From the NCBI RefSeq assembly GCF_023856365.1, contig NC_064548.1, positions 3,571,001-3,635,000 of the forward strand: 64,000 nt of DNA, read 5' to 3'. Position 1 is the first letter of the stretch. The number at the start of each line of letters is the position of its first letter. Both the position numbers and the translations under genes were made by a program. Source of the DNA: Brienomyrus brachyistius (lineage: Eukaryota; Chordata; Actinopteri; Osteoglossiformes; Mormyridae). Positions 1 through 64,000 of this stretch are shown one piece after another. The notes below the pieces were generated by a model, which searched no databases, was not told the DNA's origin, and saw only the letters and a list, made by a program, of their open reading frames with translations.

Positions 1-385
1 AAGTGCACTTTGCACTTTTTTTTCAGAACAGAAAACACAATTTAACATGAGAAAAAATTAAGAGTAACAATGAAAGCTAAGAAGAAAGAATTTCTTCAGT
101 TCTGCAAAAAGTTACTGATATCTTGTTGGATGGTTAGAAAAACACAGTTTCGGTTCCCAAACCTCTCTTCAGCGGCACCTCAGCCATTCCATGTATTTTA
201 ACCAACAACTCGCTTAATCAATCAATTAATTAGTTGAAAATAATCAATGAGAGATTGATGAGCTAGACTGTGTGCTAATGGTCGAGTCAAAAAATATACA
301 AGTTATTGGATGGTTGCTGCAAATACAGGGGTGATTTTAGCAAAAGTTTGTTAGCTTAGACAGGTGTAATTGCATAGTTTTACAC

Positions 386-550
386 CAGGGGTGGGTAATC
401 TTATCCATACATTGTGTATGCGGGTTTTCGCTGCAACTCCATAATTATATTACTAGTGTCCTCACACCTGGGTCTGAACAGCTGATCTACAGGTTACCCC
501 TAAAACCTGCAAATATCACGGCCCTTTATGGATAAGATTGGCTACCCCTG
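386..550. mobile_element. hAT-like MITE, copy 1
   Basis: A 165-bp element with terminal inverted repeats. It begins CAGGGGTGGGTAATCTTATC and the reverse complement of its end begins CAGGGGTAGCCAATCTTATC. The flanking 8-mers ttttacac and tattacat match at 6 of 8 positions, as expected of a decayed 8-bp target-site duplication, which is typical of hAT elements. A related copy with the same ends and internal words (GGGTTTTCG, TTGCAAC/CTGCAAC, CAGCTGA) lies at 36007-36203. It has no coding capacity. It lies in a pdxk intron upstream of the first visible exon. The hAT assignment rests on TIR style and duplication length only. Confidence 0.6.
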
Positions 551-899
551 TATTACATGGATATGAAGATCATTCAAACATCATCTTTGGCGCCACCCAG
601 TGGCCTTGCTCACAGCATTACTGTGGCATTTTTCTGAACATGTATAAACGGGATGACTGAATGTCCTGCGGAATGGGCAGTATGTAGAGTCTGGGGGTTG
701 TGGGGTTATTTTTCATCAGCCTTAGGGGACCTTGGTATGTGGAGGTTCCCTAGCTCCTGAAATGGTCAACGGCATCTATACTGAAAGCGGCGACTCAATA
801 GGTTTATGTTGTGTCATGATTATGTTCTTGGACATGCATTGCCATTTTCAGCTGCCAGGGCTGTGATACTGACCTGTGACCTTTGACCTCTCTTGCCAG

Positions 900-3800
900 G
901 TTACGCCCACTGGAAGGGTCAGGTGCTGACTGCAGATGAACTGCACGTTCTGTATGAGGGGATCAAGCTCAACAACGTCAACCACTATGACTACGTGCTC
1001 ACAGGTGAGATCCCAGAGGGACGCCTCTAGTGACTCCGTCTGACAGCATGGCGCTGTGTAAGCTGGACCGAGCAGCGAGAGAGCGGAATGTTAGAATGCT
1101 GGATGTGCCACAGCAAAACGAAGAGGAGTAAAAGAACTCATTACAAAGCCAGCCTTGTAAGGGTCCGAAGCATGAAGTTGTCACGATCTGTGGTGAACAG
1201 GTGATCGCTCGGACAGGCAGGCAGGCAAGGAGGAAGCAGGTAGCCGTAAGTCGGGGTAAAACGGGGTTTATTCGGGGACTAAGGCTACATGCAGGACGGA
1301 ACATTGACGAACATCAGTAACATCAATGACGGACAAGGAAATAAGGCAAGACATGGAGTGAAATAGACAGGACTGGGCGAAAATAATCATACACAGCTGG
1401 GCTAGATCGGGGAAGCACACGTGGATAATCAGGGGGCGTGGCACACACGAGGATCTGACGAGCCGGGCGTGACCGAACCCCCCCCCCAAAGGTGCGCTCG
1501 CCTCAGGGGAGGCAACGGATGGGATGAGACTGGGGAACCAGGACCTGGAAAACAAGAAAAAAAACATTAACGAGGCACTGGGAACAGAACGGACAGACAA
1601 AACTGGCACAGGGGCAGAAACCAAGACAGGACCTGACACAGAACGGGGAAGGCGGACAGACAGATCAGGAACGGGGACACGGAGGGAATGGGCAGAGCAA
1701 AAGGGCCGGGAGGGAACGGAGGGGACACCGGGGAACGAGGAGCAGAGACGGGAGGAATAAAGAGACGAGGAACGGAGACAGGAGGGACAAAGACGGGAGG
1801 CCAGGGAGAGAAGGAGGGGGAATAAAGGGGAGCCCGAGGGAGCCCCAGCGGGCGATGGGTGGCCGTCGGAGGGGCCGCAGGTGGCCGGGAGGCCGGAGCA
1901 GGAGAGGACCTCGGAGGGGCTGAGGAGGCAGGGCGAAGGAGGGGTCGGGGAGGGAGTTGAAGGGGAGGGATCACCAGGGAAGGGGACGAGGGAGCTGAAG
2001 GGGACCCTGGCGAGGGCAAGGAGAGGGGGGGAGCCGCAGCAGGCGGCGACATCCTCCGACGCGCTGGAGTAGGGGGACCAGCAGGCAACTGAGGAGCCGC
2101 AGCTGGGGAATCTGCAGGCGACCGACGAGAAGTCGGAGTCGGATAGTGAGGCATGACGACAAGGCCTCGGAGGGGGACCCGCAGGCGACAGCCGACCCGG
2201 AGGACCAGGACCCGCAGGCGCTCTCCGAGCCCTAGCGCAGGCGAGTCAGGGGGCAGGGCAGGCGGGACCCCAGCCCTGCGTCTGTGTCTTCTCCCCTTAC
2301 GAGACACAGACATCCGGCTCCTTGGCCGGGGTTGAGCTCGCCGGGGTGAGGGTGGAGGAGTCACCAAAAGGGTCCCCGAGGGGCCCCATTCAAACTCCTC
2401 CACCTCCGAGGAGGGGGGAGCGACGGTTGGACCTCCTCAGGGACTGGGGCGGGAGGGACAGGAGTGGGGTCAGGACCAGCAGTCACAGGGGGTATAGTCA
2501 CTTGTAGAGGCAGAGAAAGCGCCTCGGGCGTGGGCACGGGAGCCGCAGGCAGAGGGGGCGCCTCGGGCGTGGGCGCATGAGGTCTCCAGGCAGCACCCCC
2601 CAGGAGGAGTAGGGGAAATAAAATGTGCAATTAGTCAAAGTAGGGGAGACTATAGGAAGTGCTAACGGCTAGGTGAGTGCAATATGGAGTGCAATGTGCA
2701 AGGTCTGGCAGATATGGCTATGGCAGCATAAGTAGGAGGGAGAGGCAAGTGGGAATGCAGGCATGGGGAGTCCCTGAAATGTCAGCACTCCAATTCCACA
2801 AGGGGGTGTGAAGCCAGAGTGACAGCACTGACAGTCCAGTTTATCCAAAGCCAATGGCACCAATCCCCACCTAGCTCTACACCTCACACTACAGGCCTGA
2901 CTGGGAGTGAGGAGTTAGCTAGAGCTAGAACTAGTGTCCCTATAAGCTAAACTAAACAGGTGTGTTATTAGTCTAGACTTGAGTATTGAGAGTGAGCCTG
3001 AAACCCGCACATCCGGTGGAAGACCATTCCACAGCTGAGGAGTTCTATAGGAGAAAGCTCTGCAGCCTGCCGTAGCTCTTTCTACCTTAGGCACTAACAG
3101 ATATCCCATGGCTTGAGAGCAAAGCAAGCGTGGAGGGTTGTATGTGGTCAGCAAGTCACTAAGATATTCTGGTGCAAGGCCATTGAGTGCTTTATAAGTT
3201 AATGGCAGTATTTTATAGTCAATCCAAGACTTAACTGGTAGCCAATGAAGGGAGGATAAGACCGGTGTAATGTGATCACATTTTTTAGTGTTTGTGAGAA
3301 CATTCTGTACCAGCTGAAGTTTATGTAAGGATTTAGACTAGCAACCAGAAAGGAGGGCATTACAGTTGTCCAGTTTGGAAGTTAGAAAGGCATGTATTCA
3401 TTTTTCTGCATCATGAGAGCATCTTCCAAAGGTTGGCTATGTTCCGTAGATGATAAAACGCAGTTCTTATGTGAGCATCAAAACATGATTCTGAATCAAC
3501 TAGAAGACCAAGATTTCTAACCACCGTGTTAGGTTGTGTAGGACGGCCACCAGTGTTCAGGTGGTGAAACTTATTTCTTGCAGCCTTGGGACCAATTACC
3601 AGAACTTCTGTTTTTTCTGTGTTTAACATTACAAGGCGACTACTCAGAAATTAAGTACTGTGAACACAGTAGCGAATTAAGCTGAGAGACGAGCATTATA
3701 CAGGGAACCTGTGAGCAAGTGTATAGACGTATGGTGAAGTTTATTTCATAGATTACACACAGTACTGACATTAAATGGCACTCTATCAAATGAAAGGGAA

Positions 3801-6800
3801 TTTGACATTTTAACTTAATTCTCAAGAGACGATAGAGCAATGAAAATTATCTTGCACCAAGGGATAGTTGAGCAATGAAAATCATCCTTATTATACGTTT
3901 TTCAAATACAGACGCTGACATATTGGGACAATGAATGTGATTGTGGTTATGAGGACAAAGGGCGATGAGCCAAGTACTGGGTGCGACTGGTGAATTTCAC
4001 CATGTTACAGCCTGTACTTGCTTGGCGTGTGGTTTGAAACTTACAAACTGTTTGTTTCTGGAATTAAAAAAAAAAAATTGGAACCTGTGGATAAAGTGCA
4101 GTTACTGAAGATGCAGATATGGGGGGAGGGTCGCACTGTATGTGGAATTTATTAGGGGCTGAGGGAAAAAGTGCAGGGTGTGGCTGCTGGACACATTACA
4201 GCTCTGAGGCAGCACCAGCCACATCCCACCTCTGCTCTCCCCTGGGGGAGGTCTGGCAGCTGGAGGATGAGGGCACGAGGTGGGCCTGAGAGAGAGAGAG
4301 TGAAAGGGAGCACGTGAGGACTGCAGGTGCTTTGAGCAGGGAATCTCCCATGGGACATGTGGCACGTACCTGCTGACATGCTGCTCTGACAGACCGGCCT
4401 CCCTGAGCCGGCGGAGCTGTTCAGAAAAATATTAAAGCCTATATTGCTCCATGATAGTCTTAGTCTTATTCTGTGCTGACTGGAGATCAGAAGAGCCCTA
4501 GTAACGGGGCACAGTCTGTATTTCGGGTTTCCCTAAGGCCAGAAGGAAGGTGTGCATTCTCGGCAGACCCTGCAGCCCGGCCCGTTTATCGCTTTGGCTG
4601 TGGTGCACGTCCCCGCCGCTCCGCCTTCACTGACTGGCTCGGACCCCCCCAGCCTCTGCTCGGTTGGATGAGATGGCCCTGCATCTGGCACAGATGCTCT
4701 TTACGTCTCATACGTACTTCAGGAGTTTGTGCTGACCCTCCTTTCTTCTCTAGCCCTGCCTTTAAAATTGTGCATTAGCCTGAGTGTGTGTCGCTGTGGC
4801 TAACTTTAAATGTCAGTGGCCATTTAAATGTCATGTCTCCTTGTAATGAAGTCAGGAGGGGCACCGTCTAAAAATATTGTTGTTTAACTGAGATGAAACT
4901 CCAGGTCCCGTCTAACAAGCTCCCACTGCATAAATCGGTGCTGTGAATTGGGCGCATGATTATAGAGCCTTTTCAGTTTGGGTACTTAGTTGAAGACCCT
5001 TGATTCGATTGGTCAGCACCAAGCTTCTCCATGGCAACCATGTTATGTCATTATAGTGCTTCCACCCTCGCTTTTATGATATATAATTATACAGAGATAT
5101 ATTTCATTTATTCATTATTAATACATTTTTTTCTTTTAAACTATTGAAATGTAAACACCTTGGGACCTTTGGAGAAAAGAGTCCCCATCTTTCAGCTGAC
5201 TTGGTACATTTTCTCTGTTTGGCCTTCAGAGGGCGCCATTGTAGCATATGATGGATGTTGTTGGCGATGAGTGAATGCTGCTGCAGTGTGCCCTCTGTAT
5301 CATAATGCAGAAAGCTATGCTTTGTTAGCTGCATTCGATTGGTCAGCACCAAGCTTCTCCATGGCAACCATGTTGTGTCATTATAGTGCTTTGCTAGCCG
5401 CATCTGCTCTGAGAAGGATTGCCTTATTAAGTGTTTGACCTGGTGGTCTTTTTCTGCAGGGTATACCCGGGACACGTCCTTCCTGGAGATGGTGGTGGAC
5501 ATTGTGAAGGAGTTAAAACGAGCCAATCCCAAACTGGTATATGGTGCGTGTTTTTTTTTGTGTGTGTTTTTCTCACATGATAACATGTTCCTTTGCAAAA
5601 TGAAATATCATGTAGATTGTACAGATTTATCAGAAGTTTTCCTCTGGTGTCGGCGTGTGGCTCAGCAGGTTAGGACAATATGTCTGTGAGCAGATGGTCA
5701 CCATTTTGAATGTCAGGGTCAGAAGAGGGACGTTTATTTCACCGCTGGGTTCCTGAGCATGGCCCTACACCCCAGTTGCCCTCAGGCACTGCTTGTCCCT
5801 TTGGTAAAGGGTCAGCTGAATTAAAAAAAAAATGTAGATGGTACGAGTTGTTGGTTATAATTCTGACAGGATTAAATGCAGACCTTGTCTGTCGCAGCTC
5901 TGTGATCTTCAGGATGGAATATTAGACCAAACCCATGTTGCTGTCCTCCCATTAAACGCTCTTTATAGTTTTCTGTTAAGCATGGAAAGTCGGGAAAATG
6001 CTGCCGTTCTCTTGACCCCAGTTCCTGACCTGGGAGCAGTCGCCAGTGTTTCCATGTGTGTGCTGACTCCACGGTCCTGTCTTGTGTTGCAGTTTGTGAC
6101 CCGGTGCTTGGCGATCACGGCTCCATGGTGAGTGACGGTGTCCGCTTGCTCCTGTGAACGTCTCAGGCCGCTCCGGTGTCCGTCTTCCCCCTGCCCTCTG
6201 CCATGACAACTGAATTCATGACCCTCTGCGGCGCATCCACAAAAAAAAACGTTATTTTGAAGGATGACCTTCACGTGGTCTGCAGACATCTTGGCGATAA
6301 CCCGTAACGTGAATGTACAGCAAGGCAGTCATTAATAGTCTAATAGAGGAGTGGAGATCACAAATACCGGCAATGACCAACCGGAGCTGACATGCTGCTC
6401 ATTCCTGAGCCGTGATATCTCTGTAATACCGTATACAGGTGTCCGTCCATCCGTATGTCCACCCAGTGACTCCACATTCTGTTCGCAGTATGTTCCGGAA
6501 AATCTATACCCTGTCTACAAGAACAAGGTGGTCCCCGTGGCTGACATCATCACACCTAACCAGTTTGAGGCAGAGTGGGTAAACATAACGTGGTCGTACA
6601 TCTTCAAGCCATGTCCCCTTTCGTCTGCGTCCTCCCTCGTGTTGTCTGCCAGTGTGTTTTTCTCGAATGTGTATCATGGGTCTGCATTCAGTGTCGTGTC
6701 CGCTATGAATGTAAAGGATCTCTGCAATCTGAGGGAATGCTTAAGTATTGTTTCTGGTCTGAGAAAAAGGGTTGGAGGTCCCCCTAGTGGCTTTTTGTAC

Positions 6801-8910
6801 AAATGCAGCAGCATCAAATTGCAACGTTTTTTATTGTATTTTTTTTTGTGTGCATTGTGCTTAACACCTCCATGCTGAAAGCTTGTGTTGTGAAGTGGTG
6901 TGAGCTAGGTGCCTGGGGGGGGGGGGGGTTCTTACGTATGCTGTGTGTGTGTGTGTGTGTACACGTACATGGTGGGTTTAGGTGCGGGCACCCTCTGTGT
7001 GTGAGCGTGTGCCGCTCACACGTGTCTGTCTGTGTGTGTTGTGTCTGTTGGTGTGTCGTGCAGGCTCTTGACGGGAAAGAATATCAGCACGGAGAAAGAT
7101 GCAGTCGAGGTAAGTTGTGACATGAAAGAGTATTGTTTAACATAGATACGGTTTCTCCCTATTTGATTAGTATGGGGTGCGGTGTGACTCTTTGGAGTAG
7201 GATGCTGTGATTGTCATCAGAAGGTTGCTGGTTCAAATCCCCTGGCTGACTTCAGGGACTGGCTGACCCGGCTTTCTCAATTGTACATCACTTTGGATAA
7301 AAGCATCTGCTAAATATGTAAATGTGTGTAACATAATGTGTAATATTGACTGAGCTGCTGTGTGGGTGGCCCGAGGTTATGAGTAGATCTATATCGGAGA
7401 CTGGGCTGGGAGCTTGAATCCGCTCCTGTGTGTGTGGAGTGTGCATGGCCTTCCTCTGGGGTCTCCGCTTTACTCCCGCAGATAGGCCAATTGGCATCTT
7501 TCATTTGCCCTTTACTATGTTACCTGTAGTACTGATTCCCATCCCGGTCCCGGGGGATCCCCAGACAGTCCACATTTTGCTCCCGACCGGGAGCAAAAAC
7601 ATGGGCTGTCTTTGGGTACCCAAAGACCAGGTTGGAAAACACTCACGTATAGTTTCTGTGACCTGCAATGACCTGCCACCCCGTTCATGTTGCCCACTGC
7701 CTGCTACTTCGAGCTTCCTTGGACAGGCTCCCAGCTCCTCACGGCTCTGCTTGGGATAATCATTAGGAAGATTACGTTGAATTACAATGAAGAGTGTTTC
7801 CATACTGTCCTGTACTTTATCATGCTGTTGACCAGTGTACAGCAATGCTGGCTGTCACATGAAATGTCCCATGCCCCTTTAAACGCCTTCATCCACCGTG
7901 GTCTGCTCCTCTTCTTGCTTTCTTCTTATCCAGCTGTCTGTCGCCACAGGTGATGGATCTCCTTCACAAGATGGGCCCTGACACTGTGGTCATCACCAGC
8001 TCGGACCTTCCATCCCACCGGGGCGACCGCTTCTTGGTAGCCCTGGGGAGCCAGCGGACAGGTAGGCCTTAGTGGGGCGGAGCATGCTGGGTGGAGTGGG
8101 CTGGGCCGAGTGGGCGTGAGCGTGTCCTTCAGCGCAGTGCCTGTGCCTCCGTGCTCCAGTGAAAGCGGACGGCAGTTGGACGACCCAGCGCATCCGCATG
8201 GAGATCCCCAAGGTGGACGCCGTGTTCGTGGGCACGGGCGACCTGTTTGCCGCCATGCTGCTGGCCTGGACTCACCACCACCCCAACGACCTCAAGGTCA
8301 GCTGCCCCCCCCTGCCCCAATCTTCTCACTGATCACCACCTCCCTTCATGCACCTCCTGGCCTCCCTCAGGTATAGCGTGAGGTGACACAGCAGAAGATG
8401 CTGAAGTGAAAACGATGAACTCTCTCTTCCCCCCCACCCATTTCCTCTGATTTCCACGCCCCCCCTCCCAACTCTGCTTGGATCCCTCCCCCACCCGTTT
8501 CAGACTGCCTGTGAGAAGACTGTGTCCGTTATGCATCATGTAATCCAGAGGACCATTTCTTACGCATATGGTAAGCAGGGCCCTGTGCCTGTCTGTCTGT
8601 CTCTCTCTCTTTACTCGTCTTTTCTGTCTACGCCTTTGCCTGCCAATCTGTCTGTGTGTCTGCCTGTACCTGTCTGTCTCTATTTACTTGTCTGTCTATC
8701 TGTGCCTTTGCCTGCCAGTCTACCTGTGTGTCTGTCTGCTTGTTTCCGTCTGTCTGTATCCCGGAAGCTCAGTGTTCTTGCTGCTCCTCTCCTGCAGAGA
8801 TAGCGGGGCCCGGGAAGCGACCCACCCCAGCCCAGCTGGAGCTGCGGATGGTGCAGAGCAAAGCGGACATCGAGAACCCGGCCATCGTGGTGTTCGCCAC
8901 CGTGCTATAG
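900..8910 (+). CDS. pdxk: Pyridoxal kinase, 3' nine coding exons (partial)
   Basis: Phosphorylates pyridoxal, pyridoxine and pyridoxamine with ATP in the cytosol, feeding pyridoxal 5'-phosphate synthesis (ribokinase-like fold). Exons: 900-1004, 5460-5543, 6093-6127, 6489-6574, 7064-7109, 7950-8061, 8160-8296, 8504-8570, 8798-8910 (TAG at 8908). All junctions are AG/GT and phases agree. The 261 visible residues start at the Gly equivalent to human G48 ([10 protein letters not shown]); about 47 N-terminal residues lie upstream of the window. Hallmarks are [36 protein letters not shown], the catalytic anion-hole motif [16 protein letters not shown], and the C-terminus ending ATVL as in human. 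The count is four residues short of human, all in one place: GD then HGSM, where human has GDKWDGEGSM. Orthology is clear; whether this is a duplicated teleost copy cannot be decided here. Confidence 0.96.
1179..2640 (-). mobile_element. Ty3/Gypsy-like LTR retroelement remnant (3' end plus LTR)
   Basis: On the minus strand, an LTR-like block (about 1474 down to 1179) has inverted ends: GTCACG at its start and CGTGACA at its finish. It contains a poly(A) signal (TTTATT on plus at 1267-1272) and is preceded by a G-run that fits a polypurine tract (plus-strand C-run, about 1478-1487). Ahead of it on the minus strand (2403 to 1567) is an open frame almost entirely of Pro, Ser, Arg and Leu, like the low-complexity tail that follows pol in some fish Gypsy elements. 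No protease, RT or integrase motif is present, so this is a 3' fragment. The far boundary near 2640 is a guess. It sits inside a pdxk intron in antisense orientation. Family assignment is inference. Confidence 0.5.
2900..3630 (-). pseudogene. Degenerate non-LTR retrotransposon (L2/CR1-like RT C-terminus)
   Basis: Reading the minus strand from 3629 down gives a decayed C-terminal part of a LINE reverse transcriptase. The first block has [19 protein letters not shown] and [10 protein letters not shown], then [10 protein letters not shown]. After a frameshift near 3420 comes HDAEK, a stop, [19 protein letters not shown], another stop, then [34 protein letters not shown] and, after a further frame change, [18 protein letters not shown]. 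These words are typical of fish L2/CR1-type LINEs, from memory. At least two in-frame stops and two frame changes mean it is dead. It lies next to the LTR remnant in the same pdxk intron and same orientation. The 3' tail probably continues toward 2640. Confidence 0.75.
5003..5391. repeat. Pair of 59-bp direct repeats, 330 bp apart
   Basis: The segment 5003-5061 recurs at 5333-5391 with one difference (A/G at 5045/5375). Both begin ATTCGATTGGTCAGCACC. The second copy is bracketed by near-identical words, TGCTTTGTTAGCTGCAT before and TGCTTTGCTAGCCGCAT after. The pair lies just upstream of the pdxk exon at 5460. The near identity suggests a recent local duplication or gene conversion. I do not recognise the unit. 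Confidence 0.85.
5650..5835 (+). mobile_element. tRNA-derived SINE with poly(A) tail
   Basis: The head GTGTGGCTCAGCAGGTTAGG resembles a tRNA A box. A decayed B-box region follows, then a body word TTTATTTCACCGCTGGG and GTTCCTGAGCATGGCCC, and an A-run at about 5822-5831. It appears to be the same family as the minus-strand copy at 25105-25290 (shared tail words around TGAGC and CCAGTTGC/GTTAACCC). It lies in the pdxk intron after exon 5460-5543. Confidence 0.55.
7165..7325 (+). mobile_element. tRNA-derived SINE with LINE-type 3' tail
   Basis: Contains a B-box word GGTTCAAATCCCC at about 7231, preceded by a degenerate tRNA-like head. It ends with TTTGGATAAAAGCATCTGC and TAAATATGTAAATGTG, the conserved 3' tail shared by many fish SINEs and their partner L2-type LINEs. 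It lies in the pdxk intron between exons 7064-7109 and 7950-8061. Confidence 0.65.
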
Positions 8911-9960
8911 AGTGGCGTCCCAAGCCAGTCGCACAATGTATAGATTATAGATGTTGTACATTTTGACCAGTAATGTGACATTGCCTTAGGATCTCTTACA
9001 GAGCACAGCATTTCCATGAGCTGAAATCAGCAGGGTGACCGACCCGGCGGGGCCCCCTCGCTTACTCTCCCTGTCCCTTTAAGCTCCCTGTTTGTCCTGC
9101 ATACGCAGCGCCCATGCCTCAGTGGCTGGAGCCGATGTTGCTGGCCACCCCCCCCCCCCCCCCCCTCGCACCTTTGGGCTGTGGCAATGGCTGACTTTGT
9201 GACACGCCCATCTCAAGTCTGGAACTTAAAAAAAGAGCTAAAATGCGAGGACCTTAAAAAAAGACCCCAAAAACCATCAAGTCTGGGCAGGAGCATAGGC
9301 TGAGGCTCCACGCGCTTCTCAGATTCTCTGTGCTAGTGGACAGGTCCGCTTAATAGGGTCTTTAATCGAGTTCCTTCCCTGATCAGAACCACCTGGCAAA
9401 CAGGGGGTGCTGCGGTCCGGCCCGAATGGCCTCCATCTGCTCGTATGAGACCCCACCCACCATGCTGCTCTTCCTGTGGCCATTTCACAGTGTTCCTCTC
9501 TTATTTCCCGTTTAATTGTCCGTTTAATCCGTGAATATTTCAGAGTAGGATTTATTTTTAAAAAAATTTTAATGTAATTAGTGTCCAGTCTTAAATATTT
9601 AATTGACACTTTTTCCACATGCATGATTTAACAAAAAACAATCTTTTAACTGATGGATCTGCAATGATAATCATTTACTGGAAGGTGTACATAAATCCAC
9701 TCATTAATCATTACTGATCATGCCTTCTGTTTTATTTTCTTACTTCATATCATAGAAAATGTGAGGCTTGAGGCAGATTTCTTAAAGTCTCTCTGCATCT
9801 GTAAGCGCAGTAATGTTGGCAAACGGTCGATGTGTCTGTGCCAAATGATCACGACGAATAGCACTGTTATTCAGATGTCATGAAGTGCCGGTCGGCCACT
9901 TGCTGCTATGTGCCAGAAACATGTAAACTAACAATAAAAATATGAACCTTTTTATTAAGT
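8911..9960 (+). other. pdxk: pdxk 3' UTR and poly(A) signal
   Basis: Follows the TAG at 8908-8910. AATAAA at 9933-9938 is the best canonical poly(A) signal; cleavage is expected roughly 15-30 bases beyond. A pure C-run lies near 9149-9166. The transcript end is inferred from the signal only. Confidence 0.6.
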
Positions 9961-12900
9961 CGACTTGCTGTGACTTCAGCGTTTCTGAGGCTGCCTCGGG
10001 ATTATGGTCCTGTGATCTAGAGAGCACTTTCTGATTGGTCCGTACTAAGAGATGATTATCTCTGGTCTCTCTAAAACTGAAAACGAATAGGGCTGCTTTG
10101 TGAACACCAACGTTAATACTGACGCCATTGGCCCGTCAAACATACACTTCCCACAATCCACAGCAGGCAGGTGCATTTCACAGCCTGATATATGCTGCGT
10201 GTTTTTCCATGGCAACAAATGGACCTAGAGGCACTCTGTTTTGGGGATTCTGATAGTGCTCTGTCACTATTAATTCCCATTCAGTGGGTCCCCTTGCTGT
10301 TCTTTTTCTAGTTGTAGTACATAAATGCATCATGGATGGTCCTCCTTTATTTTGCCATTGCCATTACCATTTTTGTGTCCACTATACCCTCAGTTCAGTA
10401 GCATACACTCCCTGTACTTTAATTGCCTCTCAGGCCTGAAATCCTGTGATCCTAATGATGCCCCCCCCAATCAATTTTTCTTTTTTTTGTAATTCACACC
10501 TTCACTATTGCTGTAAACTGTAACAGGGTGTGTCTGTGTGCAGGACCAATCAGGGACTAGTGTAGTGTTGATTGACATACTCTATAGCTTTCACACGTCA
10601 GTGAAATGTTGTTTCCTTATTCCAGCTGTGTGTCTATGTATGTGGATGTATGTACATGTTCTGTGGACAGGGGTAAGGGCTGGAGGACTAAACAGGAAAA
10701 TTTGTCTCTGATAACTTGGAGTGGTTGCTTCTTGGTGACATCACCGGTGACATCATCTGTCAGCTGATTTACCTGGCTTGCTGCTGTTAGCTGGTCAGCC
10801 TTTTAACTGCTGTAAGACCCCACGATGCTATTATCGAATGAGAGCATCTGGTTTGCAGGGTATCTGCGGCTGAGCTTGTAAGTGATGGGGAGAAGATGTG
10901 CTAAGATGTGACAGCCATGTGAGTGCGGCACCAAAGGAGGGGGCTGGCAAATTGAACTCCAAGTAAATGACCAAACCCTGCCAATAAGCCACGGTGAGAG
11001 CCAGTACTTACAGCTCAGTCGATACATTTCCTGGTGGAAAGGCCAGAAACAACCTGATCTATTAACTGTTAACATGAAACCTGCTATCATTAGACGTGGA
11101 ATGGGCCATTTCAGCTGGGGGTGTTTGGCATGTGAGAGAGCAGTCATATGGAGACCAGGCTAAGTGTGAGGGGCTGAGCTTCAATTACCTCTGAAGCTGA
11201 ATGGAACAATGATGTCATATGGCAGCTTTCAGAGGGACCTCTGAAAATGCCGCACCACTCTGCGGGTCTGGCTGCTTAGCTCGTCGAAAAGCTGCTCTCA
11301 TGCCACGTACAGGGACAGGATATTCCTGTGAGAGAGCGGAGGGCTGCACAGGACACTGACAGCAAGATAAGCTGATGCTGTACAGGCAGAAACCAGCATG
11401 TTGAGTGTATGACTGACTGCTGCCTAACCCCTGCCTTTGTAACAGTGTCTGATAGTGTCTCCTCCTCAGTAGTTTCATTAGTGACAAGTCTATGTTTGGC
11501 TGTTGTTATTTTACAGTTTTTTTTTCTTTTCTCAATCGGAAATCTAAAAGTAAAGTGTTTTGAGTGTTTGGTAAAGTTTATAGTGATTCGTTTTTTTGAG
11601 TATGACTATTTTATAACATGGTACAATAAGATTGTAGTGTACAAATCCATATTTCTAATACATTATATGTATGTTATAATGCAATAAACAAAAACACTTA
11701 TCGTGTAAGCTACTTGAGTGGTCCTACATGTCGCTGTGAAAGGTTATAGGGGAGTGTCAAGATATTTGGGAGGATGGATTGATTTCCCTACCCAACGATT
11801 ATTTGTTTGGATCTAACCAACGTGGACGTAAAACCCCTTCGGATAACAGTTTGGTGAATGATTAAATTAAACTTCAAAGAGGACGTAATCAATATTAGAG
11901 AATTCAACCGTCTCTTTCACATCGCCGCGAGAGGAAAGCTGCTTATTGTCGCGAGAAATAATCGCTAACGACTCATTAATCCGCAAATCGTTTATCCCTC
12001 GCCTACAAGCGCGGAAGCATCGCGATCAGATAGGCAGAACCAAAAAAGATTATTTGGACCTTTGGGGGAGATGCTTTCGTCCGGAAAAATATATTACCGT
12101 GCAATAGACTGAAACATTCATGTTTTGTATTAGGCAAGTAACAGAAATAATTGGAATCATATAAAAATGATCGTATCCGATTAATACATGTGTAATTATA
12201 GAGCTTGCTTACATATATTAGACATTTCTCTGTCCCACCCGTCTAGCGTAATAATAAGAAAATAACCAAGTACATGTTTACGTCCTGCAATAGACTGGCT
12301 TCCTGTTCAAGGTATATCACAGCCTTGTGCCCATATTGCCGCCTGGGATTTGGCGAGACAACATTTCCAGTATTATGGATGTCACACATTTTACATTAAT
12401 ACAAATAAGCTTTACCTCTGGTCCCGCTGGTAATACAAATTAAACCTAGGGACAACCTACTGTTTTAAGACATCGGATGTATTAAAATGCATCTTAGTCG
12501 TAATGGGTTGCGCTAACCTATATATGCCGGCGGGTGAGTTAGGGGGATATCTTATGCACCGACTTCGGTACCAGAAACACGTCATTCTGCGAAGAAAAGT
12601 AAGTGTGCTGCAAGCTGTAATGCCTACAATTCACCCGTAGATGGCCAATGTAATCAATTAGATCTCAGGAAATTGCTTTTTGTGGCCGTGTGACCTTACA
12701 CAGTATCAACACATCCATCATATATGAGGCTCTGTGACACCTGCTGCATGTGTTTGCATACATTATATCGTGGCAGTTCTCTAGTTTCCTTGGTTCCATA
12801 CTGCCTCTGTGTGACAATCCTTACGTGGTATTAACATATCCATTACATAAGAACCGTTAAAACCTCTCTTAACAAACCACATGATTAAGCAATGTCCAAA

Positions 12901-15050
12901 AAAGAAAGCCGGTTAATGAAGACACCCCACCGGGGGTAACAGCGCCGCCCCAGTGATTATTTCATTTATACAAAGCAGGTCTAAGATCACTTCTCCATGT
13001 TTATGTACAGTAAATTATTTAAAAATGTAAAAATAAAACGTACTCTGGTGCATATGCGAAATACCATAAAAAATTTCAACAAGTATAGTACTCGGACATG
13101 TATAGAAAAGCATATCTCCCCATAAATAAGTTCCCCACGAGCATATTGACCGGTTTTGCTCTTAACTGTCAGGGTAAGACACCAATCAACGGAGATTAAA
13201 TAGACAAATTTAACACCATCTTTTACAGCGTTTTAAATGACTAAAATATTATTTGCCTTGTTGTATTTAGTGTTTTAAATTTTTGCTTTAGTAAAATAGT
13301 TGCCGTATATTTGCACTGAAAATCAAGCTTTTAAAAATGTGCCGTACGTAGTGGAAATGAAGAACCGGAGTAAGACGTTATGACATACTTTTCTTTTCAG
13401 GCTAATTATTATCTTTCTATCTATCTATTTATTTATTTTTGCTTTGCTCAGTAACTCCTTATACGTCCATAATTTAATTAGATGTTGTTTCGGAATTGGA
13501 ACGTTTACTATAAGACATTATTAATTGGAACCGTTAACTCCCACAGACCGTTTCCTGTCGAACGGCAAGGCAGGTCGGACCGGAAAGTCTGTGCCGCTCT
13601 ACTGTGCTGGAGGGATGGAGCTTTAGCTTACGGACAAAGAATAGGAGCGTTCTATATAGCTAACCATCATCGGCTGATCGTATACGGAATAAATGTTGCA
13701 TCATTTGTAAATTTTCTGTAGCGAAATACGAATTGTGTAACATTCATCCAGGGCCATTCCGGGGACTGGTCACACGTAAAAAACAGGTATTTAGCTGTTC
13801 AGTCTGCTGGCAATGTATAGTATATAGTCTGTGTATAGATTATATTCTATTCATAGCCCGATGTCCATCTTACTGTCGGATTCATCGGACCATGCAGGTT
13901 TTGGTGATTTGTTGTGTGCATTTTGGTCTATAGGTTATCAGATGTTGGTGGAGTACATTTGCAAAATGCAATGACTAGACACTTCAGTTAAAAGGAATGT
14001 GAGCACGTTTCTGGTGGTGATTGACATGAGTTTTAAAGCCAGTTCTTGTAATGGGATTAACTAACCGGGCCCGGATGACAGCACCCTTATGCACCCGAAG
14101 CATGTTTGATTGTTTTTATAATTTTTTTCGTTGGTTTGTTTCCTGTACTAGTTCGTATCGCTCATACGTAGAGATGGTACCTCGGACCTGGCGTGATACG
14201 GCACCACGTCGGGGGTTATTACAGTGCGTGTTTCACATTGCACTCTCCGCTTACACTGAGAAGCAAGCCCTGCGCATCAGCCTGCGTTTCTCCCAAAGTA
14301 GCGGATTCACAGGACAGTCACACCACACCGTTGCACATGTCAAGTGTCTCTGCGGCGGACATTATACCGTTATTTTCACCTAGCCCAATTTAACCTTTCA
14401 AAAACTGGAATGGTTATAAACTATCCTACGGAAAGACCGATGCGTTAAAAGACTAATCGCATGGTTTGCAGCCCTGTTTGGAGCTGAATGTTACCGTGCT
14501 GTAACTGGGGTAAAGGTCGCCCGGATCGGTGGACGGTAACCGGGTGGATAAGATAAGCGCAAAGTTTGATCAGTCATTTAGATCTATCGATTGAAGAATT
14601 AGATTAGCCTTCGGTGGTTTCAGAAAATCCCCTTTGATTTGATCGCATTTTCGATTGGCTTGATGAATTAGTACTGTTTCGACTCATATGTTTACTTTGC
14701 ACAATAAAAGCCGATAGTGCCTGTCTTTGTGTGATTCTTAACGTAACGTAGGGTTTTGCACTGTGAGACTCCAGGTTGTCGCATCAAATGACCGTTTAGC
14801 TGGGTCAGGAATACTTGTGTTTTTTTATCTGTATGTGGGAAAGTTGCTTGGATCGTGTTGGCGATAAGTTTTAGCAATTCAAAGCAGCGAGTCAAAATCA
14901 TTGTTTCTACTAACTAAGGGAAAACTGTACAGTTTGGTGACATTTACATTCCTATTATGGTAATAGAATTTTAATTAAAAAAATAATATTTAACATTTTT
15001 AATATTGTACATAATAATCGCTTTTTAAATTAAGTTACTGGTGTCATGTT
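9961..15050. other. Intergenic interval, no supported gene
   Basis: I see no exon chain with homology here. Open frames are short and unlike known proteins. The stretch from about 11700 to 15050 is AT-rich with scattered CpG, few simple repeats and few recognisable transposons, so it could hold regulatory DNA for the downstream gene. In human the equivalent interval carries CSTB and RRP1; I found neither. Confidence 0.5.
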
Positions 15051-15054
15051 CCCA

Positions 15055-15235
15055 CTACTGTGCCTCATGCGGTCCCCCGCTCCGTGAAATCTGCTGCGGC
15101 TCTGTGAGGCTTCGCACCTCGGCCGGTCCGCACGGAGTCCTCGGCGCTTGGCAGTCCGCAGCCTGACAGAGCTGGGCTTGTGACCAAGAAGTGCTCTGGA
15201 CACTTAATCTAGACTGCGAAATGCTTTAAAAAAGG
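15055..15235 (+). promoter_or_regulatory. CpG-rich candidate promoter / first exon upstream of agpat3
   Basis: A local cluster of CpGs (15060-15170, words such as CCTCGGCCGGTCCGCACGG) stands out from AT-rich surroundings. It is followed at 15236 by GTATGT, a plausible splice donor. Position and orientation would suit a 5' untranslated first exon of agpat3, whose ATG lies 11 kb downstream behind a clear splice acceptor. No TATA box or homology supports it. Confidence 0.3.
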
Positions 15236-18200
15236 GTATGTTGTCGGTAGCGCTGGAATTAAGTTTGTGTATATAGTGTAATATGATATGTTTAGAGAGA
15301 TTTACTGATGGGACATTATTGTGTGTTTTGTGACTGGCCTCTGGGTTGAGGTTTAGATGGAAACCTGCTCCTTCCATAATCCGCTTAACAACCCTGACTT
15401 CCCAGTCTCCTGTTCAAATCCTCCCCCTCCTCCTCCCACAGGCCAGCTGTCCCATTTGTGTACCTTATTTGATGTGACAGCATGTATCGTTTTGCTTATT
15501 CTGTGTCTAAACGCAGTGCTTTTCAGCATGGGTGCACTGTGTTAATCTGGCCAGTTTAATGGTCAAAACTGGCAGTTGATGGCAGATTATAACATACTGG
15601 AAAAAGTTGATAAAGAGCTGAACTTGTCACTATAAAATCTGGATGTTTATACACCAGCTGGGGTACTGTGCTCCATGGATATCCCTTTAGAAGTCTTACT
15701 ATGAGTCTAGAAGTGAATACATGTTTTTTGAAGTAGAAATGCTTGGTCTATTTTTATCGGTTATCAGAAGGGAAGTGATACATCTCATAGTTTACTTTGC
15801 AGGCTTTTAGCAAAAACGAGATGCAAGCTCTTTGCAAACTAAGTAAGCTGGAGCAGAGTGCCCTGCCCCCTCCCTGGGAGGGCAGAGAGACAGCCCCTTG
15901 CATCAGTAATGAGGCTGGTCTAGGAGTTTCCAGGACTCTGAACCACCCGCTGTGTTGCAGCTTCCACACCATGCCGATTCTCCCAGCCGCTTCTGAGTAC
16001 ATTCTGCCTAGATGCAGGCTGGTACTAACTGTCTGTCAGACACAGGCTCAGTCACAAGATGCACTGCAAGCCGCACTTTGTGCTTGAACCTCGGCAACTT
16101 GTGGGCCACAGGAGCTGAAAGCGGTGAGGCCCTCAGATGGATGCAGAGACTCCTTGTGTGCTGTGGCTTTTTGTCTTCATTTCGGTGGCACTCAGGGGCT
16201 TATGCTCTCTCATCCGGCTGCATCAGGCTTCCGTGGGTTTGTGCCCATGCTGGTTATGAAATGCAGGCTAGGCATGCAGTGGATCAGCACTGGCAGTATC
16301 ATAAGCAGCGGCGGTCATCATGATGGCAAAAAATGCAATATTTAAACAAGTATCTGCCCCTTAAGGAGAGAAACCTGTTTTCTTAGTGGCCTTCCTATGT
16401 CTTTCAGCCAGTTTTACGATGGTGCTCAGTTTTGCTCCTGTGTTTCGTGGAGCTCAGGTTGAGTCCAGTAAATGAAGCATCTTTGTGTGGCTTCATAAGA
16501 TGCTTATGACTCACTTTGCCCCAGGGAAGGGATATCAGGGCTGCATGTTTTAATTCGCAGAGGCGGCACAGTGGTAGAGAGGTGGAGCAGTAAACTGTAG
16601 GACACTGTATTAGAGTTTACACCAAATTATTAATATAAATCTAATGAAGAATTTAGCTATATAAACAAGTAAAAATTGCAGGTCGTTTTGGATAGAAGGG
16701 TCACCCGAGTGACCTAAATGTAGTTTAAAATTAGTGAGCGTCTTTGAGTTGGAGTACATATTTGTAATGAGGCTAAGGTGTCTCATTCAGTAGAGAAACA
16801 CAACATGACCGCCTTTGTAGCAGAAAGTAGCAAGACTCCTTCTGTCAGGCTGGTGCTGTTTCACTTACCTGTGCTCAAGACTGTGTGCCCAATCACTTTA
16901 TATTTCTTGGAAGATACTATATAAATGTCACTTTCACAGGAGACCTGATGAGGAACTATGAATGAATATCCATATGTGTTTTGTCAGGGCTCTGACATGT
17001 TTGTGCCCATTCTGCATGGTGCAATGTTATGTCATTACACACACATAAGTTTGAGATGGTTATAGTGTTGATCGGGAGCTGTTTTCAGTATTTTGCTGTG
17101 AGGCATGGCCCAGCCTACCTGACAGAGTGACACACACCATCTCAGATACTCAAGGGGAAAGATCAAGAGACCCATTTTGAAGTGATGGGGAGTGTTTTAG
17201 TCAATCTCTGGCAGCCAGCATTGATTTACACCCCTCCCCAGTGAGGTTTAATGGAATTACTGTGGATGGACAGGCTGGTCTGGAACAACAGGTTGTTTAG
17301 GTCCTTAGAACAGTTGAATTAAACACCAAAAGGCAGAAAAACACTAAACTGTGTTTAACACTAATTTGCCATACTTATTCATGCAGTTCATAGGTATTGT
17401 GTTCTGTGGGTGTGTTTGTCCAGTACGGGCTCACATTGAGCCTGTGCTAGGAAGCACAGAGGATGTCATCAGATACTCACATCTCACACATCAAAGGCAG
17501 TTTCACAGATGCCTAATCCCACTCAGAAATGGGGAGAACCTTTAAACTCCACCCCCACAGAGCCGTTAGTGTGGCTCAGGAATAAAGTCTTTGTTCAGTG
17601 ATGGACAACAGAGGCGTCTGATCCACGTTGGTTAAAGGCATCTGTCTGTAGCTGTCTCCCCTCCTCTCCAGGGATCTCAGCGCGGTGCCAGGCTGCACAG
17701 CTAGAAGCTCTATGGAAGCCTCCTTGTATAATAAGACCACTTTTTTTCTTGAGGAATGACCATGTGCCCTGTCGTAGTTATTCAAGGTTAAATGCTCTTC
17801 AGTGTTTCTCCGCCTTTTATCCTGTTGGGGTCCGTATGTAACGGGTGTAGCCAGTCAGCATGGCGTGCTAGCTGAGTTTCAGGACATTGCGTATTGCCCC
17901 CCTCCCTCCCCCGGCCCCCCACCCACCACCAAATTGATGGAAATGGGACCTGACTTATCCAGGGTGCCGTTGGCTAGCCAATAAGCACTAATCTGATTTG
18001 GTTGGGATTACGCCTGAGGACAACGCTCAAGAAAGTCCTCATGGGCAGTCTTGCTATCTGTTGCCTCGTTGTTGTTATTGGAATGAGGTTACTGGTTCCC
18101 CTCTGCATTTCTGCTTGCTCTTTCTTCCAATTGGCTTTTTGAGGAACCCACTGAAGAGTCGTGGCTGGTGCCGGTGTCACCTGCTGTCTGCTTGCTTCGT

Positions 18201-18374
18201 CCTGCGGGCGGCACAAGCTGCCGTCACGCTGAGAGAGCAGTTCTCCCCCAGCGTACCTTCACGTCATCATAATCCCAGCCTGTTGGTGGATGTCAGTACG
18301 TCCTTCCACCACTTGATTGCAGAAATAGACTGACCGTTTGCTGGTTACTGTGTCTGAAGTCTTAGCCCAGCCAG
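15236..18374. other. Non-coding interval
   Basis: No supported gene. Short open frames near 15.8-16.3 kb have no recognisable domain. No obvious tandem repeats. If agpat3 starts near 15.1 kb, this is its first intron. Confidence 0.4.
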
Positions 18375-18472
18375 GTACAGTTGCCATGTTGAACCAGGGT
18401 GCCGTGATGATCTTCACGGGAATCTGTGGGGCGCTGGTAGTTATGGCCCTTACCTACTACATCTATTGGTAA
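18375..18472 (+). CDS. Possible microprotein exon with one transmembrane segment
   Basis: An ATG at 18386 (context GTTGCC before ATG) opens a 28-codon frame beginning MLNQGAVMIFTGICGALVV, followed by nine more residues ending YYIYW, then TAA at 18470-18472. Residues from about 6 to 27 form one hydrophobic helix. The TAA overlaps a strong splice donor, TTG then GTAAGT, with GT at 18469-18470. If that donor is used the exon would end at 18468 and the frame would continue elsewhere. An acceptor-like CCAG ends at 18374. It could be a small membrane protein, an exon of a larger protein whose other exons I cannot find, a uORF in an agpat3 leader exon, or chance. I do not recognise it. Confidence 0.3.
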
Positions 18473-20194
18473 GTTGTCCTCTGGTACTGCTGGGAAGTGG
18501 CATAGTTTGGAAAGTTGTCCAGGGGTTGCTTTTGATCTGTTCCAGAGGGGTAAACAATGCAAATAAGGATCTGTTAGAATCCAGCCTCTGTTTCTGCTCT
18601 TTTCATCTCTCTTGTGCATGTTAGTTTGCTGGAAATGGATTGTTATAGAGGCACTTGGGTTGGGTGACTGAGGGTTCAAGCATCACTTCATGTGCATGTG
18701 TATATGCTTGATGACTCTGTGATGTGAACCTTGGCTCCAGCTACCATCCGATTTACACCTGCATCTTGACGGCAGGAATTTATCATCATACTAGGTTAAA
18801 ACAATCAGTTTGTCCCAAAGATTCCTTAAGGAGAAAGTCTAAGAGGTCAGGACTCAGGGCCCCAAATTCAGCCATACGTGTTATTTCAGTGTGTGGTTTC
18901 CATGGCTACATCGTTGCTATGGTTGCAGGCTCACAGTGAGGTCCGTATGAGCACGTGTCCCAGCTACTGCCTAAACATCACTGTGCTTAGATGGAGGAAA
19001 GTGAGAGTGCGGGAGGCTCGGGGGAGGTGCTGTGTGGTACCGACACTCGCATGGTGGCTGAGGAGCCTCCCTCTATCCTAGGTTGCTGGCCAGTGGACCC
19101 CAGAGAGCTTCTCATCAGTGATGCGTCCTGCTGAAGTTAATGTTCCACTCGTTGGTGCTTCTTGGCACAGATTGTGAAATCTCAGTATGAACTTTAGCAC
19201 ACATTTCAAGGAGAGGAGCTCTTTTTTATCCAGATTTTGGCCCATGACCATATTCCACTACGTATGCAGAGTTTTGTTTAGAGACTGTGGTATCTGAAAG
19301 ACACCCCTTTTCAGCAATGACTGTGTGCCTATGAGACTCAGCCTGTGTCCTGCTTTTTAAGACTGGGCACTGCTGACTGGCCCCACAGCTGTGTTCGGGA
19401 GAAGTTAGAAGGAATTCCCTGACAAGGGTAGTTTGCTCCTTAAGCAGAAATCGGTATTTAAATGTCAATGAAGTGATATTGACTCTATGATACACTCTCT
19501 CCTGAAGGAACCATTAATGAATATCAATTATTAACGACTCATGAATATTAAAGTTTGCTAATTAACATGGCTTCTCTTCTGCTAGAGCTGGATATCTCAG
19601 GAAGTGGCAGATGGTTACATTAGCGAGCTGACCTTTGACCCAACAGCCTGTGTGTGTGACTCTGGCAGAGTCACACAGGGTGACCTTTGGCCTGCATGGC
19701 CAAACCCAGAGCTCTAACCTCATCACCTTAATGCCTGTCGCAGGATATCTGCCCTGTCTGGGTATGGAACACAACTTACATTTATAGGGAAATATCACCC
19801 TTTGAGCAAACTTCTCTGTCAATGGATTGGTATGTATGGTGCTTTTCCAGACAATTTTATTCATTTTATTGTGGTGAACTATAGTATTCAAAGTATAGTA
19901 TTGTACTTTTTCCATTTTTATTACAGTCCAAATGCCCCCCCCCCCGATTTGCATCTTTGCTAACCCGCGTTATTTTTCACATCGCTGATCATTTTAGCTG
20001 CAGATTGTTTAGTTACAATCATGCTGATCAGTCAGGAAGCCCTCGGGTTAACGTTCAGAAATCATGCAGAATTTTTTAATCTGCAGTCATAGAAAAAACA
20101 CTACTGGTCCTTAGGGTGAAGCCTTTGCCCCATATCGTCTCTTAAAATTAAGTAGAAGAGAGAATCTGTCACATTGTTGCCATGGTAATTGAAA
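18473..20194. other. Non-coding interval
   Basis: No homology-supported exon. A short C-run lies near 19936. Nothing else stands out. Confidence 0.4.
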
Positions 20195-20690
20195 AACATA
20201 AGTAGTGTCTGAAATTGCATACTTGTTTGCTATGTAGGAGGCAAAATTTATTATACAATGTGAGCAGTATGTCCTAATCCTCAGTATGGATGAGACAGTG
20301 GGTGAACGGTACCTGGATGACGTACTGCATTCTGCGAAGTGTGCAACCAGTGAACACCGTGCTATCCCCCAAGGCCAACCGGAGATGAAAACCATCACAT
20401 GCTCAGAAATTTTTGTCAAGATGGTGGAGGAAATTTCTGTACAAATCTAAGTAAAAAAACCTGCCCAGTTACATAAAGTGACTTTTTAACTCTCACCGTA
20501 AGTCGAACTACACCATTAATAACCATCCGCATCACGTAATATGTAAGATGGTGACAACAGTGTGTCCAAATGTATGCATACTCATCTTGTACTTAGGTAC
20601 AGTGTGTACTGCGTTAAGTCAAGTACTAGGCTTCTGATGAAATTCAGTACCTACTGTGTAAGTGTGCGATTTTGGACACACCCATGGCAA
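20195..20690. mobile_element. MITE-like element with imperfect terminal inverted repeats
   Basis: The left end reads TAGTGTCTGAAATTGCATAC and the reverse complement of the right end reads GTGTGTCCAAAATCGCACAC; each is followed by a related ...GTAGG... word. The roughly 490-bp element has no transposase. Superfamily not assigned; boundaries approximate. Confidence 0.4.
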
Positions 20691-21321
20691 TGTGTTTGTC
20701 GAAGACCAGTTCTGGTGGCCTGTGATCTTCCGTCAGGTCCGAGTGTTTTGATCAGATGAGACAGAAGTGTGTGTGGAAGAGATTGACATCAGCTCCCTGC
20801 TGGGTGTGGTAACACTGGGCTTTGCTGTTGTTTTTGCTTTGTCTGGCTTCTCCCATCTCTCAGTGGTGGGTGGTCCCCAGGTCATCGTTTTTATTCCGCT
20901 CCCATGCTCTAGGCTTCAGGCTCCCTGCCAGGCGTCCGCTGGGGCAGAATAGCTCTCGGGCATTAGCTGGTTTGCTTGTACACCAAACAGCCTGTGCTCC
21001 TGTCCCCGGGCAGAAGGGCAGGGGCTGCACCCTCGTAACCCTGAAAGTGAGTGTATGTGTGAGGGGATAAGAGTGGGTGGGAGGGGCGTTGGGCATTCAG
21101 ACCCCATTGGTGGGTTCCAGGTGCCCAACTGTGTCAGCGTGAATTAGGTGACCTTCACACATGCTCACACTGAAGCCACAGCTGCTTTTGGCCTGATCTC
21201 TCTCTCTTTCTCTCCCTCTCTCTCTCTCTGCATATCTTTCTGTCTGTCTTTTTCTTTTGGGGTCCCACCATTCCTCCTAAAGTCATTGTGTAAGGCAAGA
21301 ATTCAGAGCACTACAGGGCAG

Positions 21322-21521
<200 letters not shown>

Positions 21522-21853
21522 ATTCTTGCTCTTGGATATACTCCAGAATCCTTGTTCTCCTTGCTTGTGGCTATACCCTGGACTTCCTGTTTTTTCCTAC
21601 TCTTGGCTATACTCTGGACTCCTTATCTTCCTTGCTGTTGTCTATACTCTAGAGTGCAGTTCTCTGATCATTTGGCAAGGGGACAGGCTGGGGATTTAAG
21701 TGATGCAATCAAAACACTAAAAATGCTACAAAAAATTTGTTTGACTACTTGTGGGTTAGGGTTAGGTCTGGGTAGGGGTTAATGTTGTCATTGTTGGGAT
21801 TAGGGTTTTGCCCATAGAAATTAATGGATGATCCCCACAAATATATGAGCACA

Positions 21854-22000
21854 GGGGCCTGTACTATGAAGCAGGGTTACTGGCTTATTGGGGTAACTTG
21901 TCGGATTTAAGGTAGTCTGGGCAAAATGTAAGTGAACGAATATGAAGTCCATTTAAACTACCTGAAATCCAGCAAGTTACCCCTCTTCGTAGTACAGACC
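21854..22000. mobile_element. Short palindromic MITE
   Basis: Begins GGGGCCTGTACTATGAAGC and the reverse complement of its end begins GGTCTGTACTACGAAGAGG; both continue into GGGTTAC/GGGGTAACTTG. The trinucleotide ACA flanks both sides, as a 3-bp target-site duplication would. About 147 bp, no coding capacity. The GGCCTGTACTACGAAGC terminus is common in fish MITEs; a Harbinger-type origin is possible but not established. Confidence 0.6.
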
Positions 22001-23315
22001 ACAGGTCTGTATGTGTGTGCTTGTGTTTGTGTTGGGTGGTGTCTTCCATTATCTGACTGCTGTGTTCAGTTTCATATTGGAGTTCATCTTCCATGCAGAA
22101 GTGACTGGGCCTCTCTTCCCCGACTTGCCTTTCAGTATTTTGGTCTTCCTCATGCTCATATGGGACATTGTTGTTGTACCCTAAGGTACTGAGGCTTAAA
22201 CTGAAATGCTGTATCTGCCTCTTAACATTGACTTGAGCATAAAGAGCACATCTGTATGCATAAGCGTGGGTGTGTCCATCCTGGTTATGTGCTGGGCTCC
22301 CATCCAATCAGGAAGGGCGATTGCGACAGCGTATGGGGTGACTGCTCTGTAGAAGGTCTGACTCGATGCCCTGGCACATTTCCCTTGAGGCACGTGTAAG
22401 CCGACTCCTCTCCCAACGGTCACCTACATAGCATGGGGCTGTGAACTCTGAACCGCAGCATATGCATGTACAGTACATGCTGGATCCATACAGTTCTGAT
22501 GTTAAGCGGACGTTGTGGTGAGTGGTCCTGCATTGCTGCCCGTCAGTGGACATCCTGATGCTTGCCTCTTTCACACAGGTACCTTGCTTGAGTCTTGTGG
22601 TGGTGGGGTGGCAGATGGGCAGCAAGTTTATGGCCTGTATGTTCATGTGTGCGTATGCTAGGTTACCTTGAATGTGTTTTAGCAAAATGTGTGCGTGTCT
22701 GTGTCTGCCTCTGTGTGTGTGTCTGTGTGTGTGTCTCTCTCTCTCTGTCTCTCTTGCTTTCTCTTTCCCTTTGTCTGTGTGAGCTTGTATGAGTATGTGT
22801 ATCTACCAACTGTCTGAAGTCCTAAAGTGCATGTCAGACATCTCACAACTGAAGGGAAAAAGCAATTGAGCTGTATCACATGATAAGCTGGGAAACTTGT
22901 AAGATCTTTATCGCATCAGTAACGAGCTGGAAATTCTGTCTCTGGGGCTTTACTCTCACCTTAAGATAAAGCTTCTCAACGCTTTTCAGAGCAGAGAAAC
23001 GGAAGTTATGGGCGAATCAGAGTTTGAAATATCTTTGACGAGATCAGAGTCTCACCCTGGGGAGGGTGATGGGGGCGTGAATGTGGTGCAGATAGCATGC
23101 ATGTCCTCTCCACACCGCGCTCTTCTTCCCTGTGTCCCATTTTTCATTGAACTGCTTGTATGGAATTCCTGTATTCAGTTCCACTGAGTTGCCCTCTCCT
23201 CAGAAAGGGGAAGTTTACAGGCTGCGTGTCTCTTGTTGTTTGGGGGCTGAGTGTGTGTCAAAGCTACGTGCAGGCATGTGCCTCCCTCTGCCTTTCTCCC
23301 ATGACCTTGGAGAAG

Positions 23316-23381
<66 letters not shown>

Positions 23382-23810
23382 CATCATCAGACACCATCAT
23401 GCTATTGTGGTTGAAGCTCCTCCTCTCTGAGGAAAAAGTGATGTTTGGTTATGAGTGTCCCTGCCCTTGTCTTCTCTTTGGCCGTATGGGGCCTTGTAGA
23501 CAATTATTGGCCTCAGTTTGACATACCAACCTTGTAGTTGCTGTTATTCACTTCCCTCACAGTTGACCTTCACCTGAATGATCTTTTTAAAGTGAAGTTC
23601 TGTTAATATATGCGATGGATTAAACATTTTAAGGATTTCAACCCAGTTTCCCGCCTTTTCTTCGCACTTTGTTCAATCTCTCATCTCATTCCTTAGGACT
23701 CACACAGTCTGTGTTGCTTTTAATGAGCTGTACCGCTTTGTTGCGGTGATAATTTAGCAGATCTGTACTGCTGATGTATGCAGTAATGGCGCCTCTCCTT
23801 CTTTCTCCAG
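22001..23810. other. Non-coding interval with GT/CT-rich stretches
   Basis: No supported exon. Contains GT/CT-rich low-complexity sequence at about 22690-22775 and the (TG)n repeat listed separately. Confidence 0.4.
23318..23380. repeat. (TG)n microsatellite, about 63 bp
   Basis: Uninterrupted GT dinucleotides. Alternating purine-pyrimidine DNA of this length can adopt Z-form. Confidence 0.97.
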
Positions 23811-23868
23811 GTCTGTTGTTCTGAGTGAGGGACCCTGTAAAAGAGGCCTGTGAAGGAAATCTGCCGTG
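23811..23868 (+). other. Candidate 5' untranslated exon
   Basis: A 58-nt segment between a strong acceptor (pyrimidine tract CCTCTCCTTCTTTCTCCAG ending at 23810) and a strong donor (GTGAGT at 23869). It lacks an ATG and is 2.2 kb upstream of the agpat3 start exon, so it fits a spliced leader exon. Based on splice signals only. Confidence 0.3.
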
Positions 23869-24669
23869 GTGAGTGAGCAAAATGTGCCGCTACGGCAGAC
23901 AAAACAGTCCTGTGTCCAAGTAGTTTGCAGGGTTAGGTCTCACCTGGTTCACAGCGCTCACATAAAGTCTTGGGAAGCTTCCTTAATTCTGTCAAAATGT
24001 AACAAATTTATTGGTTTCATAACCAATTAACACTTCTGCACATATCTTGTGCACAGACATTTTCTTTTTATTGTGTCATCATTGTTCAGTTCTGTTCTGG
24101 CAATTTTGCTAATAATTGCAATTGTAATCAGTGGCTCTCAAAGGGATACTAAACACAAATGTTTGGTGTTTTATGTTACTGCAAAGGTGTTACTAATAAA
24201 AATCACCCAGTGAGACTGCTTGTCAATGAACTTTTAAACTCAGAACAGAACTATAATACCTCAGAACAGAACTATGATTATTATTTATTACTATAATTTA
24301 TTACTAGTGCAATTTACTTAAAACTGGTTATTGTTTCTAATGTGATAAATATTTTATGTAATGAATAACATAATTACTTTTTTTATAAGAAAATACATTT
24401 GCAATGTTTGCAATGTTTTTACAAAAAATAAGCAAGCATTCCAAGACTTTCGGTGAGCATTGTAGAAACATGTTATATCTCTTAACATAGCTGTCAGCTG
24501 ATGTTTGTTAAAAATCAGGACATCAGCATCGGTCGGACGTGTCAGTCTTGGCCACTATTGCTGGTCGATATTTAGACTGTAGTTAACATACGAATATACG
24601 GATACTTTCAGCAGCGAATAAAAATAATCATTCACCACGTAGAAGCTCACTACAGTCACTCACTGAGAT

Positions 24670-24985
24670 GCCCAGCCCGACACGCCCGGCCTGTGATGTT
24701 TGGTCTGAGGCGCCCAGCCCGACACGCCTGGCCTGAGATGTTTGGTCTGAGACGCCCGGCCTGAGATGTTTGGTCTGAGACGCCCGGCCTGAGATGTTTG
24801 GTCTGAGACGCCCGGCCTGAGATGTTTGGTCTGAGACGCCCGGCCTGAGATGTTTGGTCTGAGACGCCCGGCCTGAGATGTTTGGTCTGAGACGCCCGGC
24901 CTGAGATGTTTGGTCTGAGACGCCCGGCCTGAGATGTTTGGTCTGAGACGCCCGGCCTGAGATGTTTGGTCTGAGACGCCCGGCC
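24670..24985. repeat. 28-bp minisatellite, about 10 copies
   Basis: The unit is GAGACGCCCGGCCTG followed by AGATGTTTGGTCT. Copies from about 24729 to 24985 are nearly identical; the two at the left edge are diverged (GGCGCCCAGCCCGACACGCC). Because 28 is not a multiple of three, the minus strand gives an artificial repeating open frame, which I reject as a gene. It lies 1.1 kb upstream of the agpat3 start exon. Confidence 0.95.
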
Positions 24986-25104
24986 TCATCTCTGTGTTGG
25001 TGTCCTTTTCAGGCCGAGTACCGAGTTGGTGCTACAATAAAGGACTGTGGTGTAGGTTTCACATTCGTTATCATTGGATTTTTGTCCACAATGATTTATG
25101 AGTG

Positions 25105-25290
25105 TGGAAACCTTTGGGTCAGAGCACAGGGTCCGCCAGCGTCCCTGTAGCAGGTTGGGTTAACAGCCTTGCTAAAGGGCTCAATGGTGATAAGATCACT
25201 CTGCCAGCCATGGGATTCAAACCCACGACCTTTCTGGTCATGGGCACAGACCCCTGCCCCACCAAGTCACACACCACCCCTTGTGGCTGC
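25105..25290 (-). mobile_element. tRNA-derived SINE, minus strand
   Basis: On the minus strand it has a B-box word GGGTTTGAATCCC (plus strand 25202-25214 region), an A-box-like TGGTGGGGCAGGGGTC before it, and body words TTGAGCCCTTTAGCAAGGC and GTTAACCC. Same family as the copy at 5650-5835. Confidence 0.65.
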
Positions 25291-26079
25291 AGTTGCCGTT
25301 TCAGTTCCCTTTTTTAGCATTTTTTTGTATGTGTATATAAAATCTATTAATAATAACTTATGATTACAGCTGAGAACAAAAATTGTAATTTCTGGTGATT
25401 TAAATTTCATGGAAAGACAAAAGCTTTATTGTACGACAGGTCTGGCCAGCAGTGGACGTTTGTGAGAAGCTTGATCCTCTCTTTGTGGCTGCCTGACAGT
25501 TTTGGCCGCGACACAGAAACTGTAAGATAACCGTTGGAAGCCCTGGCTGACTTTGTAAAGCCTGATCCTGTGATGTTTCCACACTGGTTTTATTTACATG
25601 TCTGCCTGCAGTCTGTCTGTGCTGTTTAGTTGAGTGTCCACAGCCTGAATTTCTCTTACATGCTGATCACTACTATTGAGGCAATGTTGTCTTTTCCTCT
25701 ATTGCCCTCTGACTGGAAGAAATTAAATAGCGTTTTTTGATGGGCAATAGGCATCAGGGACTTTGACCTCACTATGTGTAGGCATGTCCTTGCTGATGTA
25801 GTATCCTGCAATATAGGTGATATATAGATGGCACCGAAGAGCCCCCTTGAGGAAGGTTCTTGTTGGTAAGCATAGCATATTGTAATGAGATCTCTGTAGA
25901 AAAGGGGGCTCAAAATTGTCTGTCTGTTAAAATGGTACTTTGAAGGGCTACACTCTATATCTGGATGTGCTATATTTCTGTGTTCCCTCTGTCAGACCAG
26001 TAGGTGGAGCTGCCATATACGTGAGACAATGTCAATGGAGATAAGTCCATGTTACCTTCATGCTTCCATTGTCCCGCAG

Positions 26080-29000
26080 GTGTATTGCAGCGCGAGGGGC
26101 TAGGCACACACTTCTGCCTCTCGCCATGGGTCTGATCTCCTACCTGAAGACGCAGTTCATCCTGCAGCTGCTCATCAGCTTCGTGTTCGTGGTGAGCGGC
26201 CTCATAATCAACTTCATCCAGCTGTGCACGTGCGTCCTGTGGCCCTTCGACAGGCAGCTTTACCGCCGCATCAACTGCAGGCTGGCCTATTCCCTCTGGA
26301 GCCGTGAGTCAGCCCTCAAAGCATGCGTGTGTCATGTGACTTGTGATGGTGACCTATGTTCACCAGCTCTCCATCTCCGCCGTGCCCTAGAACTGGTGAT
26401 GCTGCTGGAGTGGTGGTCCTGTACGGACTGCACACTCTACACTGACAAGGCCACCATGGACAAGCTGGGAAAGGAGCATGTCATCATCATCCTCAACCAC
26501 AACTTTGAGATCGACTTCCTGTGTGGCTGGACTATGTGTGAACGCTTCGGGGTTCTGGGCGTGAGTGTCTGTGCAGCAGTACATCAGAACGTGGCATTAG
26601 ATATGGTATTTTTGCTTCCGGTCTTCTGATATTCCCCTTTGCTTATCAGAGTTCCAAAGTTCTGGCCAAACACGAGCTTCTGAAGGTCCCTCTGATTGGC
26701 TGGACCTGGTACTTCCTGGAGATAGTCTTCTGCAAGAGAAGATGGGAAGAGGACAGAAATACCGTTTTCAGTGGGCTGGAGAGACTTCGAGATTACCCAG
26801 AGTTCATGTGGGTAAGTTAGAGGTAACACTCACACTCCTGTCCTTGCATAGAAACAAGTGAGAATCTGCAAGCCAAGAGCGTGCTGGTTTCTGAAGCTCA
26901 TGACATCCATGTGCTATTGGGGTTATTATAGATATGTACTGTAAAGTCTGTTAAGGTACTTCATAAACACACTGGGTATGCAAACCTGGCTCATTGTGTG
27001 GCTCCAGGTCCAGAGGAACCCTAGGTTATTTCCTCTTGGTCTCCCTCACCATGGCTCTGGGAGGCCATGTTGTGTCTTCCAATGCCGTTCACCACCGGTG
27101 GCCATTTGGGACACAGTAGGCAGATTAGCATGGCTGCATTTAGTGTGGAGTGTCCACTGTGCACAAATCCATGCCAGCTGTTCATATGCCTTTGAACACT
27201 GTTCCAAATGCCTGGCAACTCCCATAAGGCTAGGCTGCAGGTTAGAGGTCAAAGGTTAATCTGTGTCATGAGGTCATGTGGCAAATATGCAGCTTCTTTG
27301 GCAGGAAAAATGAAATTCTGTTTAAAAACCATGAAGGGAGTTCAGTATTTCAGTGGTAAACTAAGATGGTGGTTGTTTGGTGACTTCCTACAGTTCTTGC
27401 TCTACTGTGAGGGAACTCGCTTCACAGAGAAGAAGCACCAGATCAGCATGCAGGTGGCGGAGAGCAAAGGCCTGCCCAAGCTCAAGTACCACCTCTTGCC
27501 TCGAACCAAGGGCTTCACCACCACGCTGCAGTGCCTCAAGGGGACAGGTGGGGGCGCCGGGGAAAGCCTCTTAAATAGTTCAGATACAGGCATAGTGTGA
27601 CTTCTCCCACCTCTGCCAGCTCCCTGGCTTTTCGGTTAGCCAGCACACAAAGCACTTGTTTGTTCCTGGGGTGAAACTGCATAACATCGTGTGACCAGCT
27701 GAGCAAAACAAACGTGAAAGAGACTGTTGTAGAAACGAGAGTAGGCCCAGCTGGTGTCCTCAGCATGTCTCGGCTCGACGCATGAAGGCCTTTTACTCTG
27801 TAAGCACATGATGAAGGAGCGTGCATATGTCTGTCAGTCTTATATTACATTTGAAGTTTGCTAATATTGTTTGGCTGATTTAAGAAGAAAATCATCAAGT
27901 CACATTGACCCTAGTGAAGAAGGCTACGATTTCTGCAGCATGCCTATAAAATGCAGATTAGCTGTTTGTAGAAGTACATAGAGCACAATGTAACAGCTGG
28001 GACCTCTTTGGTATTGCTGATGGTCTAGCAGATAATGACCCTGCCCAGAGAGTTGGCTTCACAAAGAACAAACGATAGGTTTATAGTTAAATTCCAGTGG
28101 GGCATCCGGTCCTCGGATCTGACTACCAGGTCCATTCGGTCACCTCTCGGTATGTACAGGAGCCCCCCTCCCCCCCCCGTACCCACTGTAGGGCAGCCTG
28201 GTTTTGATGCTGCTGTGAGATTGTGTGCCCCCTTCCCCCCCCACAGCTCATTCCCCTTTCTCCTGATCCCCAGCGTCTGCAGTTTATGATGTTACACTCA
28301 ACTTCAAGGACAAGAAGAACCCAACGCTACTGGGCATCATAAATGGGGAGCAGTACAAGGCAGACATGAGCCTCAGGTGCTGCCTACTTCTCCGCCGACA
28401 GACCAACCTCAACTGCTATTATTATTACAGTGGTTTATAACGCAGCATGGTGAATTCTCAAACCTGGTTGGTTGGATGGGTATTAATTTTCCATTACCGC
28501 ACACATTGTAACAGCCAGCGAATCACAGTAGTAAATCAAATTCAAATCAAATTCAAAGAAATTGCTACAGATCACATAGACAACAAACTGCTTCAGGTTG
28601 AGGACCAAGACCTGTCCTCATTAACCGTTACTTAATATTACTATGGAAGGTTTCAGTCATGAGAATGGCTCCTCAATCCAATCTCTAAATGTATGGAGGG
28701 TGTTTTGTGACAATATTCAATAAAGATGTCATTTATAATTGTAATTTAAGCTGTCATTTAACTTATTATTTATCTGGTCATTTATGTTGCTGTTTCAATG
28801 ATTATTTAAATTGCTATTTAAATTATACCAGCAAACATTAAAATTGTCAGTCACCCATCAAACCCAGTGACCTTTTCAAATGTAAAAAGAATAGATGGAA
28901 GTCATTACATATGCTCACTGAAGTATGATCATATGATCAAGTCATAACTGTGTAGTGCCATGGTCCCCATTCTGTGTGACTGCTGACCCCTGGTGGCCAT

Positions 29001-31614
29001 AGTTTGCTATGGCACACAATACCTACCCCTCTGCTCAGACCCTGTCTTTTGTCCCCACAGGCGGTTCCCTGTGGAGGAGATTCCAGAGGATGAGCAGGAA
29101 TGTTCAACCTGGCTTCACAAACTGTACCAGGAAAAGGTCACATTCTCCCCCTTTTCTTCATTATTCATAGGCTTAATGTCTCATACACACACACACACAC
29201 ACACACACACATTTTCCACATTTGCTGTGAAGTGAATGTAATATCCTTGATCAGTCTGGGCTGTTTAAATGGTATTTTTCTGGAGGCACAAGTGATCTTT
29301 TAAAATATAAAGACCCGTTATTCTCAGTCATTTGTGCATTTATGTGTCCTTTTGTACTGCTGGGTATTTTATTGCAGTAATTAAGGTTATGAATCTTCCT
29401 CAGGAGTCTACTAGCAGTGTTACTGCTGGGTTTATGGCAACAAAATCACAGTTCGTCTCCTCGAACCTGTGATTCCTGCACTCCACCATTATCTCCTTAT
29501 CATGTCATGTTTTCTCTTAGGATGCACTACAGGAGCAGTATATAAAAGAAGGCTTTTTTCCCGGCTCCCAATTCAAGCCCCCGCGTCGACCCTGGACGCT
29601 GCTCAACTTCCTGTTCTGGGCCACTCTTCTGCTCTCGCCCCTCATCAACTTCGCCTATGGAGTGGCGGTCAGCGGCTCGCCCCTTCTCATCATCGGCTTC
29701 GTCCTCTTCATCATCATAGGTTGGCACTACTTTGTCTTTTCGGTGCCGTTTTGGCATCGGCTGTGTGGCCCCCAGCATGACCTCACACACCGTTGCACTG
29801 TGACCTCACATAGTCATCACTATGACATCATATCCACTACAAACAAAATGGCCTCCTGTAATAACCCTCACGCTTAGGAATGGTTATGACGTTACTGTAA
29901 ATACAAGTTGCAGCCTTAGGAAACTCTTACCAGGATGCTGGTCACATTACTACTGTCCTTCCTGTGACGTTAAAATGTTATATTGATCAAATCAGAATGG
30001 TGGCATTTCAGCCTCTTCTATATGGTGGACTATGGATTGTTGGCTTCAGTTATCCTTTGTTTGTTTTTTTTTTCCATTTTTAAAATTTCACAACTAGGTG
30101 ACACCTACTGTCCGCTCAGACGACAGTGATTCAGTACAGTTGGCCCCTCAGATTTGCAAATTTGACATTCTCAGTTTTGGTTATTTGCAAGTAGGCCATG
30201 AAAAATTAAATGAGAACAATTTTGGAGCTTGCTGAGAGGTGGCAGGAACTTGCAGAAGATGCAAGAGTCAAAAATATATAGACAATTCTGAAAATGATTT
30301 GGATCACATAAAATGATATATAAATATCAGTGTTATTTAATATCTGTTAGACTAAGTACATACTATATCTTTAAAATGGTTTAAAAATAAATCTATAACT
30401 GTGCTCTACGTATCTTAGCTTGGGTATGCCGTACGTCTTTGCAACCAGCCTCACTTGCGTGTTAGCTGTCTTTGTGACCGTGGAATTTTACGTTCCTCCC
30501 AGTAACAAACTTTTCAGTTCCGGTAATTTTGCATAATTAATTATGGGTCCGAAACGTACTGCTCACAATGCTTCTGAAAGTTTTCCTGTGAGGAAGAAGA
30601 CTGTGATGATTGAAAAGGCAAATGTGTTAGATATGCTTTGTAGTGGAAAGTCTGCAAGTTGTTTAGAAATTGGCAATAAACAGAGCTGGAAAGTTCAGGT
30701 CCAGAAAGTACAAATCCAGCCTAAGATTTTGTTTCAACCAAGCAGTTCAATATAAGGAGTCAGTCACAGAGTACAAAACTGGTTGGTTGAAACAAAACCT
30801 TGGTCTGGGTTTGTACTTTCTGGAGCTGTACTGTCTTCCTCTAGCAATAAATACAGTTTGTATGTTAACAGATTGTTGTGGGTTGAGGTTAGGGGTGCCC
30901 AAGTATAATTCTTGAATTTTCACATTCGTGGGATCTCCCGCCCCAAACCCTCACAAATGTGAAGGGGTGCTGCACCACCAAAATGTCCTGGAGGTGAAGT
31001 TAATATGTGACCTAACAAACAACTTGGCTGTCACATAAATTGCCGAACATCTCAGATCCCACTTAATAGGTCTGCTGGATCATGGATAAACCAGATTATT
31101 AGGTGATATTCCAGCTACCGTATCCTCGTAAACTAAATCAAAATTCAGGTCATTCTTAATCCAGCCAACAATGGAACCACATAAAATGTAGCTGCTGTAG
31201 TCATTTTAACCTGTTTTCCTAGCTGACTCCTCGTCTGCTAATAATGAAGTGATCTAGCCAATGCAAAAGTAACTATTTCACACCTGCAGAATCGTACTCG
31301 TTGTTGATATTGCTTACAAAACTAAAGCACAGTTGAGTGAGCTCTATCACAAACGAACACAATGGCTGCCAGAGCTATGTCTTGACTTTTAATATAAAGT
31401 ACATTCCATTTTTAGGAAATTATGCTATTTAGTCCCCAGAAGGACAGCTGTGAGTAGAGGAGGCCCTGGATGCTGCTGTTGTGTCTAATGAAACGTCTTT
31501 GTCTGTTTGTCTCCCCTACCAGCCTCCATAGCAGTGCGGCGTCTCATTGGGGTCACCGAGGTCAAGAAAACAGGCTCCAGCTACGGCAACCAAGAGGCAA
31601 AGAAGGAGAACTAG
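26080..31614 (+). CDS. agpat3: 1-acylglycerol-3-phosphate O-acyltransferase 3, complete coding region
   Basis: Transfers acyl groups to lysophosphatidic acid and other lysophospholipids at ER/Golgi membranes. The first listed exon starts at 26080 after CCCGCAG; ATG at 26126 (TCGCC before ATG). Coding parts: 26126-26303, 26391-26560, 26650-26811, 27394-27547, 28274-28376, 29061-29136, 29521-29719, 31523-31614 (TAG at 31612). They sum to 1134 nt, 377 aa; human AGPAT3 is 376. Motif I NHNFEID (His96 and Asp101 of the HX4D catalytic pair), a second block around VPLIGWTWYFLEIVFCKR, EGTR (Glu176-Arg179) and KGLPKLKYHLLPRTKGF are all intact. An N-terminal hydrophobic segment lies at about 12-38 and C-terminal ones at about 305-355; the tail SSYGNQEAKKEN matches the human end SSYGNQEFKKKE. 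All junctions are AG/GT and in phase. At least one leader exon must lie upstream. Confidence 0.97.
29189..29212. repeat. (CA)n microsatellite in an agpat3 intron
   Basis: About 12 CA units after the exon ending at 29136. Ordinary simple repeat. Confidence 0.9.
30135..30975 (+). pseudogene. Tigger/pogo-like DNA transposon remnant
   Basis: The left end, CAGTTGGCCCCTCAGATTTG, and the reverse complement of the right end, CCCCTTCACATTTGTGAGGG, look like related terminal repeats. Inside, an ATG at 30543 opens MGPKRTAHNASESF then KKTVMIEKANVLDMLCSG, the style of the N-terminal DNA-binding part of Tigger/jerky transposases. Homology ends at about codon 48, where another element has inserted. No DDE catalytic domain is present, so this is an internally deleted copy. 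It lies in the last agpat3 intron. Family call from memory of the protein style. Confidence 0.55.
30699..30830. mobile_element. Fold-back MITE nested in the Tigger-like remnant
   Basis: The left arm (CCAGAAAGTACAAATCCAGC, then a TTTTGTTTCAACCAA word) is repeated inverted at the right (TTGGTTGAAACAAAACC, then GGGTTTGTACTTTCTGG). Arms are about 40 bp with few mismatches, giving a near-complete hairpin. It interrupts the transposase-like frame, so it inserted later. Confidence 0.7.
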
Positions 31615-32410
31615 AGGCACACGGTCACCATGCCGTGATCATGTGGTCGCCGTGCTGTGATCATGTGGTCGCCGTGCTGTGACCATGCGGTCTCTGCATG
31701 GTCACTGCCCCTTTTTTATTCTCTTTAAGGGCATGGAAGCACGCTTGGGTTGGGGTTGGGGGTTAATAGTGATTATACATAATTCAGAGTAGTAATAATT
31801 ATGATCTGCAATGACTTTCTGTAAGCCTGATCCTGTGTGGTTCCATCCACACCAGACATGCCACTGAACTGGCAGACGGACACTGAGGGCGGAGGGGGGT
31901 GGGTCTGGCCCCCCCTCCCTGGGGTCACTACCTCCTGGTTCTGTCATCTGTTCACTGACAGAGGGAATGACTCCTCCTGTCCCCACCTGTAACTTCACCC
32001 CTGGCCAGACAGGACTCAGATTCAGAGTCACAGCTGCTTTTCCCTCCATTATTTTGAACTTTTTTTTTTTTTTGTTCTTTTAAAACTCATTGTTGTTGTT
32101 TTTCGGGGTGGGTTATGGGGAGATGCACGTCTTTGGCCTGCTGAGCCCTCTGTGGGGTCTAATGCCCCAGCCTGCTGCTTAATAGCCTCCTGCGGAGACC
32201 CAGCACTCCAGGTTGCTTCCTCATCCTCCTGAGATCCTCCTCTTCCTCTGCTGGGACATGTTCCAGAGCAGGCAGCAATGCTGATCTGTTTTCTGTGTTT
32301 CAGAATGGTGAATCATTGGTGGTCATGGCAGGTCTGCACATATCATTAACAGAGTGAGGTCACCTCACCTCTCTTGAATATTAATAAACTGTTTGCATAG
32401 TTGCGATATT
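31615..32410 (+). other. agpat3: agpat3 3' UTR
   Basis: Follows the TAG at 31612-31614. A short tandem stretch (three near-copies of a 21-bp unit containing GTGATCATGTGGTCGCCGT, about 31633-31690) lies just after the stop. AATAAA at 32393-32398 is a plausible poly(A) signal; the true 3' end could lie further on. Confidence 0.5.
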
Positions 32411-35400
32411 CTGCCATCCTATAATAGTCCTGCTTAACAGCATGCCATTGGGGGCTTTTATTTCTGTGGCCTGTTTGTGTATGCTCAGCTTTCCAGTGAT
32501 TTGGTGGTTCTCCTCCATCCACCCCCCTCTCTACGACATACCCATGAATGCATATATTATGTTATCTGCCTGCCAGCTGTCTCCCATTGCTCATTTGTTT
32601 GACTAACAGCTGTTTTCCCCAATGAGGCGAGACAGAAACAGGTGGAAGAGGTGCCTCAGTCTGGAAATTTGACACCCATCCCAATGACTGTGTTAAAGGA
32701 ACTGCCTAAAAGTTGAAGGCAAGAGCGCCCTCTAGAGCCTGAACTCATGTTGGAGAAAGAGGGTGGGACAGTCCATGAATATGACACCCCTAGCAAAACA
32801 GTGTAGCGACTATTGATTATTTATTTATTTTTTCTCCCTCCCTATCCCATGCCAAGCATGCTAGCAGCTGTGGCATCATGGGTATTGATACCAGGTGGGC
32901 ACTTGTGCTATAGTGCCAGTAGGCTTTCACACAGACCTGTCAGAGGTGTCGCTCTCTACCTCGTTTGCAGCAAAAACATCAGGGAAACAGGGGGACTACA
33001 GTAACTGGAAATTCTCTTTTGGCTCCTGTATTGTGTATCAACAGCCTTTACACACAGAAACCTGTGTTCTGCATCACGGTGAACTTTTCCTTCAGAGTCC
33101 ATAATTACTTTTCCACACTTTCCAGTTTCATTCCTTTTCTCTTTGGTCCCTTCCTGTTTCCTCCTCTGTGCCGGCGAAAGTGATTAAAATGAAGAGTAGA
33201 TCATAGTCAGATGCAATATTTAGAGCCATGTTTTCTCTCTCCACTTCCTCCTCCTCTTCTCCCATGTGTTCATGAGAGACTCCAGAGGCTGTACTCTGTT
33301 TTTGGAGAAATTCTTTTCTTCTGTTCTGGAAAACGACACTCCTAGTGAAGGAACCACAAGGCCGTCAGAGTTAGGAGACACCGTTCCATTGCTGAATGTA
33401 TAAAGATTCTCGTCAAAATTATTTTGTTGTAGCAATAATAGTGTCTGCCTTCTCTTGGTTTAGTTATTCCCCCCTCCCATGCCCCCACCCCCCCGTCGGA
33501 GCACTGGAGCAAGTTTGTCTATTGCCTCCCTCCCCAAATATTGTTTAAACTGTATCATTCTCTCTCCTGTAGGAGACAGATGTTAGTCAACTCTGACCTG
33601 CTAAGGGTATTTCATTAAGGGCTCAGTCCTTATGGGGGCTTTTAGTCACTGGATAGCGGCTGAAAATTGTACATAATCATACGCCACTAACAGGCAGCTT
33701 ACAACAAAAAAAAAGCCTCCATTAATAACTTTATTTGCATTCATTCATTGATTTATTTTTTTCATTGTCTCCAGTAATTCAGTTGATGTTTGGTGAATGA
33801 CTTTTGTAACATGGCTGGAGCTCCCATCCACTTTGCTTCTATTTATGTTTACTGTAAAATGGGGTTATTTAGTGGCTGTGGTACTGCTTTGAAATCAAGC
33901 GTTTAAACAAATGTTCAGCACAGGAGTCAGTTACACTGCATAACGGTGAAGAGTCCACTGCAAAACACCCGTCTCTTTTCACCTTTGACCATTTGTCACC
34001 CGTCATGCCAGTGAACCAGAATCCCAGTAGAACTGTGATGTGGAGGGAACCATGAGACGCAATGTCTTTGGGTGGGGGACGATGGAGGGTGATGTTCTAT
34101 AATTGATTTCTCTTGATTTTGATCGCCAGTGAGCAGGTTTTCTGCGATTAACACTTTCTAGAGGAAAGATCTGTGCAAGCCTGGGCTTGGTGTGTATGCA
34201 TGTGCGGTAGCCGCTGTAACTCCCCGCGAGTAGCTGCTGGAGAGATGACAGCGGTATGCCAAAGAGGCTCGCAGCTTCCTGCACTCAGAAAGGATTTTAA
34301 AAGTTTCATTTGATAAGTTTCTTCCTAAAGCTGCGTTAAGCTGTGGATCTGTTCTCTAAAAGGCTGGAGAGATCTTTAGGGGTGGCTTGTCTCTTCAAAC
34401 TGACCTACCTGCATGTTCAAAACTGTGGCTATCTTCAGCCCTCTGTATTTAATGTGATACTAAATGAACAAACTTTCATGTTAGCATTGTACTGGAATGA
34501 GGAGGGCAAGGTTCAGCCTAAAAGTCCCTCCGTTACTCCCCCCTCAGGTATCTGAACAGCCTTCCGTTGACATTTCTCCTGATGAGTAACCTGGATGAAG
34601 CAGAGAGACATAAGCGTTACCTGTGTTATACTAGAAGTTTTTACTGAAAACTTAATTTAACCACATAGAATTTTTTGTTATATATATATATATTCTTTTG
34701 AAACTATAAATAAACTATTATAGAGAACAAACTTTCATATTTTAGTAACTGACATAACTGTATTTGTTTATTAAAGTCAGAACATTAAACAGTAAATGAC
34801 CAAATCGACTGACACTTTACGTCAGGAAAATGTCATGCGTTAATCTTATGTTGCTGGTCAGTTATCTTAAGTGCACCTCCTTGGTAAAAGGATTCTTTAA
34901 AAAATTAAACAATTTGAGACCTAGAATATCTTCATATGACTGGCGAGAGGAATTCAGGATGGTGGACCAATTAGGGCCATCTGGCGGCAGTGTCAGGTCC
35001 AGAGTTCCGTGCGGAAACCAGAAGTGACTGACAGGCTTCCTCCGGCATGGTGGTCACATGTCACTGAGGTGACTCACTCACTTTCCCTGCGTGACCCCAC
35101 CCCCACCTTCCCAGCAATCAGGAGCCCCCCCCCCAGCAAGTTTTTTTTGGGGTGGGAGGGGCCAACAAGAAGTCTCATCGAATTAATGCAAAGCGGCTTG
35201 AAGCCAAAACAGAAAACAATTTTGTCACTTGTCAAAGGGCAGAAGAAGATACAGCCCTCTATGAAAAATCAATGGGACTTAAGCATACACTTAATTAATG
35301 CAGTTAAAACGGTTTGATTTCAGTTAGACTTTTAATGAATCTATAAACTCGTATCTTCCTATGTGAAGAGTAAAAAATATGCCTGATGTACAAATGTAAC

Positions 35401-36006
35401 CAATTATATTTTGGCTGCCTGGGTGGTATTCTTTTTTGTTATTATTTTTGCATGATTTGCGGTAATGTGTGATAACATTCAGGGATTTGCTTCCTAAGTG
35501 GCTGCACAACAGGTTCATCCGCGCCATGGGATACGACTTACATTGTACGTGCGCGTTTTACCCCAAATGAATTAAATAAAACGACTTCCTAGACTAACGC
35601 AAACAACTGCTTTCTTCCCTTATAAATTCCAAGTTTGCGAACAGAAAAGAGGGGTGTCGGTATTCATTAAGACCATAACACATTTACGCTGAGATTTTTG
35701 TACTTACTCAATTAGGCAACGATTATAACATATTGTGCATTGATTATAAAGTTGGTTTGGTTCGACAGTGGAAAACTATTTCACGATATCGTAACATAAA
35801 TATAAAGTCAATCACATGAAACAGCAAGAACGGACTTTTTTAAATCTGAAGATTTTTTTTTGAGGTGCGAATCATAGAAGAATAATCTTCAGCATGACAT
35901 AAACTTCAAAAAACAGTAATCAATAGTTATTGCAATATATTTTAAAAACGCTTCGGTGTGTATTCGCAACTGAAGCTCACTAAATTCTGGCTCTAATACC
36001 TTAAGG
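32411..36006. other. Intergenic interval between agpat3 and trappc10
   Basis: No supported exon. AT-rich with C-runs near 33480 and 35128; may contain more distal agpat3 3' UTR. Nothing else recognised. Confidence 0.4.
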
Positions 36007-36203
36007 CAGGGGTAAGCGATTTTACCCAGAAAGGGCCGTACGTTGTGTGTGAGGGTTTTCGTTGCAACAACTTAATTAAATTTCTAATTAGACGACTGAT
36101 TGGCTGAAGAGTCCTCAGACCTTGGTTTGAACAGCTGACCTAAAAATTATCCCAAAAACTTGCATAGGCACTGGCCCTTTAAGGATTGGACTGCCTACCC
36201 CTG
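36007..36203. mobile_element. hAT-like MITE, copy 2
   Basis: Begins CAGGGGTAAGCGATTTTACC and ends CTGCCTACCCCTG; the reverse complement of the end starts CAGGGGTAGGCAG. Internal words (AGGGCCGTACG, GAGGGTTTTCGTTGCAAC, GAACAGCTGACCT) align it with the copy at 386-550. It lies about 340 bp upstream of the trappc10 promoter. Confidence 0.65.
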
Positions 36204-36539
36204 TTTTATGGCTAGAAAGACCTACAGACAAAATATTAGTTACTATTCCATTATGAACATCCCCTCTACTGTCATATTCCGATTTCTATAAAATTTGCTC
36301 CAATAAATGTGGTCAGTTTACATAAATGAACAATATGTTCATGTTTCTGTATTTTTCTCAAAAGAGTACATACCATTCCAGTATAAAAAAAACCCCGAGT
36401 AACCGACAAATATGCAGTGTAGGTATTAATGCAAATTTGTTTAAAACAACATATAAAAATCAACTATAAACGATATGAATTTAATTTATGACACACCACC
36501 CCTTTTAGGTCTCTGCCAAATAGAATGATGGATTTTTTT

Positions 36540-36709
36540 TTCCATTTCCTTTAAGAGAGCGAAAGTGTACCGGAAGTCGTCATCACATGATGGACATACA
36601 GGAAGTAGATGGAGAAAGGGCCCGAACGTTACTGCATTAGTGCGTTAATAATAACAACAGTGATTTAGTTGACATTTACATGGAGGGCTATTACTGACAG
36701 TCGGAGTCC
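36540..36709 (+). promoter_or_regulatory. trappc10: trappc10 promoter and 5' UTR with ETS motifs and a 5-codon uORF
   Basis: ACCGGAAGT at 36569-36577 and CAGGAAGTA near 36600 match the ETS-family core, and ATCACATGAT is an E-box-like palindrome. This combination is usual in TATA-less housekeeping promoters. An upstream ATG at 36680 opens a five-codon frame stopping at TGA 36695-36697, 12 nt before the main ATG at 36710. CpG-containing sequence continues into intron 1. Transcription start not determinable here. Confidence 0.5.
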
Positions 36710-39700
36710 ATGGAGTCCCATGAGGAGAAGCCAATAATCTACACAATGGAAAACAAGCCAATTGTAACGTGTGAGTATTTCGGTGCAGTTTTAGCCCAGC
36801 TAGCTAGTGCTTTGTGACACTTCAGGCTGTGGGTATCGTCGACTCTCCGCAGCAGTGTGGCCGTCTACCTGATAATGACACCAGACGCCGAGAGAATGTG
36901 CTGGCTTAGGGGGTTACAGGGGCCGGCTAGCGAATTAGGGCGCTGTAATGGACAATAAAGTCTCTGCACCTGTTCTTTAAAGACGCATCTCTTTTGGTTG
37001 CCATTGCGTTGTAGTTTCGCCTGCTGACAGATTGAATGGCCCTCATTTAATACTCCGTAAAGTGACTAAAAGGCTGAGGCCGTGTGTACACACCTTGAGG
37101 TACGGTAGTTAGCTTTGTATTTATTCAGCTTTCGGTTCTGCTAGTAATGTTTCCCAGGAATAAAGAAGTATAGTGTCCGCAGTGTGTCCCTCAAGCTAAC
37201 GAGATGTTCCCCCAGCTATTTAAAATGTTGCCGTACTGCTTATCTGCCTAATTTACCCCTTAACCAAGATACCTTCACTGCTGCCAAACCACCACTGAGT
37301 TAGCAGTTCCCCCAGCTTGGGGATACGTTTGTGAAGTAAAGAGACTAGTCGAGCGTCCAGCTTTTCCTCTGACGTTGCCCAGGTATGATATGAGGCCCGT
37401 GTGCAGATTAAGGAGTATCGGATCGAATCTTCGGAAATGTGTGTGAATGTGCTGCCGAAAAGGAGTGCAGTGCGAGTCATCATAAGGGAAAGCTGACAAT
37501 TCACGACGTTTTCGTTTAAATGCGACGACACCATACTGTATTGTCCTTTTTAACCACAATATGAAAGCAGAGCCGTGCAAATTTAGCTGCCGTCAGGTGT
37601 GCTGGTAGGTCACGCCCTCTAGCATCGAGATCAGGGTGTCTCTTTTGTAACATGTTCCCTGACTCTTTGCTTTGCTGGTGAATATTGTCTTGTTAATGTG
37701 GTGTGAAAACACCCCTCCCTGCAGCTTCCAATTTTTGATGCATGATTGCAGCTCCCCTTCAAGTGTTTTTCTTTTTTTATTAGCCTGATGTCAAAACGGA
37801 ATACACTGTCACTGTGCACCCCAGCTGTAGCATTTGAGACATTTTTAGTAAATAAGATTAAGGGTAAGTCCAAAAAAAGGACATATACTCGTTTGTCTAT
37901 ACCACGTGACTAAGCGAGCTAGTTCAAGCTAAGGATGTAAATGTCTCCATGTGAGGTTGCAAGAGGCCAGGGGCAGCTATGATTAAGATGAACTTTATTG
38001 ATCCCAGGTGGAAATTCTGGCGCACACAGCAGCAAGAACATAGAGCATGGATGAACATATATATAGTGCCAAACAAAGTAAATGTAGTGCAGCTGGAACA
38101 AAGCAGCAGGTTGTATTGTAACAAGATGGTATGGTGTGTTATGGCTGTAGATTGGGAGTGGCACACCTAAGGAGATGATGTGGTGTCTCATGGAGGCAGG
38201 CAGAAATGATCAAGTAGATTTTTTTTAAAGCACGCTGTGATGGAATGAGGCAATGGCTGAATCTGCTTCAGGATAGTGCCCCCTCTGGTCGATGGGCAGA
38301 ATTGTTCATAAAACATCCTCTTCTCTGCTACTGCCTCTAGTTGGCCCAGGGTCAGTCCTGTGATGGAGCTGGCCTTCCTGATGAGTTTTCAGGCTTTTGG
38401 CATCACAGTACTTCCCCAGCAGGCCACAGTGTAGAAAAGCACACTGTCCACTATGGACTGATAAAAGATATGCAGTCCGTAGCTTGGACCAGAGGGTCTT
38501 TTGGTTGGAGTCCCTTATGTGATGCCCTAAGAAAATGTTTTTGGCTTGAGGTGTGGTTATGTATAGAAAACATGACTGCATATAAGACTAGTGGATGAGG
38601 GGGGATGGGTAGAGGATGTGTGTCTATAGTGCGTGTCCCTTAAAAGCCATTTACAAAGTCTCACAGACTTCTGTTTCTGGACTGATATTTAGGTCCTTGG
38701 TGTGGTATTTGAATAAATGGTCAGGCCCAGTGAAGATCTGTTTCACGCATTATTGACTTACTGCATCTCAAAGGAGGGAATCATGAGCTTGAACCCAAAC
38801 CCGTGACTCCTTGACCTCTGCTGGTGTCCCCAGCTTTCAGTGGATACCTGCTGAGTTGTTTCACTCTGCAGCCAATTGTATAATTGGAGGAAAGTGGAAG
38901 ACTGAGTCATATTTAGTCAACAGGGAGGAAGCTTTCTACCATGCTTGTAATTAATGACATTTGACGTCTCTGTGTTATGCTTATTTAGCCATGTCTCATT
39001 CGGCAAAGTCTTGGGCACATGCCTGTTACAACATATCTGGATTGTGAGGAATGTTACTGCTGCAGCATAGCAGTAATTCTGCTGTCTTCAGGGCTGCTGG
39101 ACTTTCACAATGAGTCGGCAGACTGGAATCTTTCGCATGTGATGTTTGTGCAATAATTGTTATGTGGTGGCTCGGCTTAAGTGGCTCGCTGAAGGCTACT
39201 GCGGCAAGCCCCCGGCACTGCTTGGTCAGGTGTTCAGCTCTGTAAGTACTACACCACCTGCTGTCTTTTCGGTGGGATGTTGCCTCGTGTTTTAGAGGTG
39301 GTTTTCTGTCCTGTGAATCGATATTTATTTCTGTTTGTATATATGTGTGTGTGTACAACCAATTTGTGCGTGTTTGTGTGTGTGCGCGCATTTGTTGTCT
39401 TTGATACTTAAAATTTGCTTTAAAGAATAATATCTTTTGACATCCTACAGCATCTGTGTGTGTGTGACCGTATGTGTTGGTGGGAGAAGGGCTCTCATGG
39501 GCATGGGTAAAGATGTTCCTGGAGGTCTGGGCCTGGCTGATGTAGGTTGAGTGGAATGAGGCCCAGTTTGTGCTGTTACCTTTTGCAGGTGCTGGGGACC
39601 AGACCCTGTTCTCGTCTCTCTACAACTCCCTTACCCAGCAGCTGCCCCGGGAGCCCATGGAGTGGAGAAGGTAACAGTACCTGGTGCATGCTGGGAATGA

Positions 39701-42700
39701 GAGAGACCATAAAGCTGTAATTAATTCCAAATAGACAGAATTGGCTTAGCTTCTCTTGAAGATGTACTGTCTGTAGTATTCCTTTTTATGTGACTCTCAA
39801 TCTAATGGCTCTTTTCCACTGGCATACAGGAACCAGGCCATATGCGACCCAAACCCCATACAGACACTTATTAGAGTGCGGTTCCAGCTTGTTTTGGTTT
39901 TCCATTGCAGAAGGGTTGGCTCAGTAAATGCATTGCCGGGTTTGGAGAGTGACTAACATAAACCAAAGAGACATTTGTTAGTGTCCACACAGTGCACATC
40001 AGGGGTCTCAAACTCAAATAATCTGGGGACGACTAGGTATGTGGTGTTCCCCCAAGGGGGCACGTGAGAAATCACACACAAAAGTGTCTTTTTTCAACTT
40101 GAAATTTTAAATTCGCCTATAAAAAAGGGCCTTTGATCAATTAAAGGAAGAATACAATAGTACAATGTAGAGAAGAAACTTTAATATCATGATTATAGTA
40201 ACCAGAATTATAGCAGTATTGTACAGCTGAAAATGTTAAAGTACTAATACACAAACTGCAATCATTTCACCAAGTTCTATATCGAAAACCACAAATACAA
40301 TTAGCAGCACTATGCACGATTTATTTGCATAAACTTTAAAATAATGCCGTAGCCAATACCTATGTAAACGTATGAAAACCATATAATCTCCTAAGAGTTC
40401 AGCTATTTAACTTCAAACAAATAATATAATGCGGTCAAATCATAGTTGCGCTGGAAAATTCATACAGAAGAAGTAATGTAACTGATCTAAACTGTTCTGT
40501 TTCAGGAATTTATAAATACAAACATCCATGGAATAGGGCGGCATGGTGGTGCAGTGGTTAGCACTGTTGCCTCACACCTCTGAGACCTGGGATCGAGTCT
40601 CCGCCTGGTTTATATGTGTGTGGAGTTTGCATGTTCTCCCCATGTCGTCTTGGGGCTTTCTTTGGGTACTCCGGTTTGTCCCCCCACAGTCCAAAAACAT
40701 GCTGAGGCTAATTGCACTGTAGGTGTGCATGCGTGAGTGAATGGTGTGTGAGGATAAGCGGTTTGGAAAATGGATGGATGGATGGACATGCATGGAATTC
40801 ATTCTTAGCAATTGGGCGTTCAACTAGCTCTGAGGCTGCGGCAAAAAAAAAGTGCCACATCTCCACTACACCACCGACAACTTGTGATGTTCTTACAATA
40901 GGTGGCAACACTGAAAGCTTCACTTTACATTATCGACAAACTATTAGCAAGTTCGACAGGCAAACCATGACATTTTCCCCCATTTTATATTCCATTTTCA
41001 TCATTCATTGAGCTAAAAGTTAACTTGCCTGGCATTCACTATTAGGATTAGATTGTGTAAATGTGCATTACGAATCCATTCTGTCCAACTGTTTTCCGGT
41101 ACTTTTTTTAAGTAGGAGGATGAGAATATTCAAATTCTGGGTTATTGGGAATGCCTTGGCACATCGTCATGTGCACTAATAATGAATAATTTGTCGAATA
41201 TTCCCTTTTTTCTTGGAAAAATTCATGCATATCAAGGCAGTTCATGGTGATGTGCATTTCAACCAATCAGATGGTGGTGACACAACCAGCTCAGTTTGGT
41301 CACGCTTACTAGCAGGGCCCTGTAAGCATGGGAACGGGCCGGGTACAGCTCGCACAATAAATAATGGTCTATTTGCAGTGTGGATTGAGTGCGGCTCAGT
41401 CTGTGGTGGCAGTGGAAAAGCCCCATTAGATGTTTAGAAAAATTCAACAAGTAGGTATTCAGCACATGTTATGGACCAGGGAAGCAGAAATCATTGTGTG
41501 TCCGCCTGTCTGAGGCAGCGATGCAGTATACGTCTGACACTTTTATAATCTGAGCTTGGAACATTCAGTGTATGCATATATATTTCTAAAGAGCTTGCAT
41601 TTAGAGGTGCTGAATAGAGTGTTACAAATCTTCAGTGGATACCTTTAGTGCCAGTGTGTGTGAGTATGCAATGATGTCTCGCTGACAAGCTCCTCCCTCA
41701 CACAGGTCATATGGACGAGCTCCGAAGATGATTCACTTAGAGGCCAACTTTGTTCAGTTCAAGGAGGATCTACTTCCCAAGGAAGGAAATAAGGCGCTAC
41801 TCACCTTTCCATTTCTCCACATATTCTGGACAGACTGCTGTGTGAGTGTTTTCCCGGAGGTCCTCTTCTCATTTATCTGCTGGATGGGCTACCTTGTGAG
41901 GCTGATTTTACTACAGGTGTTGCACACATGTTTTAGAGATATGCATGTGTGTTCACAGGGCGTTATTAAGAAGGGGGGAGTAGGGAGGGAGGGGCAGCCA
42001 CTGAGGCTTGTGTTATCTAAGGAAAATGGAAGCAGGTGGGATGCACCTGATGTCAGGGAACTACTGTATAACGCAACATAAAAGATGCTTATTTCTGTAA
42101 AATAAAAGCACGTAAAATCAGTAATACCACTACATTACAACAGTCATATTGAACTAAATCCCTTTTAAATCCTGTGTTCTTGACTTCTTAGTATGGTCAC
42201 ATATCTGTAGAAGGGATGTGTGGATCCATACTGGAATGTTAATTCTTTCGATCTGAATGTTTTAATGTAGGGAATTGATTCTAGCAAATTTTTTTCTTTT
42301 TGCCTGTAAATGAAATGTTTACATTACATTAAAGTCAGGCGTCGCATAGCAACATTTTGGTGAACGACAGACCAGATGTATCACAGTAGTCGCATACGAT
42401 TATAATGGAGCTGGAAAAATTCCTGCGGCCTAGCAATGTCGTAGCTGTCGTAACGCTGTAGTGCAACACATTGCTAATGTGTTTGGTGGTGCTAGTGTAA
42501 ACTAAGCCACTTCACTGCCAGTTTTATAAAAGTGTAGCACCACCTATTATGTACAGTACATAATATTTTATCAGACAGGTATGGTACAGGTTTATATATT
42601 TACTATGCTACACTTTTCATCATTATTTAAGCTATGCTGTATAGTATAGGTGTGTAGTCGGCTATACCATTGAGGTTCTAATAGGAAGCTGGATAATATC

Positions 42701-45700
42701 TGCTACCAGACAGGGCTGCCCATAAGGAGGGAAGACTGGTACCAACACCCCCCCACATTGTATTGGATACAATGGATGGTATTGCCCATTCCAGTTCTGT
42801 AGCTATAAACTGTCTATATCCTGGCAAAAATACCGTAAATGTCATGAGTTTTCAGAGGTGCTTCTGCTTTGCTCCGGTCGTACATGCACTTGGATAATGG
42901 CACCTCAAATGGGTTAGTACGTTTGATGCGTTTCCAGCAACATATCCTAGCGTTGTGTCACAGCACTGATGGATGGTTTTGGTGTTAAGTATTCTGTCTT
43001 CGGTGTAATTCATTGGAAACCGAAATACTGATTTAAGTGATGTGGGAGGGTCTTCGAAATCCCGATTCACCGATAAGACTGACTAACCAGCACTAGCCTT
43101 AACCAGCTCACAACTACAGTGAGAATAATGTTTTCGGTGCAGAACATCTACTTGGTTCTGCCCGTCTCAAAGTATGTATTCATTTTTTTGTGCCTTCCAA
43201 ACCGGAAATTATGTAACCGAACGGCAGACGATGAATACGTGCACTGTTACTGTGCCCTACTATAAATACACGCTTCAGAGCAAAGACCATGGTAATTTGT
43301 CATTCCTCCACATGGTGAGAGCTTCTGTTCAAAAGCACGAAGTTCCCCCATACAAAGCTGGTGTCCATCGAGTCTTAGCGTCGTCCTGCCCGGTGGTTAG
43401 GAGCGGACTTCCTGTAGCCATCCTGGTTTTATGAATTATTATTATTATTATTTTTATTTTTTTTTTTTTTTTTTAGCTATTTAGCAAAAAGTGCATTGTA
43501 ATGGGTTTTCTGAAGTCTGAAAAGAGGCAATCTGAAGGAGCTACGTGCTGCATGACAGCGGTGTGTGGGGTGGGCGCACAACCGGGCAGGTTGCTGGCAG
43601 TAATCTGAACCGAGCTGTCGCCGTGTCGATCTTCAGGACACAGAGGCGTACAAGGCTTCCGTGAAGGAGGACATTGTGCGGTGGCAGAGCCTGCTGCGTC
43701 TCCACAGTACACTCGACTGGCTCATCGTGGTGGTGGAGAGCGACGCCAAGAAGAAGAACAAGACCAACATCCTGCCCCGTACCTCCATCGTGGACAAGAT
43801 CCGCAACGACTTCTGCAACAAGCAGAGCGACAGGTGGGCACTGCACGAGCGGGGGAGCTTTGACGTCTGCAGGACCGAGTCAGGGAGGCTGATGGGAAGT
43901 GAGCATGCTTGTCTGTGTTTAACTACGTAACGCTCTTCTGCTGCTTCTACACTCATCTAAGTGAGGTCCATATAGGGTCTCTGTGTGTCTGGCCGTCTCT
44001 CCTGCCAGGTTGGCCCAGAACCCCTGTGTCCTGTCTCCTCTCTGTATCTTCCACGGTTGATGCTTAATGTGTAACACCCTCTGAGAATTGTTCCAGTCGG
44101 GAAGGTAAACAGATGCGCGTGGAAGGATGCAATGGGAGTTTTGTTTGGGGAATGGTTATGCAAAATGGAGATGGGGACATAAATGGGGAACACACAGGAA
44201 GTCAGAGTGGGTTTGGAGATGGGCAGCAGATCTGCGGTCTAGTGGGTGGGGGGTGGCTGAGAACAGAATTGTTTTTTTTTTTTGTTGGCTACAGATGAGC
44301 CCTGCCTTGTCTGACTGGTGCTCTGTCTTGCCAGATGTGTGGTTCTGTCGGACCCCCTGAAGGACTCTTCCCGCTCCCAGGAGTCTTGGAGCTCCTTCCT
44401 GACAAAGCTGCGCACGCTGCTGCTCATGTCCTTCACGCGCAACCTGGGCAGGTTTGAGGACGACATGCGCACACTGCGGGAGAAGAGGACCGAGCCAGGC
44501 TGGAGCTTCTGCGACTACTTCATGGTGCAGGTGTGGCAGCAGTGTCTGCTTGCTTGTGTATGTGTAGCGTGAAGCCAGCTCATCTCACCTCCCCCCACAC
44601 ACACACACACACACACACAGGAGGAGTTGGCGTTTGTCTTCGAGATGCTGCAGCAGTTTGAGGATGCGCTGGTCCAGTACGATGAGCTGGACGCTCTCTT
44701 CACACAGTACGTCCTGAACTTCGGGGCCGGAGGTAAGCAGCATTCTTTACCTACTTCCTGATTTCCGAGAGGCGAGTTTCTGTCCTGACGCTCCCGCCCT
44801 CCGGCACACTGTTAAAACCAAAGAATGTGACAGGGTACTCCTGTTTTCAAAATGCATGCGCACATCTGTCACTTCACAGCTGGAGCACGTCTGGCCGCCT
44901 CATCTGCCTTTTATTCCTTCATTGTATTTCCCCCACTCTCTATCGGTGTGACCTTTAAGACATGAAGGCCGTGGATGTGCAGGGGGTGGGGGGTTTGGTT
45001 GGTGGTTAGGGGGAGTGCTTGTGTTATTTGGGGATCTTGGGTGGGGGTAACTAATTGTAAGGCCACACATGCGTCACTGTGGTGTGGGAGCAGGCTCACA
45101 TAAGGGAAAAACGCGCACACACACTGAGGCCTGGCAGCTCACAGTTAGGTCACACATGCTGTATCCACTGTTTGTTCATCTCCCTTTCCCTCTCATGTCC
45201 ATTTGCGCAGATGGAGCCAACTGGCTGGGCTCATTTTGCCAGCCCCTACGCAGCTGGAACGGGCTGCTCCTGCGCAGGCCTATCGACATGGAGAAGCGTG
45301 AACAGATCCAGCACAGCCAGGCCAGTCTGCTGGACCTGCGCAGCTACCTGTTCTCGCGGCAGTGCACCCTGCTGTTGTTCCTGTTGCGGCCTTGGGAGGT
45401 GACACGTCGCGCCCTAGAGCTGCTGCACACCTGCGTGCAGGAGCTGCGGCTGCTGGAGGTATGAGCCCCCCCTCCCCCCACTGCCCAACATCGATCTCCA
45501 TCTGTATGATTCTAACATAGATAAGTCCCATATTCATATCAGACAGACCAATAAATAAAGATACAGTTTAAATTTGGTATTGGGAGAGAATGATATTAAA
45601 GTCTGCTTTCCAAATGCATGAACAGACAGCATTGTTGTGTAAAACGCATCCTCACGCAGTGGCTGTACATTCTGGCTGCTGGACTTCCTGTCTCTGACAT

Positions 45701-46303
45701 TTGCCGACCTTGGAGTCTGATCTGTCCTGCCCAGACACTGGCCAGCTGTCACAGCAGGGATGGTACCTCCTCTGGCTCCTGTGTGGAATTTCTGGATTTT
45801 AGTGAAACTTCCCTAGGAGGATTTTGCCTGCTGCATCTTTGCTTTGCCTATTTCCATCTCATGGTGACCACAGAGTTTCTCTGAGCTGCCCCGTCTGCCT
45901 GCCTCTTTAATGTCTGTGGTTATTGAGCGCCTATATCTCACTGTCTGGCTGTATCTCACTGGTATCTCCATCTGTCATTGTCTATTTATTTCTCAGTCTC
46001 TAGTATCAGTCCAGCTTATCCATCCATCTTCTATAACAGCTTAGCCATTACATGGTTGTGGTGAGCATGGAAATTGTCAGCACTGCCACACATCACACAT
46101 TAAAGGACATTTATGGCATACAGGAAGCAGGCCGTGACACGTTCGTCGGACACTAGCTACAGTGCGGTTGCAGCTTGCAGAAGGATCGAGTCAGTAATGG
46201 CGTTTGGAGAGCAACAGTAATGTAAAAACTTTACTGTGCCCCTGGTCTATATCCTGATTGCTGTATGCTAATTTGAATTTGAATTGTAAATCCATTCCAT
46301 TCA

Positions 46304-46334
<31 letters not shown>

Positions 46335-49300
46335 GTAGAAGGGAATTTTCAAGTTCTGATTTATCAGAAATGTATCGATACATCACAGTGTGCAAATACT
46401 AATAATAATGAATAATATGTGGAATATGTCCTCCTTTTTCTTCAGATAATCCATGAACAGAACACACTGGTCTCCTTGCATTTCAACCAATCATGGTGGT
46501 GACACACCCAGTTCGGTTTGGTCACTCTTTCAGCCCTGCTAGTAAGCAGGGTCACGCCAATTCGGTTACGGCTTGGGTATGGCTCATGTAATTTCCAATG
46601 GGAAACCATTGTCTCTTTGCAGTACAGCTCGGTTCTTGGTGGCAGTGGGAAAGTGCCAAAAGAGATGCTAGTGCTCCTAAATGCATGTTGCTAAGACTGT
46701 GGGAGGAAGCTGAAGTACCCAGAGGAATCTCCTTCAAACGGATAGGGAACCTGAAGGCTGATGGAGCTGGGGGAGGCTGCAGTGCTGGCTTCTGGGCCGT
46801 GCTTTGGATAGGGTTTTTTTTATGATCTGTGGTTTAGTTTGATTTGGGTATGCTAGCCCTGCTCCTCTGAGACAGGTTAGCACTGGTTAATCCCAGCTAA
46901 CTGTGTAAGGGTCATGACCTGGACAAGGAGCCTTTTCTGGGTTAAGATGCTGGATTTAGGGATAAGTTTGACAGTGAGACTTGGGCTTTTTTGCTGCTGA
47001 TTTTATTTTCTGAGTATTTGTACAGTTTTCTCTCTGACCCATTTGTAACTATTTGTAGTGCAGTTTATAGTGTGAAATTAGAATTCGATCATTTTTAGAG
47101 AATTCATAAAAACTGAAACTTTTCTCCATTACATTCAGTCTCCTTAGCCCCCATTTAAAAATGCTCTTCAGTAGTTTTTCTCCTGTACCAAATTTGTCCT
47201 TAAATTTCCCCATTATTTTCGTCATCTTATTCTTCAGTGCATCTTGAATCTTCTACCCCTACTCTTCCTTATACTGTCTTTCTTCCTTCTACCTCTCATC
47301 ATTACTCCACCAGTGTCTCCTGCACACCCTGAGTCAATTGGCTGCATCAGCTGATTTTTCTGTCTTAAATAACACAGGAAGATTATCATGGAATTCAGCC
47401 TTGACAGCCATAACCCTTGTGGTGCCAGACTTTTCCCCAGTCTGGCACGCGTTTCCACCGCAAAATATGGCCCTGGGCCAGAAAAAAACTATTCCAGCAC
47501 GGCACCGCAGAAAAGCTCGACTCAGAATGTGGTACCGTAATGTCAGCAAAAGAGGGACGGGCTACGGCTTCCAGACCTTCCGTAACCCGGACAATTTAAT
47601 CCATAACCGATATAGCTAGTCCATGGTGGTGCTGGCGGTCAAACAACTTGCCAGCTGCTTAGCGGAATAAGGTTGCATCTTTTCTTTTATCGAGAAATAT
47701 GAATCATCGATCTGCTGGCTAGATTTAATAATAAAGCATAAATATGTCGCAGATGGAATAAAATATTATGGCGTTTGCTATCCCCCTCATGATTTCTTCG
47801 CCATTCAGTTTTTTGCATTGTTGCACGATCCTTAAAAGGACAGCAAGTGAATAAACTAACACACACAGAAGGGGGAGCCTTTGCAGGGACAACATGACGT
47901 AAAATAGCTTGAAATAGTATGGATTGTATTTGCTGAGAATAAGATTTTTTAATGTAAAATATTAATTTGCACAAAAACATTTGTATAATTCATATAAATG
48001 ATGCAACATTGCGTAATTTTTTTTATTCTGTGAAAAACGAAAGATTGATCTGCGGGCCAGATTTAATAACAAAGTATAAATGTCAAGTTGAATAAATAAA
48101 ATATTCGTTCGAGTGGCAAAGAGATCGAGGCAGACTGCGATATTTAGTTTTTATTTTATTGTGTGATTCTTGAAAGGACCGTGGTAAAACAGCACCCAAG
48201 AATAATGAATAAACTCACTCACACACAGAGACGGGGAGACTTTCAGGAAACAAAAGTGAATACAGACAATAGAGACTCACACAGTGAGTCATACTCCAAA
48301 CTTTTTTTTCAAAAAAAAACCAAATGCAGATTAACTTTTACTTTACAATGTAACATTTCTGTTCCATTCTTTTTTTAAACTGGTGGAAACACAGACTGGT
48401 TATCAAAAGGCACCAAGTGAGGACCAGCCCAGCACCAGCACCATCTCCATGTTGGTGGAAACGAAGTAATAGTGTGGTCTTGGAGCTCTAATGCCCCCCC
48501 CCCATATCGCCAGGTGTCCGTCCCACAGGGGGCACTGGACTGCTGGGTGTTCCTCAGCTGCTTGGAGGTGCTACAGAGGATCGAGGGCTGCTGTGACCGG
48601 GCCCAGCTGGAGGCTAACAGCTCTCACACCGTGGGCCTGTGGACGTATGCTACTGAAAAGGTGTGTTACAGGCCCCCCCCCACCATGCTACTGAAAAGGT
48701 ATGTTACAGCCCCCCCCCCCACCATGCTACTGAAAAGGTATGTTACAGCCCCCCCCCCACCATGCTACTGAAAAGGTGTGTTACAGGCCCCCCCCCCACC
48801 ATGCTACTGAAAAGGTATGTTACAGCCCCCCCCCCACCATGCTACTGAAAAGGTATGTTACAGCCCCCCCCCCCACCATGCTACTGAAAAGGTATGTTAC
48901 AGCCCCCCCCCCACCATGCTACTGAAAAGGTGTGTTACAGCCCCCCCCCCCCACCATGCTACTGAAAAGGTGTGTTACAGCCCCCCCCCCACCATGCTAC
49001 TGAAAAGGTGTGTTACAGCCCCCCCCCACCATGCTACTGAAAAGGTGTGTTACAGCCCCCCCCCCACCATGCTACTGAAAAGGTGTGTTACAGGCCCCCC
49101 CCCCACCATGCTACTGAAAAGGTATGTTACAGCCCCCCCCCCCACCATGCTACTGAAAAGGTATGTTACAGCCCCCCCCCCACCATGCTACTGAAAAGGT
49201 GTGTTACAGCCCCCCCCCCCCCACCATGCTACTGAAAAGGTGTGTTACAGCCCCCCCCCCACCATGCTACTGAAAAGGTGTGTTACAGCCCCCCCCCCAC

Positions 49301-52300
49301 CATGCTACTGAAAAGGTATGTTACAGCCCCCCCCCCCCACCATGCTACTGAAAAGGTGTGTTACAGCCCCCCCCCCCACCATGCTACTGAAAAGGTGTGT
49401 TACAGGCCCCCCCCCCACCATGCTACTGAAAAGGTGTGTTACAGGCCCCCCCCCCACCATGCTACTGAAAAGGTGTGTTACAGCCCCCCCCCCCCACCAT
49501 GCTACTGAAAAGGTGTGTTACAGCCCCCCCCCCCCACCATGCTACTGAAAAGGTGTGTTACAGCCCCCCCCCCACCATGCTACTGAAAAGGTGTGTTACA
49601 GCCCCCCCCCCCCACCATGCTACTGAAAAGGTGTGTTACAGCCCCCCCCCCACCATGCTACTGAAAAGGTGTGTTACAGGCCCCCCCCCCACCATGCTAC
49701 TGAAAAGGTGTGTTACAGGCCCCCCCCCCACCATGCTACTGAAAAGGTATGTTACAGCCCCCCCCCCCACCATGCTACTGAAAAGGTATGTTACAGCCCC
49801 CCCCCCCACCATGCTACTGAAAAGGTGTGTTACAGCCCCCCCCCCCCACCATGCTACTGAAAAGGTATGTTACAGCCCCCCCCCCACCATGCTACTGAAA
49901 AGGTGTGTTACAGGCCCCCCCCCCACCATGCTACTGAAAAGGTGTGTTACAGCCCCCCCCCCACCATGCTACTGAAAAGGTGTGTTACAGCCCCCCCCCC
50001 CCACCATGCTACTGAAAAGGTGTGTTACAGCCCCCCCCCCCCACCATGCTACTGAAAAGGTGTGTTACAGGCCCCCCCCCCCACCATGCTACTGAAAAGG
50101 TGTGTTACAGCCCCCCCCCCCACCATGCTACTGAAAAGGTGTGTTACAGCCCCCCCCCCCACCATGCTACTGAAAAGGTGTGTTACAGCCCCCCCCCCCA
50201 CCATTCTACTGAAAAGGTGTGTTACAGCCCCCCCCCCCACCATTCTACTGAAAAGGTGTGTTACAGGCCCCCCCCCCACCATGCTACTGAAAAGGTGTGT
50301 TACAGCCCCCCCCCCCACCATGCTACTGAAAAGGTGTGTTACAGCCCCCCCCCCCACCATGCTACTGAAAAGGTGTGTTACAGGCCCCCCCCCCACCATG
50401 CTACTGAAAAGGTGTGTTACAGCCCCCCCCCCCACCATGCTACTGAAAAGGTGTGTTACAGCCCCCCCCCCACCATGCTACTGAAAAGGTGTGTTACAGG
50501 CCCCCCCCCACCATGCTACTGAAAAGGTGTGTTACAGCCCCCCCCCCACCATGCTACTGAAAAGGTGTGTTACAGCCCCCCCCCCACCATGCTACTGAAA
50601 AGGTGTGTTACAGCCCCCCCCCCACCATGCTACTGAAAAGGTGTGTTACAGCCCCCCCCCCACCATGCTACTGAAAAGGTGTGTTACAGCCCCCCCCCCA
50701 CCATGCTACTGAAAAGGTATGTTACAGGCCCCCCCCCACCATGCTACTGAAAAGGTGTGTTACAGGCCCCCCCCACCATGCTACTGAAAAGGTGTGTTAC
50801 AGCCCCCCCCCACCATGCTACTGAAAAGGTATGTTACAGGCCCCCCCCCCACCATGCTACTGAAAAGGTATGTTACAGGCCCCCCCCCCACCATGCTACT
50901 GAAAAGGTATGTTACAGGCCCCCCCCCCACCATGCTACTGAAAAGGTGTGTTACAGCCCCCCCCCACCATGCTACTGAAAAGGTGTGTTACAGGCCCCCC
51001 CCCACCATGCTACTGAAAAGGTGTGTTACAGGCCCCCCCCACCATGCTACTGAAAAGGTGTGTTACAGCCCCCCCCCCACCATGCTACTGAAAAGGTATG
51101 TTACAGGCCCCCCCCCCACCATGCTACTGAAAAGGTGTGTTACAGCCCCCCCCCCACCATGCTACTGAAAAGGTGTGTTACAGCCCCCCCCCACCATGCT
51201 ACTGAAAAGGTATGTTACAGGCCCCCCCCCCCACCATGCTACTGAAAAGGTGTGTTACAGCCCCCCCCCCCCACCATGCTACTGAAAAGGTGTGTTACAG
51301 GCCCCCCCCCCACCATGCTACTGAAAAGGTGTGTTACAGGCCCCCCCCCCCACCATGCTACTGAAAAGGTGTGTTACAGCCCCCCCCCCCACCATGCTAC
51401 TGAAAAGGTGTGTTACAGCCCCCCCCCCCCACCATGCTACTGAAAAGGTATGTTACAGGCCCCCCCCCACCATGCTACTGAAAAGGTGTGTTACAGCCCC
51501 CCCCCCCACCATGCTACTGAAAAGGTGTGTTACAGGCCCCCCCCCCACCATGCTACTGAAAAGGTGTGTTACAGGCCCCCCCCCCACCATGCTACTGAAA
51601 AGGTGTGTTACAGGCCCCCCCCCCCACCATGCTACTGAAAAGGTATGTTACAGGCCCCCCCCCACCATGCTACTGAAAAGGTGTGTTACAGCCCCCCCCC
51701 CCCACCATGCTACTGAAAAGGTGTGTTACAGCCCCCCCCCCCACCATGCTACTGAAAAGGTATGTTACAGCCCCCCCCCCCACCATGCTACTGAAAAGGT
51801 GTGTTACAGGCCCCCCCCCCACCATGCTACTGAAAAGGTGTGTTACAGGCCCCCCCCCCACCATGCTACTGAAAAGGTGTGTTACAGCCCCCCCCCCCAC
51901 CATGCTACTGAAAAGGTGTGTTACAGCCCCCCCCCCCACCATGCTACTGAAAAGGTGTGTTACAGGCCCCCCCCCCCACCATGCTACTGAAAAGGTGTGT
52001 TACAGGCCCCCCCCCCACCATGCTACTGAAAAGGTGTGTTACAGGCCCCCCCCCCACCATGCTACTGAAAAGGTGTGTTACAGGCCCCCCCCCACCATGC
52101 TACTGAAAAGGTGTGTTACAGGCCCCCCCCCACCATGCTACTGAAAAGGTGTGTTACAGCCCCCCCCCCCACCATGCTACTGAAAAGGTGTGTTACAGCC
52201 CCCCCCCCCACCATGCTACTGAAAAGGTGTGTTACAGGCCCCCCCCCCACCATGCTACTGAAAAGGTGTGTTACAGGCCCCCCCCCCACCATGCTACTGA

Positions 52301-55300
52301 AAAGGTATGTTACAGCCCCCCCCCCCCACCATGCTACTGAAAAGGTATGTTACAGCCCCCCCCCCCACCATGCTACTGAAAAGGTGTGTTACAGGCCCCC
52401 CCCCCCACCATGCTACTGAAAAGGTGTGTTACAGGCCCCCCCCCCACCATGCTACTGAAAAGGTGTGTTACAGGCCCCCCCCCACCATGCTACTGAAAAG
52501 GTGTGTTACAGCCCCCCCCCCACCATGCTACTGAAAAGGTGTGTTACAGGCCCCCCCCCCACCATGCTACTGAAAAGGTGTGTTACAGGCCCCCCCCCCA
52601 CCATGCTACTGAAAAGGTGTGTTACAGGCCCCCCCCCCACCATGCTACTGAAAAGGTGTGTTACAGGCCCCCCCCCACCATGCTACTGAAAAGGTGTGTT
52701 ACAGCCCCCCCCCCACCATGCTACTGAAAAGGTGTGTTACAGGCCCCCCCCCACCATGCTACTGAAAAGGTGTGTTACAGCCCCCCCCCTACCATGCTAC
52801 TGAAAAGGTGTGTTACAGGCCCCCCCCCCACCATGCTACTGAAAAGGTGTGTTACAGGCCCCCCCCCCACCATGCTACTGAAAAGGTGTGTTACAGGCCC
52901 CCCCCCCACCATGCTACTGAAAAGGTGTGTTACAGGCCCCCCCCCACCATGCTACTGAAAAGGTGTGTTACAGCCCCCCCCCTACCATGCTACTGAAAAG
53001 GTGTGTTACAGCCCCCCCCCCCCCACCATGCTACTGAAAAGGTGTGTTACAGCCCCACCCCCCCTACCATGCTACTGAAAAGGTGTGTTACAGGCCCCCC
53101 CCCCCACCATGCTACTGAAAAGGTGTGTTACAGGCCCCCCCCCCCACCATGCTACTGAAAAGGTGTGTTACAGGCCCCCCCCCCACACAAACACTACTGA
53201 AAAGGTGTGTTACAGTTTAAATGTTTCCCAGCTGCTAACAGAGATTTACATATGAGGTGACTTGATGGTTAAGCTTCTGGATTTCTGTCCATGGGGGGCA
53301 TGTTTGGTGCTGAGCCTTTGCAGAGCATCAGCAGGTCAGTCTGGATGAGTGTGGATCATTCTGGCGATGCCTTAAAGAACAGAGGCTCCTCTGATTTCCC
53401 CATGACTGTCCCTGCTTTCCTCTGGCCCACAGTTGAAGAGCTTGGGCTACCTTTGTGGCTTAGTGGCGAAAAATGGACCCAATTCGGAGGACCTGAATAA
53501 AACTGTGGACCTGTTGGGTGGGCTGGGGGCTGAGAGACCCGAGACAGGTGAGCAGTTTTGTCACGTCAGTTTTGCATCATTGTGGCCTGGGATTTTGGGG
53601 GAGCATAGATGGGGCAGAATGGTTAAAAGTTAATGGGTCTGATTTCTGTTCTCTTGTAGCCAGCAGCCTTCAGAGCCCTTACAAAAAACTCAAAGAAGCC
53701 TTATCATCTGTGGAATCCTTTGAGAAACACTACCTGGTGGGTATTAACTGGGCTGGCTCGGTACTTCTGCAGTGACGTCTGTGCACTTAGGTGTGCAGCT
53801 GTTGGGGCTTCTAAACCAGGCTGCCCACAGTAATGGGAAACCCTCGGACCTTAGCCCTCTGGGGTCTAGGAGTAGGGAACACATTTTAACTGGCTGGGGC
53901 ATGGTCACACATTTCATTCAGTATCATAAACTTAATTCATGGCAAATAAATTATTTCTTGTATATTTGTTTTGGTGTTAAACTCATCTTAATCTTAGTGT
54001 ACTTTGTAAATATGTCAGATTTATGTGAAGTTTGTAATTTGACATCAAAGAAACATTATAAAAGTACATAGTACGCAATGGTGACAGTTTGTTTTGATCC
54101 CAGATATCTGATCACCAAAGTCTTGGCTACATGAAAATGACTAAATGTTGTAGCTGAAACATTCAGTTGGATAAATAAATAAGAAAAACCTACTTCATGT
54201 CGGTTTTTGTAGCAACTTTCATGTATATGCATGAGCCATTCACACCTGGCCACATCACCCCCCCCTTATGGCGCTGATGGGGATGTATCTGGATCACTGC
54301 GTTTCACTGCTGCGTTGTTCATCTAATTACCATGTGAATGCGATTTAAATACGCGGAAATGCGACTATTTATAATGTGAATAGCGATCTTCGGGTGAAAG
54401 TGGTACTACACGCCCCCGATGCAAGTAAAACAAAGTAAGGTGACATGGTTTACTTTTTTGCTGATTTAACCTAATTCTATAAACTTTATTACTGCCGATA
54501 ATTTATGTTTTGAAAAGATGACAAATTACAGATTTAGTCACCATTTTCATGATTCTACATGAAGATTTCAGCGAGATATAAACTGAAATAGACGTGAAAA
54601 CTATGCTGCGTCGCTGATGACGCACTCGACCCCAGAGGGTTACACCCGGAGCAGGACGCCCATCTTTCAGGCTGAAATGAGTGTCAGGCTTGTGCTGGTT
54701 GCTTACTGGCTAACACTGTGGCTGAGTGTCGACACTGCACCTCGGGATGTGTACCTGACATTCAAGCCCTGTGTTGTCCTCCCCCCCCCCCCCCCCCCCA
54801 GGAGCTCTCTCACACGGCCATGGACATGTACAGGACCATCGGCAGGACACGCTCAGCCCGCCTGATGGGGAAGAGCCTGGCCGAGTTCTACATGTAAGAG
54901 ACTTTGCAGTGAGATACTGTGTGTGTGTGTTTGTCTGTGTGTATCTGCATTATTTACTTGTCCAAGTTGATGTTTCATCAGAATATGTATATGATATTCT
55001 GCAATGTCATGTGAATGAAGGAAAAAAATAATGAAAATTTAACATGGTTAAATTACTGAATTAAATGAATTAATTAAAATTAATGATGCTTGGTTTTAAG
55101 TAGTGCACACAGCTGCAAAAGAATACAGGATTACAGCCACGAGATTCTGCCTTTAGCAGGTGACCCTAAATGATGCCGTGGTAAACTGCAGGTCCAGCTT
55201 GGTCTGATGCAGTAAATGTCCTGCAGCGTATAACTGCTGGAAGCCTTGAGGTTTTTAACGTAGTTCAGACGTTATACAGCAAGTAAATATGAGAGATGCT

Positions 55301-58300
55301 GTCACTGGGGCTGCTGAGTTTGCTGGCGTCTTAAGGCTCTTGTCATTTAGGATGTGAGATGCTTCGTCACCCAGTGACTAAAATAAGTGGATGGCTGGCA
55401 CGCTCCTCTGTTGCGCTCGCAGGAGGAAGGGCGACCCCAAGCGGGCGGAGAGCTTCCTGCAGGACTCTGTGAAGAGCTACCTGAGTGAGGGCTGGGCCCT
55501 GCCTGTGGCACACACCCGCAAGCAGATGGCAGAGTGTCAGAAGCTGCTGGGCCAGACTGAGGAGTATCCTGCTGGGGGCATCACAGCTATGTCTCTGTTG
55601 ATGTCTATGTTAGTGTAATCACCCCCTCCTCCCACCCCCTGAAAAGGTGTACTACAGCCCACCTCCCACCCCCCCATGAGGTGTGAGGTGTTGGGTCTGT
55701 CTGTCTCTGCGTCTGTCTGTCTCTGCCTGTGGCTCCGCTTGGTTTCTTTGACCTCTTGCACAGCTACCTGCAGACCAGCGCCCTGCTAGCCAGCGACAGC
55801 CACCTGACCGACAGCGAGAGGAAGCATTTCTGCCAGGAGATCCTCAGCTTCGCCGGCCAGTCAGCCGGTACAGGTGGCCGTGTGTGTGTGTATCTGCGGG
55901 AGTGGGGCCTCGTGGGGGCAGGGCAAAGCCATCCGAACACTGTGTCTCCCCCCTCCTCACAGGCCACAAGGTAATCCTGAACATGAGCTCGTTTGCTCAG
56001 TTACGGCAGCTGCAGTTTCGGCCGGCGGCAGCTGTGGTGCACGTCGGTGCGTCCCTGCAGCTCGAGCTGCGTCTGCGCAGCCTGATGCCTGTACCGGTTC
56101 GCCTGGAGCAGCTGGCCATCACTGTGCACTTCAGTCTAGAGAAAGGTGGGACTTGGGGCCGGGCGGGGCCTGGGGGCGGAGCCCCCCGTCGCACAGGGCA
56201 GGGCAGCCCGGGCGGTGCGGTGCAGTTCCCTGGAGAGAGCCCCCCCGGCTCCCACCCCCGAACACCGCCTCCCACCCTTGAGCTGTATGAGATGCAGGAC
56301 CGCAGCCCTTCGGACGGGGTGCTCAACTCCACCGGCGTCGTCTGCAAGAATGTGCACCTGCTGCTGCGTCGCCAGGACAGCGCCGTTTCCTTGGACACGC
56401 CCAGTGTGAACACCATCGCCATGGAAGACGGGGCCCAGCTGCTGAAGACACATGATGTGTCACTGTTGCCTGGCAACAACGACATCCTTTTCACAGCTCC
56501 CGTAAGCCTGCTGCCTTGTTACTGTATAGTGGTCATTAGTACTTTATTATTAATATTTTGATGTAGTGGCATTTTCAAATCCTTTGGCTAGAAACAGTCA
56601 GACAGTGGCACTTCCTATTACATGAAAGTTTAGAGCGGTGTTTCGTAAAAGCATAGTTAATGTCAGTAACTTGCATAGCTGGAATCATGCAGCTAACTGG
56701 GTTGCCAATAGGAGCTCTTGGGAAATGCACATCTGGTCTTGATGGACCCCCAGACAGTCCACATTTGTGCCTCCTGCCAGACAGTCCACATTTGTGCCTC
56801 CTGCCAGACTATGCATTTTTAGGGAGCTGTGAGGGAGTGAAAACATGGACTGTCTGGGGTCCCTGAGGACCGGGGTGGGAAATCTGCTTTAGGATAACAG
56901 CAGTGCTAATGGGTGAAGTATATTAGAGCCAAAAGACAGAAGTAAAGATCTACAGTTTTCATAGGTGACCATATAGTCACTGGCTGAGCAGGCCAACCAT
57001 CGTCATGCCGGAGGAGTGAGTGTTTATGAATCTTGCTAAATTCTCTTGTTGCTGCTATTGGTAATGCTCTCATTGTAGTCTTATACACTGCCCCCCCCCA
57101 CAGAGTCAGGAGCCAGGCACCTATACTCTGAGGCAGCTTTGTGCCACTGTGGGTCAGGTCCAGTTCGTGCTGCCCCACATCTACCCCATAGTGCAGTATG
57201 AGGTATATTCCCAAGAGCCACAGCTCACCGTGGAGCCCCTAGCAGGTCTGTCTCTCTCTTCGCATCTCCATTCCTCTCCTAGGAGGTTCTGCTAAGACAA
57301 ACTCACCCGGCGCCATCTCGCCGACTCGTGGCACTATACTGGAGTCAGCCCTCTGTGTGCCTCTGTGTCCTAGACAACCTTGTGGCCGGCCTGCCCCAGA
57401 CGGTCAAGTTCACCGTCGTCACAGGTCACTACAGCATCAAGCGGGGCGATGCACTGCAGCTCAGCAACTCGGACAGCATGCCCATTCTGCCGGCGCCGCG
57501 CTGCACTGCTCGCGTGCTCTCCAGTACCGCCGGTGAGTCCCGTCCGGCTCGCGGGGGACTTCCGCTCCTCTCTGCCACTGTCCACAACCTGCATGACCTG
57601 CCCTGTCTGCCCTTCCCTTCTACAGAGCTTGTAACGGAGACAGTCCTCTCCATCCAGTCCTCGGAGAAGGTAACCAGCATCTCGCTGCCTCTGGCACCAC
57701 CCTACCACACCGTGGAGTTCCAGCTGGTGGTGCTGTGCCACGTTCCAGCCGGCCCGGTGCGGCCCGACCCTGAGCGGCTCACCAATGGAGAGCCATGGCA
57801 TCGGCCCCGCAGCCGCCTGCGCACCCACAGCGGCATGATCACCTTGGACCAGAAGGTGCTGAACCTGATGCTGCTTTTCCATTCGTCTCTGGGTTGGCTA
57901 AATACCTACTTGTAAAACAGCCAGATGTTTGGGATGAATTTAGCAGCCAAAGCTGAGTGAAACTCTCCTGATTGGTCGGCCTGGCTGTCTCTTATGGCAT
58001 CCTAATGCCTGATTGGTGGTGTACATGTCTTAACTGTGTGACCCTCCTGCTGCCCACAGATCTCCATAGACTGCCCATGGTCTATTTACTCCACACTGGT
58101 GGCGTTAACTTTCTACATCCCCTTCAAAGCCAAGCACTCGCTACTGTCTGCAGGGAAGAGGTAAAACCTCAAGTAATTAATATTGTTAAAATTTCAAATA
58201 CTTTGATCCACCAGCCTCCCACCTGCTGATCTGACCCTCGATTCAAACCCACAGGAAGTACGTGCAGGTGTGCCTGCAGAACGTCTCGGATATGAACTTC

Positions 58301-61300
58301 CAGCTAGCGGAGCAGAGCCTGATCCTGCAGCAGCGGCTGACCACACTCGGGCTGCGCTCCCTCAACGGCCAAACAAAGCAGGTGAGCGCAGGCCTGCTCG
58401 AGGCGCCTCGGTGCATCTCCGTCTGGCTCGACACACCAGCTAGCATACAAGTATCATTACTCACACTGTTCTGTTTGCTGGTCTTCTCCTGTCCCCTTAT
58501 AATGCTCTAGTCCAGTAGGTGCACAACAAAGCCAGTTCTATACCCAGTTAAGGGGCTTCAGCCTCTCTGGAAAATTATTTGTTGTTTTCTTGAATAGAAT
58601 AATTACTTTTGTCTATATTTAAAATGGTTACATTTTTTTTATTTAAAATGAATGACACTTGGGTTTTTATTAGTAGTTGTATACACTAAATAGGTAGATG
58701 GTATAGCCCCCCCCCTCCCCCCCAGTATCCCATATCTCCTCAGATTGAAAGTGGCCGAGTCCTCCTAATGCTCCAGTCTTACGATTGGTACAGGACCAGC
58801 AGCCAGCCCCCTGGTGCTGACACTGTGGACATAGGCACAGCACAGCGTGTCTGCGGAGTATTAAAGTCTTAGTGTCTTCAGTCATTTCAACCAGTTATGG
58901 CCTTAAAGTCTTATAAAAACTTATATTTAAGTTTACTAGGTCTTAATGTTTTGCGGGGGTTATAAGGGGGACTACTGTAAATGTTTAAGTGGCTTTAAAA
59001 AAACCAGTGCTTATGATGAAGGGGTGAGTACAGTACATCAGGTATTTCTAGAGAGAGACTGCATGCACCCATTCACATTCACCTGACTTTTATTTGTATA
59101 AATGTTCTAATGTTGTTACTCTCTTAGAAAACAGACACTAAATACATAGGGTCCAGCTCTCACTGTGGTTTCAGGCATCCCCTGGGGGTCTTGGACCATA
59201 TTTCCTGTGGATAAGGGGGAACGCTGCATTTTAGTCTGATGTTAAAAAAATCTTTCATTGAAGTTTAAATGTGACTGACTCTTAAGGGGTATACTGCCAA
59301 GTCAATCGCAGACTATTAATGTCCACAGGCAGAGATGCACACCAATCATTTTTGCATTTCGAGCCATTTCGCTATGTGTGCTAAAACTTAATATCTACGA
59401 AAAGAAAAGAGGTGATCTTTATCTGTAACGAGGTATTGATTGATCGTCTTGAGTCGATAGCGACCCTTGGACACTCCTTGGTTTTCCAGATTACTTTACA
59501 GGCAAATTTTAATATTAGAACGTTCACACGTGCACTTCATGTTCAATAACTGTCGTTCGCTTACAGTTGCTGGTGGTGAATGGAGCAATTATTTTGTACA
59601 AGCACCTGATGGGAAAACACTGCCAGAGTAGATAAACCCATTCGAAGTGCTGTCCATTCATGTTTATTAAATTAACTTTTCCTTGTAGCTGCTAAATACA
59701 CATTATTAAAGCCTTAAAGGGTGTCTGCCTGCTGCATAAGAATCTCCATTGAATAAGTGTTTGTGAAAATGTTTAGGCTAAAATCTGGGCTTATTCTGCA
59801 TTGATCAACGTTGCCAGTGTTTGTATTCGTGCACGTTGGACTTGTTTGGACCAGTTTCATTATTGTAAACTAAAATGAAAATGCACCCTGAATAAAAGAC
59901 AATTTGTAAACATAAAATTTTAAGATGATGTAGCTGCAACTTCGGTGCTTATTGCTTAATCAACTTGACTGTTTCATTAGGTTTTCTGAAGGAAAATGAA
60001 TCATTTAGATTAATCGAGCAATTGATAAAATGGTCAATAGATTAATCTATAGAAAAATAGTTATTGGCAGCCCTGAAATGAACACTGTAGTCACTGTAGT
60101 GTAAATATATGGGTACTGATTTTAGTATATTTCCACTTATAGCTTGGTCTTAAATTTTGGCTTGAAGTGGCATTTAAAAAGTCCTAAAAAGTCTTAAATT
60201 TAACATCAGGATCAGACACTCTGCAGGAGTGATGCCTATTATGTGTGTGTGTCTGTGTGTGTGATGCTGAGCCCCTCCCCATCTGCAGCGGGTGTACAGC
60301 AAGCAGTCTGTCTTCTACCTGTGGGAGATGACGTGGAGCATAGAGCCTCCGCCCAGCCTCCAGTGCCTGTTCTCCATCAGCTTCTGCCCGGCAGACTCCC
60401 AAAGCTCGCACTTCACTCCGTATCACTATGAGTTCCAGCTGGACAGCTTGTCTGTGAGTCCCACGCCCAAATGAATAGTCACATCTCCAGATCGCTTCAG
60501 ACGAAAGTTTCTTCATACTTTTACATGCCATAGCCTGTTTTGTCCGTTTTCTGCCTTATCCTGGTAATAAGGGCGTCTATGCTTTAACTAATTAGTAACA
60601 ATCATTTGTTTCATTTCTACTCTACCTTTTCTTACAGAACAACAAAGCAGTATTCAGGAAGTTAGAATGTAATAAGCCTTTGGTGGCGTGTGCTGTACAC
60701 GGAAATGCTAGAACTCAAAGAACCCATAGTTTAATGTTAGTACTTGCATTATGAGCGGTATGGCTGTTGTGGCTGAGTAGAGTGTGTTAGATTTGCATGG
60801 GGTCAGATACCTGCCTTTCAGATTTCCCTCTCCTGTTTGACTTGCCTGTACTTCTGTCCCTTGCTCACAGACTCTGTATAGTGTGTCGGCGGATATTCAG
60901 CCGGCCTCTGGAGAATCTCATTGCAAGACCGGCTCCCTCTGTGGGCTGGAAGTGTCCATCACGCGACTGTCAGAGGTCTCTGAAGCCGAGAAGCAGGATG
61001 AGGGATCTGTAGAGTGCGGCAGTTCCGGCACCACCAAGCTCATGTATGAAGGTAATGGCAACAGCTCCGAGCAGCATTTTGCGCTTGTGTGTGTGTGTGT
61101 GTGTGTGTAATGTTCTTAATTGTGTATTAACCATGCATCCCTCTGCGGACACTTCCCCAGTGGTGGATAATAGCAGTAACTGGGCTGTCTGCGGGAAAAG
61201 CTCCGGCATCGTCTTTATGCCCATAGCAGCCCAGGCCACACACAAAGTGCGCATGGAGGTCATGCCCCTGTTCGCTGGCAATCTGCCCTTTCCCAGCATC

Positions 61301-61891
61301 AAGGTGTCCAAGTATTTGCCTCATCAAGCCTTGCCCGCCATCCAGCCCGATACAGGTATGACTTTCACCTAGAAAATTAGGTGTACGATTAAATATGTAA
61401 CCAAATAAGCAATGTGCCATTAAACCCCCTTTCAAGGCCATTAATATAGTATATGGACTCTATAACCATTAAGCTGGACTGTATAACTGTGAGCTAAATA
61501 ACAGCGTGAAAGCAGCCCAGTAGGGGCCCACAGCATTGGCACTGTTCAGGCTGCCCATGGCAGATCCCTCGACCTGCACTGTACTTGAACTGTTCTCTAT
61601 TTCCTTTTCCCACCTCCCCTGCCTACCACATCCATGCCCACAGATGGATGTCTTGAGAATGACAATATCTCCCTGCTGGACAAAGGTCTGACGGACGACC
61701 AGGCAGACACCAGTAGCATCCGCAGCCGTGGCAGTGTGGTCTCCCTGGGCAGCGGGGAGCAGCAGCGTGGCCTCCCCATGCCTCGCCTGGAGCCCTTCGG
61801 CCCCGGGCAGGTCTTCAACCGTAGCCAGGGCTGCCAGGTGCTCGTCCTGCCCAGCAAGGACGACCACGTGCTGGAGGTCAATGTTACATGA
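36710..61891 (+). CDS. trappc10: Trafficking protein particle complex subunit 10, complete coding region
   Basis: Subunit of TRAPPII, the Golgi complex that activates RAB11/RAB1-type GTPases (yeast Trs130). Exons: 36710-36770, 39589-39670, 41706-41841, 43637-43833, 44335-44530, 44621-44732, 45211-45458, 48514-48660, 53433-53547, 53660-53736, 54802-54893, 55423-55563, 55764-55873, 55963-56501, 57104-57245, 57374-57532, 57626-57855, 58060-58160, 58255-58381, 60289-60453, 60871-61051, 61161-61355, 61644-61891. They sum to 3801 nt, 1266 aa (human 1259). The start IIYTMENKPIVT, the blocks TNILPRTSIVDKIRNDFCN, TLREKRTEPGWSFC and LDLRSYLFSRQCTLLLFL, and the end DDHVLEVNVT track the human protein throughout. 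All junctions are AG/GT and in phase. Odd points: a GC-rich, poorly conserved linker in exon 14 (residues about 633-677), weaker donors after exons 12 (GTATCC) and 17 (GTGCTG), and the minisatellite of intron 8. Confidence 0.97.
37985..38600. mobile_element. Probable interspersed repeat (unclassified)
   Basis: ATGAACTTTATTGATCCCAG near 37985 is a word repeated across many fish genomes, and the stretch 38340-38540 (TGATGGAGCTGGCCTTCCTG, CACAGTGTAGAAAAGCACAC) reads like a retroelement body. No coding frame could be followed. It lies in trappc10 intron 1. Weak call from recognition of the word only. Confidence 0.3.
39801..41430. mobile_element. Large non-autonomous DNA transposon with 24-bp TIRs
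   Basis: The left end is TCTAATGGCTCTTTTCCACT and the reverse complement of the right end is TCTAATGGGGCTTTTCCACT. The right half (CAACCAATCAGATGGTGGTG, then AGCTCAGTTTGGTCACGC) is shared with 46484-46654. A SINE has inserted inside (40541-40790). No transposase frame. It lies in trappc10 intron 2. hAT-like by style of the CTTTTCCACTG terminus; not proven. Confidence 0.65.
40541..40790 (+). mobile_element. tRNA-related retroposon with (ATGG)n tail
   Basis: Starts GGCGGCATGGTGGTGCAGTG followed by GTTAGCACTGTTGCCTCACA, then CCTGGGATCGAGTCTCC (B-box-like), GGAGTTTGCATGTTCTCCCC and CAGTCCAAAAACATGC, and ends AAATGGATGGATGGATGG. This is one of the most widespread teleost retroposons. It is nested inside the transposon at 39801-41430, so it is younger than that element. 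Confidence 0.85.
42325..42700. mobile_element. Old DNA-transposon-like interspersed repeat
   Basis: Begins near GTCAGGCGTCGCATAGCAAC and continues with GTAACGCTGTAGTGCAACAC, then ATTATGTACAGTACATAATA and GTGTGTAGTCGGCTATACC. These words resemble, from memory, a transposon consensus abundant in mammals. No coding frame. It lies in trappc10 intron 3. Classification needs a repeat library. Confidence 0.4.
43437..43475. repeat. (ATT)n followed by a T-run
   Basis: Short AT-rich simple repeat and about 18 T at the end of trappc10 intron 3, roughly 160 bp before exon 4. Confidence 0.85.
44592..44620 (+). repeat. C-run plus (CA)n forming the exon 6 splice acceptor
   Basis: CCCCCC followed by about 12 CA units runs directly into CACAG, and exon 6 (GAGGAGTTGGCGTTTG) starts at 44621. 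The usual pyrimidine tract is replaced by the CA repeat. Phase across the junction is preserved, so this acceptor is well supported. Confidence 0.85.
46074..46660. mobile_element. Diverged relative of the 39801-41430 transposon
   Basis: GGCATACAGGAAGCAGGCCG near the left matches GGCATACAGGAACCAGGCCA at 39822, and 46484-46654 matches 41258-41420 (CAACCAATCATGGTGGTGAC; GTCACTCTTTCAGCCCTGCT; GGTGGCAGTGGGAAAGTGCC). It is shorter because it lacks the middle of the other copy. Boundaries approximate; in trappc10 intron 7. Confidence 0.6.
48661..53215 (+). repeat. Splice-donor minisatellite: about 118 copies of the exon 8/intron 8 junction
   Basis: Fills almost all of trappc10 intron 8. Each unit is ACCATGCTACTGAAAAG, then GTGTGTTACAG or GTATGTTACAG, an optional G, then 8-12 C; unit length 36-41 bp, copy number estimated from array length. 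ATGCTACTGAAAAG is identical to the last 14 bases of exon 8 (48647-48660), and the GT that follows is the authentic donor, so the array is an amplified 5' splice site. Every unit also has a TACTGA word resembling a branch site and a TTACAG acceptor-like end. Read in frame from exon 8, the unit continues as ATEKVCYRPPPHH; two frames are largely open and the third stops at TGA, which creates long artificial open frames of up to 219 codons. On the minus strand each unit carries a G8-G12 run. Confidence 0.98.
54781..54801 (+). repeat. C19 homopolymer forming the exon 11 splice acceptor
   Basis: A pure run of about 19 C followed by AG, with exon 11 (GAGCTCTCTCAC) starting at 54802 in phase. The whole polypyrimidine tract is cytosine. 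Confidence 0.9.
55632..55676 (+). repeat. Single diverged copy of the intron 8 minisatellite unit, in intron 12
   Basis: CTGAAAAGGTGTACTACAGC at 55639-55658 differs from the unit's CTGAAAAGGTGTGTTACAGC at two positions. It is flanked on both sides by C-rich sequence (CCTCCCACCCC before, CCCACCTCCCACCCCCCCATG after), as in the array. It lies 2.4 kb from the array's end and is separated from it by exons 9-12. Confidence 0.7.
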
Positions 61892-63640
61892 TGCTCCCCA
61901 TGTCATCTGCCCGCCCACCTACCCGCTCGGCCCCCTGAAATGGCTGCTTTGGCTTTGGGTGGGTGGACCTCTTCTCCGGACTCGCAGGACGGGCTCCGGA
62001 TGTTTGCCCAGCCATGGTGCAATGCAGACATCAATGAAGCCTGAAGTATCATCTGCTTTTTTTCGTCTTTTCTTTTTGTTCTTCCCCTCCTTTTCGTCAT
62101 CGCTTTCCCCGCTGTGGAAGCTCAGTGCTCGGAGCCTATTGGTTCCCTCTTCTCTTCTGTCCAAAGTGACAGTCGGAATGTCCTGCCCTGCCCTCTGTCG
62201 GTCCTCAGTGGCTCCCTTTCCCCCGGATGTGCAGACGCCTCCGAGTCTCACGGGGCACTGTTACCATGCCAGGTGGCTGCCCCTGTGACCTCTGACCTTT
62301 GTAAGCGGCAAGGAGGCCATTGTAGTATGGCTAAGCACCCTCTTATGCTTGTGCACAAGGAATGAGCGTGACCTTGTGTTGGTGCTGCACGTGCACGTCA
62401 GTGACAGCGAATCGTGGCCAGACTGGCAGCACTGCAGAGATTCCTCAGCCCTCATGGCAACAATGGGAAGCCTTACCTGTAATCAGTCCTCCCCAATCAG
62501 TCTTCATGACCCCCCCAGCCCACCCCTGCTGCTGTACATACTTTTTATACATATATAAATAAATATATATAAATAGATATTATTTAAAGTTGAACAAATT
62601 GCTGTACTGTGGAACTGTAGGTTGCAAGGTTGCACCAAAGGACAACTAGGAGGACGTGAGAGAAGGGTGAAGGTAAATGAAGTGCGTTGGAGGACTCTTG
62701 GGGGGGTGTAATGTCACTTTGTGGAGATGTTCTGTTTTCCAGCCTTATTTGATTGGGTTCTTTGCATTTTCCTTGTGTTAATGGGTGCATTCTTTGCCTT
62801 ATTGCTCATTATATCTGTAGTAAAACGGAGATTTTTTTTTCTCCCCATTTTTAATCATATTTGCCCAATATTGACTGTGACAATGACGCGTCTGTGAAGC
62901 GTGTGACTTCAGTTCCGTCGTTCTGAAATACACTGTGCTGTAGCGCTCTGTCATCACCCTCGTAATCCTGTTGCTGCTGTCATCCTTGTCGATTATTATG
63001 GACCATGTGCACGTGTGACATACTGGAAAAGCTGAGGGCCCAATGTGCCCGTCCATCTCATCGATGTAATATGTTCCTGTGTTCTGTGTCTCTGTGATCA
63101 CCAGATGGTACTACTTTTGTTTGATTCTAAGGATGATGTTGCCCAGCTGTTGCGCGCGCGCGCGCGCGTGTGTGTGTGTGTCTGTCTGTGTGGGCGTGTG
63201 CATGTTTTGGCATCATGCTGTGGGGAATTCTGGGCAAATCCACGATATGACAAACTGGACGTTACTAAAGACCACGGAGTCCAAATCGTTTTTCCTCCAA
63301 TTCATCATACATGTAAACGGACAAAAAAAAAAATCACCAGCGTTCTTCAAAATTGCTACTGCAGGAGCTTCACTAAACTGTCCGTGCTTCTCTTTGTGCA
63401 GATGGATCTTGTGGTGATTGTCAAGCTCTAGTATTTATGTAAAATTGATCTGAAATTGGACACTGCAAAGGAAAACGGAAGAGCTATGAGAACAAGTTCT
63501 CTCACTTATGCTGTCAGTCTCAATTATGCTATACATCCACATTTTCTTAGTTTTTATTTTGAGCATTTTTTTTGTAAATACTTTAACTGGAAATTAAGTT
63601 TGATGGGGGGGTTCACACCTGAATAATTAAAGCCGGCTGG
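61892..63640 (+). other. trappc10: trappc10 3' UTR
   Basis: Follows TGA at 61889-61891. AATAAA occurs at 62558-62563 in an AT-rich stretch, and a variant AATTAAA lies near 63624. The longer form would include a (CG)n(TG)n tract. Open frames in this stretch have no recognisable domain. Confidence 0.5.
63152..63190. repeat. (CG)n(TG)n alternating tract
   Basis: About 9 GC/CG dinucleotides followed by TG dinucleotides: alternating purine-pyrimidine sequence with strong Z-DNA potential, in the distal 3' UTR or just downstream of trappc10. Confidence 0.85.
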
Positions 63641-64000
63641 TATTTTCATGTCTACTGTGGGGAAAGCAAAAAGGAGAGGACAAGAAAAACAAACCATATT
63701 TTCACATTGTTTTTGTAAATTTAGTCCATTAGATTACAGAACCTGAGATTGTATTCAGATTGTTTAATTATTTAAATTAAAAAATGTAAGCATTATACAG
63801 TTTAAAATATACCTATGTTTTAAAAGTTCCGCGTGCGTGTCATTTGTTGTTAGAAACTTGGAGGGGGGAATTGTCTGGGATTTTCCTAATCCTAGGGGGT
63901 AGCTCCATTCCTCTGGGAGTAATGAGTGCACTCTTGTTTTCTGTAACTGGGGCGCTACTTCACATAAACTAATGATTTGGGCAGTAGATCCGTGCCCGGT
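63641..64000. other. Downstream flank, nothing recognised
   Basis: AT-rich non-coding sequence after trappc10. In human the next gene is PWP2; no PWP2-like exon is visible before the window ends. Confidence 0.4.

Follow-up and report, generated by a model that had tools for sequence, protein, structure and literature searches.

In Brienomyrus brachyistius, the exon 8/intron 8 junction of trappc10 stands at the head of a tandem array of 118 copies of itself, that is, the authentic exon 8 donor and 117 extra ones within intron 8, and this array is an exceptionally big example of an already described peculiarity, the mirage. It is probably a mirage minisatellite specific to this lineage, which the usual turnover of repeats has enlarged and made uniform and which is tolerated inside the intron. 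The features concerned, within the window (the whole stretch of 64,000 nucleotides analysed), are the following:

48514..48660, plus strand: trappc10 coding exon 8, 147 nt, 49 codons, ending in Tyr-Ala-Thr-Glu-Lys (junction solution against protein P0001)
48647..48671, plus strand: founder junction, consisting of 14 terminal exon bases and GTGTGTTACAG, with the authentic donor GT at 48661-48662
48647..53215, plus strand: minisatellite array of 118 junction copies, including the authentic one, spaced by 37-42 bp
48661..53432, plus strand: intron 8, 4772 nt, of which the array takes up 4555 nt
53191..53215, plus strand: last copy, with ACA for the upstream ATG and TTACAG without a C run after it, followed by the final 217 nt of the intron
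53433..53547, plus strand: trappc10 coding exon 9, starting with Leu-Lys-Ser-Leu-Gly (junction solution)

The exon numbering was fixed by the match of the first trappc10 coding exon at 36710, and the solved splice joins translate to the B. brachyistius TRAPPC10 protein. The join of 48660 to 53433 was the sole GT-AG solution in the search range whose translation runs into this protein, and the regular YATEK-LKSLG join is present in the annotated protein that NCBI names for this species (P0001, isoform X2), on the strength of which normal splicing of intron 8 can be presumed. In homologous sequences, a V directly follows the last K of exon 8, as a GT donor at that place would give, and the position of intron 8 looks old. 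The 143-residue part of the protein after the junction had no match at E 0.001 among solved structures.

The initial annotation had described the repeat unit as the exon 8/intron 8 junction itself, and this description was borne out: copy 1 is the authentic junction, and its core recurs in all copies. Tandem Repeats Finder delineated one tandem array (48647-53215, period 39, 117.6 copies, 96% matches), and direct parsing yielded 118 copies of CTACTGAAAAGGT[A/G]TGTTACAG, the first starting at 48650 and the last ending at 53215. The unit is made of 14 exon bases, 11 intron bases and a filler, the end of the exon being set by the protein match; each unit spans the exon/intron boundary and carries splice signals, two traits of mirages. 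The 22-nt core is the same in all 118 copies bar a single A/G site, which results in GTGTGT in 96 and GTATGT in 22, and AAAAG/GT is kept throughout. No further core copy was found in the window at up to 3 substitutions, nor on the opposite strand at up to 4. The count of about 118 donor-competent copies placed after the true donor was right in scale, but 117 follow it and 118 is reached only with the authentic one. Similarly, the 14 terminal exon bases attributed to every unit (ATGCTACTGAAAAG) are complete in 115 copies, whereas the other three differ at ATG, which became ATT in two of them and ACA in the last (unit tails). A run of 8-13 C is present in 116 of the 118 units. As a separate observation, the mean G4Hunter score is 0.98 on the minus strand, where the array has 116 G runs of at least 8, and this suggests that its G-rich strand is fragile.

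The array is confined to a single locus. The exact junction 25-mer occurs at 93 places in the 985-Mb genome, all of them within the array (none for the backwards control), which speaks against a chance pattern, and 331 bp of its flank match a single place; when this same flank was used to seek a second haplotype with an empty intron, only this locus matched. The genome is rich in minisatellites, since 20 sampled stretches of 10 kb contained 54 arrays of period at least 10, accounting for 7.6% of bases. Three successive AGGTRNGT motifs showed no genome-wide excess (1665 + 1895 places, which overlap within arrays, versus a higher 9190 + 8624 in the backwards control). Assembly is difficult for long tandem repeats that contain homopolymers, and both the copy number and the C-run lengths come from one assembly, which raises the possibility that the assembly process created the array or misjudged its length. 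This is very unlikely: the window lacks any N, the variants are interspersed along the array, and array-like residues appear in a protein model from Paramormyrops kingsleyae as well.

With regard to its origin, 14 exon and 11 intron bases around the exon 8 donor would have been duplicated together with the C-rich filler, at a site where GTGTGTTACAG would previously have run straight into TTTAAATG, and the array would then have been enlarged by local duplication (unequal exchange or slippage), to which the C/G run of each unit may have contributed. Adjacent units are more similar than in shuffles at lag 1 (p 0.0006) and lag 7 (p 0.0018), and p is under 0.02 at 5 of the 30 lags, although once all 30 are allowed for, only lag 1 clearly passes the 95% line, lag 7 falling approximately on it. 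The longest repeated block of exact units comprises 4, a length equalled or exceeded in 110 of 300 shuffles, and the indication of local duplication therefore comes from the lag test only. The near-identity of the copies may be kept by homogenisation or reflect recent regrowth. Variable positions amount to 1 of 22 in the core versus 4-5 of 17, counted by hand, in the rest of the unit (Fisher p 0.15-0.07). This hints, without reaching significance, that donor copies might be maintained; selection on the core was thus not retained.

The age of the array was approached through the TRAPPC10 model of P. kingsleyae (P0006), which is a predicted protein and not DNA. In this model, YATEK is directly followed by 20 array-like residues, of which up to 15 agree with the array in the window, while 100 shuffles reached at most 10. 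Because the model reads into array-like residues, the array would most simply predate the Brienomyrus-Paramormyrops split, although these residues might instead have an independent origin. Concerted evolution, which would leave out the array ends, may have acted here: in the DNA of a single species the core is homogeneous over the 118 copies and the last unit deviates, and some different residues are implied by the P. kingsleyae model.

By sequence scores, the copies are as good as the authentic donor, which sustains the proposal that a unit could act as a decoy donor. GTATGT does fit U1 slightly better than GTGTGT, as had been claimed (duplex energies of -6.8 vs -6.2 kcal/mol; PWM scores of 8.28 vs 8.11), but the advantage is small and the copies carrying it are not so many (22 of 118, 19%). 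The PWM score of the array donor exceeds those of 13 of the 17 other solved trappc10 donors and is reached by only 3 of the gene's 754 other intronic GTs; it stands out less when judged solely by U1 duplex energy, since about 36 of the 754 do as well. Folding was discarded as a factor favouring the true donor, which is predicted to be slightly less open (mean unpaired 0.27) than the next seven copies (0.34-0.45). Use of copies 2 to 4 would produce exons of 185 to 262 nt, lengths that are not in themselves a bar to the first decoys. The array had also been proposed as a sink for U1 snRNP; however, a cell contains close to a million U1 copies, many more than the sites offered by a few pre-mRNAs with 117 each, making such a role implausible.

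If the array is a tolerated minisatellite, it would be transcribed and then removed as part of intron 8, with the first donor mostly used, probably via exon definition. This reading has to accommodate the fact that the copies are as strong as the authentic donor, and also that in competition experiments the donor nearer the acceptor is often preferred. Splicing from any of the 117 alternative donors leads to a premature stop by the end of exon 10 (length alone would keep the frame in 37), and such RNA would therefore be expected to be lost to nonsense-mediated decay, giving no new protein. The array is thus most likely harmless to the TRAPPC10 protein, with a possible modest cost in splicing. 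A rather unlikely alternative, equally compatible with the mirage identity, is that the array acts on splicing: its 117 decoys would bind U1 and compete with the true donor, slowing intron 8 removal or routing part of the RNA to decay, and copy number would tune trappc10 output. The donor-like scores of the decoys and the stop in each of their products agree with it, as does the last copy, which as a donor would leave a short 228-nt intron. From the published accounts, as far as consulted, retention of long introns, that of OGT among them, is reportedly favoured by decoy exons (PMC12017769), human IFI6 is reported to use two downstream repeat units as donors (PMC4526556) and alternative splicing events in C. 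elegans have an excess of one minisatellite in their vicinity (PMC4039745). Nevertheless, the OGT decoy also has U2AF-bound 3' splice sites, whereas the array acceptors score low, and splicing was reported to be unaffected by the mirages of amphioxus.

A further proposal was that a unit could serve as a micro-exon of 25-30 nt, with TTACAG as its acceptor and TACTGA, about 15 nt before it, as a branch-like element. Neither part stood up: as an acceptor, TTACAG has a mean score of -11.0, lower than any of the 18 solved acceptors, whose leave-one-out scores span -3.8 to 20.7, and matched or beaten by 78% of 648 non-acceptor AGs, and about 15 nt is a short distance between branch point and acceptor. 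That the array generates protein variants, through a longer exon 8 or through micro-exons, is accordingly extremely improbable. Micro-exons would be in frame and stop-free in 39 of 117 units, but only by means of this poor acceptor, and the longer exon 8 forms, once thought to make exon and protein length variable, should add no protein variety, given their 117 stops. Moreover, among the 120 of 692 matches listed, 115 of the 117 homologues with a YATEK-like motif continue with LK or LR, and array-like residues after YATEK occur only in P0006.

The copies end their exon part in AG and continue with GT, and hence the stretch between two donors could be removed with the same donor restored. It is conceivable, but hardly to be expected, that removal is nested or recursive, the span from the first donor to any later AAAAG/GT being cut out and a wrong choice corrected by re-splicing. 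This would restore the correct exon 8-exon 9 join in 117 of 117 cases (which is true by construction), and 116 of these 117 introns would be at least 70 nt long; in addition, the mean AAAAG/G score surpasses 3 of the 18 solved acceptors, and C runs precede the acceptors of introns 7, 10 and 14. However, position -3 is C or T in all 18 solved acceptors and A in none, the AAAAG/G score is reached by 10.8% of the 648 non-acceptor AGs, and the literature consulted on mirages makes no mention of such removal. There is similarly only a slim chance of a self-correcting ladder, in which U1 would sit on many of the 118 donors and stepwise AG/GT removal from any start would lead to one correct mRNA; if so, errors within the array could be undone, which would explain why it is tolerated and might even favour its retention.

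Returning to the tolerated mirage, earlier work on how identical 5' splice sites compete used a few engineered copies, and here a single vertebrate gene offers a natural series of 118 donors. Among the 93 copies that share the same 25 nt, the true donor can be told apart only by its position and broader surroundings. The array is therefore a natural test of the choice among identical splice sites and of how strictly the first is picked, for which copy-number alleles would supply a dose series. It also brings mirages to a teleost; the earlier descriptions found in the open-licence literature concern amphioxus, with human IFI6 as a cousin, and an earlier vertebrate report may exist.

The trappc10 array is unlike amphioxus mirages in its teleost host and in the C run of each unit. 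The human IFI6 unit is reportedly 12 bp long, and so differs from that of trappc10. According to the parts of the sources consulted, amphioxus mirages are minisatellite-like tandem copies of an exon/intron boundary, described in Adh3, TnC, the globins BflGb6 and BflGb9, and PGBD5, and were reported or argued not to disturb splicing (PMC3087553, PMC3902484). As in trappc10, the boundary is copied, many copies bear AG/GT splice signals, and the Adh3 units (10-72 bp) encompass the 39 bp seen here. Concerted evolution was reported for the BflGb6 mirage, whose haplotypes hold 6 and 3 copies of 150-160 bp, 81-100% identical, compared with about 118 in trappc10. IFI6 (G1P3, 6-16) likewise has a minisatellite whose repeat units supply several splice donors (Turri et al. 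1995, as cited by later papers); two downstream units were reported as isoform donors, whereas each alternative donor in trappc10 gives a stop. New introns from tandem repeats in human segmental duplications (PMC2812944) were judged less close. Intron gain by tandem AGGT duplication, described by Rogers in 1989 and for ATP2A1, fission yeast 24-bp repeats and potato RdRp (PMC4974935), shares tandem AG/GT copies usable as 3' and 5' splice sites, but it creates an intron, while the trappc10 array lengthens an existing one, a new one not being in evidence. Repeated blocks and additional predicted splice sites also occur in another fish intron, intron 1 of Sparus aurata myostatin-2, although its blocks are allelic and no boundary unit is described in the consulted parts of PMC3045353. 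Finally, the OGT decoy exons are, like the trappc10 copies, non-productive donors inside an intron (PMC12017769), but they are experimentally tested pseudo-exons with both kinds of splice site.

Joined exon translations, an incomplete query with pieces missing, returned TRAPPC10 proteins, the best match (89%) being P0001, which NCBI names B. brachyistius TRAPPC10 isoform X2 and in which Pfam finds TRAPPC10 domains. Splice junctions were solved by requiring the joined DNA to translate exactly to a piece of P0001, and this succeeded for 18 of the 20 tried (introns 11 and 18 gave no solution; intron 1 lay outside the set). With the first coding exon matched at 36710, the exon at issue is coding exon 8. 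Intron 8, bounded as listed below, measures 4772 nt, of which 4555 nt are array and 217 nt the remainder. The acceptors of introns 7, 10 and 14 (window 48489-48513, 54777-54801 and 57079-57103) have pure C polypyrimidine tracts of 10, 19 and 9 C.

Boundaries of intron 8 (window positions), from the junction solution against P0001
48660: end of exon 8
53433: start of exon 9

Window 48647-53215 is a single tandem array with a unit of 39 bp. Parsed directly, the window contains a 22-nt core, CTACTGAAAAGGT[A/G]TGTTACAG, 118 times; the first copy starts at 48650, the last ends at 53215. The spacers consist of 0 or 1 G, a C run (8-13 long in 116 of the 118 units) and ACCATG, which lies between cores in 111 units. 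Within the core only donor +3 varies, with G in 96 copies and A in the other 22. The first copy coincides with the end of a coding exon, and the unit's 25 nt, ATGCTACTGAAAAG/GTGTGTTACAG, are exon end plus intron start. The initial annotation's claim that intron 8 carries tandem junction copies is borne out with small corrections. The exact 25-mer has 93 places in the 985-Mb genome, every one inside the array. A 331-bp piece downstream of the array has one place in the genome.

The term mirage was introduced for tandem repeats spanning exon/intron boundaries in amphioxus Adh3, and others were seen in TnC, globins and PGBD5. Many of the repeats carry AG/GT signals; for some, unstable length and concerted evolution are reported, and that they leave splicing undisturbed is either reported or argued (PMC3087553, PMC3902484). 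In human IFI6, as stated in citing papers, a minisatellite supplies several splice donors, and introns are described as able to arise by AGGT duplication (PMC4974935). In its anatomy the TRAPPC10 array agrees with a mirage. Most likely it is a mirage minisatellite, large and homogeneous, that is tolerated within its intron, and as such a valuable natural experiment in splice-site competition.

The B. brachyistius genome is minisatellite-rich. A 200-kb sample (one 10-kb stretch from each of 20 contigs, L010-L029) holds 54 arrays of period at least 10, totalling 15,206 bases (7.6% of the sampled bases, 270 arrays per Mb). Since AGGT followed by A or G occurs, on either strand, in the unit of six of the 54, neither arrays nor donor-like words in them are rare; what sets this array apart is that exon 8's own functional donor lies inside it. 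Other repeats include a GC-rich array of 42-bp and 28-bp units at window 24663-24986 (the 28-bp unit matching at 99% over 24724-24986), a TC dinucleotide repeated perfectly 96.5 times at 21326-21518, and, on another contig (G000:C1:1584473-1584975), a 45-bp repeat with AGGTGGGT that, as a multiple of three, could be coding.

Donors were scored with a matrix built from the other 17 solved donors, a small set, real donors being scored leave-one-out. AAG/GTGTGT scores 8.11 and AAG/GTATGT 8.28, each exceeding 13 of the 17 real donors, and of 754 further GTs in the solved trappc10 introns, 3 reach 8.11. Duplex energies with the U1 end are -6.2 kcal/mol for GTGTGT and -6.8 kcal/mol for GTATGT, and the 18 real donors range from -4.1 to -11.1 kcal/mol (6 weaker than GTGTGT, 9 weaker than GTATGT); 4.8% of the 754 further GTs pair with U1 as strongly as GTGTGT does. 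By these measures the copies are predicted to be credible, middling donors, and the earlier statement that GTATGT fits the consensus better than GTGTGT is right in direction, by a slight margin only.

The suggestion that a unit might act as a micro-exon is weak, because TTACAG has a mean acceptor score of -11.0, under all 18 solved acceptors; 39 of the 117 micro-exons from TTACAG to AAAAG would be in frame without a stop. Surplus units might be removed stepwise via AAAAG/GT, each such site serving as acceptor and donor. AAAAG/G has a mean acceptor score of 0.6, exceeding 3 of the 18 solved acceptors, but A at -3 is absent from all 18, and a score this high is also reached by 10.8% of the 648 AGs that are not acceptors, which leaves stepwise removal as a weak possibility.

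Protein variety through a longer exon 8, also proposed initially, is contradicted by the computed outcomes, as every one of the 117 later donors brings in a stop within exon 10 or earlier. Length alone keeps the frame for 37 of the 117; the lengthened exon is stop-free for copies 2 and 3 only, both shifting the frame (38 and 77 nt), and with complete read-through a stop lies 108 nt inside the intron. Exon 8 ending at copies 2, 3 and 4 would measure 185, 224 and 262 nt, so exon size alone would give no protection against the first decoys. Decoy exons can hold back long-intron splicing (PMC12017769).

Among the best 120 of 692 TRAPPC10 matches, a YATEK-like motif is found in 117 (P0011, P0012 and P0014 lack it) and is followed by LK or LR in 115. 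The two exceptions, P0005 and P0006, are both Paramormyrops kingsleyae models. In P0006, YATEK is followed by VRYSPPTMLLRRCVTAPPPC, whose best match in the window lies in the array (15 of 20 residues agree, against at most 10 in 100 shuffles) and which departs from it at PPPC, where window units continue Tyr-stop in 111 of 112. A region search with this stretch returned P0005 and P0006 only, and exon 8 read into the intron matched 34 proteins (30 extending at least 13 residues past the junction, 3 fewer, 1 without the motif), none with array-like residues. Across these three surveys the array was not seen outside mormyrids. Given the array-like residues of P0006, the array would most simply predate the Brienomyrus-Paramormyrops split. 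P0005 and P0006 both lack the residues of exons 9-11, running from exon 8 (plus array-like residues in P0006) to sequence before exon 12; a P. kingsleyae assembly break inside a long array would perhaps fit both this gap and the departure at PPPC.

The 2478 core sites without private change put divergence at no more than 0.12% (95%) if the copies evolved apart. For an array that predates the split of the two genera, so low a bound suggests that the copies were homogenised or have recently regrown. Variable positions number 1 of 22 in the core and 4-5 of 17 outside it (the latter a hand count), a difference that is not significant. Adjacent units are more alike than shuffles, with p < 0.02 at lags 1, 6, 7, 27 and 28 of 30; when the best of 30 lags is allowed for, lag 1 alone clearly reaches the 95% line, and lag 7 lies about at it.
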